From Streptomyces sp. NBRC 110028 (GTDB lineage: Bacteria > Actinomycetota > Actinomycetes > Streptomycetales > Streptomycetaceae): a DNA stretch of 64,000 nt. How positions within the stretch are numbered: the first letter of the stretch is position 1; every line of letters starts with the position of its first letter. The notes beneath the pieces are model-generated. The model did no database searches. It had not been told where the DNA came from and was given only the letters and a program-made list of their open reading frames with translations. Both the position numbers and the translations under genes were made by a program. Shown here piece after piece: positions 1-64,000 of this stretch. The stretch lies in the NCBI RefSeq assembly GCF_001417735.1, contig NZ_BBUZ01000034.1, positions 1 to 64,000 of the forward strand. Reading direction: 5' to 3'.

Positions 1-915
1 GATACCGGAGACCTCCTCCGTCACCGGGTGCTCGACCTGGAGACGGGTGTTGACCTCCAGGAAGGAGATCGTGCCGTCGACGCCGACCAGGAACTCCACC
101 GTGCCCGCGCCGACGTATCCGGCCTCCTTCAGGATCGCCTTCGACGCCCGGTACAGCTCGGCGTTCTGCTCCTGGCTCAGGAACGGCGCGGGGGCCTCCT
201 CGACGAGCTTTTGGTGGCGGCGCTGGAGGGAGCAGTCACGGGTGGAGACCACGACCACGTTGCCGTGGGTGTCGGCCAGGCACTGGGTCTCCACATGGCG
301 CGGCTTGTCCAGGTAGCGCTCGACGAAGCACTCCCCCCGGCCGAACGCGGCCACCGCCTCGCGGACGGCGGAGTCGTACAGCTCGGGCACTTCCTCCATG
401 GTGCGGGCGACCTTCAGACCACGGCCGCCACCGCCGAAGGCGGCCTTGATCGCGATCGGCAGGCCATGCTGCTCGGCGAACGCCACGACCTCCTCCGCGC
501 CGGAAACGGGGTCGGGGGTGCCGGCGACCAGGGGGGCTCCGGCGCGCTGGGCGATGTGGCGGGCGGCGACCTTGTCGCCCAGGTCGCGGATGGCGTGCGG
601 CGGGGGGCCGATCCAGGTCAGCCCGGCGTCCAGGACGGCCTGGGCGAAGTCGGCGTTCTCCGAGAGGAAGCCATAGCCGGGGTGGACGGCGTCGGCGCCG
701 GACTCGGCGGCCGCGGCCAGCACCTTGGCCTGGTCCAGATAGCTGGCCGCCGGAGTGTCACCACCCAGCGCATAGGCCTCGTCCGCCGCGCGCACATGAA
801 CGGCGTCCCGGTCCGGATCGGCGTAGACGGCAACGCTCGCGATCCCGGCATCCCGGCAGGCACGGGCAACACGGACAGCGATCTCGCCACGATTGGCGAT
901 GAGCACCTTCTGCAT
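1..915 (-). CDS. Acetyl/propionyl-CoA carboxylase biotin-carboxylase subunit (3' end outside window)
   Basis: The first 305 codons of an acyl-CoA carboxylase alpha chain, which carboxylates biotin using ATP and bicarbonate to make malonyl- or methylmalonyl-CoA. The N-terminus reads [15 protein letters not shown], followed by [10 protein letters not shown], a glycine-rich ATP-grasp loop ([11 protein letters not shown]) and [14 protein letters not shown] at the truncated end, all signatures of biotin carboxylase. ATG at 915 follows an AGAGGGAAG ribosome site. It is the last visible gene of the minus-strand PKS operon, 51 bp after the hydrolase, so a dedicated role in extender-unit supply is inferred. 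Whether a fused biotin-carrier domain follows cannot be seen. Confidence 0.93.
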
Positions 916-966
916 GCTCTCTCTTCCCTCTTCAGAAGTTACCGTCCGGCGGGGACGGTCACGTTG

Positions 967-1896
967 CTATCCCAGGGCCCGCTTGAGGAAATCCAGTACC
1001 ACGCTCGCGTAGCCTTCAGGATCGGATTGCAGCCCGAGCAGATGCTCGGCTCCCGGAAGGACGTGCGTCTCGGCCTGGGCATAGCGCTCGGCCAGCGCGT
1101 CCACCGAGGAAGGCGGCACGATCGCATCGTGCTCGCCCGACATGAACAAGAGTGGGATCTTGGCGAACTTGCCGGTCGCGGGCGGTGGCCACCCGGCGCG
1201 CAGCATGGCGGGCCCCAGGGCGCACAGCGTGCGGGTCACCACGGAACGGGACGGTTCGCCGCTCAGCGCGGGGGGCATCGGCAGCGCCTCCGCCTCCAGG
1301 TACTTGCGCAGCAGCGGCGGAACGTCGTGCCCGGGGCCGCTGTCGCACACCAGGGCGTCGAACTCGAACCCGTCGTGAGTCAGCGCCCACATGGCCGAGA
1401 AGCAGGAGAAGGAGAAGCCGTAGACGGCGATGCGCGCCGTGGCGTACCCCTGCTTGGCGCGCAGCCAGGACACCACCGAGGTGACATCGCTCGCGAACCG
1501 GTCGCCGAGCCCGAACAGCGCCCGGTCGTCGCTGCTCGCCCCGTGGTTGCGGTGGTCGAACAGGCAGACCGTGTACCCGGCGTCGTGCAGGAACTTGGCG
1601 TGGCCGAGGCTGTGGTCCTTGCCCGCGCCCAGACTGTGCGCGAGCACCACGACCTTCTCGGTGGAGCCGGGGCAGAGCCAGGCGTGCACCCGCTTCCGGC
1701 GGCCGAACGGGATCTCCAGGTCGGTGCAGGGCAGCCCGTGGTCCCGGGGGTGCTCCCGCTGGGTCCGGTCGCGCGGGTGGAAGGCGAGATACGCCAACTG
1801 GGCCCCGTACAGCGGGGCTATCGGCAGCGCCGCGACCGAGAGGGCGCGGGACACCGGCGTGGGTGGCCGCACCGGCGTCCGGGGTGGCTCGGGCAT
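967..1896 (-). CDS. Alpha/beta hydrolase
   Basis: A 309-residue alpha/beta-hydrolase-fold protein. The nucleophile elbow is GFSFS (about residue 155), an acid candidate lies in SGEHDAIVPP and the histidine in GAEHLLGL near the C-terminus. An N-terminal hydrophobic stretch precedes the fold. ATG at 1896 has CGGAGGAC upstream. It lies in the PKS operon after a 125-bp gap (1897-2021) in which I see no other feature. It may act as a chain-releasing or editing thioesterase, or as an esterase; the sequence does not decide this. The overlapping 497-residue reading frame on the same strand is a shadow. Confidence 0.85.
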   Translation of the reverse strand: MPEPPRTPVRPPTPVSRALSVAALPIAPLYGAQLAYLAFHPRDRTQREHPRDHGLPCTDLEIPFGRRKRVHAWLCPGSTEKVVVLAHSLGAGKDHSLGHAKFLHDAGYTVCLFDHRNHGASSDDRALFGLGDRFASDVTSVVSWLRAKQGYATARIAVYGFSFSCFSAMWALTHDGFEFDALVCDSGPGHDVPPLLRKYLEAEALPMPPALSGEPSRSVVTRTLCALGPAMLRAGWPPPATGKFAKIPLLFMSGEHDAIVPPSSVDALAERYAQAETHVLPGAEHLLGLQSDPEGYASVVLDFLKRALG

Positions 1897-2021
1897 CGGC
1901 GTCCTCCGGGAGGGGGTGGAGTGTCCGTCGGCGGTCAGGGCGGTCTCGTCTCGGTCGGTGTCGTGCGGTGGGGCAGCGGGGCGGGTACGTCAGGATGACG
2001 GCTACGCGGGAGTACGGGCGG

Positions 2022-2762
2022 TCACCCGCAGCCCCCGGCGTGGCCCTGGTCGCCGGACGGGGCGGCCACGAAGTCCGCGTCGGCCGGTGACTCGGGGGTG
2101 GGTGCTCCGGGTACGCGTGGGGGCGCGTCGCGGGAGCGGACCGCCCCCACGAACGCCGGGAGCCGGTCCACGCCCCAGTACTTGTCGTAGCCGAGGGTGA
2201 AGAACGGCACGCCGAACGCCCCGTCCCGGCTGAGGTCCAGCAGCGCCCGCAGCCCGCGCCCGGCGCGCAGCTCCGGGTCGCCGGCGGCACCGGCCATCCG
2301 CTCCGCCACGGCGTCCGGCAGCCCGAGGCCGGTGGCGAGGTCCGCGATGACCTCGCGGTCGCAGATGTCCCGGCCCTCCTGCCAGCGGGCCCGGTAGATC
2401 CGCTCGATGTACGCGGGGCCGCACCCCGCGTCCAGCGCGAGAAAATACGCCAGATGCGGTACTTCCCAGACCGGGTCCCGGTCCACCGGCCAGGTGATGG
2501 GGAGGTCACGGTCGGCGGTCAGACGGCGCACGTCCTGAAGGATATAGAGGTGCTTGTCGCGTGACATCGCCGTGTACGGAAAAGAGCGGCCGTGTTCGGC
2601 CATACGGCGCTCGCCCTCCGCGTCCGGCTCCCACCAGGGGTGCCATTCCACCACCTGTGCGACATCCGGATAGCGGTCCATCAGATCACGGTAGGCGATC
2701 CAGCTGTACGGGCTGCGGAAATTGAAATAGAAGCGCGGCACCCTGCTGCGCCTGGCCGTCAT
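2022..2762 (-). CDS. 2-hydroxychromene-2-carboxylate isomerase / DsbA-family protein
   Basis: A 246-residue thioredoxin-fold protein of the DsbA/HCCA-isomerase (kappa-GST-like) family. The N-terminal FYFNFRSPYSWIAY has the SPYS signature (Ser17) used by HCCA isomerases in place of a CxxC redox motif. The C-terminal GVPFFTLGYDKYWGVDRL is the usual cis-Pro and substrate-loop region. ATG at 2762 follows AGGGGGAA. Lack of CxxC argues against disulfide exchange and for glutathione-type or cofactor-free isomerisation. Within a polyene-type PKS operon a role in E/Z double-bond isomerisation is plausible but inferred. The C-terminal about 35 residues are low-complexity. Confidence 0.78.
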   Translation of the reverse strand: MTARRSRVPRFYFNFRSPYSWIAYRDLMDRYPDVAQVVEWHPWWEPDAEGERRMAEHGRSFPYTAMSRDKHLYILQDVRRLTADRDLPITWPVDRDPVWEVPHLAYFLALDAGCGPAYIERIYRARWQEGRDICDREVIADLATGLGLPDAVAERMAGAAGDPELRAGRGLRALLDLSRDGAFGVPFFTLGYDKYWGVDRLPAFVGAVRSRDAPPRVPGAPTPESPADADFVAAPSGDQGHAGGCG

Positions 2763-2829
2763 GTCCGTTCCCCCTTCACCGGGACCGTTCGGATCGCTCC
2801 GACCGCCGCCCGCTCACTCGCTCGCTCGC

Positions 2830-3573
2830 TCAGATCACGATGCCACCGTCGACCTGGAACACCGCCCCGGTCACATACTCCGCCCCGACCAGGTACGCGA
2901 CCATGTCGGCGACCTCCTCCGGGCGTCCGAAGCGGCGCAGCGGGATGCTCTGCTCCGCGTCCTTGCGCACACTCTCGGACAGTGCCGCGGTCATATCCGT
3001 CTCCACGAAGCCCGGCGCGACCACATTGGCCCGGATGCCGTACCGTCCGACCTCCTTGGCGAGCGATTTGGTGAAGCCGATGATCCCGGCCTTGGAGGCC
3101 GCGTAATTCGACTGTGCCGCATGGCCGTGCACGCCCGCCACCGAGGAGATGTTGATGATGCATCCGGACTTGCGCTTCATCATGCCGAATACGACCGAAC
3201 GGCATATGTGATACGTGCCGTCCAAGTTGACTTCCATGACGCCCCGCCACTCCTCGTCCTTCATCAACAGCAGCGGATTGTCCCGCGCGATGCCCGCGGA
3301 CACCACCGCCACGTCGAGGGGACCGAGCCGGTTCTCGGTGAACGCCACGAAGTCGCGCACCGCGTCCGCGTCCCGTACATCCGTCTGCCGGCCGACCACC
3401 CGGCCGCCGCCGAGCCCCGCCGCCTCGTCCTCCAGGGCGCGGGCCGCGTCGGGGCTGGACTGGTGGCAGAACGCCACGTCGAAACCGTCCCGGGCCAGCC
3501 GCAGCACGGTCGCGCGGCCGATGCCCCGGGAGCCGCCGGAGACGAGGGCCACCTTGCTGTGCGCGTCGGACAT
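2830..3573 (-). CDS. 3-oxoacyl-ACP reductase (ketoreductase, FabG type)
   Basis: A 247-residue classical short-chain dehydrogenase that should reduce beta-ketoacyl-ACP to the 3-hydroxyacyl form with NADPH. The cofactor loop is GGSRGIG (residues 13-19). The catalytic Ser143/Ser144, Tyr157 and Lys161 lie in NISSV and YAASK, and the C-terminus GAVFQVDGGIVI is typical of FabG. It is four bases downstream of the noncanonical dehydratase gene in the same operon, so ketoreduction and dehydration are co-expressed. It is the only FabG-type ketoreductase visible in the cluster. Confidence 0.93.
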   Translation of the reverse strand: MSDAHSKVALVSGGSRGIGRATVLRLARDGFDVAFCHQSSPDAARALEDEAAGLGGGRVVGRQTDVRDADAVRDFVAFTENRLGPLDVAVVSAGIARDNPLLLMKDEEWRGVMEVNLDGTYHICRSVVFGMMKRKSGCIINISSVAGVHGHAAQSNYAASKAGIIGFTKSLAKEVGRYGIRANVVAPGFVETDMTAALSESVRKDAEQSIPLRRFGRPEEVADMVAYLVGAEYVTGAVFQVDGGIVI

Positions 3574-3577
3574 GGTG

Positions 3578-4066
3578 TTACGTCACCTCTCCTGCCGGGG
3601 CCTTCAGTGCGGCGGCCGGGCGCATCGTCATCACCAGCCGCCCGACGGTGAGCACGGTCGCGTCACCGACCAGGCTCTCCCCCTCGAACATGTACGTCTC
3701 CCCGACCCGCCGGGCCAGCCGGACGTGGTGTTCCACCACGTCGCCGGGGAGGACCGGGCGGTGGAATCCGGCGTCGGTGACCCCGCCGAGCAGCATCGCC
3801 ATGCCGTCCAGCACATCCGGATTGGGCTCCTCCCAGGCCACCAGGACCCCCGCCACATGGCACCAGGATTCGAGGAGCACCGTCCAGGGGTAGTGGTAGG
3901 CCTCCGCGGGCGCGTCGTCGGGGACGGCCTCATACCAGGGCTCGTTGCAGGTGACGGCCTTGAGGCCACGGGCGCGCGTCCCCGGGACCAGCTCGGTGAC
4001 CCGGTCGACCAGCAGCATGGGGTAGCGGTGCGGCAGCACCCGCTTGATCTGGTCCACGGTGATCAT
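3578..4066 (-). CDS. Noncanonical FabZ/FabA-like hot-dog dehydratase
   Basis: A 162-residue hot-dog protein. The N-terminus, LPHRYPMLLVDRV, is nearly identical to the FabZ opening, but the usual GHFPxxPxxPGV active-site segment is replaced by AYHYPWTVLLES. A His (58) and Glu (66) remain, yet six residues between them are missing compared with FabZ. The gene starts at 4066 in an ATGA overlap with the canonical dehydratase stop, so the two are translationally coupled and may form a heterodimer, as reported for paired dehydratases in other highly reducing type II systems. It could be a structural partner rather than an independent enzyme. A longer in-frame start at 4459 would overlap the upstream gene and is rejected. 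Confidence 0.82.
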   Translation of the reverse strand: MITVDQIKRVLPHRYPMLLVDRVTELVPGTRARGLKAVTCNEPWYEAVPDDAPAEAYHYPWTVLLESWCHVAGVLVAWEEPNPDVLDGMAMLLGGVTDAGFHRPVLPGDVVEHHVRLARRVGETYMFEGESLVGDATVLTVGRLVMTMRPAAALKAPAGEVT

Positions 4067-4473
4067 CCGGTGGCCTCCCGTTTCTCGCGAGCGCCGAAGC
4101 GCAGCCGCACGCGCGCGGCGAGCCCGCGCTCGGTGGTGGCCTCGGCGCGGCAGCGCCAGTCGCCCGTCGCGTCGTCCCGCGACCAGGTGAACTCGCAGCT
4201 GAGGGTGGAGCCGGGGAAGACCGGGCCGAGGAAGCGGGCGGACTCGACCGCCGCCAGGGCGCCGCCCGGTTCGGGCAGCGTGGCGAGGGCGCCGCGCTGG
4301 ACGTACTCGACGACGCACACCCCGGGGAAGATCGGGAAGCCGGGGAAGTGACCGGCGAACACCTTTTCCGTGCCGCCGATCACGGCCACGCACCGGGCGG
4401 GCCGCTCCCCCGGCGCCCCGGCGTCGACCACCTCGACGGTGCCGTCGACCGGTCCGCACGCGGTCGCCGTCAC
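4063..4473 (-). CDS. 3-hydroxyacyl-ACP dehydratase (FabZ-like)
   Basis: A 136-residue single hot-dog protein with a full FabZ active-site motif, GHFPGFPIFPGV (His42) followed by Glu56, the spacing found in FabZ. It should dehydrate 3-hydroxyacyl-ACP to trans-2-enoyl-ACP. The start lies one base from the ACP stop (4475) and the stop overlaps the next dehydratase by ATGA. The position beside ACP, second dehydratase and ketoreductase makes a compact beta-carbon-processing set. The N-terminus is shorter than FabZ and lacks the PHRYP segment, which is carried by the partner protein instead. Confidence 0.88.
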   Translation of the reverse strand: MTATACGPVDGTVEVVDAGAPGERPARCVAVIGGTEKVFAGHFPGFPIFPGVCVVEYVQRGALATLPEPGGALAAVESARFLGPVFPGSTLSCEFTWSRDDATGDWRCRAEATTERGLAARVRLRFGAREKREATG

Positions 4474-4474
4474 C

Positions 4475-4729
4475 TCACTTCTCCAGCTTCGACGCGAGCA
4501 GGTCGTGCACCTTCCGCAGGGTGGTGATGCTCTTCATCTCCCGCTCCTCCAGCTTCACCGCGTACTTCTTCTCCAGTTCGACCATGACCTCCAGGGCCAT
4601 GAGCGAGTCGACGCCGAGGTCCTTGACGAATTCGGCCTCGTCGGTCACCTCCTCCTCGTCGACGTCGAGGACTTCCGCGACGAAGGTGCGCAGTTCGTCG
4701 AGGTCCAGGGCGGCGGTGGCGTCGGCCAT
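4475..4729 (-). CDS. Acyl carrier protein 2
   Basis: An 84-residue acidic acyl carrier protein with the phosphopantetheine site LGVDSLMALE (Ser42). It probably carries the growing chain during ketoreduction, dehydration and possibly enoyl reduction, because its gene directly precedes the dehydratase and ketoreductase genes. The sequence is clearly different from the ACP at 14784-15035, so the cluster has two carriers with likely different tasks, for example initiation versus elongation (inference). Confidence 0.94.
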   Translation of the reverse strand: MADATAALDLDELRTFVAEVLDVDEEEVTDEAEFVKDLGVDSLMALEVMVELEKKYAVKLEEREMKSITTLRKVHDLLASKLEK

Positions 4730-4758
4730 GGCGGGTTCCTTCCCAGGGTCGGGGGTGT

Positions 4759-5001
4759 TCAGGGGGTTCCGGGTTCGGCGGGTTCGGCGAGCGCGGCGGG
4801 GGGCTCGACCGGGACGGCCGTCGCGTCCGCCGCGATCCGGCGGATCGTTCCGGTCAGCCTGCGGCCGGGGCCCAGCTCCACGAACCGGGCGCAGCCCGGC
4901 TCGGCTTCGAGGGTCCGGACGCCGTCCTCCCGGCGCACCGGGCGGCCCGGGCGGCGACCAGCCGCGCCGCGCGGCCCGTCATACGCGCTCCTCGTGCTCA
5001 T
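4759..5001 (-). CDS. C-terminal relic of malonyl-CoA:ACP transacylase (FabD-like), about 80 aa
   Basis: An 80-codon frame begins at ATG 5001, seven bases after the preceding stop. Residues about 28-62 contain RPVRREDGVRTL and FVELGPGRRLTGTIRRI, which match the very C-terminus of FabD-type acyltransferases (PVRW...FVEVGPGxVLTGLxRRI). The whole catalytic domain with the GHSxG serine is missing, against about 310 residues in the family. It is either a decayed gene or a retained small protein; the open frame and tight spacing leave both possible. The PKS would then rely on the housekeeping FabD for malonyl loading. Confidence 0.62.
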   Translation of the reverse strand: MSTRSAYDGPRGAAGRRPGRPVRREDGVRTLEAEPGCARFVELGPGRRLTGTIRRIAADATAVPVEPPAALAEPAEPGTP

Positions 5002-5008
5002 GGCCGCC

Positions 5009-6184
5009 TCACCGGGTCCGCAGCAGGGCCGCGCCGACCACGCCGTCCCGGTCGATCGTGGTGACCAGGGCCGGACTGCCGGGGGCGATCTCGCCGTGCT
5101 CGGCGAGCGCGAGGACGGCCGCGATCTGGAACGCCGCCGAGGCGGCGCAGGTGTCGCCGATGGCGTCGGCCGTCGCCACCCGCAGCGGCCGGTGCCCGCC
5201 GAGGACATCGGCGAGGGCGGCCCGCTCGGCCTCGCCCTCGGCGCCGGGCGCCTGGGCGTCGGCGAGGGCCCGTACGTCGCCGGGTGCGGTGCCGGTACGG
5301 TCCAGCAGCCGCGTCACGGCGTCGGCGAGCGCCGTACGGGCCGCCGTCGGGTCCGCGGCGAAGCCGAACTCCACGCCCGCGACGTCGGCGAGCCCGCCGC
5401 GGCCGTGTTCGCGGGCCTCGTCGGCGGTCTCCAGCAGCCAGACCGCGGCGCCCTCGCCGAGCACGGCCGTCGCGTCGTCGTCGGCGCGGGTGTGCCACTC
5501 CAGCCAGGCGCGGGCGGAGGTGAACTCCTCGACCGCCCCGCACAGCACGGTGCGGGCGCGGCCCGCGCGCTGGAGCCGCAGCGCGTACCGCAGGGTGAGC
5601 AGCCCGGCGGCGCGGCCGCCCGCGATGGTGGTGTTGGGGCCCTTGAGGCCGTGCCAGATGGCGGACTGTCCGGCCGCGCAGTTCATGACGGTGTTGGGGA
5701 AGCGGGCCGGATCCACGAAGAAGGGCTTGGCGCCGACGAGCGAGTCGCGGGTGAAATCCATGATGGACTGGGCGCTTCCGGTGCTGGTGCCGAGCGCGAT
5801 GCCGGTGTGCTCGCCGACGCCCGGCAGCCGTGTCGCCCCGTCGCCGCCGGCCGCGCCGCGTCCGCCGTCCCGTGCGCCCTCCCGTACGCCGCCGCGCCCG
5901 CTTTCGCTCTCGCCGGACAGCAGATGACGGATCGCGGTGACGGCGAGGCCGGTGACCCGGTCCATGGAGCGGGTGTTCTTACGGCCGAGGATCTCCCGGA
6001 TGTGGAAGTCCGGGACGAGGCACGCCTCGCGGAACGGCACCGACCACTCCTCGGGGTCCAGCGGCTTGCCGGTGCCGCGGCCGGACCGCAGCCCGCTGCT
6101 GAAGTCCGCGGCCCGCAGTCCCAGGGGCGATACGGCGGTCCAGGCGGAGATGACCGGGCTGACCGCGGCGGGAGCGTTGACCAT
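5009..6184 (-). CDS. Ketosynthase-like protein lacking the catalytic triad (CLF-type)
   Basis: A thiolase-fold ketosynthase homologue of 391 residues from ATG 6184, which has GAAGGAG upstream. An in-frame start at 6265 would run into the preceding gene. The ketosynthase landmark HGLKGPNTTIAGGRAAG aligns with FabF LRGPxxxIATACTSG and puts Arg191 in place of the nucleophilic Cys. The HGTGT and GHxxGAAG histidine motifs are also absent. It can therefore only be a chain-length-factor-like or scaffolding partner. No neighbour with an intact triad overlaps it, so its partner is uncertain; the unpaired ketosynthase at 13511-14746 is a candidate. Confidence 0.85.
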   Translation of the reverse strand: MVNAPAAVSPVISAWTAVSPLGLRAADFSSGLRSGRGTGKPLDPEEWSVPFREACLVPDFHIREILGRKNTRSMDRVTGLAVTAIRHLLSGESESGRGGVREGARDGGRGAAGGDGATRLPGVGEHTGIALGTSTGSAQSIMDFTRDSLVGAKPFFVDPARFPNTVMNCAAGQSAIWHGLKGPNTTIAGGRAAGLLTLRYALRLQRAGRARTVLCGAVEEFTSARAWLEWHTRADDDATAVLGEGAAVWLLETADEAREHGRGGLADVAGVEFGFAADPTAARTALADAVTRLLDRTGTAPGDVRALADAQAPGAEGEAERAALADVLGGHRPLRVATADAIGDTCAASAAFQIAAVLALAEHGEIAPGSPALVTTIDRDGVVGAALLRTR

Positions 6185-6231
6185 GGGCGTGGATACTCCT
6201 TCGGTTGTGGCCCGGGGGCCGGACGGGGTGC

Positions 6232-6630
6232 TCACAGGAACCACACCTGTTCGTAGGAGGGCCATCGCGCGGCGAGCCCGTGCGCCTCGATCACCCGCAC
6301 GCCGGGCAGCAGCCGGTCGGCGGCGGTGCGCCCCAGCGCGGTCAGGTCGGGCCGCTCGACCAGCACGGTCACCCCGGCGTCGAGGAGCTTCACGACCGAC
6401 GCGCGCGGATCGGGCAGGGTGTCCAGGGTGCGCCCGCCGAGGCGCAGCGGCGGCTGGGGTTCGGCGCGCAGGGCGTAGCCGGCGGCGGGTCCGCGCAGCG
6501 CCAGGTGGCAGCCCCCGCCGCTCCGCCGGTGCAGATCGGGGACGACGTAGAGGGCGTCCGCGAACTGGGTCTCGACCGATCCGCGATACGCCTTCTCCAT
6601 GATCAGCAGCCAGCGCGCCTGTTCCTTCAT
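6232..6630 (-). CDS. DsrE-family-like protein (third of three)
   Basis: A 132-residue protein whose layout fits the DsrE/DsrF/TusB fold: a strand LLIMEKAY, a hydrophobic segment containing Cys41 (GGGCHLALRG), then TVLVERPDL and a C-terminal EQVWFL strand. Homology is inferred from this pattern and from two neighbouring DsrE-like genes. Members of the family relay sulfur as persulfides (DsrEFH, TusBCD) or bind small acidic ligands. ATG at 6630 lies four bases after the previous stop. Its role in a polyketide operon is unknown. Confidence 0.6.
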   Translation of the reverse strand: MKEQARWLLIMEKAYRGSVETQFADALYVVPDLHRRSGGGCHLALRGPAAGYALRAEPQPPLRLGGRTLDTLPDPRASVVKLLDAGVTVLVERPDLTALGRTAADRLLPGVRVIEAHGLAARWPSYEQVWFL

Positions 6631-6634
6631 CGGT

Positions 6635-7042
6635 TCAGCACACCCCCATGACCAGGCTTTTGTCCGCCGCCTTGACATGTTCGGCGAACAGGAACGGGGA
6701 CCGCTTGCTGACCTGGGGGATCTGGTCGGCCGCGCCTCGGTCGTCGGCGCAGAAGCGGCAGACGTACCAGTAGAGCCGGTCGGGGTGGTCGGCGAGCAGG
6801 TCGCGGACGATCAGCGCGGTGGACGGGTGGCGGCGCTCCAGGTCGGTGAGGTCGCGCGGTTTGGTGTCGCCGAGGGCCGCGCTGGTCAGGCGGGTGGCGT
6901 CGCCGCAGGTCCAGATCTGCACCCGGGCGCCGCGGTCGAGGAGCGCGGTGGCCAGCCGGAGCGCCGAGGTGACCAGGTCGCTCTGGTGGGGCGCGCCGAA
7001 GAGGTTGAGCAGCACATCGGTGGCGGGTATGGGCCGGGCCAT
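6635..7042 (-). CDS. DsrE-family protein with CxxC and C-terminal cysteine
   Basis: A 135-residue DsrE-like protein. It opens with a strand/loop/helix typical of the family (VLLNLFGAPHQSD), has Cys46 in WTCGDATRL, a CxxC pair at Cys95/Cys98 (YVCRFC) and ends in VMGVC with Cys135 as the last residue. The cysteine set suggests redox or persulfide chemistry or metal binding. It overlaps the previous DsrE-like gene by one base (TGATG), so these genes are translationally coupled. A terminal cysteine recalls DsrC/TusE swinging arms, but the fold is not DsrC; the comparison is only functional speculation. Confidence 0.7.
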   Translation of the reverse strand: MARPIPATDVLLNLFGAPHQSDLVTSALRLATALLDRGARVQIWTCGDATRLTSAALGDTKPRDLTDLERRHPSTALIVRDLLADHPDRLYWYVCRFCADDRGAADQIPQVSKRSPFLFAEHVKAADKSLVMGVC

Positions 7043-7368
7043 CAGTGCCACACCGCCCGCACTCGGGGTTCCAGCAGCTTGGCGGCCACGTCGTCCATCT
7101 CCACCATGCGGACGTCGGGGGTGAGGTCGGCGGCGGGCAGGGCGCGTTGGGCGGCCGAGAAGGTGTCCACCCACACCTCGCCGCCGTCGCGCAGGAGGGT
7201 CTCGATGCCGGGCGCGGCGCCGGGGAGGGCGGCGGTGACCCCGTTCTCGACGAGGAACAGCACCACCCGGTGGCCGTCCCCGGCCAGCCGTGCCGCGTCG
7301 CCGACGAAGCGCTCGCACGCGGGCCCGGTCTGCGGGCCGCCGCTCTCGATCAGCAGGTGGTCCGTCAT
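7042..7368 (-). CDS. DsrE-family protein (first of three)
   Basis: A 108-residue protein with the DsrE/TusD pattern: HLLIESGGPQTG, a helix with Cys18, the strand RVVLFLVENGV, then a LRDGGEVWVDTFSA segment and a C-terminal strand. It starts at 7368 in an ATGA overlap with the enoyl reductase stop and overlaps the next gene by one base. Together the three genes look like a hetero-oligomeric DsrE-type complex comparable to TusBCD. No DsrC/TusE partner, sulfurtransferase or desulfurase is visible nearby. Confidence 0.68.
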   Translation of the reverse strand: MTDHLLIESGGPQTGPACERFVGDAARLAGDGHRVVLFLVENGVTAALPGAAPGIETLLRDGGEVWVDTFSAAQRALPAADLTPDVRMVEMDDVAAKLLEPRVRAVWH

Positions 7369-8156
7369 GTGAGCAGTTCACCGCCGTCCACGCCGATCAC
7401 ATTGCCGGTGATCCAGGAGGAGTCGGTGCGCGACAGCAGGGAGACGGCCTCGGCGATGTCCTCCGGGCGGGTGAGCCGCCGGTGCGGGTTGAGGTCGCGG
7501 GCGTACGCGGCGAGCTGTTCGCTGTCGGGGATGCGCTCCATGGACGGGGTGGGGGTGACCCCGGCGCGCAGCGCGTTGACGGCGATGCCGGAGGGGGCGA
7601 GTTCCAGGGCGAGTTGGCGTACGTGGGACTCCAGGGCGGCCTTGGCGGCGGAGACGGCCCCGTAGTGGGGCATGACGCGGGTGCCTCCGGCGGAGGTCAT
7701 CGCGTACACCTTGGAGCCCCGGCGCAGCAGGCCCGCGGTGAACAGGTCCTGGGTCCAGTAGACGAGGGAGTGCGCCATCACGTCGAGCGTCATGTTCATC
7801 TGACGGGAGGTGACGCTGCCCTCGCCGTCGGGGGTGACGTACGGCAGCAGGGTGCCGAACGCGAGGGAGTGGACCAGGACGCGGATGCCCGTGCCGCCGG
7901 TCAGCTCCGCGAACCTCGGCAGCAGCTCCTCGCGGGTGCGGGCGGAGGCGGCGTTGGCGTTGAAGAAGTGCGCCTGGACGCCGTGCGCGCGCATCTCCTC
8001 CTGGGCGACCGCCGCCTTCTCCTGGCCCTCGGTGGTGTCGAAGTGGACGCCCAGGATGCCGACGCCCGCGCGGGCCAGCTCGTGGGCGATGGCCAGGCCC
8101 ATGCCGCTGGAGGCGCCCAGGACCAGGCACCAGGATCCTTCGAGTGAGGTGATCAT
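7365..8156 (-). CDS. Enoyl-ACP reductase (FabI-type SDR)
   Basis: A 263-residue reductase. The nucleotide loop is GASSGMG; VLVHSLAFG matches the FVHSIGF region of FabI. The catalytic pair is Tyr165-x6-Lys172 (HYGAVSAAK), the divergent YX6K spacing of FabI/FabL enoyl reductases rather than the YX3K of ketoreductases. It should reduce trans-2-enoyl-ACP to acyl-ACP, so at least part of the polyketide is probably fully saturated. ATG at 8156 lies 25 bp after the CLF stop, and its own stop overlaps the first DsrE-like gene by ATGA. Confidence 0.83.
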   Translation of the reverse strand: MITSLEGSWCLVLGASSGMGLAIAHELARAGVGILGVHFDTTEGQEKAAVAQEEMRAHGVQAHFFNANAASARTREELLPRFAELTGGTGIRVLVHSLAFGTLLPYVTPDGEGSVTSRQMNMTLDVMAHSLVYWTQDLFTAGLLRRGSKVYAMTSAGGTRVMPHYGAVSAAKAALESHVRQLALELAPSGIAVNALRAGVTPTPSMERIPDSEQLAAYARDLNPHRRLTRPEDIAEAVSLLSRTDSSWITGNVIGVDGGELLT

Positions 8157-8181
8157 CGGCCGCTCGCCCTCCGTGGTCCGG

Positions 8182-9129
8182 TCATCGGCTGCTCGCTTCG
8201 GCGCCGCCGGATCCGCCCGGGGTGACCAGGCAGACGGCGGTGTTTCCCTCGGCCGCCGCGGTGACGACGGCGTGTGCGTGGTCCGTCGGGTGCCGCAGGG
8301 CGGCGGCGACGTGTGCCAGCGGCGCGAGGCAGCCCGCGCCCGCCGGGACGCGTTCGGCCCCGGGGAACGCCGCCACGACCGCCTCGCCCACCGCCTCGCC
8401 GACCGGGGAGCCGTCCAGGACGGCGGTGACGGTCGGCGGGGTGCCCGGCCGGTGGCCGAGGGCGGCGAGCGCGTCCCGCAGCGCCTCCGCTGCCGCCCCG
8501 GCGCCGCCGGCCGGGACGGCGAGGGCGGGCGGCAGGAAGAACGTGACGACTCCGACGCGCCCGTACGCCCGGCCGCCGCGCTCCGCGACGGCCGCCGCGG
8601 GCTCCAGCAGCAGCGCGACGGCACCGGCCTCCGAGGTGTCCGCGCCCGGCTCGCCCTCCGGCAGCGCCTCCTCCGTCGCCCCGGCCAGCAGCCGGGAGGC
8701 GCGCCCGGCGGCGACGGCGCGGGCCCCGGTCTGCAGCGCCTCCAGGCCCGCGACGCGGGGGCTGGTGACGGTGAGGTTGAACCCCTTGAGGTCGTGTTCG
8801 GTGGCCAGCCTGCTGCCGAAGAGGTTGATGGAGAAGTAGGGCGCGGTGGCCGGGCTCAGCGCCCCGGCACCGCCCGCCCCGACGACCGTACGGTTCATCG
8901 CGTGGTGCAGGGAGGTGGCCGCGCTGTTGGTGCCCACCGCGGCGCCGCGGCGCTCGGGTCCGGCCGCCGTCAGCGCGTCCTCGCCCGCGTCGGCGAGGGC
9001 GCGCTTGGCGGCGGCCAGCACGTACTGGGAGGCGCTGGGCAGGTACTTGTAGCCGCGGCGGCCCAGCTCGGCACGGAAGTCGAAGCCGTCCGCCTCCACC
9101 TCGCCCACGCCCGTGACCAGGAGATCCAT
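8182..9129 (-). CDS. Short chain-length-factor-like ketosynthase homologue
   Basis: A 315-residue ketosynthase-fold protein, about 80 residues shorter than its neighbours. The segment LKGFNLTVTSPRVAG aligns with the FabF Cys loop and has Arg125 at the nucleophile position; the HGTGT and GH motifs are not recognisable. ATG at 9129 shares one base with the stop of the intact ketosynthase upstream (TGATG), the coupling expected for a KS-CLF heterodimer. It would therefore pair with the ketosynthase at 9129-10319 and set its chain length or specificity. Confidence 0.87.
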   Translation of the reverse strand: MDLLVTGVGEVEADGFDFRAELGRRGYKYLPSASQYVLAAAKRALADAGEDALTAAGPERRGAAVGTNSAATSLHHAMNRTVVGAGGAGALSPATAPYFSINLFGSRLATEHDLKGFNLTVTSPRVAGLEALQTGARAVAAGRASRLLAGATEEALPEGEPGADTSEAGAVALLLEPAAAVAERGGRAYGRVGVVTFFLPPALAVPAGGAGAAAEALRDALAALGHRPGTPPTVTAVLDGSPVGEAVGEAVVAAFPGAERVPAGAGCLAPLAHVAAALRHPTDHAHAVVTAAAEGNTAVCLVTPGGSGGAEASSR

Positions 9130-10319
9130 CAGCGGGCCTCCCCGAAGACGAGGGAGATGTTGTTGCCGCCGAAGGCGTAGGCGTTGACCAGCCCGAATCC
9201 GCCGCTCAGCGGGGTGCTTTCCGACGGCAGCGGCACCGCGCACTCCGGATCGGCCGCCCCGACGGGCACGTTCGGCGGCAGCGTGCGGTGGTGCAGCATC
9301 AGGGCGGCGGCCAGCGCGGCGAACGCGCCCGCCGCGCCGCCGGTGTGGCCGATGAGCGCCTTCAGGCTGTACAGCGGGGGCGCCGCCGCGCCCAGCACGG
9401 TGGTGAGCACCCGGCTCTCCACCACGTCGTTGAGATCGGTGCCGGTGCCGTGCGGCACCACGAACCCGACCTCGCCCTCCCCCGCCTCGCGCAGCGCCTC
9501 GCGCAGCGCCTCGCGCAGCGCGCGCTCGATCTGCCCGCCGCCGGGCTCGGGCGCGGTCGCGTGGTGGGCGTCGCAGCTCCAGCCGCTGCCCGCCAGGCGG
9601 GCGTAGCCGGGCCCGGCGCCCCGGGCGCGGGCGTGCGCGGCGGACTCCAGGACCAGGACGGCGGCACCCTCGCCGAAGACCGTGCCGCGCCGGTCGGCGG
9701 CGAACGGGCGGCAGCGCTCGGGGTCGATGGCGCCCAGCCGGTTGAAGCAGGCGAGCGCGACCCGGGAATACGCCTCGGCGCCGCCCGCGAACACCACGTC
9801 CGCCTCGCCCGAGCGGATCAGGTCGGCGGCGACGGACAGCGCGTAGCCACTGGCGGAACAGGCGTTGCTGACGCACAGGTTGGGGCCGCGCGCGCCGAGC
9901 AGGCCGCCGACCGCCGAGGCGACCGGGAAGACGGGCGCCCAGCGGCCCGTGCCCGGGGCCTCGCCCGTCCACCACGCCTCGTGCAGCTCCGTGTCGCCCA
10001 TACCGCTGCTGATCGCGACGGCCACCCGGCGCGGGTCGACGCCGCCCGGCTCCGCGAGCCCCGCGTCCCGGGCCGCCTCCCGGGCCGCCTCGATCGCGAA
10101 CCGCGAGCCGCGCCCCAGCGGCAGCCCCTCCCACTCCGCGGGGCCCTCCGGCACATCGGCCCCGGGCACCAGATACATCCGCGGATGGTCCATGTGGGCG
10201 AGGGGGTCGGGCACCCGGGACGGGGCGGTGCGCGCGGTGTGCATACCGCGCCAGAAGGCGTCCGCGCCCCCTCCCAGCGGCGACAGCGCCCCCACCCCGG
10301 TGACCAGCACGTCGTCCAT
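9129..10319 (-). CDS. Beta-ketoacyl synthase (KS, intact triad), partner of the short CLF
   Basis: A 396-residue type II ketosynthase catalysing decarboxylative condensation of malonyl-ACP with the growing chain. The catalytic residues are Cys154 (SNACSASGYA), His290 (VPHGTGT) and His325 (LIGHTGGAAGA). Residues about 268-279 repeat the unit REAL, encoded by 12-bp direct repeats near 9486-9525. It overlaps the upstream thioesterase-like gene and the downstream CLF gene by single bases. It is one of three complete ketosynthases here, which suggests division of labour between initiation and elongation rounds (inference). Confidence 0.94.
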   Translation of the reverse strand: MDDVLVTGVGALSPLGGGADAFWRGMHTARTAPSRVPDPLAHMDHPRMYLVPGADVPEGPAEWEGLPLGRGSRFAIEAAREAARDAGLAEPGGVDPRRVAVAISSGMGDTELHEAWWTGEAPGTGRWAPVFPVASAVGGLLGARGPNLCVSNACSASGYALSVAADLIRSGEADVVFAGGAEAYSRVALACFNRLGAIDPERCRPFAADRRGTVFGEGAAVLVLESAAHARARGAGPGYARLAGSGWSCDAHHATAPEPGGGQIERALREALREALREAGEGEVGFVVPHGTGTDLNDVVESRVLTTVLGAAAPPLYSLKALIGHTGGAAGAFAALAAALMLHHRTLPPNVPVGAADPECAVPLPSESTPLSGGFGLVNAYAFGGNNISLVFGEAR

Positions 10320-11299
10320 CAGGTGCCGCTCGGCTTTCCGGCCAGCGCGTCCAGCACCCGCTGGTCGAAGGGGACCAGATGCCAGTCGCGGCGGTTCTCG
10401 ATCAGCGCGTAGCCGTGCACGATGCCGCCGGTGGCGGTGAGGGTGAGCGCGCCGTCGCGGACCGCGTAACAGTCCATGCGGGCGGTGTAGGTGAGGTCCT
10501 TGAAGATCTCCTCCACCGTGTAGACGGTGTACAGGTCCTCCTCCATCAGCGCCTCGCCGGTGATCCGTATCCAGGAGCGCGGCACGACCGGTATCCAGCC
10601 GCGCTCGTCCAGCAGCGTCTTGATGGAGATGCCGCGGGACTTCACGAACCGGTCCTTGGCCTCCTCCATCAGCCGCAGATAGCCGGACATCTGCAGCCGC
10701 TCGGTGAAGTGGCAGTAGGGGTAGGTGATGCTCCACTTCCAGGCGTGGGTGTTACGGCCCTCCGTGAGCGCCGCCAGCACGGTCCGCTCGTCGCCGTCCG
10801 GCACCGCCGGGCGCGGCTCGGCGGGCGCGCCCTCGCCCAGCCGGTCCACCGTGAACCGGCCGAACTCGCCGGGCGGTTCGGCGGCCCCCGTCAGATAGGT
10901 GTCGGCGCGCAGCGAGGCCCGGACCTTGGCGGTGACGGCCTTGAGGACGGAGCCGTCGCGGACGATGCGCAGGGTCACCCGGAAGCCGAGCGCCGTATCG
11001 CCGTCGGAGGTCCGCGGCACCACCTCGGCCTCGGCCTCGTCGTCCAGGTGGAGGGCGTGCAGGATGCGACTGTCCAGCTCCACGATGTCCAGCCCGAGCC
11101 CGTGCTCCTCGTACAGCCGGCGGGCGGGCGCCCCGCTGCGGGCGAAGTGGACCAGCACCGCCTCCTCGATCAGATAGTTGACGTGCTTGAAGCCGATCCA
11201 GGTGCAGATGTTGGAGCCCTCGTACCGCGGCCGCAGCCGCACCGTGGTGGTGTCGGTCAGCAGGGCCTTCGTCGACGTCGGCGGGGCGGCGGCTCTCAT
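10319..11299 (-). CDS. Double hot-dog thioesterase-like protein
   Basis: A 326-residue protein made of two 4HBT-type hot-dog halves. The first half holds TWIGFKHVNYLIEEAVLVHF (about residues 33-52), the second YPYCHFTERLQMSGYLRLME and a long strand region ending near WHLVPFD. Such fused hot-dog proteins occur as acyl-thioesterases or dehydratases. The paired FabZ-like genes already supply dehydration, so chain release or proofreading is more likely, though unproved. It sits between two KS-CLF pairs with one-base overlaps on both sides, so it is produced stoichiometrically with them. Confidence 0.72.
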   Translation of the reverse strand: MRAAAPPTSTKALLTDTTTVRLRPRYEGSNICTWIGFKHVNYLIEEAVLVHFARSGAPARRLYEEHGLGLDIVELDSRILHALHLDDEAEAEVVPRTSDGDTALGFRVTLRIVRDGSVLKAVTAKVRASLRADTYLTGAAEPPGEFGRFTVDRLGEGAPAEPRPAVPDGDERTVLAALTEGRNTHAWKWSITYPYCHFTERLQMSGYLRLMEEAKDRFVKSRGISIKTLLDERGWIPVVPRSWIRITGEALMEEDLYTVYTVEEIFKDLTYTARMDCYAVRDGALTLTATGGIVHGYALIENRRDWHLVPFDQRVLDALAGKPSGT

Positions 11300-12363
11300 C
11301 AGGTGCACTCCAGGGCTGAAATCTCTGACATCGCTGAAACCTCTGGCGTCCGCCGCCCGCCCGGCCCGCGCAGCAGCAACCCGGCCACGGCGTCCGCCGT
11401 GTCGTCGCCGCTGGTGATCAGCGCCTGGCCCGCCCCGGCTTCGGCCCCGGCGGTGCCGAGCCAGCCGACCGCGGCGGCGCACTGGAGGACGCCGAGCGCG
11501 CCGGAGGCGCGGCCGACGGCGGTGGTGACGTCGTGCCGCGGTACGGCAGGGGGCACGGGTGCGTCGGATGCCGGCTCCTGGTAGCGCTCCGGGGTGAACC
11601 AGACGCCCGGCCCGTCACCGCCCTCCGGCAGCAGGGCCCGCACGCAGCCCGCGAGCCCCGCCCGGCGCTCGTACGGCCCCAGGACGGCGAGGGCGCGCGC
11701 CCCGCGCTGCTCCGCCCAGCGCGCGCCCTCGACGACGAGGGCGGCCGCGCCGTCCAGCAGGTCGTCGGCGGGCCGGGCGAGCAGGTCCTCGACGACGGCG
11801 TTGTGGGTTTCGGCGCCGACCACCAGGGCGCGGCGGACGCGGCCGGCGGCCACGAGCGTCGCGGCCCAGTGGACGGCGTCGAGACCGGACGTCGGCCCGT
11901 TGCACAGCATCAGGTTGGGGCCGCGCAGCCCGTGCCGGATCGCGACCCAGGAGGCGATCACATTGCTGGAGGCGTTCGGCAGGCTCATGGGGCTCAGGGA
12001 GCGGGCCGACCCCTCGGCGATCGCGGCGGCGGTGAGGCACGCGGTGTCGAGGTTGCCCAGGTTGGAGCTGGCCACCACGCCGACGGTGTCGCCCGGCACG
12101 GTCAGCGTCCCGCCGTCGGCGTCATCGGCGGGGACGAGGGCGGCGTCGCGTAACGCGTCGAGCGCGGCGCACAGCGCGAGTTGGGTCGCCCGGTCCTTGT
12201 AGCGGTGCCCGCGGCGGCCGATGCGGGCACCGGTGTCGAACGGTTCGGGGGCGTGCCCCAGGGCGCGCGCGCCGCGCAGCAGCGCGTCCGGGGTGTCCGC
12301 GCCGGGCAGGGCCAGCCCGACCCCGGAGACGACGACGGCGCCGGGTGCGCGCGGCTCGGTCAC
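11299..12363 (-). CDS. Chain-length factor (KS-beta-like)
   Basis: A 354-residue ketosynthase homologue. HGLRGPNLMLCNGPTSGLDA aligns exactly with the FabF Cys loop and places Pro157 at the nucleophile; the region replacing GHxxGAAG reads AVGRASGALG, with Arg for His. It is therefore a non-condensing CLF. The GTG start at 12363 overlaps the stop of the upstream KS by GTGA, marking these two as a KS-CLF pair. Codon 71 (12151-12153) is TTA, so its translation should need the bldA tRNA. The last about 20 residues are poorly conserved in appearance. Confidence 0.9.
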   Translation of the reverse strand: MTEPRAPGAVVVSGVGLALPGADTPDALLRGARALGHAPEPFDTGARIGRRGHRYKDRATQLALCAALDALRDAALVPADDADGGTLTVPGDTVGVVASSNLGNLDTACLTAAAIAEGSARSLSPMSLPNASSNVIASWVAIRHGLRGPNLMLCNGPTSGLDAVHWAATLVAAGRVRRALVVGAETHNAVVEDLLARPADDLLDGAAALVVEGARWAEQRGARALAVLGPYERRAGLAGCVRALLPEGGDGPGVWFTPERYQEPASDAPVPPAVPRHDVTTAVGRASGALGVLQCAAAVGWLGTAGAEAGAGQALITSGDDTADAVAGLLLRGPGGRRTPEVSAMSEISALECT

Positions 12364-13505
12364 CGGTCGGCCCTCTCCACGATGGCGACGGCGTTGACCC
12401 CGCCGAACCCGAACGCGTCGATCTGGGCGAACCGCAGGGGCTCCCCGCCGCAGGACTCCCGGACGAAGCGGAAGCCCTTCGCCTCGGGCAGCGGGTCGGT
12501 GAGGCCGAGGGTCGGCGGAATCCGGCCCGAGGTCAGCGACTTCAGCGCCACGATCAGGCTGACCAGGCCCGAGCTGCCCGAGGTGTGGCCCGTCATCGAC
12601 TTGATCGCGGTCATCCGCGGCGTCGTGACGTCCGGGCCGAAGACCTCGGCGATCGCGGTCGCCTCCGCGCTGTCGTTGAGCTGCGTACCGGTGCCGTGCA
12701 GCAGCACCAGGTCGATGTCGCCGGGGGTGACGCCCGCCCGCTGCTGGGCCTCGTGCACCGCCCGCACGATGCCCCGCGCGTCGGGCGCGGTGACATGGCT
12801 CGCGTCGCAGTTCATGCTGACGGCGCGAAGCCTGCCCAGCGCGCCGGAGCGCGCGCCGGGCTCCTCCCGGCGCAGCACCACCGCGGCGGCGCCGTCGCCC
12901 ATCAGCACCCCGCGGCGCTCCCGGTCGAACGGCCGCACCCGGTCCGGCGGTTCGGCGTTCACCCGGTCCAGCAGCCCGTACATGCTCTCGGTGAGGGTGT
13001 CGACCCCGGCCACGATCACGGTGTCCTCGGCGCCGGCGGCCAGCAGGTCGCTGCCGAGCGCCAGCGCGTACAGCGAGGCCGAGCACGCCCCCGCGAAGGT
13101 GTGGGTGCGCACCGCGCCGAACCGCTCGCGCAGCGCGGTGCCGAAGTGCAGCCGCGCCCCGGTGTCGAACGGGGTGCCGTCGCACCAGGCCAGCTCCGCC
13201 GAGCGCAGCTCGCGCAGCCCGGTGCCGACGAGGACCGGCACCCCGCTCAGGTCCTCGCCGAGCCCGGCCTGCCGCGCCGCCTCCCCGACGGCGCGCAGCA
13301 GCCACGCGGTGGCCCGGCCGGGCACATCGGCGCCCGGTCCCGGCCGGTCGTCGATCTCGTACGCGTGCCGCCCCCGGTAGCGCCCGGGGTCGAAGCCGCG
13401 CAGTTCACCGAGTCCGCTGGTGCCCGCGCACAGGGCCGCGAAGACCTCGTCGACGCCCTCGCCCACACTCACCACGGCGCCCGCGCCGGTCACCAGCTGA
13501 CTCAT
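12360..13505 (-). CDS. Beta-ketoacyl synthase (KS), partner of the CLF at 11299-12363
   Basis: A 381-residue ketosynthase with Cys141 (FAGACSASLYAL), His270 (LLHGTGTQLND) and His307 (MTGHTSGSSG), so all catalytic residues are present. The N-terminus is shorter and more divergent than that of the next ketosynthase, and the loop before the Cys lacks the usual GP element. It begins five bases after the upstream KS stop and is coupled to the following CLF by a GTGA overlap. The product and substrate preference cannot be read from sequence. Confidence 0.93.
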   Translation of the reverse strand: MSQLVTGAGAVVSVGEGVDEVFAALCAGTSGLGELRGFDPGRYRGRHAYEIDDRPGPGADVPGRATAWLLRAVGEAARQAGLGEDLSGVPVLVGTGLRELRSAELAWCDGTPFDTGARLHFGTALRERFGAVRTHTFAGACSASLYALALGSDLLAAGAEDTVIVAGVDTLTESMYGLLDRVNAEPPDRVRPFDRERRGVLMGDGAAAVVLRREEPGARSGALGRLRAVSMNCDASHVTAPDARGIVRAVHEAQQRAGVTPGDIDLVLLHGTGTQLNDSAEATAIAEVFGPDVTTPRMTAIKSMTGHTSGSSGLVSLIVALKSLTSGRIPPTLGLTDPLPEAKGFRFVRESCGGEPLRFAQIDAFGFGGVNAVAIVERADR

Positions 13506-13510
13506 GCGTT

Positions 13511-14746
13511 TCAATTCCAGTCCGTGCCGCGCTTGCCGAAGATCACGACGGCGTTGTTGCCGCCGAAGGCGAGCCCGTTGTTCTGTACGACCCTCAGCTC
13601 GGCGTCCACCGCCTCGTTCGGTACGACGTCGAGACCGCACTCCGGGTCGGTCTCCTCGTGGTTGATGGTCGGCGGGATGAACCCCTCGGTGAGGGCCAGC
13701 GCGCAGGCGATGGAGGCGAGCGCCCCGGCGGCCCCCATGGAGTGGCCGATCATCGACTTGATGGACACCGTGCGCGGCGGCGCGGCGTCGCCGAAGACCT
13801 GGCGGATGGCGCGGGCCTCGGTGATGTCGTTGGCCCGGGTGCCGGTGCCGTGCGCGGAGATGAAGTCGACCTCCTCCGGCTTGATCCGGGCGTCGTCGAG
13901 GGCGAGCCGCATACAGCGGGCCACGCTGTCCTGGTTGGGGGCGACGGGGTGGTCCGCGTCGCAGTTGAGGCCGTAGCCGAGGACTTCGGCGTAGATCCGG
14001 GCGCCGCGGGCCAGCGCCGACTCCAGGCTCTCCAGGACGAGGACGCCCGCGCCCTCGCCGGTGAGGATGCCCTTGCGGTCCTTGTCGAACGGCTGGCAGC
14101 GCTCGGGCGCTATGGTGCCCAGCCGGTAGAAGCCGGTGAAGGTCTTGCGGCACAGGGCGTCGGCGCCGCCGCACAGGGCGATCTCCACGTCCCCGCCGCG
14201 GATGGCGTCGTAGCCGTAGCCGATGGCGTAGTTGCCCGCCGCGCACGCCGTGGGGAGGGTGACCGCCTCGGTCCGGCTCAGGCCGAACTCCGCCGCGATG
14301 ACGGCCGAAAGCCGCCCGGCGGGCACCCGGCGGGCGACGGTGGGGTCCATCCGCTCGGGCCCGAGGTCGACCTCCGTCTCGACGAGCTGGTCCAGGTCGC
14401 CCGACTCGCCGTCGGTGGTGCCGATGGAGATCAGCGACGGGAGGGCGCGCAGCGCGTCCTCCGCGACACCTGCGTCGGCCACCGCCATGCGGGCCGCCGC
14501 CACCGAGAACTGGCTCGCCCTGCCCAGGTTCTCCACATCCAGATGGTGGATCCACCGCCCGGGTTCGAAGTCCGGGACCTCACATGCCATCGCATGCTCG
14601 AAACCCTCGGTGTCGAACGCGGTGACCGGCCGTGCCGCGCTCTTCCCGGCGCGCAGTCCGGCGAGGAATTCCGCGGTGCCGACGCCGATGCCGGACACCG
14701 CCCCGAGGCCGGTGACGACGACCCTGCGACCCGACTCACCACGCAT
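13511..14746 (-). CDS. Beta-ketoacyl synthase (KS-alpha, intact triad, no adjacent CLF)
   Basis: A 411-residue FabF/KS-alpha-type synthase with Cys168 (LPTACAAGNYA), His299 (SAHGTGTRAND) and His335 (MIGHSMGAAGA). ATG at 14746 has GGAAGG nine bases upstream. Unlike the other two ketosynthases it has no CLF overlapping its stop; the next gene is another complete KS. It may act alone as a FabF-like homodimer or pair with the degenerate partner at 5009-6184. It directly follows ACP1, so these two are likely cognate. Confidence 0.94.
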   Translation of the reverse strand: MRGESGRRVVVTGLGAVSGIGVGTAEFLAGLRAGKSAARPVTAFDTEGFEHAMACEVPDFEPGRWIHHLDVENLGRASQFSVAAARMAVADAGVAEDALRALPSLISIGTTDGESGDLDQLVETEVDLGPERMDPTVARRVPAGRLSAVIAAEFGLSRTEAVTLPTACAAGNYAIGYGYDAIRGGDVEIALCGGADALCRKTFTGFYRLGTIAPERCQPFDKDRKGILTGEGAGVLVLESLESALARGARIYAEVLGYGLNCDADHPVAPNQDSVARCMRLALDDARIKPEEVDFISAHGTGTRANDITEARAIRQVFGDAAPPRTVSIKSMIGHSMGAAGALASIACALALTEGFIPPTINHEETDPECGLDVVPNEAVDAELRVVQNNGLAFGGNNAVVIFGKRGTDWN

Positions 14747-14783
14747 ATCGCCCTGCCTTCCGAGGAGTTGGCCGAGGGTCCGG

Positions 14784-15035
14784 TCACCAGCCGGCCGCGT
14801 CGGAAACAACCTCGTAGACGCCCCTGAGGTGCACCATCCGGCCCAGCTCGGCCTGGTCGATGACGACGTTGAACGTTTTTTCGAGCGCCGCGAGTATTTC
14901 AATGGCACGCAGCGAATCAGCGTCATGCTCTTCTTTGAAGAGGCTGGTCTCGGTGACCTCGTCCGGGTCGATCTCAAGGATATCCGTGACGATTTCCTTG
15001 ATGGTTTCCCGACGCTCTTCGACGATGGCGGCCAT
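14784..15035 (-). CDS. Acyl carrier protein 1
   Basis: An 83-residue acyl carrier protein with the 4'-phosphopantetheine attachment serine at Ser41 (HDADSLRAIE). It is the first gene of the PKS operon; ATG at 15035 follows a perfect GGAGGT ribosome site. The acidic helix II and length fit standalone type II ACPs. Being promoter-proximal and next to a FabF-type ketosynthase, it may be the main elongation carrier. Confidence 0.94.
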   Translation of the reverse strand: MAAIVEERRETIKEIVTDILEIDPDEVTETSLFKEEHDADSLRAIEILAALEKTFNVVIDQAELGRMVHLRGVYEVVSDAAGW

Positions 15036-15083
15036 GACCGCGCACCTCCATTTTCGGCATGGGCAAAGCGACGACTCCCGATG

Positions 15084-15112
15084 ACGCTATGCGCCGGTTC
15101 CGGGGCCGACAA
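15084..15112 (-). promoter_or_regulatory. Candidate promoter of the PKS operon
   Basis: Read on the minus strand, TTGTCG and TAGCGT are separated by 17 bases, a fair match to HrdB-type -35/-10 boxes, and would start transcription about 42 bases before the ACP start codon. An inverted repeat CGGGGC-cgacaa-GCCCCG (15101-15118) straddles the -35 box and could be an operator. The rest of 15036-15298 holds no gene. Confidence 0.35.
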
Positions 15113-15298
15113 GCCCCGAGTCCACTACCTGTCACACCGCCCGTGAACCCAACCGGACGACAACCCCCGCTGTCATAAAGCTGCACTGCGCAGCCGGTTA
15201 CCGGAACGTCAGGATGCCCAATCTGCAGCAAGCTGCCACGGCGATACCCGCAGACCACGCAAATCAGCCGGAACCCGACTACCCGTCACAGCAGTCGA

Positions 15299-16060
15299 CT
15301 AGTCGCGCTCCGCCTCCATGAGCCCCGCGCGCACGGCCCGCACCCCGGCCTGGAAGCGCGACTCCACGTTCAGGTCCCGCATGATGTCGGCCACGTAGCG
15401 CCGGTACGTCCGCACCGAGAGCCCCAGCTTCCGGGCGGCCGCGTCGTCCTTGTAGCCCTCGGCCATCAGCGTCAGCACCTCGCGCAGCACCCGGCCGCGC
15501 GCCCCGCCCTCGAACGACAGCGGCCGCATCGGGCGCTGCGCGGTGTCCCACATCCCGCACATCAACCGGTGCAGCATCGCGGCCACCGTCGAGTTCTGGA
15601 TCATCGAGGCGCGGGACCCGCCCGGATCGCCCGGTGAGGCCTCGGGCGCGATCACCGCCGCGCCGTCCACCGCCACCAGTTCCTGCCGCACGGAGCCGCA
15701 CACCCGCACCTCCAGACGCGGCACCGTGCCGACCGTGCGCTGCCACCCCGCCCCGCGGATCACCCGCGGCGGGCACAGCATCCGGATCCGCACGCCCTTG
15801 CCGGACAGCTGTGCGAGCGTCTGCGCGACCAGCCGCGCATGGTCCTCGCCGGTGACCTCCGGCAGGCTCCAGATCACGTCACGCTCGGCGCGCAGCACCA
15901 GCCGGGCCACCCATCCGGCCACGACCTCCCCGTCCACCGGGAGGTCCGCCGTCGCCGAGGCGAGCACGCCGCGGCGGTGGTGGGTCACCGCGGACTCGAT
16001 CAGCCGTAACGCCTGGCCGAGGGCTTCTTCCAGGTTGTCCGACCTGGCTTCCGGCTCCAT
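15299..16060 (-). CDS. LuxR-type HTH transcriptional regulator 1, TTA-containing
   Basis: A 253-residue regulator with a C-terminal LuxR-like helix-turn-helix (about residues 190-245; LSVRTYRRYVADIM is the recognition region) and an N-terminal domain of unknown ligand. Two similar proteins are encoded at 23436-24335 and 24451-25269, so this is one of three paralogues in the cluster. ATG at 16060 follows GGGGAG. Codon 18 (16007-16009) is TTA, a bldA switch. It lies just upstream of the PKS operon on the same strand and is the likeliest direct activator. Confidence 0.88.
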   Translation of the reverse strand: MEPEARSDNLEEALGQALRLIESAVTHHRRGVLASATADLPVDGEVVAGWVARLVLRAERDVIWSLPEVTGEDHARLVAQTLAQLSGKGVRIRMLCPPRVIRGAGWQRTVGTVPRLEVRVCGSVRQELVAVDGAAVIAPEASPGDPGGSRASMIQNSTVAAMLHRLMCGMWDTAQRPMRPLSFEGGARGRVLREVLTLMAEGYKDDAAARKLGLSVRTYRRYVADIMRDLNVESRFQAGVRAVRAGLMEAERD

Positions 16061-16090
16061 ACGAACCGCTCCCCTTGTGCCCGCCGCGCC

Positions 16091-16117
16091 GTCAATACCG
16101 TCGATACCCTCAATAGG
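16091..16117. repeat. Three 9-bp imperfect direct repeats upstream of regulator 1
   Basis: GTCAATACC, GTCGATACC and CTCAATAGG follow each other without gaps, 31 bp before the regulator start codon. Short direct repeats at a promoter are typical operators for activators of antibiotic clusters, but 9-bp spacing is not the usual SARP spacing; function is inferred. Confidence 0.55.
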
Positions 16118-16330
16118 CGTACGGTCATTGGGTTGAATTCCAAAATGGCTCAAAGGACACCCCCCGTTCCCCGATCGAGGCACAGTAACGAGCCATCTGC
16201 CGAAACGGCAAGGAACATCATGGCTCAACGGGCTGTCAGCCGGGTAAATATCTTCGCTCTCCCGCGCGGGAAGACCCTCCAACGGGTTCAAGGGGCTGCG
16301 CCCCGGCTCGGCAGATTGGTAACTTCCTCT

Positions 16331-16375
16331 TGAGCCAGCAAGCCCTGAGCCAGCAAGCCTTGAGCCAGCAAGCCG
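16331..16375. repeat. Three 15-bp direct repeats upstream of the exporter
   Basis: TGAGCCAGCAAGCC plus one variable base is repeated three times in exact register, ending 60 bp before the exporter start. It could be an iterated operator or a replication-slippage product. Confidence 0.85.
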
Positions 16376-16435
16376 TCCCTTGCCGTACGAGCGCGGACCC
16401 CCCACCTCCAGTGGTCCCCGAAAGGCGCCGCCCCC

Positions 16436-17998
16436 ATGGCTGCACAGAACACCGCGATCACCGACACGGCACCGGCGGGCGCCCCGCGGTCGCCCACCGG
16501 TCGTCAATGGCTCGCCCTCGCGGTGCTGGTCTTCTCCCAACTCGCGGTATGGCTCGACAACACCGTTCTCAACGTCGCGCTCAAGACACTGGCCGATCCG
16601 GACGAGGGGCTCGGCGCCAGCCCCAACCAGCTGCAGTGGAGCATCAGCTCCTACACGCTGGTCTTCGCGGTCCTCCTCTTCACCGGCGGGGTGCTCGCCG
16701 ACCGCTACGGCCACCGCAATCTGCTGCTCACCGGCATGCTCGTCTTCGGCGGGGCCTCCGCCTGGGCCGCCTACGCGGGCTCGGCCACCGAACTCATCGT
16801 CGCCCGCGGGGCCATGGGCATCGGCAGCGCCCTGATCATGCCCGCCACGCTCGCGCTGATCGCCCAGGTCTTCGACGAACGGCACCGCGCGACCGCCATC
16901 GCCATCTGGTCCGGCTCCAGCGGTATCGCCATCGCCACCGGGCCGATGCTCAGCGGGGCGCTGCTCGACCACTTCTGGTGGGGGTCGGTCTTCCTCGTCA
17001 ACGTGCCGATCGTCGTGCTGTGCGTGGCCGGTTCGCTGCTCTTCCTGCCCGGGGCGGCCGCCAAGGTGCGGCAGAAGTTCGATCCGCTGGGCGTGGTGCT
17101 CTCCACCGTCGGGCTGTTCGCCATCGTCTGGGCCGTCATCGAGGGCGGCCACCGCAACGACTGGAACGATCCGGCCATTCTCGGCGCGTTCGCCGTCGGC
17201 GCGGTCCTCGTCCTGGTGTTCGTCCTGGTCGAACTGCGGGTCGCCAACCCCAGCTTCGACGTCCGGCTCTTCCGCAACAGCCGGTTCACCGGCGCGAGCG
17301 TGGCCGTCATGCTGACCTTCTTCGGCCTCAACGGCTCGATGTACTACACCAGCTTCTATCTCCAGGGTGTCCACCGGCAGACCCCGCTGGAGTGCGGACT
17401 GTCCATCGCCCCCGTCGCGATCGGCGTGCTGCTGGGCGCGCCGCTCTCGGCGAAGCTGGTCCGGGCGTACGGGGTGCGCCGCGTCGTCGGCGTCGCCATG
17501 GTCATCGCCACGGCCGGCTTCTTCGCGTACGTCTTCCTCGACGAGCACAGCGGGCTGGGCCTGTTCTGGGTCTTCCTCATCCTCCAGGGGCTCGGCATGG
17601 GCGCCGCCGTCGCCCCCACCACCGAGGCCATCATGGCCGTCCTGCCCGCCGACCGCACCGGCGCCGGATCCGCCGTCAACAACGCGATGCGGCAGATCGG
17701 CGGCGTCCTCGGGGTCGCCGTCCTCGGCTCCATCCTGGCCGGTGTCTACCGCGGCGAGATCACCCCCAAGCTGGACGATCTCCCGCCGGGCGCCGCCGAC
17801 GCCGCCGAGGAGTCCCCCGAGGCGACCCGGCTGATCGCCGGGCGGCTGAGCATGCCGCGGCTGTCCGACTTCGCCGACCAGGGGTTCGTCCACGCCATGC
17901 ACATCGCCTCCGTGGTCGGGGCGATCGTCGCGGCGGTCGGCGCGGTCATCATCTGGTGGACCTTCCGGCGGGCGGCGTACGCCGAGAGCACCGGCTGA
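16436..17998 (+). CDS. MFS multidrug exporter, DHA2 (EmrB/QacA) family
   Basis: A 520-residue, about 14-helix drug/proton antiporter. Helix 1 ends with LAVWLDNTVLNVAL, matching the family motif D1 (LDxTVxNVALP), and motif A appears as GGVLADRYGHRN between helices 2 and 3. ATG at 16436 has GAAAGG upstream. Divergent from regulator 1 and beside the PKS operon, it is the probable exporter of the cluster product and may give self-resistance. The following palindrome (17997-18014) may end its transcript. Confidence 0.93.
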   Translation: MAAQNTAITDTAPAGAPRSPTGRQWLALAVLVFSQLAVWLDNTVLNVALKTLADPDEGLGASPNQLQWSISSYTLVFAVLLFTGGVLADRYGHRNLLLTGMLVFGGASAWAAYAGSATELIVARGAMGIGSALIMPATLALIAQVFDERHRATAIAIWSGSSGIAIATGPMLSGALLDHFWWGSVFLVNVPIVVLCVAGSLLFLPGAAAKVRQKFDPLGVVLSTVGLFAIVWAVIEGGHRNDWNDPAILGAFAVGAVLVLVFVLVELRVANPSFDVRLFRNSRFTGASVAVMLTFFGLNGSMYYTSFYLQGVHRQTPLECGLSIAPVAIGVLLGAPLSAKLVRAYGVRRVVGVAMVIATAGFFAYVFLDEHSGLGLFWVFLILQGLGMGAAVAPTTEAIMAVLPADRTGAGSAVNNAMRQIGGVLGVAVLGSILAGVYRGEITPKLDDLPPGAADAAEESPEATRLIAGRLSMPRLSDFADQGFVHAMHIASVVGAIVAAVGAVIIWWTFRRAAYAESTG

Positions 17999-18014
17999 TC
18001 ACCCCCGGGTGATC
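17997..18014. terminator. Short palindrome after the exporter gene
   Basis: GATCACCC-CC-GGGTGATC is an eight-base-pair inverted repeat that starts within the exporter stop codon. The two-base loop is very short, so it may be an operator rather than a terminator; it is followed by CTTTCC. Confidence 0.35.
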
Positions 18015-18085
18015 CTTTCCTTGCCTCCCCGGGGGTACGGGCATAGCCTCCCGGCACAACGTCCGTATTCCGGAGGGCTGTTCCC

Positions 18086-19105
18086 ATGCGTACAGCGGTC
18101 ATCACCGCAGCAGGCGAGGTCGAGTTACGACGGATACCCGTGCCCGGCGTCGGGGACTCGGAAGTGCTGGTGCGCATCGCGGCATGCGGCATCTGCACCA
18201 TGGAGGCCAACCTGTACGCCGGGCGCATGGCCGTCTATCCGGCCGCCGCCGGACACGAGATCTCCGGGTGGGTCGAACAGGTCGGCGCCACCGCCGCCGG
18301 TCTGGAGGACATGCCCGCCGTCGGCTCCCTCGTCACCCTCGACGGCCTCCCCCGCTGCGGCGCCTGCCGCGCCTGCCGCCGCGGCCAGTCCGCCATCTGC
18401 GTCGCCCTCCAGGGCCGGGTGCGCGAGGCGGACGGCGCGATCGCCATGGGCGCCGGGCTCGCCGACCACATCGTGCTCCCCGCCTCCCGGGTCTGGTCCG
18501 TCGGCGACACCGACCCCGCGGTCGCCGCCATGGGCGAACCCCTCGCCTGCGTCGTCCACTCCCTGCGCCGGGGCGGCTTCCGCGCCGGTGACCGGGTGAC
18601 CGTCATCGGCGCCGGCTACATGGGCCATCTGCACCTGGCCGTCGCCCGCGAACTGGGGGCGCGCGGGGTCGCGGTGGTGGAGCGCGACGAGGAGCGGCGC
18701 ACGGCGGTCGCGGCGGCGGGCGCCGACGCGGCCGTACGCCCCGAGGACATCGCCCAACTGCCCGCCGCCGACGTCGTGTTCGTCACCATCGCCAGCGCCG
18801 AGTGCATCGCCGCCGCGCTCGCCGCCGTGGCGGACGGTGGCACGATCGTCCTCTTCGGTGGCGCCCCGGACGGCCCGCCCGCCGACCTGCCGGGCTACGA
18901 GGTCCACCGCCGCCAGCTGACCGTGACGGGCTCCTTCAGCCACGAACCGGACGACTGGCGCACGGCCGCAGAACTCCTCCGCGGCGGCTCGCTGTCGCCC
19001 CGCCTGGAGCGCCTGGTGACGGCGCGGTACGGCTTGGACGAGGTGGAGAAGGCCCTGCAGCAGGCCGCGGAAACCCCGGTCTACCGCGTGGTCGTCACCC
19101 CGTAG
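18086..19105 (+). CDS. Zinc-dependent medium-chain alcohol dehydrogenase
   Basis: A 339-residue MDR enzyme. The catalytic-zinc region includes ACGIC and GHE (AAAGHEISG), the structural-zinc lobe is CGACRACRRGQSAIC with four cysteines, and the NAD(P) loop is VIGAGYMGHLH. ATG at 18086 follows GGAGGG. Codon 14 (18125-18127) is TTA, as in the cluster regulators, which links it to the same developmental control. It may oxidise or reduce a pathway intermediate; the substrate is unknown. Confidence 0.92.
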   Translation: MRTAVITAAGEVELRRIPVPGVGDSEVLVRIAACGICTMEANLYAGRMAVYPAAAGHEISGWVEQVGATAAGLEDMPAVGSLVTLDGLPRCGACRACRRGQSAICVALQGRVREADGAIAMGAGLADHIVLPASRVWSVGDTDPAVAAMGEPLACVVHSLRRGGFRAGDRVTVIGAGYMGHLHLAVARELGARGVAVVERDEERRTAVAAAGADAAVRPEDIAQLPAADVVFVTIASAECIAAALAAVADGGTIVLFGGAPDGPPADLPGYEVHRRQLTVTGSFSHEPDDWRTAAELLRGGSLSPRLERLVTARYGLDEVEKALQQAAETPVYRVVVTP

Positions 19106-19382
19106 ACCCCGCGATCGCCCGCGGACCACGGCCATCCGTACGCCACGGCGGCCCGCACGCCGCGGCGGCCCGCGGGCCACGCTCCACACCGTCCACCCCG
19201 CCACGCCCCGCGACACCCGACGAAGGCGGCCCCCGTCCCCCGGCCGGGGGCACCGCCCGCCCACCCGCCCGGCAAGGGCGGACACCGGCCCCAGCCGGGG
19301 GCGCGGGGTCCAGGGGCGGAGCACTTGGGCCGGGAAGGGGCGGGGCGGGGCGGGGAACAAACGACCACCGAAAGGACCACCG
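19106..19382. other. 277-bp GC-rich gap with no gene seen
   Basis: The stretch between the dehydrogenase and the LLM oxidoreductase is extremely GC-rich and purely intergenic in all frames I could assess; only the GAAAGGACC ribosome site at its end is clear. Confidence 0.5.
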
Positions 19383-20159
19383 TTGCGCATCGGCGTACAG
19401 CTCCACCCCCAGCACACCGGCATCCAGGAACTCCGCGCCGCCTGGCGGCAGGCCGACGCGCTCGGCGTCGACTCGCTGTGGACCTGGGACCACTTCCTCC
19501 CCCACATCGGCGACCCCGACGGCACCCACTACGAGGGCTGGTCGCTGCTGTCCGCGATGGCGGTCGAGACCCGGCACGCCACCATCGGCCCCCTCGTCAC
19601 CTGCACCGCCTTCCGCAATCCGCACCTCCTCGCCGACATGGCCCGCACCGTGGACCAGCTCAGCGGCGGGCGGCTGGTGCTGGGGCTGGGGGCGGGGTGG
19701 TTCGAGGCCGAGCACACCGCGTACGGCATACCGTTCCCCGGCCCGGCCGGGCGCATGGACGCCTTCGCCGCCTCCATCGCCGCCGTCAAGGAGCGGCTGG
19801 CCAAGCTCAACCCCGGCCCCGCCGGCCCGCTTCCGCTGCTCATCGGGGGCGCCGGGCGGCGGCGCACCCTGGAGCTGGTGGCCCGCGAAGCGGACTGGTG
19901 GAACTGGTACGGCTGGGCCGCCACCGACCCGGTCGCCGAGTTCCGGGAGCTGAACCGGACCCTGGACGAGTGGTGCGAGCGGGTCGGCCGCGACCCCGGG
20001 CAGGTGGCCCGTACGGTCATGGTCAACCCGGACCAGCTGCCGCTGGCCGAGGGGTTCGCGGAGGCCGGCGCGGTGCACCTCGTGCTGTCGCTGCCCGCCC
20101 CGTACGACCTGGAGGCCGTCGAGAAGCTGCTCTCGCTGCGCGCCGCGCTCACCCCGTGA
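19383..20159 (+). CDS. LLM-class flavin-dependent oxidoreductase (F420 type)
   Basis: A 258-residue luciferase-like TIM-barrel enzyme. Features are the opening MRIGVQLHPQ, SLWTWDHFLP, GPLVTCTAFRNPHLLADMA and RLVLGLGAGWFEAEHTAYG, all common to F420-dependent LLM oxidoreductases. The start is TTG at 19383, chosen for the family N-terminus and the AAAGGACC site. The stop overlaps the next MFS gene (GTGA), so the two form an operon. A tailoring redox role for the polyketide is possible. Confidence 0.88.
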   Translation: MRIGVQLHPQHTGIQELRAAWRQADALGVDSLWTWDHFLPHIGDPDGTHYEGWSLLSAMAVETRHATIGPLVTCTAFRNPHLLADMARTVDQLSGGRLVLGLGAGWFEAEHTAYGIPFPGPAGRMDAFAASIAAVKERLAKLNPGPAGPLPLLIGGAGRRRTLELVAREADWWNWYGWAATDPVAEFRELNRTLDEWCERVGRDPGQVARTVMVNPDQLPLAEGFAEAGAVHLVLSLPAPYDLEAVEKLLSLRAALTP

Positions 20160-21415
20160 CCAGCGAGCAGCCGCTGGGGCACCGCTTCACCCTGCTCATG
20201 GGTGCCCTGCTGGTCTCCACCCTCGGCAACGGCCTGTGCTTCCCGTTCACCGCGATCTACGTCCAGGAGCTGCTGGGCCTTGGGCCCCGGGCCGCGGGCG
20301 GGTACTTCGTCGCGATGGCCGTGGCCAGCTTCGCCGCGGCCCTCGTCGGCGGCCCGCTGGCCGACCGGCGCGGGCCGCACCGGGTGGGGATGCTGGGCGC
20401 GGCGGCGCTCGCCACCGGGTACGGGATGCTGGCCCCGGCCGACACCACCTCCCTGGTCCTCGCCTCGGGCGCGTGCGTGGGCGTGGGCTTCGGGCTGTTC
20501 TACGCGTCGATCGTGGGCATCGTGGACGCGGCCGTCCCGGAGAGCGGCCGCCGCACCGCGTTCTCCGTCCGGCACATCGTCAACAACGTCGGCATCGGGG
20601 TGGGTTCGGTGGCCGCCGGGCTCGCGCTGCACGGCGCGCACACCCCGACCGGCACCCTGCGCGGGCTGTACCTGGCCAACGCGCTGGCCGCGCTCCCCCT
20701 CGTCGCCGCGATCCGGTACGTACGCCCCCACGACACCGCGCGGCCCGCACAAGCGGAGGGGCCCGCCGAGAGCGCCACCTACCGCGACCTGCTGCGCGCC
20801 CGCCCCATGGCGCTGCTCATCCTCGCCCAGGCCCTCTTCGCGATCGTCGGCTTCACCCAGATCGAGGCCACGGTTCCGCTGCTCCTGCACGACGACATGG
20901 CCGTCACCCTGGGCTGGGTGAGCACCGTCGTGGCGGCCAACTCCTTCGCCCTGATCGCCCTCCAGCCGCTGATGAGCCGCCGGCTGGAGCGGCTGCCGGA
21001 GACGGTGAGCCTGGCCGCCGGGCCGGTGCTGTGGGTGGTGGCGTTCGGCTGCGGCCTCGGGGCGGCGCTGGCCGGGAACGGGACGGCGCCGATCCTCCGT
21101 TACGGGCTACTGCTGGCCTTCGCGGTGGTCTTCGCGGCGGGCGAGCTGACGTACTCCTCGGCCTTCTATCCGCTGCTGCTGCGCTGGTCCGGCGAGGCGG
21201 CCGTGGGGCGGGCGAGCGCGCTCGCCTCGCTGGCCTGGAACCTGGGCACGGCGACCGGGCCGCCGCTCGGGCTGTTCGTGGTCGCCCACTTCTCGGCGAC
21301 GGGCGGCTGGACCGCGCTCGCGGCCGGCGCCGGGATCGCATGCGCGGTGGCCGCCGCACTGCACCGGCGCGCGGCGGCCGTCCCTCCCGCGCGGGGTCAG
21401 GACTTCGGCAGGTAG
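20156..21415 (+). CDS. MFS transporter (12-helix, DHA1-like)
   Basis: A 419-residue permease starting at GTG 20156, which overlaps the LLM oxidoreductase stop by GTGA. Motif A appears as GGPLADRRGPHRVG after helix 2, and about twelve hydrophobic segments can be counted. The gene's last 19 bases overlap the end of the convergent substrate-binding-protein gene. It is a second potential exporter for the cluster product or an intermediate. Confidence 0.88.
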   Translation: MTSEQPLGHRFTLLMGALLVSTLGNGLCFPFTAIYVQELLGLGPRAAGGYFVAMAVASFAAALVGGPLADRRGPHRVGMLGAAALATGYGMLAPADTTSLVLASGACVGVGFGLFYASIVGIVDAAVPESGRRTAFSVRHIVNNVGIGVGSVAAGLALHGAHTPTGTLRGLYLANALAALPLVAAIRYVRPHDTARPAQAEGPAESATYRDLLRARPMALLILAQALFAIVGFTQIEATVPLLLHDDMAVTLGWVSTVVAANSFALIALQPLMSRRLERLPETVSLAAGPVLWVVAFGCGLGAALAGNGTAPILRYGLLLAFAVVFAAGELTYSSAFYPLLLRWSGEAAVGRASALASLAWNLGTATGPPLGLFVVAHFSATGGWTALAAGAGIACAVAAALHRRAAAVPPARGQDFGR

Positions 21416-22449
21416 CCGTTGTCGTACGCGTCCTCCGGGGTGACCGTCTTCTCCAGCAGCCCCTGTTCGTACATGAAGTCGGCCATCCGGGTCCAGGTCT
21501 GCGGGTCGTTGACGCCGACCTCGCCCCCCTCGGCCTTCATCATCGGCATCGTGGCCTTCAGGACCGCCATCGCGTTCTTCCGCTGCTTTTCGCCGCGCAG
21601 CCCGGGCACGTATTTCTCGCTGAGCTTGATGGTGCCCTCCGGGTCGTCCATCGCGTAGCGCAGCCCGCGCAGCGTGGCGGCGACGAACTTCTTCATGTCG
21701 TCACCGCGCTTGTCCAGCACCTCTTTCTTGGCGCCCAGACCGACCCCGACCAGCGGATCACCCTTGTCCCCGGAGTCGAGCGTAATCGCCCGGACCTCTT
21801 CACCGGCCTCCTCGAAGGAAATGGCGTCGTTGTTCAGATAGCCCATCACGCCCTCGACCTTGTTTCCGGTCAGGGCCGCCTGCTGGGTGAATCCAATGTT
21901 TTGGATCTTGGCCTGCTTCGGGGAAAGCCCGCCCTCCTTGAGAAGGGCGAGCAGACCGAAATAGGTCTCGCCGAAGGGCCCGGGGGTGCCGATCTTCCGG
22001 CCCTTGAGGTCGGCCGGTTTCCTGATGTCGGAGTCCTTGGGCACGATCAGGCCGACGGGGTATTTCTGGTAGAAGGTCGCGATGTCCACGACCGGCAGAT
22101 CGTCGGAGGCGCGCGCCTGGAGCATTTCGTCGCCGCCCGCGTAGACGACGTCCTCCTTGCCGGACTTCAGCGCCCCGAAGAGATCTTCCGCCGCGCCGTG
22201 GTGACGTAGCGTCACCTTGAGCCCGGCGTCCTTGTAGTAGCCCTTCTCGGCGGCCACATAGAAGGGCGAGAACTGGATGTTCGGGGTGTAGGTCAGCCCG
22301 ACGGTGATGTCCTTGCCGCCCTTGCCCTCCGCGTCCTTCGGCTCCTCGGCGCATGAGGTCAGGCTGGCCGCGGCCACCACCGACACGAGAGCCGCCCCCA
22401 GGACCCGCTGTCCGAGGGCGGCCCTCATGGACTTCTGCACTGAACGCAC
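21397..22449 (-). CDS. ABC transporter substrate-binding lipoprotein (NMT1/ThiY-like)
   Basis: A 350-residue lipoprotein with a signal peptide ending in the lipobox LTSC (about residue 30) and an NMT1/ThiY-type periplasmic-binding fold, seen in TPNIQFSPFYVAAEKGYYKDAGL. The GTG at 22449 is preferred over ATG 22479 because GAGGAGAAG lies immediately upstream. It should bind a small organic solute such as a pyrimidine precursor, nitrate, sulfonate or similar. It follows the permease by 43 bp. No ATPase gene is adjacent, so the system must borrow one. Confidence 0.87.
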   Translation of the reverse strand: MRSVQKSMRAALGQRVLGAALVSVVAAASLTSCAEEPKDAEGKGGKDITVGLTYTPNIQFSPFYVAAEKGYYKDAGLKVTLRHHGAAEDLFGALKSGKEDVVYAGGDEMLQARASDDLPVVDIATFYQKYPVGLIVPKDSDIRKPADLKGRKIGTPGPFGETYFGLLALLKEGGLSPKQAKIQNIGFTQQAALTGNKVEGVMGYLNNDAISFEEAGEEVRAITLDSGDKGDPLVGVGLGAKKEVLDKRGDDMKKFVAATLRGLRYAMDDPEGTIKLSEKYVPGLRGEKQRKNAMAVLKATMPMMKAEGGEVGVNDPQTWTRMADFMYEQGLLEKTVTPEDAYDNGYLPKS

Positions 22450-22492
22450 GTACTTCTCCTCACGAATCGACTCGTGCATCGAACAGGACCGG

Positions 22493-23302
22493 TCAGTCAC
22501 GCTGTGCGAACCGCTCGACCAGCCGGACCACCCCGTACAGACCGGCGGCGAGCAGGGCGAGCATGACGAGTGTGGAGAACAGGCCGACGGTGTCGGCCGC
22601 CTGGCGCTGCACCGACAGCAGCTGCCCCAGGCCCTCGCCGCCCATGACGAACTCCCCGACCACCGCGCCGGTGATGGAGAGCGTGAGCCCGTTGCGCACC
22701 CCGGCGAGGATGCTCGGCAGGGCGAGCGGAAGCTCGATGTACCAGAGCATGCCCGACCACCCCACACCGTCCACGCGGGCGGCGCCCAGCACCTCGGGGT
22801 CCAGGGCACGCAGTCCCAGCACGGTGTTGACGAGGATGGGGAAGAAGACCAGGAGCGCGCACAGCACGGCGATCGGCAGCAGTCCGTAGCCGAGCCACAG
22901 CGCGAGCAGTGGGGCCAGCGCTACCGCGGGCACCGCCTGCGACGCGGCGATATACGGCTGGAGGGCGGCGGCCGCGAGGTCGCTGCGGGCGATGAGATAG
23001 CCGAGCGGCAATGCCACTCCGATTCCCATGCCGCTTCCGGCCAGTGCCTCCCGTACGGTTTCCCACGTGTAGTCGACGAGTGAATCGTGCAGTAACTCAT
23101 CGATGAAATGCCGGGCCAACTGAACCGGCCCCGGTAGGTAGAACTCCGCCACCGCTCCGGTACGGGTCACGATGTCCCAGACGAGAAGCAACGCCAACCC
23201 GAATACGAGCGGCGGAAGCACTCCCCGGAACATGACCCCCGTACGACGTCCGCCGCGCGCGACCGCCGTGGCCGCCGCGCCGCTCCCGTACCCCTCACCC
23301 AT
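22493..23302 (-). CDS. ABC transporter permease (ThiX/SsuC/TauC type)
   Basis: A 269-residue inner-membrane permease with about six helices and the EAA-type loop (PEVLGAARVDGVGWSGMLWYIELPLALPSI). ATG at 23302 follows AAGGGGAT; a longer start is unlikely. Codon 70 (23093-23095) is TTA. It pairs with the downstream lipoprotein and lies just after the LuxR regulator at 23436-24335. Taurine, sulfonate, nitrate and hydroxymethylpyrimidine importers share this permease family, so the substrate is open. Import of a sulfur source would suit the DsrE-like genes, but that is speculative. Confidence 0.88.
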   Translation of the reverse strand: MGEGYGSGAAATAVARGGRRTGVMFRGVLPPLVFGLALLLVWDIVTRTGAVAEFYLPGPVQLARHFIDELLHDSLVDYTWETVREALAGSGMGIGVALPLGYLIARSDLAAAALQPYIAASQAVPAVALAPLLALWLGYGLLPIAVLCALLVFFPILVNTVLGLRALDPEVLGAARVDGVGWSGMLWYIELPLALPSILAGVRNGLTLSITGAVVGEFVMGGEGLGQLLSVQRQAADTVGLFSTLVMLALLAAGLYGVVRLVERFAQRD

Positions 23303-23435
23303 CCCCGAATCCCCTTGTATTACCGGCTGTTGCCAGACGCGGCACGCCCGCGTGCAACCTATCCCCAGCGCACACCTGTTCACAATGTCGATGGGAAGAC
23401 GAAACAATTCCGGTGCCGGACTTCACTCCCCGCCC

Positions 23436-24335
23436 TCAGTGTTCCCCGAGAATGCCCAGCTCGGAGGCGCGCGCCCCGGCCTGGAAGCGAGAGTTGGCGT
23501 CCAGCAGTTCCAGGATCCCGGTGACATAGCGGCGGTACGTACGCACGGAAATCGCCAGATCGCGGGCAGCCGCCTCGTCGGTCACCCCGTCCCGCAGCCG
23601 CGCCAGCACCCGCCGCACCATCTCCGTACGCGCGCGGTTGCCGAAGTCGAGCGGGCGCGGGGCCGGGGTGGCGCCCGCCCAGATGGAGCGGAACATGCCG
23701 TGGAGCGAGCCGACCACCACCTGGTCCTCGATGACCGAGGTGCGCCGTCCGTTCGCCGACTCCGTGCACACCAGCGCGGTCCGGCCGTCGGCGATCACGG
23801 CCGTGGGCAGGGGCACCGGGGCGGTCCGGACCTGCGCGGGGCGCGGGGCGGGCGCGGGCGCGTCCGCCCCCGGCTCGGGCTCCGGCGCGGATCCGGGGGC
23901 GGGCGCCGGCACGGGGACGGGCACGGGCGCGGGTCCCGGGATGGGCGTGGGCACCGGCGCGGGTCCCCCCAGTGCGCCACCACCGCCCGGACCACCGCCC
24001 GGACCGCCGCCCGGTCCGGAACCCGGGGCGCGGCCGCGCAGCACCCGCACCCCCACCGCGTCGTCGTCCAGGTGCAGCAGCAGGGCGGTCAGCGCCGCGT
24101 GCGCCGCCGCCATCGGGCCGGACGACTCCGGGAACACGGCGTCCACTCGCCGCCGGGCCGCGGTGATCACCTGTTCGGCGGCGGCCAGGAACGCCCCGTC
24201 GGTCATGCCGACCTGGGTGAACTGCCCCGTTCTCGTTCTGCGGGCCCGATGTTCGACGACGGTGGCCTCGATGAGGGCGCGCACCTCCCGTAACGTCCGC
24301 TCCAGAACGTCCCCCGGATCACGGGGTTCCTTCAT
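23436..24335 (-). CDS. LuxR-type HTH regulator 2 with Pro/Ala/Gly-rich linker, TTA-containing
   Basis: A 299-residue paralogue of the regulators at 15299-16060 and 24451-25269. The C-terminal helix-turn-helix contains AISVRTYRRYVTGILELL. Between N- and C-terminal domains lies a low-complexity linker of about 60 residues (GGGPGGG, then repeated Pro-Ala-Pro-Val), absent from its relatives. Start ATG 24335 is preferred to 24380, which lacks a ribosome site. Codon 15 (24291-24293) is TTA. Confidence 0.85.
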   Translation of the reverse strand: MKEPRDPGDVLERTLREVRALIEATVVEHRARRTRTGQFTQVGMTDGAFLAAAEQVITAARRRVDAVFPESSGPMAAAHAALTALLLHLDDDAVGVRVLRGRAPGSGPGGGPGGGPGGGGALGGPAPVPTPIPGPAPVPVPVPAPAPGSAPEPEPGADAPAPAPRPAQVRTAPVPLPTAVIADGRTALVCTESANGRRTSVIEDQVVVGSLHGMFRSIWAGATPAPRPLDFGNRARTEMVRRVLARLRDGVTDEAAARDLAISVRTYRRYVTGILELLDANSRFQAGARASELGILGEH

Positions 24336-24387
24336 GTCGTCATTCCCGCCTCGCGACGTGGTCAAGGTCTCGAGTGTCATGAGCTGT

Positions 24388-24435
24388 GTGGCCGTGTGGG
24401 CGCGTGGCCGTGTGGGCGCGTGGCCGTGTGGGCCA
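24388..24435. repeat. Three 16-bp tandem repeats between two regulator genes
   Basis: GTGGCCGTGTGGGCGC occurs twice exactly and a third time with two changes at its end. It lies upstream of regulator 2 and just after the regulator 3 stop, in the position of a promoter or operator. Confidence 0.85.
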
Positions 24436-24450
24436 GGGATCAAGGCGGTC

Positions 24451-25269
24451 TCAGTGGTCCGACAGCAACCCCAGTTCCACCGCCCGCGCCCCCGCCTGGA
24501 AGCGGGACCCGGCCCCCAGCTCCCGCATCGTCTCCGCGACATACCGGCGGTAGGTCCGCAGGGACACCTGCATCTCGCGCGCCGCCACCTCATCGGTGTG
24601 GCCGGTGCGCAGGCATTCCAGGACGCGCCGCGTGGAGGTGGGGCACAGCCGCCCGCCCAGCCGCGGATAGTCCTCGAGCGCCACGGCGTTCCCCCAGGTC
24701 CCCGCGAACATCAGCTCCAGGGCCTGCACCGCGGCGGGGTCCTCGACGAGCGACGCCTGCCGCCCGCCGCCCCGCGCCGGGTCCGGCGGTTCGTTCCGTA
24801 CGTAGACGATCTGGCCGTCGATGAACAGCGTCTCCGGTAACTCGCCGTCACAGACGCGGACTTCGCAGCGCGGGTCGGTGCGCGCCAGCGCCCGCACCCG
24901 GGCCGCGTCCAGCGCCCGCGGCAGGCACAGCAGCCGCACCGCGCGGCGCCCCCGGCCGCCCCGGGCGGGCCGGGCCAGCGCCGCGCAGACGACCTCCGAC
25001 TGCTCCTCACCGCCCGACAGGACGACGCTCACGGTCCGTTCGGCCCCGTCCACGAGGGTGTCGACGACCTCGGCGAGCGGCACCTGCCCGAGGGCCTTCC
25101 CCGCCCAGGAGTCCTGGGCCAGCTCACGCCGGTGCCGGGTCACCGTGGATTCGATCAGATCGCGGGCGGCCAGCAGGGCCCGCTCGACATAGTCACCGGG
25201 CAGGTCGGGGGCCGAGGAGTCCGCCTCACGCTCAGGAGAAGGCTCGGACCTCGTCACAAGACCAACCAT
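24451..25269 (-). CDS. LuxR-type HTH regulator 3, TTA-containing
   Basis: A 272-residue regulator with the same plan as the other two: an N-terminal domain containing LLAARDLIESTVTRHRREL and a C-terminal LuxR-like HTH with VSLRTYRRYVAETMREL and SRFQAGARAVELGLL. ATG 25269 follows AGGGGAAG. Codon 144 (24838-24840) is TTA. Three such regulators around one PKS cluster suggest a cascade or hetero-oligomer. Confidence 0.88.
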   Translation of the reverse strand: MVGLVTRSEPSPEREADSSAPDLPGDYVERALLAARDLIESTVTRHRRELAQDSWAGKALGQVPLAEVVDTLVDGAERTVSVVLSGGEEQSEVVCAALARPARGGRGRRAVRLLCLPRALDAARVRALARTDPRCEVRVCDGELPETLFIDGQIVYVRNEPPDPARGGGRQASLVEDPAAVQALELMFAGTWGNAVALEDYPRLGGRLCPTSTRRVLECLRTGHTDEVAAREMQVSLRTYRRYVAETMRELGAGSRFQAGARAVELGLLSDH

Positions 25270-25619
25270 GACTTCCCCTGCAGGGCGACAGTTACCCAGG
25301 TGTGCGAATACCAGCCTGGCTCTTGGAATTCCCGTGCCTCAATAGCGGAGGCAGCATGGTGCGAAATCACTGATGACAGTAATTCGCGCACAGCGACGAC
25401 GTCAACGCGGGGCGTGAAGTAAAGAATGGACCAAGTCCGGCGCGTCAGGGTGCGCCACGGCGCTCGACCTCCCGTCAAGCGACCCGATGTGTCATCAAGT
25501 TACGAACCGTCAGCTCACCGACCGCCCATCCGGACACGATCAGTCGCGACCGGCAACGCTCTGCCACAAACGAAAGCGACCGTGTCCGGTTGCTGCCACT
25601 GTCCCCGAACGGACCCGGT
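25270..25619. other. 350-bp intergenic region at the probable right edge of the PKS cluster
   Basis: I find no supportable gene. It is visibly less GC-rich than its surroundings around 25310-25420 and must hold the promoter of regulator 3. Confidence 0.5.
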
Positions 25620-26012
25620 TCACTGCGGGCCGAAACTGATCGGACCGTGGAAGTCACGGCCCTGGATGACCGGGCCCGAGGCGGTCCCGGAGAAGGTGTT
25701 GTGCACCGAACCCGCCTCCCGCTCGGCCGGTCGGCCGAACTCCCGCAGCCAGGCGGCCAGATCGCGCCCGAACTCCGGGTCCCGCCCGGCCCGTTCGACC
25801 AGCAGGTCGGCCAGCCGGCGCAGCCTCTCCTCGTCGTCGTACGGAATGGCGACCGGCTCGGGCTCGCCCACCGGCTCGGCGTCACCGCGCCGCCACACCC
25901 GGCGGACCAGCGCGCCGAGCGATTCCATGGCCCGCCGCCCCGCCTCGCCCCCGGCGCCCGACACCGCCGAGTTGACCGCCGCGACCAGCGCTCCCGCTGT
26001 CACCGGATCCAT
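25620..26012 (-). CDS. Small protein ending in a putative amyloid-signalling-like motif
   Basis: A 130-residue protein of unknown function. The N-terminus is Ala/Gly/Val-rich (VAAVNSAVSGAGG), followed by a charged helical region with DDEERLRRLADLLVERAG. The C-terminus carries a short Gly/Gln motif with core VIQGRDFHGPISF preceded by FSGTA. A near-copy is encoded just upstream of the NB-ARC gene start codon (34224-34289). In bacterial NLR systems, effectors carry such motifs at the C-terminus and receptors at the N-terminus; assignment of this protein as an effector is inference. ATG 26012 follows GGGGGAGG. Confidence 0.65.
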   Translation of the reverse strand: MDPVTAGALVAAVNSAVSGAGGEAGRRAMESLGALVRRVWRRGDAEPVGEPEPVAIPYDDEERLRRLADLLVERAGRDPEFGRDLAAWLREFGRPAEREAGSVHNTFSGTASGPVIQGRDFHGPISFGPQ

Positions 26013-26061
26013 GGAACCTCCCCCTGCCGCTCCGTCGACTCCACGCTAGCGGCGCCGGCGC

Positions 26062-26463
26062 TCACCGATCCACCGTTTCGGCACACAGCGTGAACCAGAC
26101 CGTCTTGCCGCTGCCGTGAAGATCCGTACCCCACTCGTCGGCGGTCTTGCTGAGCAGGAACATCCCGCGCCCGCACTCCGAGAGGAAGTCCGGCTCCTTG
26201 GCCACCGGCAGTGAGGGCTCGGTGTCGGTGACGGCGGCGCGTATCCCGCGCGGGCGGTTCTCAAGCGTCAGCACGCAGTCGGGCGAGGCCGCGTGCTTGT
26301 GGACGTTGGACAGCAGCTCGGTGACGCACATCGCCGCGGGCGTGATCAGCTCCTCACGCCCCCACAGCCGCAGCCGGGCACCGACGGCGCGGCGCACCTC
26401 GGCGAGTTCCTGCGGGTGGACACGGAGGCGAAGCTCGTACCGCTGCGGGATGTTGTCTGCCAT
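26062..26463 (-). CDS. RsbW-like ATP-binding anti-sigma-type protein
   Basis: A 133-residue HATPase_c (GHKL) single-domain protein. It shows the N-box ELLSNVHKHA, the G1-like DTEPSLP and the G2 region GRGMFLLSKTADEWG. Such proteins are stand-alone serine kinases or anti-sigma factors. Divergent from the XRE regulator at 26620 and followed by DUF397, it completes a whiJ/abaA-type signalling set of the kind known to modulate Streptomyces development. A second set lies at 37712-39412. Confidence 0.86.
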   Translation of the reverse strand: MADNIPQRYELRLRVHPQELAEVRRAVGARLRLWGREELITPAAMCVTELLSNVHKHAASPDCVLTLENRPRGIRAAVTDTEPSLPVAKEPDFLSECGRGMFLLSKTADEWGTDLHGSGKTVWFTLCAETVDR

Positions 26464-26619
26464 ATGACCCGGGGCCCTCCGATGCGCGGCGCACTGCCGC
26501 CGTCTCGCAAGAGCGATCCTGACCCATCGGGAGCGTCACTCGCAATGTTTCGACCCATTGCCTCAAGACTGGCATATGCCGCCTGGTCGCCCCAGTTGGC
26601 GATAGGCCAGACTGACGGC

Positions 26620-27504
26620 ATGTCCTACCAGCCAGTGCCCACCGTACGGCGCAGGCGTCTGGGGTCGACTCTGCGGAAGCTGCGCACCGAAGCGGGGATG
26701 ACACTGGACGCGGCCGCCGAAGCGCTCAACGCGACCGCGAACGGTTCCCCGGGCGCCCGCCACTGGACCGCACCCAAGCTCTCACGCATCGAGAACGCCA
26801 ACGCGACCATCCGCACCACCGAAGTCGAGATCCTGCTGCGGGCGTACCAGGTCACCGACCGCGACATCCGGATCGCGCTGGAGGGGCTGGCCAAGGACGC
26901 GGGCAAACGCGGCTGGTGGCAGACGTACCGCGGAGTCGTCGCGCCCGCCTACGCCGACTACATATCGCTGGAGTCGGACGCCGACTCCGTCCGCGACTAC
27001 GCCCCGCTGGTCGTCCCCGGGCTGCTCCAGACGTCCGAATACGCGCGCGAGACGATCGCCGCGAACGCCCGGGCGCGCAGCGCGGCCGAGGTGAGCGCCC
27101 TCGCCGAGGTGCGGCTCGCCCGCCAGGCCGTGCTCACCCGCCCGGACACCCCGCTCAAGCTGTGGGCCGTCATCCACGAGACGGCGCTGCGCCGCCGGTT
27201 CGCCGACCGCCCGGCCATCATGGCCGACCAGCTGCGCCGGCTGCTGGACGTCGCGGACTGGCCGACGGTGACGCTCCAGGTGATGCCGATCGACGCGGCA
27301 CCCAACCCGGGGGACGCCGGCGCGTTCACACTCGTGGGCTTCCCCGGTCCGATGCCGGATGTGGTCTCCCAGGAGAACCTGCGGGGCCCCACGTACGTCG
27401 AAGGAGTCGACGACGTCAACGTTTTCGTCGACGCCTTCGGCCGCATCGCCGACAGCGCGCTGTCACCGGATGCGACGAAGGGCCTCATCGCAGATCTCGT
27501 ATGA
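26620..27504 (+). CDS. XRE-family regulator with DUF5753 domain
   Basis: A 294-residue protein with an N-terminal helix-turn-helix (about residues 12-75; LGSTLRKLRTEAGMTLDAAA) and a long DUF5753 sensor domain, recognised by VPGLLQTSEYAR and VTLQVMPIDA. Its stop overlaps a possible DUF397 start (ATGA), although a second ATG 21 bp further in has a better ribosome site. These regulators act with the adjacent DUF397 protein and often an RsbW-like kinase. Confidence 0.92.
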   Translation: MSYQPVPTVRRRRLGSTLRKLRTEAGMTLDAAAEALNATANGSPGARHWTAPKLSRIENANATIRTTEVEILLRAYQVTDRDIRIALEGLAKDAGKRGWWQTYRGVVAPAYADYISLESDADSVRDYAPLVVPGLLQTSEYARETIAANARARSAAEVSALAEVRLARQAVLTRPDTPLKLWAVIHETALRRRFADRPAIMADQLRRLLDVADWPTVTLQVMPIDAAPNPGDAGAFTLVGFPGPMPDVVSQENLRGPTYVEGVDDVNVFVDAFGRIADSALSPDATKGLIADLV

Positions 27505-27521
27505 GAAAGAGGGCCCCACAC

Positions 27522-27746
27522 ATGAACACCTCATGTACCTCTGCCCCGTTCGCCGGTAACCAGCACCGTCCCCGCTGGCGCAAGTCCTCGTACTCCGTGG
27601 GCGAGGGCCAGTGCGTGGAGATCGCCGCCAGCGGCGGACGGCTCCTGATCCGGGAGAGCGACGACCCGGGCGTGGTCCTGACCACGGCCCCGGCGACGCT
27701 CGCCGCCTTCCTGCGGGGTGCGAAGGCGGGCACGTTCGACGCGTGA
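27522..27746 (+). CDS. DUF397 small regulatory protein
   Basis: A 74-residue DUF397 protein with WRKSSYSVGEGQCVEIA and IRESDDPG, the family hallmarks. ATG 27522 is preferred because of AGAGGG upstream; the overlapping ATG at 27501 would add seven residues. It is the partner of the XRE regulator and is followed by a strong hairpin terminator. Confidence 0.92.
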   Translation: MNTSCTSAPFAGNQHRPRWRKSSYSVGEGQCVEIAASGGRLLIRESDDPGVVLTTAPATLAAFLRGAKAGTFDA

Positions 27747-27761
27747 CGCAAGCCGATGAAC

Positions 27762-27789
27762 GGCCGCCCGGCCTCACGGCCGGGCGGCC
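27762..27789 (+). terminator. Strong hairpin between DUF397 and the LPMO
   Basis: A perfect 12-bp stem (GGCCGCCCGGCC / GGCCGGGCGGCC) with a TCAC loop, followed by CTTTCC. Lying between convergent genes it may serve both. Confidence 0.85.
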
Positions 27790-27832
27790 CTTTCCGTAGC
27801 GGCCCTGTCCGTAGCGGCCCTTTCCGTAGCGG
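27788..27832. repeat. Three 15-bp tandem repeats
   Basis: CCCTTTCCGTAGCGG repeated three times with one substitution in the middle unit, between the terminator and the LPMO stop codon. Confidence 0.85.
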
Positions 27833-27841
27833 CGCGGGCCG

Positions 27842-28435
27842 TCAGAACTGCACGTCCGAGCACGCGTAGAACGCGTTCCCGGTGTCCGCGATGGTCCAGA
27901 CGGCGAGGATCACATGCCGCCCGGTCATCCCGCTCGGGATCGTCCCCGAGTGCGAGAGCGTGGACGGCGGCCGCTGCCCGTTGTACGGCACGGTCAGGAA
28001 GGGCTGGGACTGGAGGCTGGAGCGGGTCACCTTGGTGCTCGGATTCCAGCCGTTCTTGGTGATGTAGTACCTGAAGTCCGTGGTCGCGTGCGAGGCCGTG
28101 AACCGCCAGTTGAAGGTGTAGCTCTTCCCGGCGGTCAGCCTGGTCGCCGGCCACGCCCCGCCGCGCGGATCGTCGAGCTGGGCGAACCGGCTGTTGCCGC
28201 CCGCACAGATCGTCCCGTCCGCGGGCCCGCCCGACGGGAACCCCTTGGGCCCTTCCACGCTCTGCGGCTCGTACTGGATCTCGCCACAGTTGGCGACGGT
28301 CCCGCCGGCGCACAGCTTCTGCCTGCTGATCGGTGAGTCGGTGTAGCCGTGACTGCTGGCGCTGCCGCCGGTCGCGAGGACGGTGACCGCCGCGAGCCCG
28401 ATACCGACGACGGCGGCGCGGATCTTCTTGCGCAT
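27842..28435 (-). CDS. Lytic polysaccharide monooxygenase (AA10), possibly LpmP-like
   Basis: A 197-residue secreted copper oxygenase. After a 28-residue signal peptide (cleavage at ASS/HGY) the mature protein starts with His29, which with His116 (TASHATTD) forms the histidine brace; AA10 features such as TFNWRFTASH and an aromatic near NAFYACSDVQF follow. In S. coelicolor a similar LPMO gene (lpmP) lies near cslA-glxA; here glxA is about 15 kb away with accessory DNA between. Substrate (chitin, cellulose or tip glycan) cannot be decided from sequence. Confidence 0.9.
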   Translation of the reverse strand: MRKKIRAAVVGIGLAAVTVLATGGSASSHGYTDSPISRQKLCAGGTVANCGEIQYEPQSVEGPKGFPSGGPADGTICAGGNSRFAQLDDPRGGAWPATRLTAGKSYTFNWRFTASHATTDFRYYITKNGWNPSTKVTRSSLQSQPFLTVPYNGQRPPSTLSHSGTIPSGMTGRHVILAVWTIADTGNAFYACSDVQF

Positions 28436-28593
28436 GCTTCGCTCCTGAAGACGTGGGGAGTGCTTCTGCGAGCCGTGCGATGCGGTCTAGACCAAGTCGG
28501 AGCGTAGCCAGGTCGCCTGGTCATGTCCATACCAAATGCAGCAGGCTGGTTCGGACCACGCTCCGAGGTCCGGTAGGATTCCGTCGTCAGCAG

Positions 28594-28667
28594 GCGCCGC
28601 TAGCTCAGTTGGTTAGAGCAGCTGACTCTTAATCAGCGGGTCCGGGGTTCGAGTCCCTGGCGGCGCA
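28594..28667 (+). tRNA. tRNA-Lys (anticodon CTT)
   Basis: A 74-nt cloverleaf: acceptor arms GCGCCGC and GCGGCGC pair fully, the D-loop TAGCTCAGTTGGTTAGAGC, anticodon loop CTCTTAA between GCTGA and TCAGC, and a standard GGTTCGAGTCC T-arm. The anticodon at positions 34-36 is CTT. Confidence 0.97.
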
Positions 28668-28689
28668 CCTGGTTTTACGTCACTGACCT

Positions 28690-28718
28690 GGGGTTTCCTG
28701 GCTCGTCCGGGAAACCCC
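28690..28718 (+). terminator. Hairpin after tRNA-Lys
   Basis: GGGGTTTCC and GGAAACCCC form a perfect nine-base-pair stem with an 11-nt loop, 22 bases downstream of the tRNA. Confidence 0.7.
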
Positions 28719-28801
28719 GATCGTGTTTACGCGGCAAGTGCTCTCCCTGTGCGACGGCCCCTCCCCCTGCGCGACAACGCGGACTCGGGCGCCGACGACG
28801 G

Positions 28802-29365
28802 TCAGGCCGCCCGCCGGGCCGCCCGCCATTCCGGCGCGAGCACCGACCAGATCTCCATGTCCGCCCGCTTCCCCCGGCACAGGAAGCTCTCCCGCAGCAC
28901 GCCGTCCTTCGTCATCCCGAGCCGCCGGGCCACGGCGATGCTGGGCTCGTTCGCCGCCGAGACGTGCCACTCCACCCGGTGGATGCCCCGCTCCTCGACG
29001 GCCCAATCGATGATCACGCGGCAGGCCCTGGTCACCAGCCCCCGGCCCACCGCCGACGGCTCCAGCCAGCAGCCCGCCTCGGCCGTCCCCTGCGCGAGGT
29101 CCATCGTCCGGAACAGGACCCCGCCGACCAGCTTGTCGTCCGTCCAGATCCCGTAGATCCGGCCGGTGTCCGTCGCGGCCTTCTTCGCGTACGACTCGAG
29201 GAACGTCCGGCTCGACGCCAGGTCCGTGACGACATCGGCCAGCCCGACGTGCCGCCCGATGAGATCCCGTCCCCGCTCCATGTGGGCCAGGAACTCCTCG
29301 GCCTGCCACGGTTCGAGCGGACGCAGCTCCGCGCCGTCGTCCCCCAGGGATATCGCGTACATCAT
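28802..29365 (-). CDS. GNAT acetyltransferase (RimJ/RimL type)
   Basis: A 187-residue N-acetyltransferase. Acetyl-CoA binding is indicated by VGRGLVTRACRVIIDWAVEE (motif A) and the motif B region NEPSIAVARRLGM, followed by FLCRGKRADMEIWSVL as in RimL-like ribosomal-protein or small-molecule acetyltransferases. ATG 29365 has GGAGGGCG upstream; a longer frame to 29500 lacks a ribosome site. The substrate is unknown. Confidence 0.88.
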   Translation of the reverse strand: MMYAISLGDDGAELRPLEPWQAEEFLAHMERGRDLIGRHVGLADVVTDLASSRTFLESYAKKAATDTGRIYGIWTDDKLVGGVLFRTMDLAQGTAEAGCWLEPSAVGRGLVTRACRVIIDWAVEERGIHRVEWHVSAANEPSIAVARRLGMTKDGVLRESFLCRGKRADMEIWSVLAPEWRAARRAA

Positions 29366-29458
29366 CGCCCTCCACGCCCCAGCCCACCCCACGGTGGGAC
29401 GGATCTTCTCATGGGCGTCAGCGGCGGTACCGGTGGTTTTCCGGCGGCGCGAAGCACA

Positions 29459-29495
29459 CGAACGCCCCGGCGCGCTCAAGGCGCCGGGGCGTTCG
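29459..29495 (-). terminator. Perfect 15-bp hairpin downstream of the DUF642-like gene
   Basis: CGAACGCCCCGGCGC and its exact complement flank a GCTCAAG loop, 21 bases beyond the stop codon of the gene at 29516-30109. Confidence 0.88.
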
Positions 29496-29515
29496 CACAA
29501 CGGCGGGGCCGGCGA

Positions 29516-30109
29516 TCAGCCGCAGGAGGGGCACGGCTCGCAGTGGCGGACCGACACGTCGTCGATGACCGGCCCATAGGCGCCGGACACCGTGCTGGCG
29601 AAGGCCAGCGTCGTGGTGGCGCCGGTGGCCACGAAGGACACCTCGTGGGTCACGTAGCCCATGTTCGCGGTCGTCCTGCCGGTGACATCGAAGGTGAAGT
29701 CCTGGAAGTTCTGGCCGTCGACCAGCACCTTTCCGGTCCTCACGGCCGGACCGCCGGCCGGGTTACCGGCGAGCGAGTACGTCACCGTGTACCTCTTGCC
29801 CGGCACCGTGGTGAAGGTCTGGCTCACCCTGCCCGCGTCGCCCCCGTTGAGGTCGACGGACTGGTCCCCCTCGGCCGCCTGCCAGAACCCGGCCCCGATC
29901 AGGTCGACGTTCCCCCCGGTGACCTTCCACGGCCCGATGGACCCTCCCGTCCCCACATTCACGAAGGTGCCGGCCGCCATCCGGGGCGTTTCGAAGCTGC
30001 CGTCATCGAAATGGCTGGCCGCCGGCGCGGCCAGCGCGGCACCCGTACCGGTTCCCGTGAGAACACCGGCGATGATGACCGCGGCGACGAAAGTACGAAT
30101 GGGTGACAT
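29516..30109 (-). CDS. Secreted DUF642 / choice-of-anchor-type beta-sandwich protein
   Basis: A 197-residue exported protein. The signal peptide (residues 1-27, AALAAPA) is followed by SFETP, VGTGGSIGPWKV and AEGDQSVDLNGG, which match DUF642/choice-of-anchor C domains, galactose-binding-like beta-sandwiches. The end HCEPCPSCG supplies three clustered cysteines. ATG 30109 follows AGGAGGGG. A cell-wall or carbohydrate-binding role is likely, but no enzyme domain is present. Confidence 0.8.
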   Translation of the reverse strand: MSPIRTFVAAVIIAGVLTGTGTGAALAAPAASHFDDGSFETPRMAAGTFVNVGTGGSIGPWKVTGGNVDLIGAGFWQAAEGDQSVDLNGGDAGRVSQTFTTVPGKRYTVTYSLAGNPAGGPAVRTGKVLVDGQNFQDFTFDVTGRTTANMGYVTHEVSFVATGATTTLAFASTVSGAYGPVIDDVSVRHCEPCPSCG

Positions 30110-30301
30110 ATTCCCCTCCTGGATGAAAGATGCGCGAGCGTCTGAATTGACCGCCCGGACGAATCTCCCGCACCCCCCGACGGAGACCAAGACCGAGTCA
30201 CGGGCGCACGGTGGCGCGCGACGGCCCGAACTCCCCGGGCGCGCCGTCCAGTTGACGCACCCGCCCCTGAAGGGTCGCAGCCAAAGGGCGCCGGGGGGCC
30301 G

Positions 30302-30481
30302 TCAGCCCTCGGGGGTCTGCTGGAGCTTGGCGAGGGTCAGGACGTTGCCGCCGAAGCCCCAGCCGCCGTCGGTGACCTCCTCGACCAGGACCAGGGTGTT
30401 GGCCCGAGCCCGTTCGCCGTAGATCTCGGCGTACAGCTCGGTCGTGCGCGTGATGATCTTCTCGCCGCGCTCGTCGGCCCG
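30302..30481 (-). pseudogene. Truncated 4-oxalocrotonate-tautomerase-family gene (5' part missing)
   Basis: About 59 codons match the C-terminal two-thirds of a small tautomerase: ITRTTELYAEIYGERARA then TLVLVEEVTDGGWGFGGN. The N-terminus with the catalytic Pro is gone; upstream the frame runs into unrelated sequence. The break coincides with the broken 5' end of the gene on the other strand, indicating one deletion. Confidence 0.72.
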
Positions 30482-30487
30482 GCCCCG

Positions 30488-30937
30488 GCAGTGCGCGGCC
30501 CCGCGGCGAGCCTGGTCCACCGCTGGTTCACCGACCCCGGCGCCCGCGCCGTCTACCCGGCCGAGGACCACCCCCACCACTCCCGGGTCTTCGTCGCCGA
30601 CCTCCAGGCCGTCGCCGCCCGGCGCGGCGGTGACGCCACGGTGACCCGGCTGGTGGCCGAACTCCGGCACCGCAGCGAGGAGTTCGCGGCTCTCTGGGCC
30701 ACCCACGATGTCGCCCTCCGACGGGCCGACCACAAGCGCATCGTCCACCCCACGCCGGGCGTCATCGAAGTGGACTGCCACAGCCTGTTCAGCGAGGACG
30801 GCTGCCAGCGCCTCCTGTGGTTCACCGCCCCACCCGGCACCGAGGGCGCCTCCCAGCTCGAACTCCTCTCCGTCATCGGCACCCAGGACATGGAACCTGC
30901 CATCATGCCTGGGTGGAGATCGCCGAACTCGTCCTGA
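30488..30937 (+). pseudogene. Truncated XRE regulator: MmyB-like ligand-binding domain only
   Basis: About 148 codons match the C-terminal MmyB-type domain of XRE regulators: LVHRWFTDPGARAVYP, VAELRHRSEEFAALWATHDV, HPTPGVIEVDCHSL and RLLWFTAPPG. The N-terminal helix-turn-helix is missing. The family is often divergent from small oxidoreductase or tautomerase genes, which fits the truncated neighbour on the other strand. Confidence 0.8.
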
Positions 30938-31659
30938 AGTACATAGAGGCCCTGGCCTGGCCCTTGGTGACGGTGGGTCTGGTCTGGGGCTTGCGCAGCC
31001 ACATACGCGAGGCGTTTTCGCGGATGACCCGCTTGGAGACGCCGGCGGGCGCGATCGAGTTCGAGGCGCAGGTACGGGACGTACTGACCCGGGCGGAACA
31101 GGCCACCATCGCCGACGCGCCGAGGGGCCCCTACGGCCAAGGGGTGCCTACGCCACGTCCCCAGCCCTGGCCGCCGTACCCCGCGCCGGCCGGGGAGCGC
31201 GTGGAGGAAGGGCTGGGCCCTTCCGCACACGAGGAGCCCCCGGCACCGGCACAGTCATCACCACAGCCCCAGGCCCAGGCACCGGGGCCGGCACCGGGGC
31301 CGGCACCGGGGTCGGGGTTCCCGCAGGGGCCGCCGGCCCCACCGCTCGAGGACCCGTGGCCCCTCCCCCCGCAACCGCGGGTGGCCGCGTTCGAGGCACC
31401 TCCGCACTGGCACGAACAGCTCCAGGAAGCCCGGACCATAGCCGACGCGTCCCCCGTCGGAGCCATCATCACGGCGTGGAACGCGCTGCTCACCACGCTG
31501 CCGAACGACCTGCCGCCCGACATCGTCGTGGTCGTCAACCGGCTGCGCACCCTCCGCAACCGGGCCGTGCACCAAGCCGACACCGTCACACCGGGCGCGG
31601 CCCGGGACTTCGTCGAAAGTTGCCTTCACGTCGCCCGGCTGGCCGGGACACCGAGGTAG
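30913..31659 (+). CDS. Membrane-anchored protein with HEPN-like C-terminal domain
   Basis: A 248-residue protein from GTG 30913. It has one N-terminal membrane segment (ALAWPLVTVGLVWGL), a Pro/Ala-rich linker of roughly 90 residues with GPAPGPAPG repeats, and a helical C-terminal domain with VVNRLRTLRNRAVHQADTV. The RNRAVH hexamer has the Rx4-6H form of HEPN ribonucleases and resembles DUF4145. The family is often in defence or toxin systems; here activity is inferred only. The start overlaps the decayed MmyB frame and has a weak ribosome site. Confidence 0.6.
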   Translation: MEIAELVLKYIEALAWPLVTVGLVWGLRSHIREAFSRMTRLETPAGAIEFEAQVRDVLTRAEQATIADAPRGPYGQGVPTPRPQPWPPYPAPAGERVEEGLGPSAHEEPPAPAQSSPQPQAQAPGPAPGPAPGSGFPQGPPAPPLEDPWPLPPQPRVAAFEAPPHWHEQLQEARTIADASPVGAIITAWNALLTTLPNDLPPDIVVVVNRLRTLRNRAVHQADTVTPGAARDFVESCLHVARLAGTPR

Positions 31660-31670
31660 CTTCCGCGGAC

Positions 31671-32375
31671 ATGGCGATCGTTTCTCTTGAGAGGCTACGC
31701 GCCGGGCTGCGCGATCTGGCGGAGCCGGCCATCCGGGTCCAGCAGCTTCGCGTGCTCACCCCCGCCGACGACGACCAGCTGCTGGGCGTGCGGGTGCCCG
31801 CGGTACGGAAACTCGCCCGTGCCCACCGGGGGTTGACGCTGGACGACGTGGACGTGCTGCTGCACAGCCGGGTTCACGAGGAGCGGTTCGCCGGGCTCCT
31901 GGTACTGGCCGAACAGGTGCGCTCGACGCACGGCGCGGAACGCGGGACGCTGGTCGATTTCTCTCTGGGACGCACCACGTGCGTGGACAACTGGGACCTG
32001 GTGGACGGCTCCGCGCATGTCGTTCTGGGCCCCTGGCTGCTGGACGATCCGCCACGCTTCTGGGACGTGCTGGACGAGCTGGCCGCTTCCGCATGGCTGT
32101 GGGACCGCAGGATCGCGGTGGTCTCCACGCTGGCCCTGATCCGCGAGGGCCGCTTCCAGCCGACGTTTCACCTGGCGCTGACCCTGTGCCGGGATCCGGA
32201 GCCGCTGATCCACAAGGCGCTCGGCTGGATGCTGCGGGAGATCGGCCGCCGGGACGGGCCTCTGCTCGTGCGATTCCTCGACCAGCGTCTCGCCGAGCTG
32301 CCGCGCATCACGGTGCGCCACGCGACGGAACGGCTGGCGCCGGGCGACCGGGCGCGGTTCGTGAAAGGGCGGTAG
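31671..32375 (+). CDS. AlkD-like DNA alkylation repair protein
   Basis: A 234-residue all-helical HEAT-repeat protein of the AlkD family, which excises positively charged alkylated bases such as 3-methyladenine or 7-methylguanine. Diagnostic parts are LLGVRVPAVRKLAR, the TTCVDNWDLVDGSA segment with the conserved Trp-Asp, and EPLIHKALGWMLREIG. ATG 31671 starts 11 bases after the previous stop. Self-protection against an alkylating metabolite is possible for such genes, but nothing here ties it to one. Confidence 0.9.
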   Translation: MAIVSLERLRAGLRDLAEPAIRVQQLRVLTPADDDQLLGVRVPAVRKLARAHRGLTLDDVDVLLHSRVHEERFAGLLVLAEQVRSTHGAERGTLVDFSLGRTTCVDNWDLVDGSAHVVLGPWLLDDPPRFWDVLDELAASAWLWDRRIAVVSTLALIREGRFQPTFHLALTLCRDPEPLIHKALGWMLREIGRRDGPLLVRFLDQRLAELPRITVRHATERLAPGDRARFVKGR

Positions 32376-32441
32376 GGCTGCGGCCGACCGCGGTCCGGGT
32401 GGCTACGCTCGTCCCTCCACCGACCTACAGGGGAGCAGAGT

Positions 32442-33287
32442 GTGCGCAACGCCGCCGTGACGCCCGAGGGCGACCAGATCCGCTGGGTCGAGCTGCCGGG
32501 GCAGGAACCGCCACGCGTCTACGTGCACGGGCTGGGCGCCACGTCACCCGCCTACTTCACCGCCACCGCCGTCCACCCCCTGCTCGCCGGTCACCGCTCC
32601 CTGCTGATCGACCTCCTGGGCCATGGCATCAGCGATCGGCCGACGGGCTTCGACTACACCCTGGAATCCCACGCCGACGTGCTCGCCACCGCCCTGACCC
32701 ACGCGGGTGTCAGCAACGCGGAGCTGATCGCGCACAGCATGGGCGGCTCGGTGGCCATCGTCCTGGCGGCCCGGCACCCCCATCTGGTCTCCCGGCTGGT
32801 GCTGGTCGACGCCAACCTCGACCCGATCCCGCGCATCCCCTCCTCCGGAGGCAGCAGCGGCATCGCCGCCTATTCCGAGCAGGAGTTCCTGACGGACGGC
32901 TGGCGAGAGGTCCGCGACCGGGTCGGCCCCCACTGGTGGTCCACGATGCGCCTGGCCGGACGGGAGGCCCTGCATCGCAGCGCGACCCACCTCACTCGCG
33001 GCACCGTTCCGACCATGCGCGAGCTGCTGCTGGACCTGAAGATCCCCCGCACCTACCTCCTGCCCGAGGCCGACGGTCCGCTCCCGGGCACCGACGGCCT
33101 CACCGACGCCGGGGTGTCCGTCGTCGCGATCCCCGACTGCGGGCACAACATCATGCTGGACACCCCGGAAGCGTTCGCGCGCGCCACGGCCGCGGCGCTC
33201 ACGGACGGTGGCCCTCTTGCTCCGCGTACCGGAACGAATACACTGAGTGACGATCGCGCGTGTGGGCACGTCAAGCGGAGGCATTGA
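32442..33287 (+). CDS. Alpha/beta hydrolase
   Basis: A 281-residue hydrolase with the oxyanion HGLGA, nucleophile AHSMGGS (about Ser106) and C-terminal catalytic His in PDCGHNIMLDTPEAF. GTG 32442 follows GGGGAG. It overlaps the small gene at 33287 by TGATG, so it heads a four-gene string ending in the NB-ARC protein. The C-terminal 25 residues beyond the fold look unconserved. The substrate is unknown; esterase or haloperoxidase-like activity is typical. Confidence 0.88.
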   Translation: MRNAAVTPEGDQIRWVELPGQEPPRVYVHGLGATSPAYFTATAVHPLLAGHRSLLIDLLGHGISDRPTGFDYTLESHADVLATALTHAGVSNAELIAHSMGGSVAIVLAARHPHLVSRLVLVDANLDPIPRIPSSGGSSGIAAYSEQEFLTDGWREVRDRVGPHWWSTMRLAGREALHRSATHLTRGTVPTMRELLLDLKIPRTYLLPEADGPLPGTDGLTDAGVSVVAIPDCGHNIMLDTPEAFARATAAALTDGGPLAPRTGTNTLSDDRACGHVKRRH

Positions 33288-33556
33288 TGAACCGTGTCTG
33301 GGAAGCCGACCCGTCAGCGTTATTCGCCCGACGTCTGGGCAAGACCGCACAGGAGTTGCACAAGTCGGACGACGACGAGGACTGCCCTGACATCTGGCAA
33401 CTCGAAAACGGCGACATCGCCGTGATCGGACGGGACCTGACGACCGCCTACACCGATCATCTGCCCTCCGGTGTACGGATCGGCCACGACGAGCGCCTCG
33501 TGGTGATTCCCGGCATCATGCTGTCCGTCGCGAAACAGGACATCCCGGATGCCTAG
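33287..33556 (+). CDS. Small conserved-type protein (89 aa), partner of DUF6879
   Basis: An 89-residue acidic protein with FARRLGKTAQELHKSDDDEDCPDIWQL and an IPGIMLSVAK tail. I do not recognise a named domain; similar small proteins precede DUF6879 genes in Streptomyces as far as I know. ATG 33287 is coupled to the hydrolase stop and has AAGCGGAGG upstream; it overlaps the next gene by eight bases. Confidence 0.7.
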   Translation: MNRVWEADPSALFARRLGKTAQELHKSDDDEDCPDIWQLENGDIAVIGRDLTTAYTDHLPSGVRIGHDERLVVIPGIMLSVAKQDIPDA

Positions 33557-34175
33557 CCCCGCTCCGGCACTCGACCGCGCACTCGGCTCACGGCTCGACC
33601 TGGATGCCTACCACCGCGATTTCGCGGAGGTCAGGGCCCGCACGCTCGGCCAGGATTCATGGAAGCTTGAGCGTCAGCAGCACTTCGAGGAGCAGAACAA
33701 CCCCGGGCGGGACGCCCTGCGCCGCGGAGACTGGGATGAGGTGATGCGTCAGTTCGAAAAGAAGCGGCCCCGGTTCCTGGAGAGCGTTCAGAAGGACCGC
33801 GAACGCGGTAGCGCCTTCCACCGGGTCCGGGTCGTGGAGCATCCCTTCACTCCGTACGTGCGCTGGGAACTGCTCTCTCTGCGAGTCCAGGCCGAGTGCG
33901 GCAAGCCGATCCGTGTCGTTCGGGCCGACCACGTGCGGGAGTTCGAGCAGCGGGCGATCCTGCCGGAGGTCGTGGTGCTGGGGGCGCGGGTGCTGTACGA
34001 GGTGGTCTACACCGACGAGGGCGTGCCGGACGGCGCCGTGCGGCACAGCGATCCGGAACTGGTTGGCCCGTGGGGGTCGTTCATCTCCGACCTGTACGCC
34101 GGGGGCGAGGACGTCGTGGCGTATGTGGAGCGCCACACGGACTCTTTCCCCCCGCAAGCACTGATGCGGGGGTAG
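33549..34175 (+). CDS. DUF6879 family protein
   Basis: A 208-residue protein with the DUF6879 signature DSWKLERQQHFEEQ near residue 35 and RRGDWDEVMRQFE, followed by an alpha/beta domain (RVRVVEHPFTPYVRWEL). Function unknown; the family is widespread in actinomycetes next to XRE regulators or NLR-like proteins. Its TAG stop is in the same reading frame as the NB-ARC gene, with no further stop in between. Confidence 0.8.
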   Translation: MPSPAPALDRALGSRLDLDAYHRDFAEVRARTLGQDSWKLERQQHFEEQNNPGRDALRRGDWDEVMRQFEKKRPRFLESVQKDRERGSAFHRVRVVEHPFTPYVRWELLSLRVQAECGKPIRVVRADHVREFEQRAILPEVVVLGARVLYEVVYTDEGVPDGAVRHSDPELVGPWGSFISDLYAGGEDVVAYVERHTDSFPPQALMRG

Positions 34176-34250
34176 GCGATCGACGGCGGAACCGACCGGG
34201 AGGAAACCCCCGGCACCCATGCGGAGCTGTCCGGCACGGCACATGACGTC
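34176..34250 (+). other. In-frame leader between DUF6879 stop and NB-ARC start, encoding half of a conserved motif
   Basis: The 25 codons from the TAG (34173-34175) to GTG 34251 are open and include ELSGTAHDV, which continues into VQARDVSGGVHF of the NB-ARC protein. The joined sequence matches the C-terminal motif of the protein at 25620-26012. A ribosome site GGGAGGAAA lies at 34198-34206, but no ATG, GTG or TTG follows in frame before 34251; the ATG at 34219 is in another frame. Confidence 0.6.
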
Positions 34251-36599
34251 GTGCAGGCGCGCGATGTCAGCGGCGGCGTCCATTTCCACGCCCACGACAA
34301 CACCGCCCGCTCCGCCCCCGTCCCGCCCCGTCAGCTCCCCGGAGACATCAGGAACTTCGTGGACCGCACCGACGCACTTGAACGGCTTGACGCGATCCTC
34401 CCGAGCGATGGGGGCAAAGATCCGCTCATCGTCTCCGTCTGCGTCATCGCCGGTACTGCCGGCGCGGGTAAGACATCGCTCGCGCTGCGCTGGGCACACC
34501 AAGCCAAGGGCTGGTTCCCCGACGGGCAGCTGTACGTCAATCTGCGCGGCTACGATCCCGGCGAGCCGGTCGCCGCGCACGAGGCACTGCACCGCTTCCT
34601 GACCGCGCTCGGCACACCCGCCGCGACGATCCCGGCCGACCCGGATGCGGCAGCGGCCCTCTACCGCTCGATGCTGTCCGGCCGCCGGATGCTCGTGGTG
34701 CTCGACAACGCGGCCACCGTCGCCCAGGTCCGGCCGCTGCTGCCGGGCAACTCCCACTGCCTGGTCGTGGTGACCAGCCGTGGTCGGCTGTCCGGGCTTT
34801 CCATACGTGACGGAGCCGAGCGGATCACCCTCGGAACGCTCCCGGAGACGGAGGCGGTCGCGCTCCTGCACGCGGTGACCGCCGGACACCGACCCGCAGA
34901 CGACAGCCGGAACCTTGCCGAACTCGCCCAGCTGTGTGCCCGCCTGCCGCTCGCTCTGCGGATCGCCGCCGAGCGGGCGGCCACTCACCCCCACATGGGG
35001 ATCGATGAGCTGATCGAAGACCTCCGGGACGAGTCTGCTCTCTGGGACGCGCTGAGCACGGGCGATGAAGTGGAGGCGGACGCGGTGCGGACGGTCTTCG
35101 CCTGGTCCTACCGGGCCCTCTCTGCTGACGCGGCACGCCTGTTCCGGCTTCTCGGGCTGCATCCCGGGCCGGAGTTCGGGCTGGCAGCGGCCACGGCCCT
35201 TTCGGCGCTGCCCATTCGGCGTACCCGACAGTTACTCGACGTCCTGGTCGGCGCCCATTTGCTGGAGCAGACCGCCCTTGATCGCTACGAGTTCCATGAT
35301 CTGCTCCGTGCCTACGCCGCCGAGCAGGCCAAAGCCGAGGAGCCGCCACGAGCCCGGCTGGCCGCTCTCCGCCGCCTCCTCGACTGGTACGTGTACGCCG
35401 CCGATGCGGCAATGACATTGCTGTGGCCCCACCACAAGCGTCTCGGACTCGGACAGCCGCCTCCGGACGTCAACGTTCCGGGGTTTGTTGACTACGAGCA
35501 GGCGGTGGACTGGGCGGAGCGGGAACAGGCCAACGTCGTGGCGGCGGTGCGTGTCGCGGAGCGGGAAGGTCTCGACCGGTACGTCAGCTGGCTGGCCGAC
35601 CTGGTCTGGTCCGCGCGGGCACCGTCCGCCGTGATTCCGGATCTCCTCCCCGTGATGGAGCAGGGCCTCCGCGCGGCGCGGCGGTCGGGTGACCGTGAGG
35701 CGGAAGCGCGGTTGCTGGAGGCGCTCGGTCTGGGAAACCGGATGGCGAACCGGCTCTCGGCGAGCCGGGAGTTCCTGGACGCCGCCCTGACACTGCGGCG
35801 GGAACTGGGCGACCGAAGGGGAGAGGCTGCAGCGCTCAACGCCCTCGGACTGCTTGACGCCCGGACCCGGCGTCTCGACGCTGCCGACGGGCACTTTCTC
35901 CGGGCAGGGGCTGTCTACCGCGAGGTGGACGAGGGCCGACTGGAGATCGTGGCCCTCTCGAACCTGGCAGCGTCCCGCCTCCAGGCCGGCCGTCTCGATG
36001 AAGCGGCCCGCGACGCGCGACGAGCGCTTGAGTTCCATCGCGAGGCGGGCAACAAGCGCAGCATCGGCAACGCGCTGCGCATCCTCAGCGCCCTCCACCT
36101 CGACCGTGGCGAACCGCTGGAGGCCCTGCGGACGGCGGATGAGGCCATCGCCATCGCACTCGAACTGCGCAACACCACCCTCGAAGGCTATTGGCTGCTT
36201 GCCCGGGCCGATGCCCTGCGTGCCCTGAGAAGGTTCGGGGAGGCGTTGGAGGCGGGGCAGCGGTCGGCGGTGTTGCACGGCAGGTTGGGAGACACATCGC
36301 GGGCGGCGATGGGGTGGCACGGTGTGGGCGAGACGTACCAGGCGATGGGGAGACCGGCGGACGCCGAGCCGTTTCACCGGATGGCGGTGGAGGCGCACCA
36401 CGCGCTCGGGGAGACGTGGCACGCGGCTGTCGCGCTGGACGGGCTCGCCCGGGCGGTCCAAGAGGATCATCCGGCGCAAGCCGTCGCGCACTGGGACGAA
36501 GCCATAGGGCTCATCGCCGAATACCGAGACGACCGCGCGGTGGCGTTCCGGGACCGCATGATCCGCGCGCGACAGCAGGCGAGCCACGGCGGTGTCTAG
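34251..36599 (+). CDS. NB-ARC/TPR NLR-like STAND ATPase
   Basis: A 782-residue protein from GTG 34251, possibly longer (see the preceding leader). Domains: a short N-terminal motif (VQARDVSGGVHFH), NB-ARC with Walker A GTAGAGKT (residues 68-75) and Walker B MLVVLDNAA, a winged-helix region near LFRLLGLHPGPEFG, and C-terminal TPRs from about residue 470. The plan is that of AfsR-like proteins without the SARP DNA-binding domain, or of bacterial NLRs. Codon 328 is TTA. The last gene of a four-gene string, it ends exactly where a MITE is inserted. Confidence 0.88.
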   Translation: MQARDVSGGVHFHAHDNTARSAPVPPRQLPGDIRNFVDRTDALERLDAILPSDGGKDPLIVSVCVIAGTAGAGKTSLALRWAHQAKGWFPDGQLYVNLRGYDPGEPVAAHEALHRFLTALGTPAATIPADPDAAAALYRSMLSGRRMLVVLDNAATVAQVRPLLPGNSHCLVVVTSRGRLSGLSIRDGAERITLGTLPETEAVALLHAVTAGHRPADDSRNLAELAQLCARLPLALRIAAERAATHPHMGIDELIEDLRDESALWDALSTGDEVEADAVRTVFAWSYRALSADAARLFRLLGLHPGPEFGLAAATALSALPIRRTRQLLDVLVGAHLLEQTALDRYEFHDLLRAYAAEQAKAEEPPRARLAALRRLLDWYVYAADAAMTLLWPHHKRLGLGQPPPDVNVPGFVDYEQAVDWAEREQANVVAAVRVAEREGLDRYVSWLADLVWSARAPSAVIPDLLPVMEQGLRAARRSGDREAEARLLEALGLGNRMANRLSASREFLDAALTLRRELGDRRGEAAALNALGLLDARTRRLDAADGHFLRAGAVYREVDEGRLEIVALSNLAASRLQAGRLDEAARDARRALEFHREAGNKRSIGNALRILSALHLDRGEPLEALRTADEAIAIALELRNTTLEGYWLLARADALRALRRFGEALEAGQRSAVLHGRLGDTSRAAMGWHGVGETYQAMGRPADAEPFHRMAVEAHHALGETWHAAVALDGLARAVQEDHPAQAVAHWDEAIGLIAEYRDDRAVAFRDRMIRARQQASHGGV

Positions 36600-36762
36600 T
36601 GCCGCGTCAGCCAAGGTTCACCCCGCTCGCCGCCCTGGCACGGCCATCTGCGGCGTTGCCGAATCGACCGAGTAGGCCCACTACGAGGCCGATCCGGCGC
36701 CTTGCATCTGACCGCACCAGGACGCCTCGCTACCGGGAACTCCTTGGCTGACGCGGCACTAG
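36596..36762 (-). mobile_element. 159-bp MITE, copy 1, flanked by CTAG
   Basis: The element at 36600-36758 has terminal inverted repeats beginning TGCCGCGTCAGCCAAGG and is bracketed by CTAG on both sides (36596-36599 and 36759-36762). A near-identical copy of the same length lies inverted at 63657-63815. It has no coding capacity. CTAG target sites fit the YTAR preference of IS5-family transposases, so it is probably mobilised in trans. The left CTAG contains the stop codon of the NB-ARC gene. Confidence 0.92.
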
Positions 36763-36880
36763 TCGCGCCGTGAGGTGACCTGCGCCCAGACGGCCTTGGC
36801 CGGGCGCCGTCGGCCTGGTGTGTCGGTGGCGCCTTCTAGTCTCGGCACGAACACACAGGTTGCGGTTTGGGGAGGGCGTC

Positions 36881-37666
36881 ATGGGTGACGGTATTCAGTG
36901 GCTGAGGGGCGGGAACACGGGTACGGCCTGGATGGTGAGTGTGGTTTTCGCGCGCGGGATCGACCCGGAGGAGCTGGCGTTACGGATGGGTGCTCCGCGT
37001 GGTGCGGTGACCGAGCCGATCACAGACGCCGAGGTGCTCGACTTGGACCTGGACTTCTACCGGCCGCTCACGCACGGTGACGCGGTGGCCCGGGTCGGCG
37101 AGCACGCGGGATGGTCGTTCGCGATCGAGTACGGGCACGCGGTTGGAGTCAGCCGCCTGGCGGAGGTCTCCCGCGACGGCGTGGAAGCCTTCCACTACGA
37201 CCGCAACCCGGAACACCCGCCCACCATCGTCTTCTATGCGCGCGACGGCCAGAAGGTCTGCGGCTTCGGCTTGGGGGAGGAGCCCATCCGGTGGGGCAAG
37301 GAGCCCGACCTGCTGCTGCCCGACCTCGTCGCCGCCGGCATCCTCAATCCCGACGGGGACACCTACCCCGCGGACCCGGACGAGGACGAGGACGAGTCCG
37401 TGGATTACGCCGCCCGTGACCGCCGGGCTCTGGCCGTCGTCGAGGAACGCTTCAGCCTCTCTCTGCCGCGGACCGTCTTCACCGAGGACCGCCTTCCCGC
37501 GTACGTGACCAACAGCACCCCCGCTCCCGACTTCGAGGCCATCCATGACTGGGCCGCCACCAACGGTCGCCCGCTCCCCGACGCCCGGCTCGGCCTGATC
37601 CCCGCCACCCTGCGACGCAATTACGAGCACGCCACCGATCCCCGCTGGCACAAGCGGCAGCGGTAG
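36881..37666 (+). CDS. DUF6461-type protein with Lsr2-like C-terminal region
   Basis: A 261-residue protein. The N-terminal two-thirds resemble DUF6461 (ARGIDPEELALRMGA, a YxxxFxRGLdPeEL-like opening). The C-terminal segment FEAIHDWAATNGRPLPDARL followed by IPATLRRNYEHA resembles the Lsr2 DNA-binding domain (WAxxNGxxVxxRGRIPxxVxxAY). That would make it a DNA-bound sensor, but key Arg-Gly-Arg contacts are replaced. ATG 36881 follows GGGGAGGG. Codon 34 is TTA. Confidence 0.62.
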   Translation: MGDGIQWLRGGNTGTAWMVSVVFARGIDPEELALRMGAPRGAVTEPITDAEVLDLDLDFYRPLTHGDAVARVGEHAGWSFAIEYGHAVGVSRLAEVSRDGVEAFHYDRNPEHPPTIVFYARDGQKVCGFGLGEEPIRWGKEPDLLLPDLVAAGILNPDGDTYPADPDEDEDESVDYAARDRRALAVVEERFSLSLPRTVFTEDRLPAYVTNSTPAPDFEAIHDWAATNGRPLPDARLGLIPATLRRNYEHATDPRWHKRQR

Positions 37667-37711
37667 GGCGTCGGGTGTCCGCACGAAGCCCGTCGGAGTA
37701 ACCCGCCCCCG

Positions 37712-38137
37712 TCACCCCGGAGCTGTCACCACGTGCGCCCAGACGGTCTTGCCCGGGCCCCGGCGTTCCTTGACGCCCCAGCGGTCGGCCAGCGCCTCGA
37801 CCAGGAGCAGGCCACGGCCCTGTTCGTCGTCGGAGGCGGGCGCCTTGGGGGTGGGCTGACGGTCGTGGGTGTCCGACACCTCGATCTCCAGGCGGCCGGT
37901 CTCATGGTCGTACCGCAGCAGCAGCGCGAAGTCCCGTCCGGGGACGCGGCCGTGGAGGACGGCGTTGGCCGCCAGCTCGGCAACGACGAGGACGGCGGCG
38001 TCGCTGGGCCCGAGGCCCCAGGAGGCGAGCTGGTTCGCGGTCAGCAACCGGGCGAGCCGGGCCCCTCGTCGGGTGGCGGAGAATCGCTGTGCGAACGTAC
38101 GTACGGTGACGGGAGCTTGGCCCTGTGGTGCGGTCAT
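37712..38137 (-). CDS. RsbW-like ATP-binding protein (second whiJ-type set)
   Basis: A 141-residue GHKL ATPase domain protein: N-box AELAANAVLHG, G1 DTHDRQP, and G2 EQGRGLLLVEALADRWG. ATG 38137 was chosen because the longer frame to 38395 starts in the divergent promoter region. It is divergent from the XRE-DUF5753 gene at 38253, mirroring the arrangement at 26062-27746. Possible serine kinase or anti-sigma function. Confidence 0.87.
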   Translation of the reverse strand: MTAPQGQAPVTVRTFAQRFSATRRGARLARLLTANQLASWGLGPSDAAVLVVAELAANAVLHGRVPGRDFALLLRYDHETGRLEIEVSDTHDRQPTPKAPASDDEQGRGLLLVEALADRWGVKERRGPGKTVWAHVVTAPG

Positions 38138-38252
38138 GGGCGGAAGCGTTGCGGTGCGGGTGGGGCTCCGGCCAGGTATGACACCCACCCAGTTTTCGCT
38201 GTACCAGTTGACTCGCTGAACTGGGGCGGTCACCGCGCGTGACGATAGGCAT

Positions 38253-39083
38253 ATGGGAGCAGACAACAGCGAACCCGAAGTCTCGGACAGCCTCAAGACG
38301 TTTGGCGCGGTGCTCAAGGCACTGCGGGACGAAGGGGGGTTGACCCAGGAGCAGTTCGCGCCGCGCGTGCGGTACTCGGTGACGTACGTCGCCAAGATCG
38401 AGCAGGGCAGGCGCTTCCCCCCGAAAGAACTCGTCCCACGGACGGAAGAGGTGTTGGGCCCGTTGGCCGCGCGGGTGCTAGGTGCCGCGTATCGCAGTCT
38501 GACGCGGAAGGTGGGGTTAGCGGCATGGTTTCAGCACTGGGCGGGAATCGAGGAGGAGGCGCTGACGCTCCTCACCTACGAGTGCACGGTCATCCCTGGG
38601 CTGCTCCAGCCCGAGCCGTACATCCGCGCCGTCTTCGAGCGCCGCATCCCGTACATCACGCCGGAGCAGTTGGAGCAGCAGGTCATCGCACGCCTGGCCA
38701 GGCAGGGGCTGTTCTCCGAGCTGCCGAACACCTCGTTCTGCTTCATCATCGAGCATGCGCTGCTGGACCGGGGGTTCGGTGGCCCCGATGTCACGAGGGC
38801 GGTTCTCGACAACCTTCTGGAGCAGGGGCGCTGCCGCAACGTGGAGATCCAGATCATGCCGCTGAAGCAAGCGGATCACTTCGGCGCCGACGGACCGATG
38901 TGCCTCGCCGAAACGCCGGACCACCAGTGGGTCGGCTACATCGAAGCGCACGACACCAGCGTGCTGATCACGGACCCGAAATCCGTGAGTGCGATGCTCC
39001 AGCGCTATGGCAAACTGCGCCCACAGGCACTGAGCCCTGAGGCCAGCGCGAGCCTGCTAGAGCAGATGCGAGGAGCGCTATGA
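38253..39083 (+). CDS. XRE-family regulator with DUF5753 domain (second set)
   Basis: A 276-residue protein with an N-terminal helix-turn-helix (FGAVLKALRDEGGLTQEQFA, VTYVAKIEQGRR) and DUF5753 domain (YECTVIPGLLQPEPYIRAVF, VEIQIMPLKQADH). One leucine in GLAAWF is TTA. The stop overlaps the tandem DUF397 gene by ATGA. It differs clearly in sequence from the XRE protein at 26620, so the two sets are not a recent duplication. Confidence 0.93.
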   Translation: MGADNSEPEVSDSLKTFGAVLKALRDEGGLTQEQFAPRVRYSVTYVAKIEQGRRFPPKELVPRTEEVLGPLAARVLGAAYRSLTRKVGLAAWFQHWAGIEEEALTLLTYECTVIPGLLQPEPYIRAVFERRIPYITPEQLEQQVIARLARQGLFSELPNTSFCFIIEHALLDRGFGGPDVTRAVLDNLLEQGRCRNVEIQIMPLKQADHFGADGPMCLAETPDHQWVGYIEAHDTSVLITDPKSVSAMLQRYGKLRPQALSPEASASLLEQMRGAL

Positions 39084-39412
39084 GTGGTACCGAACTCGAC
39101 TGGTTCAAGAGCAGCTACAGCGGAAGCGGGGGCGGCAACTGCGTCGAGGTGGCCATGTGCCTGGACACCGTGCATGTTCGCGACTCCAAGGACACCCGAC
39201 TCGGCTCCCTGACCGTCTCGCGCCAGGCGTGGTCGGCTTTCACCACCGAACTCGACTGGTTCAAGAGCAGCTACAGCGGCGGCGGGGGCGGCGATTGCGT
39301 CGAGGTCGCCATACGCCCGGACACCGTCCACGTCCGCGACTCCAAGGACACCCAGCTCGGCCGACTGACGGTTTCCCCCACCGCTTGGGCCGCATTCACC
39401 GCGCAGCTCTGA
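39080..39412 (+). CDS. Tandem DUF397 protein (two fused copies)
   Basis: A 110-residue protein consisting of two consecutive DUF397 domains: ELDWFKSSYSGSGGGNCVEVA then ELDWFKSSYSGGGGGDCVEVA, each followed by VHVRDSKDT. Single-domain proteins are about 60-75 residues, so this is an in-frame internal duplication that has stayed highly similar also at DNA level. It is translationally coupled to the XRE regulator (ATGA). Confidence 0.93.
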   Translation: MSGTELDWFKSSYSGSGGGNCVEVAMCLDTVHVRDSKDTRLGSLTVSRQAWSAFTTELDWFKSSYSGGGGGDCVEVAIRPDTVHVRDSKDTQLGRLTVSPTAWAAFTAQL

Positions 39413-39462
39413 GGGAACACCCGGCACCGCTGCCGCTAAGCTGACCGAAATCGGAGGTGGCG

Positions 39463-40167
39463 GTGGCGGCGCAGGCGCGGGGTGGGATGGCGGGCGACAT
39501 CCAGGAGCGCGTCAAACGGCTCATCGTCGACCGGCGACTCCCCTCCGGCGCGCCCCTGCCCACCGAGACGGAGCTGATGGAGCTCCTCGGGGTCAGCCGT
39601 AACTCCGTGCGCGAAGCACTCAAGGCACTCCAGGCCATGGGGATCGTGGAGATCCGGCACGGCTTCGGGACGTACGTGGGGCCCATGTCGATGGCGCCCA
39701 TGATCGAAGGCCTGATCTTCCGCACCGTCGCCGGTCACTACCGGGGCGAGGACAGCCTGCTGCAGCTGCTGGAGCTGCGGGAGGCCGTGGAGACGGGGCT
39801 GATCGCCCGGCTGGCCGGGCGGATACCGGCGGATGACCTCACGACGCTGGACGCCATCGTGCGGCGCATGGAGGCGGAGGCGGCCGAGGGGGCCGTGCAC
39901 GCGGAGACGGATCGCGCCTTTCACGCCGCGCTGTACGGGAGCCTGGACAATACGCTGCTCAGCGAGGTGCTGGAGGCGTTCTGGGACGCGTTCCACCGGG
40001 TGCGTACGGACCTGGTCGACGTACCGACCGACCCCCATGTGACCCTGGCCCAGCACCGGCGGATTCTGGAGTCCGTGCGCTCCGGCGATGCCCTACGCGC
40101 CGAAGAGGCGATTCGCGACCACTTCTGCAACATTCGCAACAGGCTGCGTTCGCCGCATCACGAATAA
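39463..40167 (+). CDS. GntR/FadR-family transcriptional regulator
   Basis: A 234-residue regulator with an N-terminal winged helix (ERVKRLIVDRRLPSGAPLPTE, ELMELLGVSRNSVREALKAL) and an FCD ligand-binding domain whose metal-binding Asp/His residues lie in LRRMEAEA and DPHVTLAQHRRILESV. GTG 39463 is five bases after GGAGG; GTG 39457 and ATG 39487 are alternatives. No clear target gene is adjacent, as the following 470 bp are transposon remnants. Confidence 0.9.
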   Translation: MAAQARGGMAGDIQERVKRLIVDRRLPSGAPLPTETELMELLGVSRNSVREALKALQAMGIVEIRHGFGTYVGPMSMAPMIEGLIFRTVAGHYRGEDSLLQLLELREAVETGLIARLAGRIPADDLTTLDAIVRRMEAEAAEGAVHAETDRAFHAALYGSLDNTLLSEVLEAFWDAFHRVRTDLVDVPTDPHVTLAQHRRILESVRSGDALRAEEAIRDHFCNIRNRLRSPHHE

Positions 40168-40259
40168 GCCGTTTTCGCGACCGATTCGCGACGCCCCCCC
40201 ATGGCACGCCTTGTCTGAATAAAGGTGCGTTTCGCCTTGTGGCCACCCGGGCGCCCTCG

Positions 40260-40481
40260 GCCCCTGATCTGGGTGCACCCCACACCAACCTGCTGCGCGG
40301 CCAGGTGCTCGATGACCGACCACGGCACATCCAGCGGGTCGTCCACCAGGAACCAGCCGACGTACCGGACGGTGCACATCTGGACCGCGAACCCCAGTTG
40401 GTGCGCCGCCGTACGGCGCAACGCGATCAGGTCCCGGTCCACGTCGTCCAGGAAGAAGAACCGCTCCAGCTCCGGCCGCGA
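40260..40481 (-). pseudogene. Tn3-family transposase remnant (N-terminal DUF4158 part)
   Basis: Minus-strand sequence encodes PELERFFFLDDVDRDLIAL, then HQLGFAVQMCTVRYVGWFLVD and VIEHLAAQQVGVG, the start of a Tn3-family transposase. The frame degenerates at both ends; the remaining about 900 residues are absent. Its upstream end meets a plus-strand fragment of the same gene family at about 40480. Confidence 0.82.
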
Positions 40482-40601
40482 TGCCGCCGTGCTGTGGACG
40501 ACCCGCTATCTGGACGCCGCCGTCGAGGAGTTGCGAGCGCTGCCGCCCACGAGCGCGAGCACGACGTCTTGGACGAGGACGACGACAGTGAGGAATGACC
40601 G
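40480..40601 (+). pseudogene. Tn3-family transposase remnant (C-terminal part)
   Basis: Plus-strand sequence encodes AAVLWTTRYLDAAVEELRAL, matching the C-terminal VVLWNTxYLDxAVxxLR of Tn3 transposases; a frameshift after that leads into HEREHDVLDED. It abuts the N-terminal fragment in opposite orientation, so deletion and inversion have occurred. Confidence 0.75.
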
Positions 40602-40643
40602 CACGAGGCCCTGCGGTGGTGGAGCGGACCCACGCACGAGTCC

Positions 40644-41216
40644 TCACGGGCGGACCGTGAGGCCGTCCAGGGTGAGGTCGAGCAGGCGCTCCGCTTGCTG
40701 TCGGTGTTCAGCACCCGCCGAGGTGAGGGCGATGCCTTCCAGGGCAGCGCCGATGTCGGTGGGCTGGATATCAGTGCGGATCGCCCCGGCGGCCGTGCAA
40801 GCGTCCATGAGTGAGGTGATGGCGGCCTGGATCATTTCCCGGCTGTGACCATAAGGATTGCTTCCCGTCGCGGCGATAGCGCGCAGGGCGTCGATCATGC
40901 CGTACTTGGCGGTGACGTAGTCCAGGAATAGGCGTGTCCACGCGCGCAGGGCCTCTGTCGGCGACTTCTGCGTGAGGAGAGCGGGGGCGGCATCGCACAG
41001 GTGGGCTACCTCGTTGCGGTAGACCGCCTCGATCAGGGCCTCCCGGGTGGGGAAGTTCCGGTACAGCGTCGCACTGCCCACGCCCGCCTCCTTGGCGATG
41101 CGTTCCAGGTGCGCGTCGAGCCCCTCCGTCGTGAACACGCGTACAGCGGCCGTGAGGATCTTCTCCCTGTTCCGCCGTGCGTCAGCCCGCAGCGGCCGAA
41201 GCGTTCCATCGGTCAT
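40644..41216 (-). CDS. TetR-family regulator
   Basis: A 190-residue repressor-type protein with the TetR helix-turn-helix (NREKILTAAVRVFTTEG, RIAKEAGVGSATLYRNFPTR) and a ligand domain ending in the SBP-like C-terminal helices. Divergent from the SDR gene at 41361, which it likely controls; a 24-bp palindrome lies between them. The longer start at 41276 would include the operator and is rejected. Confidence 0.92.
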   Translation of the reverse strand: MTDGTLRPLRADARRNREKILTAAVRVFTTEGLDAHLERIAKEAGVGSATLYRNFPTREALIEAVYRNEVAHLCDAAPALLTQKSPTEALRAWTRLFLDYVTAKYGMIDALRAIAATGSNPYGHSREMIQAAITSLMDACTAAGAIRTDIQPTDIGAALEGIALTSAGAEHRQQAERLLDLTLDGLTVRP

Positions 41217-41256
41217 CAGTGCTCGCCGTCCCCTCTTCGAAGCCCTCTCGAACTTG

Positions 41257-41280
41257 TTAAGTGGATGCGCCCCCATTTAA
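41257..41280. promoter_or_regulatory. Candidate TetR operator
   Basis: TTAAGTGG-atgcgccc-CCATTTAA is a near-perfect inverted repeat (one mismatch) in the TetR/SDR intergenic region. Confidence 0.6.
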
Positions 41281-41360
41281 TGTGAGCTAACCGGGGACAC
41301 CTCCGGTTTCACTGTAGGTCACCGCCCTGACCTGCGCGCACTCCAGGAAAGGAAGCGATC

Positions 41361-42098
41361 ATGTCGGGTATCCAGGGCAAAGTCATCGCGATCACAGGTG
41401 CCAGCAGTGGCATCGGTGAGGCAACCGCGGCCTACCTCGCCGAAAAGGGCGCCCAACTCGTGCTCGGAGCCCGGCGTGAGGACCGGCTGAACGCCGTCGT
41501 GGACGGCATCACGGCGAAGGGCGGCACCGCCACCGGCGTCATCGTCGACGTCACGCGCCGCGAAGACCTCCAGCGCCTGACGGACACGGCCCTCAACCAG
41601 TACGGTCGGCTCGACGTCCTCGTCTCCAACGCGGGCACGATGGCCGTCTCGCCGTTCGACGACCTGCGCCAGGACGACTGGGACGCCATGGTCTCCACCC
41701 ACATCACCGGCCTGCTCAACGGCATCGGGGCGGCCCTTCCCGTCTTCCGCCGGCAGCGCTTCGGCCAGTTCGTCAACGTCGGCTCCACTGCGGCCTACGT
41801 CGTCAAAACCCCCCAGGCGGTCTACGCGGCCACCAAAACGGCGGTGAAGGTGCTTACCGAGGGCCTGCGCCAGGAATCGGGACCCGACCTGCGCGTCACC
41901 CTTGTCTCACCCGGCTTCACCAATACCGAAGGCGTCGGCAAGGGAGCCAGCCCTGAAGCCGCGGCCGCGATGACCCAGCAGCGGGACGAGATCGCCATGC
42001 CGCCCTCGGCGATTGCCTCCGCCATCGGCTACGCCATCGAACAGCCCGACGGCGTCGATGTCAGCGAGATCGTCGTCCGCCCCACCGTGCAAGCCTGA
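41361..42098 (+). CDS. SDR-family NAD(P)-dependent oxidoreductase
   Basis: A 245-residue classical SDR: GASSGIGEA cofactor loop, NAG (SNAGTMAV), catalytic Ser in NVGSTAA and Tyr-x3-Lys in YAATKTA. ATG 41361 follows AGGAAAGGAAG. Together with the divergent TetR gene it forms a common inducible pair. It lies between Tn3 transposase and resolvase remnants, suggesting it was transposon cargo. Confidence 0.92.
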   Translation: MSGIQGKVIAITGASSGIGEATAAYLAEKGAQLVLGARREDRLNAVVDGITAKGGTATGVIVDVTRREDLQRLTDTALNQYGRLDVLVSNAGTMAVSPFDDLRQDDWDAMVSTHITGLLNGIGAALPVFRRQRFGQFVNVGSTAAYVVKTPQAVYAATKTAVKVLTEGLRQESGPDLRVTLVSPGFTNTEGVGKGASPEAAAAMTQQRDEIAMPPSAIASAIGYAIEQPDGVDVSEIVVRPTVQA

Positions 42099-42109
42099 TC
42101 GCAGCGAGC

Positions 42110-42676
42110 CGGGCCACGCGAAACCGCCTCCGGCGCCTCGCCCCGCGCATCCACGACGGCGCCTTCTCCGCGATGGACCTCACCGCCCGCCACCCGCGCA
42201 CCGGCGAGCTGCCGTCCACCGTGAAGTTCATGGTGCAGACCCTCGCGGCCGCCGGCGAACTCCAGCGGGACCTCCAACGTGAACTGACCTACGACGGACT
42301 GTGCGCCGCCGAGTCCAAGGGCAGCGGGGGCGGCGCCGCCCCCGCAGTGGCGGCCGCGAAGACCGCCGACGTACGCACCGCGTACCTGGAAGGCCGGCCC
42401 ATCGCCGCCCTCGCCCGCGACCACGGCGTCAGCCGCGGCGCGATCCGTACCGCCGTCGCCGACCTCCTGCCCGAACACACGACTGCCGACCCGGGCGCCC
42501 CGGCCCCGGAGCTGCCTGTCGTCCTCGACATGCCGGGCAAGGTAGCCGACCTCCTTCGCACCGCCGAGTTGGACGACGCCGAGCGGGCCGTCCTCGACCA
42601 CGGCGTGTCCGTACGCCGTGGCCAGGGCTACCCCCTGCGCGCCAACGCCCTTCGGGCTGCTACAGCCAGACCATGA
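42110..42676 (+). pseudogene. Serine recombinase/resolvase remnant (catalytic N-terminus missing)
   Basis: The open frame encodes MDLTARHPRTGELPSTVKFM, LAAAGELQRDLQRELTYDGL and ALARDHGVSRGAIRTAVADL, matching the E-helix and DNA-binding C-terminus of Tn3-type resolvases/invertases. The catalytic serine domain is absent. It ends 22 bp before the cslA remnant. Confidence 0.72.
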
Positions 42677-42697
42677 TCAATCTCAGCGCCAACCACG

Positions 42698-43476
42698 GTT
42701 CATGACTTCTTCGCATCGGTCGATACCGATCACGTCCCGCTGCCGAACTATCTGGAACGGATGCTCGACTACTTCCGCGATCCGGATATCGCCTTCGTCG
42801 TCGGCCCGCAGGTGTACGGGAACCACGGCGCGGCGGTCACCAAGGCCGCCGAGAGCCGGCAGTTCCTGTTCCACGCGCTGATCCAGCGCGCCGGGAACGC
42901 TGCCGGTGGGGAAGCTCTTCAACTACACCCTGATGGTGATCTTCTATCCGATGGCGGCGCTGAACTGGATCCTCGCCGGGATCAGCTGCGCGCTGTTCCT
43001 CGGGTTCGGGGCATCCGGCATCCAGATCGATCCCGCCATGTGGATGATGCTGTACGGCAATGCCTCCGCGCCGCAGATCGGGCTCTACGTCTGGAACCGG
43101 CGGCACAACGTTTCCCCGCATGAGCCGGAAGGGTCGGGGGGCGTGGGCCGGAATGGTGATGTCCGCGATGTCCGCACCGGTTTACGCGCGCTCCCTGCTG
43201 AATGCCGTATCGCGCCGGAAGAGCCGCTTCGCCGTCACCCCCAAGAGCGACTCGTCGAGCCCCGACACCCTCTTCGGTACGTTCCGGATCCATCTTTTCT
43301 TCCTGGTGCTCTTCGGCGGGTCGCTCGCCTCTTCCTTCTACTTCGGCCACAGTCATCCAGCGATGACCGTTTGGGCATCACTCGCCCTGGCTATCACAGC
43401 CGCCCCGATCATCGCCTGGCGGTGGACCGTCCGCCAGGAGAAACGGACAACGCAGCCCGCTCTTGGGGGACGATAA
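42698..43476 (+). pseudogene. cslA: cslA-like cellulose-synthase-family glycosyltransferase, decayed
   Basis: Three blocks in different frames: HDFFASVDTDHVPLPNYLER to FLFHALIQRAGN (42698-42895), then LPVGKLFNYTLMVIFYPMA to HNVSPHEPEGSGG (about 42897-43138), then WAGMVMSAMSAPVYARSLL to the TAA before glxA. The N-terminal half, and a segment between blocks one and two that should hold the QxxRW motif, are missing, and a frameshift separates blocks two and three. CslA with GlxA makes the hyphal-tip beta-glucan in Streptomyces; this copy cannot work. Confidence 0.85.
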
Positions 43477-43479
43477 GAC

Positions 43480-45444
43480 GTGAAGTACCGACCGAGTCGC
43501 CGCACCCGCCGCTTCGGAATCGGTGCGGCGGCCGTGACCGTGCTGGCCGGAATGAACGGACCGGCGCTCTACCGATTCAGCTCCGCGCAGTATCGCGATT
43601 ACAAGATCAACCAACCGGAGTACAAGGCCGAGAACGGCCACTGGGACGTCGTGAACGTCCCGAAGGCTTATCGGATCAATACGATCCACGCCGCCCTGCT
43701 GCACACCGGAAAGGTGCTGCTGGTCGCCGGTTCCGGGAACAACGCCAAGAACTTCGACGCCAAGTCCTTCCGCACCGTCCTGTGGGACCCCGAGAAGAAC
43801 ACCTACCGGAACATCCCCACGCCCCAGGACCTCTTCTGCTCCGGGCACACCCAGCTCCCGGACGGAAAGCTGCTGGTGGCGGGCGGTACACAGCGGTACG
43901 AGAAGCTCAAGGGCGATGTCGAGAAGGCGGGCGGGCTGATGTTCGTCCACAACGAGGACCCGGACAAGCCGAAGACCCTCCCGTCCGGGACCCGCTTCAC
44001 GGGCAAGGAGAACGGAAAGACCTTCGAGTCCAGGGACCCGGTCCTCGTTCCGCGTGCGAAGAAGAAGACGAACGCCAAGACCGGAAAGGTCACCGTCACC
44101 GCCAGCACGGCGCGGGTCTACGTCGAGGCGCTCGGCAAGGGGAAGAAGTACCAGACCGGGACCGAGGACAATTACCGGATCGCCGGGCTGAAGGGCAAGG
44201 ACCGGCAGAACTTCTACGGCATCGCGCAGAAGCTGTCGTTCGACAAGAAGGACTTCCAGGGCATCAAACAGGCCTATGAATTCGACCCGGAGTCGGAGCG
44301 GTACATCACCGTGGACCCCATGAACGAGGCCCGCTGGTATCCGACCCTGACGACCCTGAGGGACGGCCGGGTGCTGGCCGTGTCCGGGCTCGATGAAATC
44401 GGCCAGGTCGTGCCGGGCAAGAACGAGATCTACAACCCGAAGACGCAGAAGTGGAAGCGCATGAAGAAGCAGCGCTTCTTCCCCACCTACCCCGCGCTCT
44501 TCCTCACCGAGAAGGGCCGGATCTTCTACACCGGGTCGAATGCCGGCTACGGCCCGGACGACAAGGGCCGCACCCCGGGGATCTGGGATCTGAAGGGCAA
44601 CACGTTCACGGTGGTGCCGGGCATCAGCGACCCGAAGCTGCTGGAGACGTCGATGTCGGTCATGCTGCCGCCGGCGCAGGACCAGCGGTTCATGGTGCTG
44701 GGCGGCGGCGGGGTCGGCGAGTCCACCGCGTCCACCGCCGGGACCCGGATCGTCGACCTGAAGGACGATCAGCCCCGGTTCAAGGACGGACCGGATCTGT
44801 ACGAGAAGGTGCGCTATCCGAGCAGCGTCATCCTGCCCGACGACACGATCCTGACCACCAACGGCTCCGGCGACTACCGGGGGCGCGGCGACACCAATGT
44901 GCTGAAGGCCGAGCTGTACGACCCGAAGACCAACCGCACGCGCGGCGTCGCCGATCCGCTGGTCGGGCGCAACTACCACTCGGGTGCGCTGCTGCTGCCG
45001 GACGGGCGGGTCATGACCTTCGGCTCCGACTCGCTGTTCAGCGACAAGGCGAACACCCAGCCGGGCGAGTTCCAGCAGCAGATCGACCTGTACACGCCGC
45101 CGTATCTGTACCGGGACTCCCGGCCGGAGCTGGTCGACGAGGGCGGGCCGAGGACGGTCAAGCTGGGCGCGACGGCCGCGTACAAGACCGCGCACACCTC
45201 GGCGATCAAGAGGATGCGGCTGATCCGGCCCAGCTCCTTCACCCATGTGACCAATGTCGAGCAGCGGTCGATCGCGCTCGACTTCAAGCGGACGAAGGAC
45301 GGCATCACGGTGACCCTGCCGAAGGACCCGTCGCTGGTGCCGCCGGGCTACTACATGCTGAACGCGGTCGACGGCCGGGGCACGCCGTCGAAGGCGGTGT
45401 GGGTGAAGGTGCCCGTGGCACCCAAGACCGCCTCCCGGCGCTGA
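43480..45444 (+). CDS. glxA: GlxA-like radical copper oxidase
   Basis: A 654-residue galactose-oxidase-like protein anchored by an N-terminal membrane segment (GIGAAAVTVLAGMNG). Conserved elements are LFCSGHTQL with Cys120 for the Tyr-Cys cofactor, RWYPTLTTL, GRNYHSGALLLPDGRV with the Tyr-His copper ligands and a C-terminal DUF1929 domain with SFTHVTNVEQR. In S. lividans and S. coelicolor GlxA works with CslA in tip-glycan deposition. GTG 43480 follows the decayed cslA by three bases and abuts cslZ tail-to-tail. Confidence 0.93.
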   Translation: MKYRPSRRTRRFGIGAAAVTVLAGMNGPALYRFSSAQYRDYKINQPEYKAENGHWDVVNVPKAYRINTIHAALLHTGKVLLVAGSGNNAKNFDAKSFRTVLWDPEKNTYRNIPTPQDLFCSGHTQLPDGKLLVAGGTQRYEKLKGDVEKAGGLMFVHNEDPDKPKTLPSGTRFTGKENGKTFESRDPVLVPRAKKKTNAKTGKVTVTASTARVYVEALGKGKKYQTGTEDNYRIAGLKGKDRQNFYGIAQKLSFDKKDFQGIKQAYEFDPESERYITVDPMNEARWYPTLTTLRDGRVLAVSGLDEIGQVVPGKNEIYNPKTQKWKRMKKQRFFPTYPALFLTEKGRIFYTGSNAGYGPDDKGRTPGIWDLKGNTFTVVPGISDPKLLETSMSVMLPPAQDQRFMVLGGGGVGESTASTAGTRIVDLKDDQPRFKDGPDLYEKVRYPSSVILPDDTILTTNGSGDYRGRGDTNVLKAELYDPKTNRTRGVADPLVGRNYHSGALLLPDGRVMTFGSDSLFSDKANTQPGEFQQQIDLYTPPYLYRDSRPELVDEGGPRTVKLGATAAYKTAHTSAIKRMRLIRPSSFTHVTNVEQRSIALDFKRTKDGITVTLPKDPSLVPPGYYMLNAVDGRGTPSKAVWVKVPVAPKTASRR

Positions 45445-46539
45445 TCAGCGGCTAGTCGGCGTTCCGGCGTTCCGGGCGAGATCGAGCGCGTACCGCGGCC
45501 ACCACTGGCCCGCCTTGGGGCCGCCCTTGCAGGGGCCGTCCGACTCGCCCGGACGCTTGATCCACAGATAGGCGTCGACGCTCTTGTCACCGGTGTGGAC
45601 CGTCGGCGGCTCGCCCAGCGCCCGGCCCTCCGGGTTGCACCAGGCCTCCGGGTCGTCCTTGCCGGTGGCCGGGCCGTTACCGTTGCGGCTGGTGTCGATC
45701 ACGAAGGGCTTGCCGCCGACCATCGCCGACAGCCTCTTGCCGTAGGTCTTGTTCTCCACGGTGGTCTGGTAGTTGGAGATGTTGAGCGCGAAGCCGTCCG
45801 CCTTGGCGATCCCCGCGCGCTTGAGCGGCCCGGCGATCGCCCTCGGGTCCTTGATCCAATGCGGGTTTCCGGCGTCCAGGTAGACCTTGGTGCGGGGCAG
45901 CCCCTTGAGCTTGTCGACGGCGCCGGTGAGCAGGTCGTACCGCTCCTCGAGGAACTTCTTCGGCGTGCAGCCGTCCGCCACGTGCGGCAGCGCGTCCGGC
46001 TCCAGGATCACCGTGGCCGGGCGGTCCCCGATGCCCCGGACGGCCTTGTCCAGCCACGCCCGGTAGGCGGCGCCGTCCGCCGCGCCGCCCTTGGAGTACT
46101 GGCCGCAGTCGCGGTGCGGGATGTTGTAGAAGACCAGTAACGCGTTACGGTCCGCATGCCTGGCGGCCTCGGTGAAGCCGCGCGCCTGCCCCTCCGGGTC
46201 GTCCACCCCCAGCCACTCCGCGACCGGCTGCTCGGCGATCTTCTGGACCAGCCGGGCGTCGCCCTTCGCGCCCTTCTTGCGGTACGCGGCGACCTGCCGC
46301 GCGGCGCTGCCGTCGGGATTGACCCAGTAGGGGACGGCGGCCTTGGGGCGCTGCTTCTGATGGACCGGCGGGGCCACGTGATCGTTCTTCCTGGGGCCCC
46401 CGGAGGCGCCGAAGCAGCCGGTGAGCGTCGCGAGCGACAGCAGCGCCCCGGCGGCCGCCACGCCGCTGCGCCTCAGATTCCGCTTACGGTCGTGGTGACG
46501 GGCAACAGGGTGCCGACGGCCGGTGCAACTGCCGTACAT
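45445..46539 (-). CDS. cslZ: GH6 family endoglucanase lipoprotein (CslZ-like)
   Basis: A 364-residue glycoside hydrolase family 6 enzyme. The lipobox LTGC places Cys42 as lipid anchor. GH6 features are DCGQYSKGG, the catalytic-acid strand VILEPDALPH, YLDAGNPHWI and ALNISNYQTT. ATG 46539 has GGGGGAG upstream. Codon 134 is TTA. In S. coelicolor a GH6 gene follows cslA-glxA; here it is convergent with glxA with no gap. It should trim beta-1,4-glucan at the tip, although the synthase gene is broken. Confidence 0.91.
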   Translation of the reverse strand: MYGSCTGRRHPVARHHDRKRNLRRSGVAAAGALLSLATLTGCFGASGGPRKNDHVAPPVHQKQRPKAAVPYWVNPDGSAARQVAAYRKKGAKGDARLVQKIAEQPVAEWLGVDDPEGQARGFTEAARHADRNALLVFYNIPHRDCGQYSKGGAADGAAYRAWLDKAVRGIGDRPATVILEPDALPHVADGCTPKKFLEERYDLLTGAVDKLKGLPRTKVYLDAGNPHWIKDPRAIAGPLKRAGIAKADGFALNISNYQTTVENKTYGKRLSAMVGGKPFVIDTSRNGNGPATGKDDPEAWCNPEGRALGEPPTVHTGDKSVDAYLWIKRPGESDGPCKGGPKAGQWWPRYALDLARNAGTPTSR

Positions 46540-46743
46540 CCGCTCCCCCTTGGGTGCACGCTCCGGGGGAGGACAGTGGGCCCCCCGGGTGGGACAAGCC
46601 GGTCTAATCCATCCTTGCACAGGGCCCCGGCCGCCCAGGTCCGCATCGTCAACCGGGGGCGGGTTTTCGCCCGTCCGGCGCGATGCGCACGGCGCTCCAC
46701 GCGAGGCCCCGATCGGCGCTTTACGTTCCACTTGCGCCCGGCA

Positions 46744-47490
46744 TCACCCAGCGGTCCCGGCGGTCCCGGCGGTCCCGGCGGTCCCGGCGGTCCCGGTGTT
46801 CCCGGTGTTCCCGGGCGTGGGGTGGCTCGGAGGCCGCGTCGTGCCCGTCAGATACGCGGACACCACCACGTTCGCCGAATACGTCCGCGTCTTCGGGTCG
46901 AACCGCCCGCCGCACGTGATCAGCCGCAGCTCCGCCCGGCCCGTGGTCCGCGCCCCGTACACCCGGCGCGCGTCGAACCGCTTGGCGGTCACCATCGCCA
47001 CGTCCTCCACCGTGAACTCCGCCGTCGAACCGTCCGACCGCGCGACCCGGACCGTCTCCCCGCGCCGGAGGTCGCTCAGCCGGTAGAAGACCGCCGGCTT
47101 GGACCTGGTGTCGACATGGCCGACCAGCAGCGCCGCCCCCACCGTGCCCGGCTCGGGCCCGCCCCGGTACCAGGCGACGGAGTCCGCGCGGCTGAACGGC
47201 GGCGGCTTCACCGCCCCCTTGCGGTCCAGGCCCGCGCCGACCACCGGGGCGTGGACCCCGGCCGCCGCGATGTCGACCCGTTGCGGCCGGGCGGCCGCGA
47301 TCGGGGCGTGCGCCTCGGGCAGCGGATGGGCCGGGGGACGGCCGACGGCGGCCGCGTCCCCCGTCATCGGCGCCGGGGCGCCCGTACCGTCGGTGATGTC
47401 CCGGCCCCACATCCACAGCCCGAGCAGCAGCGCCACCCAGGCCAGGCCCATGGCCAGCCGTCCGGCCCCCGCGAAGCGCGTCTCAGACAT
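46744..47490 (-). CDS. Class F sortase
   Basis: A 248-residue sortase with one N-terminal membrane helix (LAMGLAWVALLLGLWMWG). The catalytic residues are His in LLVGHVDT, Cys in LITCGGRFD and the Arg expected downstream near TYSANVVV, though that Arg is not obvious. The C-terminus ends in a TG/TAG repeat encoded by seven 9-bp units. ATG 47490 overlaps the preceding gene by eight bases. Class F sortases of actinomycetes are often single-copy with no dedicated substrate. Confidence 0.9.
   Translation of the reverse strand: MSETRFAGAGRLAMGLAWVALLLGLWMWGRDITDGTGAPAPMTGDAAAVGRPPAHPLPEAHAPIAAARPQRVDIAAAGVHAPVVGAGLDRKGAVKPPPFSRADSVAWYRGGPEPGTVGAALLVGHVDTRSKPAVFYRLSDLRRGETVRVARSDGSTAEFTVEDVAMVTAKRFDARRVYGARTTGRAELRLITCGGRFDPKTRTYSANVVVSAYLTGTTRPPSHPTPGNTGNTGTAGTAGTAGTAGTAG
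46752..46814. repeat. Seven 9-bp tandem repeats in the sortase 3' end
   Basis: Five CGGTCCCGG units followed by two TGTTCCCGG units. They encode the Thr/Ala/Gly tail of the sortase and are length-variable by nature. Confidence 0.92.
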
Positions 47491-48025
47491 CGCCACCCAC
47501 CCGCTGCCGACGCCGCCGTACCGCGAGCCCCGCGACGACCACCGCCGTACCGCCGGACAGCGCCAGGCCGTACGCCTCCGCGCCGCCGACGTCGTCCCGT
47601 GGCGCCCGGTCCTCGCTGCCCGGCGCGGGCCGTGGCGCACCACCTCCGCCCGCGCGCACGGGCGCGACGGGCGAGGGCGGGCGCTGCACGGCGACCGACA
47701 CCCTCCCGGCGCCCGGTTCCGCGCCACCACAGTCCACGGCGACCCGGTGCGCGCCCTGGGTCGCCGTCGAACGGATCGTCGCCTCGCTGAACAGCCCGTC
47801 GCCGTCGGGCGTCAGCTCGGCGTCGCTGACGAACACCGGCGACGTGGCCGTCGCCACCGTGCCCTGACAGCCGAAGGCCCGTACCTCCACCTCGCTGCCG
47901 GGCGCGATGGCCAGCGCGCTGACCCGGATCGTGGCGGTGCCGTCATGACGCCGATCGGCGAGCGCGGGACCTGCGGCGATGAGACAGAGAGCGGCCGTAC
48001 AGAGCGTGAGGGTGGCGATGCGCAT
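47483..48025 (-). CDS. Secreted protein with C-terminal membrane anchor, sortase partner
   Basis: A 180-residue protein with a signal peptide (LTLCTAALCLIAAGPALA), an Ig-like beta-domain (TATIRVSALAIAPGSEVEV), a Pro-rich stretch and a C-terminal hydrophobic segment followed by RRRRQR. The membrane anchor and basic tail resemble sortase substrates, but no LPxTG or LAxTG is present. It is translationally coupled to the class F sortase, so it is a likely functional partner. Confidence 0.8.
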   Translation of the reverse strand: MRIATLTLCTAALCLIAAGPALADRRHDGTATIRVSALAIAPGSEVEVRAFGCQGTVATATSPVFVSDAELTPDGDGLFSEATIRSTATQGAHRVAVDCGGAEPGAGRVSVAVQRPPSPVAPVRAGGGGAPRPAPGSEDRAPRDDVGGAEAYGLALSGGTAVVVAGLAVRRRRQRVGGDV

Positions 48026-48145
48026 CGTGAACCTCCTGACATCACGAGGCTCACGCGCCCGGCCGGGCCCCGCATCCGCTGCGGACCCGGCCCTGCTCCA
48101 TATGGGTGCTCAGGCGGAGGCTGAGGCGGAGGCCGAGGCGGGTGC

Positions 48146-48928
48146 TCAGACGACGCGTTCCACGAGGTCCGCGATCGAGTTCACGACGGTGGACGGGCGG
48201 TAGGGGAAGCGGTCGACCTGGTCGGCCTGGGTCACCCCGGTGAGCACGAGGAACGTCTCCATGCCCGCCTCCAGACCGGCCCGTACGTCCGTGTCCATCC
48301 GGTCGCCGATCATCGCGCTGCTCTCGGAGTGCGCGCCGATCGCGTTCAGCCCGGCGCGCATCATCAGCGGGTTCGGCTTGCCGACGAAGTACGGCTCCTG
48401 GCCCGTCGCCTTGGTGATCAGCGCCGCGACCGAGCCCGTGGCGGGCAGCGCGCCCTCGGCCGAGGGGCCGGTCTCGTCGGGGTTGGTCGCGATGAACCGG
48501 GCGCCGTCGTTGATCAGGCGGATCGCCTTGGTCAGCGCCTCGAAGCTGTACGTACGGGTCTCGCCGAGCACGACGTAGTCCGGCTCAACGTCGGTGAGGA
48601 CGTAGCCGATGTCGTGCAGGGCGGTGGTCAGCCCCGCCTCCCCGATCACATACGCGGTGCCGCCGGGGCGCTGCTCGTCCAGGAACTGGCCGGTGGCCAG
48701 CGCCGACGTCCAGATGTTGTCGACGGGGACGTCGAGGCCGATGCGGGACAGACGGGCGTGCAGATCGCGCGGGGTGTAGATCGAATTGTTGGTGAGCACG
48801 AGGAACGGCCTGCCGGACTCGCGCAGCCGCTTGATGAAGGCGTCCGCCCCGGGCACCGGTATGCCCTCGTGCATCAGCACCCCGTCCATGTCGGTAAGCC
48901 ATGACTCGATCGGCTTGCGCTCTGCCAC
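48146..48928 (-). CDS. HAD-IIA family phosphatase (NagD-like)
   Basis: A 260-residue haloacid-dehalogenase hydrolase. Motif I is LTDMDGVL (nucleophile Asp), motif II FLVLTNNS, motif III with Lys in GKPNPLMM, and motif IV GDRMDTDV. It uses the C2 cap of the NagD subgroup, which removes phosphate from small sugar or nucleotide phosphates. GTG 48928 follows GGAGAG. No operon partner. Confidence 0.93.
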   Translation of the reverse strand: MAERKPIESWLTDMDGVLMHEGIPVPGADAFIKRLRESGRPFLVLTNNSIYTPRDLHARLSRIGLDVPVDNIWTSALATGQFLDEQRPGGTAYVIGEAGLTTALHDIGYVLTDVEPDYVVLGETRTYSFEALTKAIRLINDGARFIATNPDETGPSAEGALPATGSVAALITKATGQEPYFVGKPNPLMMRAGLNAIGAHSESSAMIGDRMDTDVRAGLEAGMETFLVLTGVTQADQVDRFPYRPSTVVNSIADLVERVV

Positions 48929-49067
48929 TGCTTGCTCTCCGCTCGGCTTGACCGTCTGGCGACGTCAACAGCCTAACCGGGGCCGTCGCGGCCTCAGCGC
49001 GACAGACCCGCACAGCTGTCCGATCCTGAGGGGAGGGGAAACGCGAGCCGACGGTTAGGAGACCGCC

Positions 49068-49256
49068 ATGGGCATCATGGACAAGCTGAAGGACGCGATC
49101 GGCAAGAACCCGAACAAGAGCAGACAGGCTGCGCGCAAGGGGGCGGACACCGCCGACAAGAGGACCGGCGGCAAGCACTCGGAGCCGATCCAGCACGGTT
49201 CGGACAAGCTCGACGACGAGCTCCGCCGCCGGGGCGAGGGGCCCCGGGGCGGTTAG
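49068..49256 (+). CDS. MT0933-type small antitoxin-like protein
   Basis: A 62-residue hydrophilic protein (MGIMDKLKDAIGKNP, then KGADTADKRTGGKHSEPI) of the type annotated as Rv0909/MT0933 antitoxin family. No toxin gene is adjacent, so it may be an orphan or have another role. ATG 49068 follows GTTAGGAGA. Confidence 0.8.
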   Translation: MGIMDKLKDAIGKNPNKSRQAARKGADTADKRTGGKHSEPIQHGSDKLDDELRRRGEGPRGG

Positions 49257-49267
49257 CGGCCGCGTCC

Positions 49268-50638
49268 TCAGCGCCTGGCGCGCCGGGACTTCACGACGAG
49301 GGCGGCGCCTGCGGCCACCAGTCCGACACTGACGACGCCGAGCCCGGCGAGCCGGACATCACGGCCCGTCGCGGCCAGCTCGGGCTTCCAGTGTTCGGGG
49401 CGGCGGGCGCCGTCCTCCTCGTCTGCCTCGTCTGCCTCGTCTGCCTCGCCTTCCTCGGCGGTCTTCTCGGGGTCGGGGGCGGTGCCCGTTTCGGTGCCGG
49501 GGTCCGTTCCGGGGTCTTCGGTTTCGTAGCCGGGGTCGGTGCCGGTTCCTGTTTCGGTGTCGGTGCCGGTGCCGGTGCCGGTGCCCAGGTCGGTGCCGGG
49601 GTCGGTACCGGGGTCGGTACCGGGGTCGGTGCCGGTGTCGGTGCCCAGGTCGGTGCCGGGGTCGGTACCGGTCTCGGTGTCGGTCTCGGCGCTCGTGTCG
49701 GTACCGGGGTCCGTCTCCGTATCCGCCTCGTCCGTGCCCACCTCGTCCGTGCCCGCCTCGCCCGTGTCGGTGCCCAGATCCGCATCGACGTCCAGGTCCT
49801 CGTCCGTGCCGGAGTCCGCCGGGTCCTGGGCGCCCTCATCCGTCTTGGCCTCGCTGTCGGGGCTCGGCGGCACCGCGACCGGGCTGCGGTCCAGTCGGCG
49901 CTCCGGGCTCGGCGTGGCGCTGGGTTCGCCGGTCGGTTCGGCGCTCGGCTCGGGGTCCAGCTCCGGCACGGCGCTCGGCTGCGTATCCGGTACGGGCGCG
50001 CTGTCCGCCCCCGCCGTGCCGTCCGCGCTGGGGGCCGCCCCCGTATCGATCCGGAACGCGTAGTCGTTCGACTGCCCGACCCAGTCCCCGTCGTCCGCGC
50101 GCCGCTGTACGGCGATGGCGTTGGCCGTGACCGGGCCCAAGGGGGCGTCGGGGGTGAAGCGGGAACGTATCGTCACGTCGACCGTCTTGCCCGCCTCCAC
50201 GGTGAACCCCTTGAAGTCCTTCTCGAACACCCCGATGTTCTCGTCCTCGTCGGTCGTCTGGAAGGAGACCTCCCGCCAGGTGCCGCCGTCCGCGTACGGG
50301 TCCAGGAACTCGAACTGGATCTGACGGGGCCGCAGCGCGTGACCCTGGTCGACGAGAACCGCGACCGGGTGGATCGCCCGGCATCCGGTGTCCGTGGTGT
50401 TGCGCAGTTCCAGGTGCCACTGCCGCCATCCGGCACCCCGTGCGTAGCGGTCGGGTCCGCCGCGCAGCCGGGTCTCGATGGGGAAGTCGGAGGTGGTGCC
50501 GTCGCCGCAGACCGGGGCGGGTTGGGCCGCGGCGGCAGGCGCTCCCAGCCCGTACAGGGCCGGGGCGAGGGCGAGCGCGGCCGCGGGCACGGCGGTGCGC
50601 AAGGCGGCACGAAAGGACAGGGTGGTGGGCAGGCGCAT
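49268..50638 (-). CDS. LAxTG sortase-anchored surface protein with Thr-Asp-rich stalk
   Basis: A 456-residue protein: signal peptide (residues 1-38, AAAAQPA), an N-terminal beta-domain of about 170 residues (HLELRNTTDTGCRAIHP), a long Glu/Asp/Pro/Thr stalk with repeated GTDPGTD and GTGTGTD, and a C-terminal LAATG motif followed by a membrane helix and RRARR. LAxTG is the class E sortase signal in Streptomyces, so the sortase at 59838-60638 is a candidate enzyme. The stalk DNA (49540-49740) is a tandem GTCGGTGCCG-type repeat. Confidence 0.88.
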   Translation of the reverse strand: MRLPTTLSFRAALRTAVPAAALALAPALYGLGAPAAAAQPAPVCGDGTTSDFPIETRLRGGPDRYARGAGWRQWHLELRNTTDTGCRAIHPVAVLVDQGHALRPRQIQFEFLDPYADGGTWREVSFQTTDEDENIGVFEKDFKGFTVEAGKTVDVTIRSRFTPDAPLGPVTANAIAVQRRADDGDWVGQSNDYAFRIDTGAAPSADGTAGADSAPVPDTQPSAVPELDPEPSAEPTGEPSATPSPERRLDRSPVAVPPSPDSEAKTDEGAQDPADSGTDEDLDVDADLGTDTGEAGTDEVGTDEADTETDPGTDTSAETDTETGTDPGTDLGTDTGTDPGTDPGTDPGTDLGTGTGTGTDTETGTGTDPGYETEDPGTDPGTETGTAPDPEKTAEEGEADEADEADEEDGARRPEHWKPELAATGRDVRLAGLGVVSVGLVAAGAALVVKSRRARR

Positions 50639-50755
50639 GGGTGACCTCTGCTGGCAGCGGCGTATCCCCGAGCACTCCGCCACATTCCGCGTCCGCACGC
50701 CGACACACCGGCGGGGCGGCCGATTGACCCCGACCGGCCGTCAACAAACCCTCGA

Positions 50756-51883
50756 TCAGCCCAATGCGAAGAGCGGGGCGAGCACGAGCTGCGCCGCCCC
50801 TTCGACCACCGCCCGCGTCCCGCCGCGTACGACGTCGACCGGGACCGTGGGGCGGTTGGTGCGGGCGGCGTCCTCGGCGAGGACGGCGGCCACGCCGCGT
50901 ACGTACGACTCGGGGGCGGCCAGCACGATCCGGCCGCCGAGCAGCACCCGGTCGATGTCGAGGAGCCGTACGAGGTTGGCCGCGCCGACGCCGAGCAGCC
51001 GGGCCGCCTGTTCCTGTGCGCCGCGGGCGACGGCGGCCAGGCACAGGGCTTCGAGACAGCCGTAGTTGCCGCAGCCGCAGCGCGGCCCGTCGAGCTGGAC
51101 CACCTGGTGGCCGAACTCCCCCGCGTCGGTCCGCGCGCCCCGGTACACGCCGCCGTCGAGCACGAGCCCGGCGCCGAGGCCGGTGCCGAGGTGGAGGTAC
51201 GCGAACGAGCCGGCCGCCGGGGCGGCGAGGCCGAGGGCGGCGGCGTTGGTGTCCTTGTCGAGGACGACGGGCAGGCCGAGCCGCCGGGCGAGCGCGTCGC
51301 GCAGCGGGAGGCCGTCCCACTGCGGGAAGCCGGTGACCCGGTGCAGGACGCCGGAGCCGTGGTCGAGCGGCCCGGGCGCGGCGACCCCCACCCCGAGGAG
51401 CCCGCTCCCGGGCACCCCGCCTCCGGGCAGTGCGCCTGCGCCCGCGTCGGCGATCAGCGCCTCCACCTCCGACGCCGCCGCCGTCAGGGCCCGTTCCGCC
51501 TCGGCGCCGAAGTCGAAGCGTGCCGTACGGAGGGCCACCGGCGTGCCCGCGAGGTCGACCACGACCGCCGTCAGCTCGTCGCGGTCCAGGTGCAGGCCGA
51601 TCGCGTGACGGGCGCCCGGGACGAGGCGGAGGACGGTGCGCGGCTTGCCGCCGGTCGAGGCGCGGCGGCCCGCCTCGGCCGCCAGGCCCTCGGCCCGCAG
51701 CCGGGCCGTGATCTTGCTGACGGCCTGGGGAGTGAGGCCGGTGCGCTCGGCCAGCTCCAGCCTGCTGACGCCGTCCTCACCCGCGTCGCGCAGCAGGCGC
51801 AGGACAAGGGCCGCGTTGTGGCCGCGCAGGGCGGAAAGATTGGCTCCGCCTCCGGCCGTCGTCCCCGACATCGTGCTGTTCAC
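50756..51883 (-). CDS. ROK-family transcriptional repressor
   Basis: A 375-residue regulator: N-terminal winged helix (SRLELAERTGLTPQAVSKIT) and a ROK sugar-kinase-like domain with GVAAPGPLDH, LGTGLGAGLVLDGG and the zinc-binding CGCGNYGCLE (three cysteines). GTG 51883 is used as start; ATG 51871 is a possible alternative, since the ribosome site is weak. Divergent from the oxidoreductase at 51939, with a 23-bp palindrome between, it probably represses both genes until a sugar ligand binds. Confidence 0.92.
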   Translation of the reverse strand: MNSTMSGTTAGGGANLSALRGHNAALVLRLLRDAGEDGVSRLELAERTGLTPQAVSKITARLRAEGLAAEAGRRASTGGKPRTVLRLVPGARHAIGLHLDRDELTAVVVDLAGTPVALRTARFDFGAEAERALTAAASEVEALIADAGAGALPGGGVPGSGLLGVGVAAPGPLDHGSGVLHRVTGFPQWDGLPLRDALARRLGLPVVLDKDTNAAALGLAAPAAGSFAYLHLGTGLGAGLVLDGGVYRGARTDAGEFGHQVVQLDGPRCGCGNYGCLEALCLAAVARGAQEQAARLLGVGAANLVRLLDIDRVLLGGRIVLAAPESYVRGVAAVLAEDAARTNRPTVPVDVVRGGTRAVVEGAAQLVLAPLFALG

Positions 51884-51908
51884 ACCCCCATTGTGGCCAT
51901 CGCTTGCG

Positions 51909-51931
51909 CTTTGGCAACGCTGTTGTCAAAG
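51909..51931. promoter_or_regulatory. Candidate ROK operator
   Basis: CTTTGGCAAC-GCT-GTTGTCAAAG, a 10-bp inverted repeat with one mismatch, fills the middle of the 55-bp divergent promoter region. Confidence 0.8.
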
Positions 51932-51938
51932 TGGCGGC

Positions 51939-53042
51939 ATGGATGAGAAGAGCAGCGATGAGAACAGCACCCTCCGCGCAGGACTGATCGGCTACGGCCT
52001 CGCGGGCTCCGTCTTCCACGCCCCCCTGATCGCCGCCACCGACGGCCTCGCCCTCGACACCGTCGTCACCTCCAGCCCCGAGCGGCAGAAGCAGGCCCGC
52101 GACGAGCACCCCGGCGTACGGATCGCCGCGTCCGCCGACGAGTTGTGGGACCGGGCCGATGAGCTGGACCTGATCGTCATCGCCTCCCCCAACCGCACCC
52201 ATGTGCCGCTCGCGCGCGCCGCGCTCGAAGCCGGGCTGCCGGTCGTCGTGGACAAGCCGCTGTCCGGGACCGCCGCCGAGGCCGAGGAGCTGGCCGCGCT
52301 CGCCGAGTCCCGCGGGCTGCTGCTGAGCGTCTTCCAGAACCGCCGCTGGGACAACGACTTCCTCACCCTGCGCTCGCTGCTCGCCGACGGCTCGCTCGGC
52401 GAGGTGCTGCGCTTCGAGTCACGCTTCGAGCGGTGGCGGCCGCAGCCCAAGGGCGGCTGGCGGGAGTCCGGCGACCCGGCCGAGATCGGCGGGCTGCTGT
52501 ACGACCTGGGCAGCCATCTGGTCGACCAGGCGCTCACCCTCTTCGGCCCGGCCGACTCCGTCTACGCCGAGGTCGACGTACGCCGCGCTGGAGCGGAGGC
52601 CGACGACGACACCTTCATCGCCATCCGCCACGCGAACGGTGTCCGCTCGCAGCTGTGGATGAGCGCCGTCACCGCCCAGCTCGGCCCGCGCTTCCGGGTG
52701 CTGGGCCGCGAGGCGGGCTACGTGAAGTACGGCCTCGACCCGCAGGAAGCGGCGCTCCGCGAGGGCCTGCGCCCCTGTGAGGCCGAGGCGTGGGGCATCG
52801 AGCCCGAGTCCGCGTGGGGGCGGCTGGGCGCGGGCGAGTCGCCGCTGACCGGCGGCGGGCGGCCCGTCCCCACCGCCTCCGGCGACTACCCCGCGTACTA
52901 CGCCGCCATCGCGGCCGCCCTCCGCGACGGCACCCCGCCCCCGGTCACCGCGGCCGAGGCGGCTGTGGCGCTGCGGGTGCTGGAGGCGGCCCGGGTGTCG
53001 GCGGCGGAGGGCCGTACGGTCCGTATCGGGGGCGCCGCGTGA
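51939..53042 (+). CDS. Gfo/Idh/MocA family oxidoreductase
   Basis: A 367-residue NAD(P)-dependent sugar or polyol dehydrogenase. The Rossmann loop is GLIGYGLAGSVFHAPLI, the signature VVDKPLSG carries the catalytic Lys, and IGGLLYDLGSHLVDQAL carries the conserved Asp/His. ATG 51939 is the first codon after the operator. The stop overlaps the UPF0303 gene by GTGA, giving a two-gene operon probably for carbohydrate use. Confidence 0.93.
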   Translation: MDEKSSDENSTLRAGLIGYGLAGSVFHAPLIAATDGLALDTVVTSSPERQKQARDEHPGVRIAASADELWDRADELDLIVIASPNRTHVPLARAALEAGLPVVVDKPLSGTAAEAEELAALAESRGLLLSVFQNRRWDNDFLTLRSLLADGSLGEVLRFESRFERWRPQPKGGWRESGDPAEIGGLLYDLGSHLVDQALTLFGPADSVYAEVDVRRAGAEADDDTFIAIRHANGVRSQLWMSAVTAQLGPRFRVLGREAGYVKYGLDPQEAALREGLRPCEAEAWGIEPESAWGRLGAGESPLTGGGRPVPTASGDYPAYYAAIAAALRDGTPPPVTAAEAAVALRVLEAARVSAAEGRTVRIGGAA

Positions 53043-53521
53043 ACACCCCGGCACCGGACATCTGCGATCTCATCGCCCGCCTGGAGGAGCAGGAGCGCCG
53101 GCTGCGCCTCACGGGCCTGTCCCATGACGACGCCTGGCGCCTCGGCTGCCTGATCGCCGACATGGCGCGGGAGCGCGGCGCGGCCGTCACCATCGGCGTA
53201 CGCCGAGGCGGCCAGCGCCTCTTCCACCGCGCCCTGCCCGGCACCTCCGCCGACAACGACGAGTGGCTGGAGCGCAAGTGCCGGGTCGTCGACCGGTACG
53301 CGGCCTCGTCGTATCTCGTCGGCACCCGCTTCCGGGCGAAGGGCACGACCTTCGAGGAGTCCTCCCGGCTCGACCCCGACCGCTACGCCGCGCACGGCGG
53401 CGCCTTCCCGCTCCATGTGACGGGCACCGGCGTCGTCGGCACGGTCGCCGTGAGCGGTCTGCCGCAGGCGGAGGACCACGCGCTGGTGGTGGCCGCCCTG
53501 GAGCGGTTCCTGGCCGCCTGA
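53039..53521 (+). CDS. UPF0303 / HbpS-like (DUF336) protein
   Basis: A 160-residue protein of the UPF0303 branch of the GlcG/HbpS heme-degrading-like fold: VTIGVRRGGQRLFHRALPGT, DNDEWLERKCRVV and the C-terminal TVAVSGLPQAEDHALVVAAL. Start GTG 53039 overlaps the oxidoreductase stop. Adjacent genes of this pair are common in actinomycetes; a role in removing damaged sugars or binding heme is unproven. Confidence 0.85.
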   Translation: MNTPAPDICDLIARLEEQERRLRLTGLSHDDAWRLGCLIADMARERGAAVTIGVRRGGQRLFHRALPGTSADNDEWLERKCRVVDRYAASSYLVGTRFRAKGTTFEESSRLDPDRYAAHGGAFPLHVTGTGVVGTVAVSGLPQAEDHALVVAALERFLAA

Positions 53522-53580
53522 GACCGGCGGCGTGATCACTTCGCCGGGTGCCGAAGCTTTTCGCGCCTACGGTGAAGCGC

Positions 53581-54978
53581 ATGGCGACGCAAACCGGCAC
53601 CCCGGGCGCATCCACCACCCGCGGACCAGCGCGCGTTCTGTCGTTCGCGCTGGTCGCGGTGTGTACGGGCTACTTCATGGTCATCCTGGACAGCACGATC
53701 GTGAACGTCGCCCTGCCCGCCCTGCGCGGCGATCTGCGGGCGGGCGTGAACGGGCTGCAGTGGGTGGTCGACGGCTATCTGCTGGTGCTGGCGGCCGGGC
53801 TGCTGTCGGGCGGGGCGCTCGCGGACCGCTTCGGCGCCCGGCGGGTGTTCCAGACCGGGCTCGGGGTGTTCGTCGCGGCGTCCCTCGGCTGCGGACTGGC
53901 CCCCGGGGTGCCGGTGCTGGTGCTCGCCCGGGTCGCGCAGGGGGCCGGGGCGGCCCTGTCGGTACCGGCCTCGCTGGCGCTGCTGCGGGTCGCGTACGCC
54001 GACCGGACGACGCGCGCCCGCGCGGTCGGGGTGTGGGGCGGCATCGCCGGGGTGGCCGCGGCGGGCGGGCCGCTCCTCGGCGGCGTCCTGGTCGGCACGG
54101 TCGGCTGGCGGTGGGTCTTCTTCGTCAACGTGCCCATCGGGCTGGCCGCGATGGCGCTGACCGCACGGTACGTACCGGCGCCGCGCGCGCAGACCGGCAG
54201 GGGGCTGGACCCGGCCGGGCAGCTCACCGGCGTCGCGGCGCTGACCGCGCTGGCGCTCGCCATGATCGAGGGCGGCCGCTTGGGGGTGGACCCGCTGGTG
54301 GCGGGCAGCGCGCTGGTGTTCGTCCTGGCGGTGGCCGGGTTCCTGGCCGTCGAACGGACGGTCCGCACGCCGATGCTGCCGCTCGGGCTGTTCCGTACGC
54401 CCACCTTCTCCGGGGGCACGGCCGTCGGCCTGCTCATCAACCTCGGCTTCTACGGCGAACTGTTCGTCCTCAACCTCTACTTCCAGCAGACCCTGCACTA
54501 CTCCGCGCTGCTCGCCGGGCTGGCGCTGCTGCCGCAGATGGGCATGGCGGTGGCCGGTTCCTGGCTGTCCGGGCGCTTCACCGCCCGGGCCGGCAGCCCG
54601 CGGCCCACGCTGCTCATCGGCCTGGTCACGGGCGGGGCGGGGCTGCTCGCGCTCACCGGTCTCACCGCCGCGGCCGCGCACGTCCCGTATCCGCTGATGG
54701 TGCTCCCGCTGGTGGCCACCGGCTTCGGGATGTCGTTCACGATGCCCGCGGCGACGACGGCCGTCACCGACGGCGTGCCCGCGGAGCAGGCCGGGCTCGC
54801 CTCCGGAGTGATCAACGCGGCCCGCCAGACCGGCGGCGTCATCGGCGTCGCCCTCCTGGGCGCCCTGGCCGGTGCCGGCACCCTGCCCGGGCTGCGTACG
54901 GCGCTGGCCGTCGCGGGGCTGGCCTTCCTGGCGGGGGCCCTGATCACCCTGCGCACCGTCGACCGCGCCATGCCATGA
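53581..54978 (+). CDS. MFS drug exporter, DHA2 family
   Basis: A 465-residue 14-helix-type exporter: motif D1 VILDSTIVNVALPAL in helix 1, motif A GGALADRFGARRVFQ after helix 2, and the motif C-like GVWGGIAGVAAAGGPLLGG in helix 5. ATG 53581 follows GGTGAAG. It starts 60 bp after the UPF0303 gene and is followed closely by a GNAT gene, so the two may be co-transcribed for resistance. Confidence 0.92.
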   Translation: MATQTGTPGASTTRGPARVLSFALVAVCTGYFMVILDSTIVNVALPALRGDLRAGVNGLQWVVDGYLLVLAAGLLSGGALADRFGARRVFQTGLGVFVAASLGCGLAPGVPVLVLARVAQGAGAALSVPASLALLRVAYADRTTRARAVGVWGGIAGVAAAGGPLLGGVLVGTVGWRWVFFVNVPIGLAAMALTARYVPAPRAQTGRGLDPAGQLTGVAALTALALAMIEGGRLGVDPLVAGSALVFVLAVAGFLAVERTVRTPMLPLGLFRTPTFSGGTAVGLLINLGFYGELFVLNLYFQQTLHYSALLAGLALLPQMGMAVAGSWLSGRFTARAGSPRPTLLIGLVTGGAGLLALTGLTAAAAHVPYPLMVLPLVATGFGMSFTMPAATTAVTDGVPAEQAGLASGVINAARQTGGVIGVALLGALAGAGTLPGLRTALAVAGLAFLAGALITLRTVDRAMP

Positions 54979-54985
54979 TCCTGCG

Positions 54986-55528
54986 GTGCCCGCAGCGACG
55001 ATACGTCCCCGAACCGGCCAGGACCTGGCGGCCTGCCTCAGCGCGCTCGCGACCGTACAGCGGGCCGACCGCTACCCGGTCGACTGGCCCGAGGACCCGG
55101 AGGGCTGGCTGACCCCGGACGGGATGCTCGGCGCCTGGGTCGCGACCACGGCCGAAGGCCCCGCCGTACAAGAACCCGCCGTACAAGAACCCGCCGTGCT
55201 CGGGCATGTGATGCTCACCCGCGCCGACCCCGCCCTCGCGGACGCCATCGGCGCACCGGCCGAAGGGCTCGCCGCGGTCGCCCGACTGTTCGTCACCGCC
55301 GCGGCACGCCGCCGTGGCCTGGCCGCCGGGCTGCTCGGGCACGCGGCCCGGGCGGCGGTGGCGGACGGGCTGCGGCCCGTGCTGGAGGTCGACTCGGGCG
55401 CCACCGCGGCCATCGGGCTGTACGAGCGCGCCGGGTGGCGCTTCGTCAGGGCCATGACCGCCGACTGGCACACCGCGGACGGACACCTCGCCGTGGTGCA
55501 CGCGTACAGCGGACCTGCTGGTCTTTGA
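54986..55528 (+). CDS. GNAT family N-acetyltransferase
   Basis: A 180-residue acetyltransferase with RLFVTAAARRRGLAAGLLGHA (acetyl-CoA loop) and AIGLYERAGWRFV (motif B). A two-and-a-half-fold 15-bp repeat near 55165-55200 encodes PAVQEPAVQEPAV, an inserted loop. GTG 54986 lies eight bases after the exporter stop. Substrate unknown. Confidence 0.88.
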   Translation: MPAATIRPRTGQDLAACLSALATVQRADRYPVDWPEDPEGWLTPDGMLGAWVATTAEGPAVQEPAVQEPAVLGHVMLTRADPALADAIGAPAEGLAAVARLFVTAAARRRGLAAGLLGHAARAAVADGLRPVLEVDSGATAAIGLYERAGWRFVRAMTADWHTADGHLAVVHAYSGPAGL

Positions 55529-55627
55529 ACACACGCGGCCGCCGGGCCGTACGGATAACGGCGGCCCTCGACCCCCCGAGCCTGGTCCGCCGTGTCACAC
55601 CGGGCCCCGCACGGAAGGACCTTCGGG

Positions 55628-57574
55628 ATGCGCCAGCTGCCGGACAAGGACGAGGCCGACAAGGCTGCCCCGGAGGAGGGCGAAACCTCCGAAGACCGCC
55701 CACCAAAGCGGACGCCGGAAGCCAAGGGCGAGGACGGCGCCAAGGATCAGGACGCCGAGGCCCAAGCCCCCGAGGCCCAAGCCCCCGAGGCCCGGGACGA
55801 GGCCGACGGGCGGACCGAACTGCTGGGCGGTGCCACCCCCGGCGACGGCACCGAGGACGACGGGCCCGGACCCGACCGGGCCGTCGCGCCCGGCCGTGGC
55901 GGCTGGCGCGGCCGGTATCCCGTCGCCGCGCGCGCCCTGTCGTGGACGGTGACCGGCCTGTCCGTGGCCCTGGTCTTCGTCGCCCTGCTGCTGCCGACGA
56001 AGCTGGAACTCCTCACGGTCGACCACTTCGCCCGCATCCCGGTGGAGCTGATCTTCGGCGCCGGTCTGCTGCTCCTCCTGCCGGCCCTGGCCCGAAGGGT
56101 GGTGGCGGTGGCGGCGGGGCTGTTCCTCGGCGCGCTGGCCATCCTCGACATGCTCGACATGGGCTTCAACGAGTTCCTGGGCCGCGGGTTCAACGTCGTG
56201 CTCGACTGGATCCTGTTCGACGACGCCCAGTCGTACCTGGAGGACTCGGTCGGCCATACGGCCGCGATGGCCGCCGTGGTCGGAATCGTGGTGCTCGCCC
56301 TCGCCGTGGTCGCCCTCATGGCGCTGGCGGTCCTCCGGATCGGCGACGTCATGGCCCGCAACAGCGTCGTGGCGACCCGCGCCACCCTGGTGGCCGGGAC
56401 CGTCTGGGTCGTCTGCGCGTCGGCCGGCGCGCAGGTCGCGGGGCTGCCGGTGGCGTCCAGGAGCACCTCCGCGCTCGTCCAGGACCGGGCGGAGCGGGTG
56501 GAGAAGACCATCAAGGACGAGCAGGAGTTCAAGAAGGTGGCCGCCTTCGACACGTACGGGGACACCCCGGGCGATCAGCTGCTGACCGGGCTGCGCGGCA
56601 AGGACATGATCTTCACCTTCATCGAGAGCTACGGCCGCAGCGCGATCGAGGACCCGGCGATCGCGCCCGGTGTCGACCCGACGCTCCAGAAGGCGACCAA
56701 GCGGCTGGACAAGGCCGGATTCGCCGCCAAGAGCGGGTGGCTCACCTCGGCGACGTACGGCGGCAACAGCTGGCTGGGCCACTCCACCTTCCTGACCGGC
56801 CTGTGGATCGACAACCAGAACCGCTACCGCACCGTCACCGCGGGCAACCACCTTTCCCTCACCCACGCGTTCAAGCGCACCGGCGCCTGGCGGACGGTCG
56901 GCATCATGCCGGGCGTGCAGAAGAGCTGGCCGGAGGGCAGGTTCTACGGCCTCGACCACGTCTACGACTCCCGCGAGCTGGGCTACAAGGGGCCGAAGTT
57001 CAGCTGGTCGACCATGCCCGACCAGTACGCGCTGAAGGCGTTCGAGCAGCTGGAGCACGGCAAGAAGCACGACAAGCCGCTGATGGCGCTGAACATCCTG
57101 ACCTCCAGCCACCAGCCGTGGGCGCCGATCCCCAAGACCATCCCGTGGAGCAAGGTCGGGGACGGCTCGGTCTACAAGGACATCGAGAAGGCGGGCAAGC
57201 GGCCCGAGGACGTCTTCACCGACTCGACCAAGGTGAAGCAGGAGTACGGCAAGTCCGTCCAGTACTCGGTGAACACCCTCATCGACTACGTGATCAAGTA
57301 CGGCAACAAGAACACCGTGCTCGTCTTCCTCGGCGACCACCAGCCGCTGGCCCGGGTCAGCGGCAACCACGCGAGCCGGGACGTGCCGGTCTCCATCGTC
57401 GCCCATGACCCGAAGGTGCTGAAGCGGATCTCGAGCTGGAACTGGGCGGACGGCCTGATGCCCCGCGCGGACACCCCGGTGTGGAAGATGAACAGCTTCC
57501 GCGACCGCTTCCTGAAGGCGTACGGCTCGACCCCGAGCGCCACTCCCCAGCAGGCGAAGCGGGCGGTCAAGTGA
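55628..57574 (+). CDS. LTA synthase-like membrane sulfatase/phosphoglycerol transferase
   Basis: A 648-residue membrane protein. An acidic, Glu/Ala/Pro-rich cytosolic N-terminus (residues 1-95) precedes about five helices, then a large extracellular sulfatase-fold domain with TFIESYGRSAIEDP, the catalytic-Thr-like region TYGGNSWLGHSTFLTG and metal-binding LVFLGDHQPL. It belongs to the LtaS/alkaline-phosphatase superfamily and may decorate wall polymers with glycerol or phosphoethanolamine. The usual catalytic Thr appears substituted by Ser/His neighbours, so chemistry is uncertain. ATG 55628 follows GGAAGGACC. Confidence 0.88.
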   Translation: MRQLPDKDEADKAAPEEGETSEDRPPKRTPEAKGEDGAKDQDAEAQAPEAQAPEARDEADGRTELLGGATPGDGTEDDGPGPDRAVAPGRGGWRGRYPVAARALSWTVTGLSVALVFVALLLPTKLELLTVDHFARIPVELIFGAGLLLLLPALARRVVAVAAGLFLGALAILDMLDMGFNEFLGRGFNVVLDWILFDDAQSYLEDSVGHTAAMAAVVGIVVLALAVVALMALAVLRIGDVMARNSVVATRATLVAGTVWVVCASAGAQVAGLPVASRSTSALVQDRAERVEKTIKDEQEFKKVAAFDTYGDTPGDQLLTGLRGKDMIFTFIESYGRSAIEDPAIAPGVDPTLQKATKRLDKAGFAAKSGWLTSATYGGNSWLGHSTFLTGLWIDNQNRYRTVTAGNHLSLTHAFKRTGAWRTVGIMPGVQKSWPEGRFYGLDHVYDSRELGYKGPKFSWSTMPDQYALKAFEQLEHGKKHDKPLMALNILTSSHQPWAPIPKTIPWSKVGDGSVYKDIEKAGKRPEDVFTDSTKVKQEYGKSVQYSVNTLIDYVIKYGNKNTVLVFLGDHQPLARVSGNHASRDVPVSIVAHDPKVLKRISSWNWADGLMPRADTPVWKMNSFRDRFLKAYGSTPSATPQQAKRAVK

Positions 57575-57622
57575 GCCGCGCGGCCCCCGGGCGCCGGTGG
57601 CGTCCGGGGGCCGCGCCGGGCA

Positions 57623-58489
57623 TCACGCGTCCTTGAACTCCTGGCGCTGGCGGCCCAGCCCGTCGATCTCCAGCTCCACCACGTCCCCGGCCCGCAGATA
57701 CGGCTTGGGCTCGGGGCGGCCCATGGCGACGCCCGCCGGGGTGCCGGTGTTGATGACATCGCCCGGGTAGAGGGTCATGAACTGGCTCAGATAGCGGACC
57801 ACATGGGCGACGCCGAAGATCTGCTCGGCCGTCGTGCCGTTCTGCTTGAGCTCACCGTTGACCCACAGCCGCAGGCCGAGGGCCTGCGGGTCGGGGACCT
57901 CGTCGGCGGTGACCAGCCAGGGGCCCAGCGGGTTGAACGTCTCGCAGTTCTTGCCCTTGTCCCACTGGCCGCCGCGCTCGATCTGGAACTCCCGCTCGGA
58001 GACGTCGTGCGCGACCGCGTAGCCCGCGACGGCGGCGAGGGCGGCCTCGTCGGAGTCGAGGTAGCGGGCGGTGCGGCCGATGACGATGGCCAGCTCCACC
58101 TCCCAGTCGGTCTTCAGGCTGCCGCGCGGCACCAGCACGGTGTCATCGGGGCCGATGACCGTGTCGGGGGCCTTCATGAAGAGGATGGGCTCCTCCGGAA
58201 GGGCGGCGCCGGTCTCGGCCGCGTGATCGTGGTAGTTCAGCCCGATGCACACGATCTTGCCGATGCGGGCCAGCGGCGGGCCGACCCGTACGCCGCCGTC
58301 ACTGATCACCGGCAGCGCGTCGGCGCCCTCGGCCGCGGCAGCCTCGCGGATCCGGGCGAGCGCCGCCTCGTCCGCGAGCAGGGTGCCGTCGATGTCCGGG
58401 ACCAGGCCGGACAGGTCGCGGAGGGTGCCGTTCTGGTCGAGGAGGGCCGGGCGTTCCGCCCCGACCGGTCCGACGCGCAGCAGCTTCAT
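57623..58489 (-). CDS. Fumarylacetoacetate hydrolase family protein
   Basis: A 288-residue FAH-fold enzyme: IGKIVCIGLNYHDHAAE at the domain start, metal ligands Glu-x-Glu in TDWEVELAIVIG and Asp in YAVAHDVSEREFQ, then FNPLGPWLVTADEV and NTGTPAGVAMG. Members hydrolyse or decarboxylate beta-diketo acids, for example in aromatic catabolism. ATG 58489 is used because GGGAG is eight bases upstream. Monocistronic in appearance. Confidence 0.93.
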   Translation of the reverse strand: MKLLRVGPVGAERPALLDQNGTLRDLSGLVPDIDGTLLADEAALARIREAAAAEGADALPVISDGGVRVGPPLARIGKIVCIGLNYHDHAAETGAALPEEPILFMKAPDTVIGPDDTVLVPRGSLKTDWEVELAIVIGRTARYLDSDEAALAAVAGYAVAHDVSEREFQIERGGQWDKGKNCETFNPLGPWLVTADEVPDPQALGLRLWVNGELKQNGTTAEQIFGVAHVVRYLSQFMTLYPGDVINTGTPAGVAMGRPEPKPYLRAGDVVELEIDGLGRQRQEFKDA

Positions 58490-58647
58490 CCTCACAACTC
58501 CCTGGTCTCAGGACGGTGGCCAGGGGCGACTCCGTGGCCTCCGGCCGCTTGATCCTCCACGAGCCTCATCCGGCCCGCAAGAGCCCGTTCACGGACTGGA
58601 CCGTCGGCTCACCTGAGACCGACGGCTCACCTGCCCGTCTCCCCCGC

Positions 58648-59352
58648 TCACCGTCCGCGCAGCAGCAGGGCCCGCTCCACCGCGGTCCAGGTGGTGCTGG
58701 TCGCGAGGTAGAGCGCGGCGGCCAGCGGCACCACGGCGGCGGTGACCAGCGTGCCGAACGACAGCAGCGGCAGCGCCCGCGCCATCCTGGACGCACCGGG
58801 AGCCGCGGACGCACCGGGAGCGCTGGGGACCGCCGCGTCGCGGGCGGCCTTGCGGGTGCGGACGTAACTCCAGGTCGCGACGGCCGCGAGCAGCGCGAAC
58901 AGGCCCAGGTAGACCAGCCCCCGCTGCCCGTCGAGCGCCCCGCCCCAGCGGCCGTCGAGCGGGGCCCCGGCCAGCGTGTGGTCCAGCAGGTCACCGGCGC
59001 CGCTGCCGGTGGAGAACACGTGGTACATGACGAAGAAGACCGGCAGCTGCACGAGGGTCGGCAGACAGCCCGCCAGCGGCGACGCCCCCTCCTTGTCCCG
59101 CAGGTCGGCCATCGCGCGGCGCAGCCGCTCGGGGTCGTTCTTGTGCCGACGGCTCAGCTCGGCGATCTTCGGCGCCAGCGCGGCCCGGGCCTTCTCGCCG
59201 CGCGCCGCCGCCCGGGCGAGCGGATGGAGCGCGGCCCGGACGCACAGGGTGAACAGGACGATGGCGGCGGCCGTCGCCGACGCCCCGAACAGCGGATCGA
59301 GCGAGTCGGCCAGGGTGGTCAGCAGGGTGCCGAGGGATGCGAAAACAGACAT
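58648..59352 (-). CDS. YidC/Oxa1-family membrane insertase (second copy type)
   Basis: A 234-residue insertase with the YidC core of about five helices: LFTLCVRAALHPLARAAAR with the conserved groove Arg, the hairpin ELSRRHKNDPERLRRAM, and GCLPTLVQLPVFFVMYHVF. It is shorter than the housekeeping YidC beside rpmH/rnpA in Streptomyces, so it is likely a paralogue with specialised clients. ATG 59352. It is followed upstream by the DUF6412 gene. Confidence 0.9.
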   Translation of the reverse strand: MSVFASLGTLLTTLADSLDPLFGASATAAAIVLFTLCVRAALHPLARAAARGEKARAALAPKIAELSRRHKNDPERLRRAMADLRDKEGASPLAGCLPTLVQLPVFFVMYHVFSTGSGAGDLLDHTLAGAPLDGRWGGALDGQRGLVYLGLFALLAAVATWSYVRTRKAARDAAVPSAPGASAAPGASRMARALPLLSFGTLVTAAVVPLAAALYLATSTTWTAVERALLLRGR

Positions 59353-59468
59353 GGGAGCCCTCCACGGGTCTCGTCATGGGCCGGGGTGACCGAAGGGAAA
59401 ACGGATCGGCGTGACGAGCCGCGTGGGCGCGGCGGGCGGGTGCTGCGGGATGCTGCGGGTGCGTGCGC

Positions 59469-59789
59469 CTACGCGGCCGTCGGGAGACGACGGCCGGGCG
59501 CCCGGGGCCTGGGGCGGCCCGCGGCATCGGGGTCCCGCTGCGGCAGGAACGCGGTGCGGCGCTCCCGGTCCCGTATCGCGGTGCGTATCCGCCCCGGGGG
59601 CGCGGGCACCCGGGCCCGGGCGGCGAGCACCGCGCAGGTCAGCAGCGCGGCCGCGACGGCGGCGGTGGCAGCGGTGGTGGCGGCGAGGGCGACGGCGCTG
59701 AGCAGCCCGGTCTGGGTGAGCAGGGCGCCGGTCAGCAGGAAGAGGAGAACGCCCAGGTGCATGCGCAGCGTCTCGACGCGATGAGTCAT
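59469..59789 (-). CDS. Small membrane protein (DUF6412-like)
   Basis: A 106-residue protein with two hydrophobic segments (LGVLLFLLTGALLT and ATTAATAAVAAALLTCAVLAA) and an Arg/Pro-rich cytosolic tail (RTAIRDRERRTAFLPQRDP). ATG 59789 follows GGGGGAG. It lies just upstream of the YidC paralogue on the same strand, an arrangement I recall from other Streptomyces genomes; co-function in membrane insertion is inferred. Confidence 0.78.
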   Translation of the reverse strand: MTHRVETLRMHLGVLLFLLTGALLTQTGLLSAVALAATTAATAAVAAALLTCAVLAARARVPAPPGRIRTAIRDRERRTAFLPQRDPDAAGRPRPRAPGRRLPTAA

Positions 59790-59837
59790 GCGGCTCCCCC
59801 TCTCCACTCGGCCACCACCACTCTAAGAGGTGCCACT

Positions 59838-60638
59838 CTAAGAGGTGCCACCGACAACGCGCGGCCCGGCCGCCTTCAGCCTGGCCCACACCACCAGCCG
59901 GTAGCGGGAGGTGTATTCGGGGGTGCAGGTGGTCAGCGTGAGATAGGAGCCGGGCTCGGTGTACCGGTAGCGCGGGTGGAACGAGCTGTACGGCACCTTC
60001 GCGATCACCGTGCCGTCGGAGGGCGAGGTGCGCGGCAGGGTGTGCTCGACGACGTAGGTGAAGCGGGCGTGGAAGGTCTCGACGCTCACCCGGTCCCCCG
60101 GGCGCAGCTCATCGAGGTGGCGGAACGGTTCGCCGTGGGTGTTGCGGTGGCCCGCGAGCGCCACGTTGCCCATCTGCCCGGGCTGGGCGGTTCCCGGATA
60201 GTGGCCCACGTAGCCCTGGTTGAGGACGTACGGCTTGCTGATGCCCTCGGCGATCGGGGCGGTGAGCCCGATGCGCGGGATGCGGATCACCGCGTACGTC
60301 TGGTTCCGGTCGGGGGTCCCGGCGCGGAGGGTGGTGGTGGCGGTGTCCTTCTGACGGTGCGTACCGCCCGTACCCCCGGAGGCCGTACCGTCCGTGTCGT
60401 CCGTACCGCCGGATTCCGTGGAGCCCGCATCGCCGGAGGGGGCCGTCACCGAGGGGTCGTCGGTGTCCCATCGCCGTTCCAGCTCCGCCACTTGGCGCTT
60501 CGCGCCCGCCCGCGCCTCCCGGTTGGTCCACCACAGCTGGTGGGCGACCAGCAGGAGCACGACGAGCCCGATGGTGACGGCGATCTCGCCGCCGGTCCAC
60601 AGCACCCGGGCCACAAGGACCTGCCGCCGCCGTCGCAC
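59838..60638 (-). CDS. Class E sortase
   Basis: A 266-residue sortase with an N-terminal membrane helix (ITVTIGLVVLLLVAHQL-like region), a Ser/Thr/Gly/Asp-rich linker and the catalytic domain: IPRIGLTAPIAEG, LAGHRNTHG (His), LTLTTCTPEYTSRYRLVVW (Cys and Arg). Class E enzymes recognise LAxTG, and the protein at 49268-50638 carries LAATG. GTG 60638 follows GGGGAGG. Confidence 0.92.
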   Translation of the reverse strand: MRRRRQVLVARVLWTGGEIAVTIGLVVLLLVAHQLWWTNREARAGAKRQVAELERRWDTDDPSVTAPSGDAGSTESGGTDDTDGTASGGTGGTHRQKDTATTTLRAGTPDRNQTYAVIRIPRIGLTAPIAEGISKPYVLNQGYVGHYPGTAQPGQMGNVALAGHRNTHGEPFRHLDELRPGDRVSVETFHARFTYVVEHTLPRTSPSDGTVIAKVPYSSFHPRYRYTEPGSYLTLTTCTPEYTSRYRLVVWARLKAAGPRVVGGTS

Positions 60639-60713
60639 ACCGACCTCCCCACCCAGGCCACCGGGAGGGGCACCATAGGCCCTGCGGCGCGCACCCGCCA
60701 GACACGCGACCCG

Positions 60714-62051
60714 TCAGCCGCCGCCCAGCGCCCGCGAGAGGGTGTGGATGACCAGCCCCGCGAGCGCTCCCACCACGGTGCCGTTGATGCGGATGAACTG
60801 CAGATCGCGGCCGATATGGGCCTCGATCTTCCGGGAGGTGTGCTCCGCGTCCCAGCCCGCGACCGTCTCGGTGATGAGCGAGGTGATCTCGTTCCGATAG
60901 GTCGTCACCACATAGACGGCCGCGTCCTCCAGCCAGCCGTCGATCTTGCCGCGCATCGTGGGGTCCGTCACCATCCGCGTGCCCAGCGACAGGATCGCCG
61001 TCCGGGCCCGCAGCCGCAGCTCGCTGCGCTCGTCCTCGGCCGCCGCGACGATCATCGACCGCACCGAGGCCCAGGTGGAGGCGATCAGGTCCTGCACCTC
61101 GCCGCGGCCCAGCACCTCGCCCTTGAGCCGTTCGACCCGGTCGCGGGTGCCGGTGTCCGACTGCAGGTCACCGGCGAAGTCGGACAGGAAGCGGTCCACG
61201 GCGCCGCGCGCCGGATGGTCCGGCATGTCGCGCATCTCCCGGACGAACCGCAGCAGTTCGCGGTAGACCCGCTCGCCGACCTTGCGGTCCACGAACCGCG
61301 GCGTCCAGCCGGGGGCACCACCGGTCACCGCGCCCATCACCGACTCGTTGTGCTCCACCAGCCAGTCGTGGGCGTGTACGCACACCAGGTCCACGGCCCG
61401 GCGGTGGCCACCGTCCGCGACGATCCGCTCCAGCAGCTTGCCGAGCCCCGGCGCGATCTCCTGGGCGTCCGCGCGCCGTGTGATCGCCTCGCCGACGACC
61501 GCCTGCACATCGGAGTCGCGCAGCACGGTGAGCGCGCCGCGCAGCGCGGTCGCCAACTCGTCCGTCACCCGGTCTGCGTGCGCGGGTTCGGCCAGCCAGG
61601 TGCCCAGCCGGCCGCCGATGCCGACGGCGCGCAGCCGCATCCGTACGACGTCCCCGGACAGGAAGTTCTCGCCGACGAAGTCGCCCAGGGTCGCCCCGAG
61701 CTGATCCTTCTTCGTGGGGATGATCGCGGTGTGCGGGATGGGCAGCCCCATCGGCCGCCGGAACAGGGCGGTGACCGCGAACCAGTCGGCCAGCGCGCCG
61801 ACCATGCCCGCCTCGGCGGCCGCCGCCACGTAGCCGGACCAGCCCCCGGCGCCAGAGTTCTGCGCCCACTTGGCGACCGCGTACACCAGCGCGACGGCGA
61901 GCAGCATGCCCGTGGCGATCGCCTTCATCCGGCGCACACCGCGCCGCCGCTCCTCGTCGAGGGGGGTGTCCGCGAACGCGGCGACGCCACCGGCCGGCGC
62001 TCTCACGCCGGGCGGCCTCGGCCCGTTTTCGTCCGTCGTTGTCCGGTTCAT
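60714..62051 (-). CDS. DUF445 family membrane protein
   Basis: A 445-residue protein with two N-terminal membrane helices (MLLAVALVYAVAKWA and a second near GALADWFAVTALFRRP), a long helical central region and a C-terminal hydrophobic hairpin (INGTVVGALAGLVIHTL). GLADWFAVTALFRRPLGLPIPHTAIIP-like wording is the DUF445 hallmark. ATG 62051 has GTGGAGG upstream; ATG 62084 lacks one. Function unknown. Confidence 0.9.
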   Translation of the reverse strand: MNRTTTDENGPRPPGVRAPAGGVAAFADTPLDEERRRGVRRMKAIATGMLLAVALVYAVAKWAQNSGAGGWSGYVAAAAEAGMVGALADWFAVTALFRRPMGLPIPHTAIIPTKKDQLGATLGDFVGENFLSGDVVRMRLRAVGIGGRLGTWLAEPAHADRVTDELATALRGALTVLRDSDVQAVVGEAITRRADAQEIAPGLGKLLERIVADGGHRRAVDLVCVHAHDWLVEHNESVMGAVTGGAPGWTPRFVDRKVGERVYRELLRFVREMRDMPDHPARGAVDRFLSDFAGDLQSDTGTRDRVERLKGEVLGRGEVQDLIASTWASVRSMIVAAAEDERSELRLRARTAILSLGTRMVTDPTMRGKIDGWLEDAAVYVVTTYRNEITSLITETVAGWDAEHTSRKIEAHIGRDLQFIRINGTVVGALAGLVIHTLSRALGGG

Positions 62052-62310
62052 GGCCTCCACCCGGTCGAGCCGTCCCCTCTGCATTGTCTCGTTCCTGTCT
62101 CACTCGTCCTTGAGTGGAACGAACGGCGAGTTCCCGTCGTCTGTCTGGGGGAGCGACCCCGTCCAACCGGGGGCAGGCCGACAGGCGGACCTCTGTCCGG
62201 ACATGGGATCATGAAGGACCGACCGGACCGCATCGGCGAAGCAGCGTCGCTCGCCGTTCCCGTTCACTTTCGGAGCCTGACGCTCCGGCTGCCCGAGGAG
62301 ACCTCCGCCC

Positions 62311-63633
62311 ATGAGCGTGCCCCCTATGCCCAGACGCACGGCCTATGCCGTGTTCGCTGCGCTGGCGGCTGTGGTGGTCCTCGTCTCGACCGCGATATTC
62401 GTCGGGGTCGGCGGCCGGGACCGGAACGTGAACGAGGCCGCGCAGGGCACCCGCAATTCGGCGGCCCCCGCTTCGTCGGGGTCCTGGGTGGGTACCTGGT
62501 CGGCGTCGGCCGCCGCGGCCGAACCGAACACGCTCCGCGGCCTGTCCGGCATGTCGATACGGAACGTCATCCACACCAGCATCGGCGGCACCGGCGCCCG
62601 CATCCAGCTCTCCAACCTGTACAGCGCGCGCCCGCTGACGATCACGCATGCCTCGCTGGCGCTGGCGGCCGCCCCCAGCAACCCGACGGCCGCGACCGGC
62701 ACCATGCGCCGGCTCACCTTCGACAACCGCCCCTGGGTGACCATCCCGCCCGGCCAGGCCACCACCAGCGACCCGGTGCGCATGAACATCCCGGCCGCCG
62801 CCGACCTGCTGATCACCACCTACGCCCCGCAGGCGTCGGGCTCGGTGACGTACCACCCGCACGCCCGCCAGACCTCGTACCTGGCGCGCGGCGACCGTAC
62901 GGAGGACACGGCGGGCGCCGCGTACACCGAACAGAGCCCGTTCTGGCGCTACCTGAGCGCCGTGGACGTGTGGTCCAAGGAGGCGCAGGGCTCGGTCGCG
63001 GTGCTCGGCGACTCGATCACCGACGGCATCACCTCCACCGCCGGGGCCAACCGCCGGTGGACCGACTTCCTCGCCGAGCGGCTGCGCACCGAGCCGGGAG
63101 CGCCCCGCCTCGGCGTGCTCAACCAGGGCATCAGCGGGAACCGGGTGCTGAGCGACGGCACCCAGTTTCCGCCGAACAACCCCAGCGGGCTGTCCCGCTT
63201 CACCCGGGACGTGCTCGACCGCACGAACGTCAAGGCCGTGATCATCGAGCTGGGCGTCAACGACATCCTGCGCATCCCCCACCAGACCGACCCGAACAAG
63301 ATCGTGGACGGGCTGCGGCGGATGACCGAGCAGGCGCACGCCCGGGGCCTGCGGGTCATAGGGGCCACCCTGTCGCCGTTCTACGGCCACCGCGGCTACA
63401 CCCCGCTGCTGGACTCGGTGCGCGAGCGGGTCAACGCCCAGATCCGGGCCGGGAAGGTCTACGACGAGGTCGTGGACTTCGACAAGGCGCTGCGCGACCC
63501 GGCCAGCCCGCTGCGGCTGCGGCCGTCGTACGACTCGGGCGACCATCTGCACCCGAGCGACGAGGGCTACCGGGCGATGGCGCGGGCGCTCCCCCTCGAC
63601 TACCTGCGGGGGAGCGCGGCCGCCGAGCTGTGA
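62311..63633 (+). CDS. Secreted SGNH/GDSL hydrolase
   Basis: A 440-residue exported esterase/lipase. An N-terminal membrane segment (VFAALAAVVVLVSTAIFVGV) is followed by the SGNH domain: block I LGDSITDGITS (Ser), block II GISGNRVL (Gly), block III ELGVNDILR (Asn) and block V DHLHPSDEGY (Asp/His). Close relatives act on acetylated polysaccharides or esters. ATG 62311 follows GAGGAG. The second MITE copy sits 20 bp after its stop. Confidence 0.93.
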   Translation: MSVPPMPRRTAYAVFAALAAVVVLVSTAIFVGVGGRDRNVNEAAQGTRNSAAPASSGSWVGTWSASAAAAEPNTLRGLSGMSIRNVIHTSIGGTGARIQLSNLYSARPLTITHASLALAAAPSNPTAATGTMRRLTFDNRPWVTIPPGQATTSDPVRMNIPAAADLLITTYAPQASGSVTYHPHARQTSYLARGDRTEDTAGAAYTEQSPFWRYLSAVDVWSKEAQGSVAVLGDSITDGITSTAGANRRWTDFLAERLRTEPGAPRLGVLNQGISGNRVLSDGTQFPPNNPSGLSRFTRDVLDRTNVKAVIIELGVNDILRIPHQTDPNKIVDGLRRMTEQAHARGLRVIGATLSPFYGHRGYTPLLDSVRERVNAQIRAGKVYDEVVDFDKALRDPASPLRLRPSYDSGDHLHPSDEGYRAMARALPLDYLRGSAAAEL

Positions 63634-63652
63634 GAGGCCGACGCGGGGCGCG

Positions 63653-63819
63653 CTAGTGCCGCGTCAGTCAGGGTTTGCCCGGTAGCGAGGCGTCCTGGTG
63701 CGGTCAGATGCAAGGCGCCGGATCGGCCTCGTAGTGGGCCTACTCGGCTGATTCGGCAACGCCGCAGATGGCCGTGCCAGGGCGGCGAGCGGGGCGAACC
63801 TTGGCTGACGCGGCACTAG
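63653..63819 (+). mobile_element. 159-bp MITE, copy 2, flanked by CTAG
   Basis: The element at 63657-63815 is the inverted near-copy of 36600-36758: same length, matching termini (one end varied, TGCCGCGTCAGTCAGGG) and the same CTAG on both sides (63653-63656, 63816-63819). It separates the SGNH hydrolase from a leftward gene whose TAG stop lies in the right CTAG. Confidence 0.92.
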
Positions 63820-64000
63820 TGCCCCCAGTCGTGCCTGCGGGCCCGGCGCTCGGCCCGCCCGTCCTCCAGCTCCGCACGGCGCTCACGGCGCGCGGCGCGC
63901 AGTCCCTCCCTGCGCGCCTCCTTCTCCCGGCGGCGCTCCGCCTTGAGCCGCTTGTGCTCCTCCTTGCGGAGCTTGCGCTGGACGTTGACCCCGCCGAAGA
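63816..64000 (-). CDS. C-terminus of a charged, coiled-coil-rich protein (5' part outside window)
   Basis: The final 61 codons of a leftward gene, reading FGGVNVQRKLRKEEHKRL and then long Arg/Glu/Lys runs to RRHDWGH and TAG. The charged heptad-like pattern suggests a helical tail. Frame was fixed by the absence of stops and strong third-position GC. No function can be assigned. Confidence 0.6.
   Translation of the reverse strand, partial: FGGVNVQRKLRKEEHKRLKAERRREKEARREGLRAARRERRAELEDGRAERRARRHDWGH

Follow-up and report, generated by a model that had tools for sequence, protein, structure and literature searches.

Why should three small proteins resembling DsrE be encoded within an operon for a type II polyketide synthase (PKS)? 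The question is raised by a 64,000-nucleotide stretch of Streptomyces sp. NBRC 110028 (hereafter the window), which is the start of its contig and in which an initial annotation had described three consecutive open reading frames (ORFs) of 108–135 aa, interpreted as a possible sulfur or thiol relay acting on the polyketide or on a thioester/thiol-bearing intermediate. All three are present, on the minus strand, as D1 (7042..7368, 108 aa), D2 (6635..7042, 135 aa) and D3 (6232..6630, 132 aa), and because the trio is conserved in 37 loci, chance ORFs are excluded. The genes had been described as coupled by overlaps to each other and to a FabI-type reductase; this is correct for the FabI-like/D1 junction (an ATGA overlap) and for the D1/D2 junction (a TGATG overlap), whereas D2 and D3 lie 4 nt apart without overlap. 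The CxxC of D2 (residues 95–98) and its Cys135 are both there, as had been described.

Fold of the three proteins and the surrounding operon

Searched against the Pfam DsrE profile (PF02635), a check that the initial annotation had proposed, D1 scored 21.4 bits, D2 scored 18.7 bits and D3 gave no match, so that none of the window proteins reached the gathering cut-off of 22.7 bits; NCBIfam gave no match for D1, D2 or D3. Among relatives of D1, DsrE matched 17 of 25 and DsrH 6 of 25; DsrE matched 7 of 26 D2 relatives, and no family matched any of 23 D3 relatives (all at E≤0.01). Against profiles of solved structures, the top match was DsrH for D1 (2hy5_C, E 0.04), YchN for D2 (1jx7, E 0.0034) and MTH1491 for D3 (E 0.053), each of these matches being weak alone; we take YchN and MTH1491 to be members of the DsrE superfamily. 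Structure prediction, likewise proposed earlier, was informative for D2 and D3 as single chains, with D1 being placed by profile. The AlphaFold2 models (pLDDT 80.8 for D2 and 83.1 for D3) found their best matches in 3mc3 for D2 (Z 12.8, rmsd 2.6, 115 residues aligned) and in YchN for D3 (Z 13.5, rmsd 2.8, 116 residues aligned), and chain 2hy5_A of DsrEFH scored Z 12.1 and 12.2 with D2 and D3, respectively. The first unrelated structures followed at Z 5.6 (D2) and 5.1 (D3); Foldseek was also run, and a designed cage, 8uja, scored like 2pd2 with both models. At the level of models, these comparisons settle D2 and D3 as proteins of predicted DsrE fold, and the profiles class D1 as a probable DsrE/DsrH-like protein, in agreement with the family first proposed. 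Subunit by subunit, D1 thus resembles DsrH/TusB, D2 resembles DsrE/YchN and D3 resembles the DsrE fold generally. By hhalign, the D1 and D3 profiles matched one another with a probability of 94.7%, and neither matched D2 (1.4% and 0.5%). The sole DsrE match above the Pfam cut-off in the host genome (G000:C43:64097-64405) lies on a contig other than that of the trio.

The trio is located between two arms of a PKS operon that is read from the minus strand throughout. Overlapping the start of D1 is an SDR of FabI type, a possible enoyl reductase (7365..8156, Pfam PF13561), and beyond it are CLF2, a ketosynthase (KS)-like protein without active-site Cys (8182..9129; Pfam, sequence and motif search), and KS4, a ketosynthase with the Cys in NACSASG (9129..10319; Pfam and sequence reading, with no match in the motif script). 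From 10319 upward, gene names come from sequence reading and conservation, without Pfam: a double-hotdog-like protein conserved in cinnamoyl-type clusters (10319..11308), then, with motif search in addition, CLF1, KS-like without the Cys (11299..12363), and KS2 (12360..13505) and KS1 (13511..14746), both with the Cys, and finally ACP1 (14784..15035), 72% identical to the kcn4-position ACP discussed below. On the other side of the trio are KSE, a KS-like protein without Cys (5009..6184; Pfam and motif search), ACP2 (4475..4729, Pfam PP-binding), a hotdog dehydratase-like protein (4063..4473, Pfam FabA 24.2 bits), a FabA/FabZ-like dehydratase (3578..4066, Pfam FabA), a ketoreductase (2830..3573; Pfam; 69% to the kcn14 position) and a DSBA-fold protein (2022..2762; Pfam DSBA; 51% to the kcn15 position), which we take to be related to the enzyme that isomerises polyenes (cis-trans) in cinnamoyl clusters. 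The operon therefore holds three ketosynthases with an active-site Cys (KS1, KS2, KS4), three KS-like proteins without it (CLF1, CLF2, KSE), two ACPs, dehydratase-like hotdog proteins, one ketoreductase and one DSBA-fold isomerase. After filtering, none of the ORFs listed for the window exceeds 660 aa, and so none is of NRPS size. In Streptomyces himastatinicus the operon continues to a carboxylase gene and then to a hydrolase and a phosphopantetheinyl-transferase-like gene, the latter named by reading. With its three KS/CLF sets, the window resembles in this number the youssoufene and globisporamic acid systems described in the accessible part of the literature (PMC9381841). As to the product, a free cinnamoyl lipid is our guess.

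Conservation and probable correspondence to Kcn17-Kcn18-Kcn19

A search with D2 across 297 Streptomycetaceae genomes gave 24 matches, of which 23 were kept; genome G196 was set aside, its D2 match being weak (E 4.8e-4) and its stretch holding no relatives of the window PKS genes (L064). The trio is thus found in 23 of the 297 sampled genomes. A scan of named genomes added 14 loci, 13 of them at 78–98% identity, which we presume to belong to species of the S. violaceusniger group, and one in S. abyssalis at 59%; the nearest is that of S. himastatinicus, with a D2 98% identical to that of the window. A phylum-wide draw of 396 genomes, a sparse sample, contained the trio once, in the window's own genome. 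The presence of D2 in all 37 loci (23 genomes and 14 named loci) follows from selection, because D2 was the query that located them. On either side of D2 stand D1 and D3, in unchanged order in 37/37, and relatives of the window PKS genes were found in 36 of the 37 fetched stretches, the exception being a contig of 4,164 bases (L045). These counts uphold the earlier description of a three-gene unit within a PKS operon.

Residue conservation was assessed over 37 rows, the window plus 36 loci; two entries (L040 and L041) are one place, and L041 was left out of the residue counts and kept in those of gene order and PKS neighbours. Invariant in D2 are Cys46, Cys95 and Cys98 (37/37 rows), and Cys135 is kept in 17/37 rows and so is not invariant. 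D1 has invariant Glu8, Asp24, Asp68 and a C-terminal Val-Trp-His, and no conserved Cys across the 37 rows, the commonest being C18 in 17. Invariant in D3 are Arg16-Gly17, Tyr28, Leu45-Arg46-Gly47 and Trp123. D1 and D2 were also found in six Streptomyces plasmid records of 256–737 kb (PLSDB hits H1–H6); the three that were examined (L066–L068) are linear and carry NRPS genes. The presence of trio genes on plasmids suggests that the system may travel. In three annotated plasmids, eight of the nine trio genes are annotated as hypothetical, and the present assignment gives a name to three proteins that mostly carry that label. One genome (G061) has two trios on two contigs, with PKS genes beside each (L053 and L055).

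The probable identity of the trio comes from genome G140, in which a glycosyltransferase matches Kcn28, the crystallised kitacinnamycin enzyme (PDB 6j31, 6j32), without a difference over 388 residues. The G140 locus must therefore be either the kcn cluster or a copy almost identical to it, and its trio very probably sits in the kitacinnamycin cluster. Window and G140 proteins are 42% (D1), 60% (D2) and 49% (D3) identical. When the ACP of G140 is set as kcn4 and genes from a crude gene caller are counted from there, the ketoreductase becomes 14, the DSBA-fold isomerase 15, a UbiB-like protein 16, D3 17, D2 18, D1 19, a small membrane protein 20, the NRPS genes 21–23, the P450 27, the glycosyltransferase 28 and a second DSBA-fold protein 33 (genes 16 and 20 being named by reading). 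Published numbers, as given in the sections available of the respective papers, assign Kcn4 to the ACP (PMC9321520), kcn4–15 and kcn33 to the type II PKS set with kcn14 as ketoreductase, and Kcn21–23, Kcn27 and Kcn28 to NRPS, P450 and glycosyltransferase. They fit the G140 count, by which D3-D2-D1 correspond to Kcn17-Kcn18-Kcn19. Two points do not fit: the gene published as a KS, kcn7, corresponds in the G140 count to a CLF-type protein that lacks the active-site Cys, and the published cluster is given, in the portion seen, as ~55 kb with 41 ORFs, whereas kcn4 to kcn33 already span ~60 kb in G140. A UbiB/AarF-like gene, named by reading, lies beside the trio in the kcn locus of G140 at the kcn16 position (L043, 7407-9479), and the NBC_01431 plasmid cluster has one annotated AarF/UbiB gene (L066, 28441-30354).

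For Kcn17-Kcn18-Kcn19, a single, second-hand sentence in PMC9321520 reports that, on the way to kitacinnamycin, they close a polyene to form a benzene ring. Therefore the role that the initial annotation did not know to be described has been reported, and it very probably holds for the window trio as well. The kitacinnamycin system, from Kitasatospora, shares with the window three adjacent homologues in fixed order with PKS surroundings. The two differ in placement, the G140 trio following the isomerase on the other strand and the window trio having the FabI-like gene on one side and KSE on the other, and in that the kcn cluster has NRPS genes, for which the filtered ORFs of the window offer none of sufficient size. 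Benzene-ring formation of the same kind is reported, in the text seen, for the youssoufene cyclase YsfX (printed YssX in PMC9321520), although a paper cited there speaks in its title of two distinct cyclases. What may be new here is the link of this cyclase to DsrEFH/TusBCD and the three invariant D2 cysteines. Among the matches listed in searches of the open literature, no paper tied a Kcn17-19-type cyclase to the DsrE fold, and none was found for DsrE together with a biosynthetic gene cluster or with a ketosynthase; in the parts of three further papers that were available, kcn is not mentioned (PMC13311259) and there is nothing on the trio (PMC9230751, PMC13144596). Were the link new, it would give the cyclase a fold, an assembly model and three cysteines to mutate, and make ring closure and oxidation directly testable.

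Proposed role of the trio and competing readings

According to available sections of earlier work, the products of polyene type II PKSs that include an isomerase are cinnamoyl lipids and the cinnamoyl moieties of nonribosomal peptides (PMC9381841, PMC6510318), the isomerase acting as a cis-trans polyene isomerase in cinnamoyl clusters (PMC9381841, PMC9321520). Counted at E≤1e-15, the isomerase is present in 53 of the 297 genomes: 22 of the 23 trio genomes compared to 31 of the 274 others (Fisher p 9e-18). The one trio genome without a match, G039, has its trio on a contig of 4,164 bases. The trio thus marks a subset of the clusters with a DSBA-fold isomerase, and would serve as a genome-mining marker for polyene clusters that form an aryl ring.

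With considerable confidence, we take D1-D2-D3 to be a hetero-oligomeric cyclase that is orthologous to Kcn19-Kcn18-Kcn17 and gives a benzene ring. The basis presented here comprises homology, the gene-order match to Kcn17-19, the joint conservation of the three genes and their linkage to genes of a polyene PKS, the predicted fold and the invariant cysteines; the ring-closing activity is taken second-hand from the excerpt of PMC9321520, and we infer that the trio assembles into a complex. KS/CLF pairs, ketoreductase and dehydratases would build an ACP-bound polyene, in which the DSBA-fold isomerase would set one cis double bond. The trio would then bind the cis-polyene on the ACP, close the chain by 6-pi electrocyclisation and carry the closed ring on to benzene, which would leave an acyl chain of cinnamoyl type (ortho-substituted aryl). 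Its subunits may assemble like those of DsrEFH/TusBCD, which form an alpha2 beta2 gamma2 hexamer. The earlier proposal that the trio acts on the polyketide is, on this evidence, most likely right.

How the cysteines of D2 would contribute is a separate matter. The D2 model places Cys46 close to where the strand 41–47 ends, Cys95 as the last residue of the strand 90–95 and Cys98 in the next helix, an arrangement consistent with one shared edge. As judged from this model, it is plausible that Cys46, Cys95 and Cys98 might act as a dithiol/disulfide that takes the two electrons of aromatisation, or might briefly add to the polyene through a thiol. That the three residues are directly catalytic we consider possible but less likely than not, and their invariance invites a test of thiol chemistry. 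The far-reaching version, in which a complex of DsrEFH/TusBCD type was recruited from sulfur trafficking as a cysteine-dependent pericyclase/aromatase whose Cys46/Cys95/Cys98 form a thiol/disulfide centre adding to or oxidising the polyene, appears to us unlikely; if true, it would be new chemistry for the DsrE fold, with a polyketide aromatised by protein thiols and not by flavin or metal.

Since general chemistry allows 6-pi closure, in principle, to occur spontaneously, the trio might also be a non-catalytic template that holds the cis-polyene in its reactive conformation, or docks the ACP and KSE; oxygen or a further enzyme would then do the oxidation, and the cysteines would be structural. 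KSE adjoins the trio in 26 of the 37 loci, which makes docking or a template a serious rival, and C46, C95 and C98 could bind a metal; we nevertheless rate the template as unlikely, because the modelled cysteines, located where strands end and a helix begins, lie near the region in which DsrE-type proteins carry their active Cys, and this favours chemistry. A quite different function would be that of a thiol cofactor or reductant, recycling the thiol that the DSBA-fold isomerase would need to isomerise the polyene. The near-constant company of the isomerase in trio genomes and the invariance of the D2 cysteines would suit it, but 31 of the 53 isomerase genomes are without the trio, so that the isomerase does not need the trio in general; thiol supply was dropped for this reason and is very improbable.

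The sulfur relay originally proposed, in which D2 would hand on a persulfide to either the polyketide or an intermediate bound as a thioester, draws on the DsrE fold, on a conserved CxxC in D2 and on TusA, which is present in 23/23 trio genomes. DsrEFH of Allochromatium and TusBCD of Escherichia coli are likewise three-protein sets of DsrE fold. In the portion of PMC3397948 that was available, sulfur goes from DsrE Cys78 to DsrC, and DsrH Cys20 matters in vivo. DsrC/TusE, which had been noted as missing from the sequence, was found in 0/23 trio genomes (the E. coli control being positive), TusA is in every one of the 23 (draft assemblies) either on another contig or separated from the trio by more than 1.5 Mb, D1 has no conserved cysteine where DsrH has Cys20, and the DsrH-like gene comes first. 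The invariant CxxC of D2 aligns with that of YchN; this E. coli protein (1jx7) shares the CxxC with D2 and the fold with both D2 and D3. YchN is a single protein and not a trio. The missing DsrC/TusE, the distant TusA and the lack of a conserved cysteine in D1 lower the relay reading strongly, and with orthologues reported as a cyclase in the cited passage of PMC9321520 it was dropped as first choice and is now most improbable. A thio-polyketide product, as in sulfenicin, was also dropped; the one paper found with that word concerns, by its title, a Penicillium.

Isomerase clusters without the trio

The reading of the trio as an aryl-forming cyclase directs attention to the 31 isomerase genomes outside the trio set, in which 60 stretches contained no match to D1–D3. 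Four genomes (G255, with L127 and L128; G107, L105; G237, L122; G276, L134) show near-identical gene order with the trio missing, and their operons are natural controls for trio function. Since the trio is absent there, ring formation in such genomes, if any, needs something else. A comparison of 31 trio-minus with 28 trio-plus loci found no replacement cyclase family, within stretches of ~18–80 kb that may miss one. An epoxinnamide cluster is reported, in the part of PMC9321520 seen, to have no Kcn17-19 homologue although the product has an aryl ring.

The two sets of clusters differ in other gene families, for which the names are assumed from resemblance in sequence. An SbnA-like PLP enzyme family is present in 18 of 31 trio-minus and 0 of 28 trio-plus clusters, and among the trio-minus clusters (L099–L158) an SbnB-like family occurs in 16/31 and a halogenase-like flavoprotein in 13/31. 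Trio-minus clusters with SbnA-like genes probably represent another product class from the same polyene PKS. An FAD oxidoreductase family, which we presume to be phytoene-desaturase-like, is present in 5 of 28 trio-plus and 1 of 31 trio-minus clusters, with members in L066 (22112-23788) and in G285 (L135, 17918-19594), and might in certain clusters serve as the dehydrogenase that aromatises the ring.
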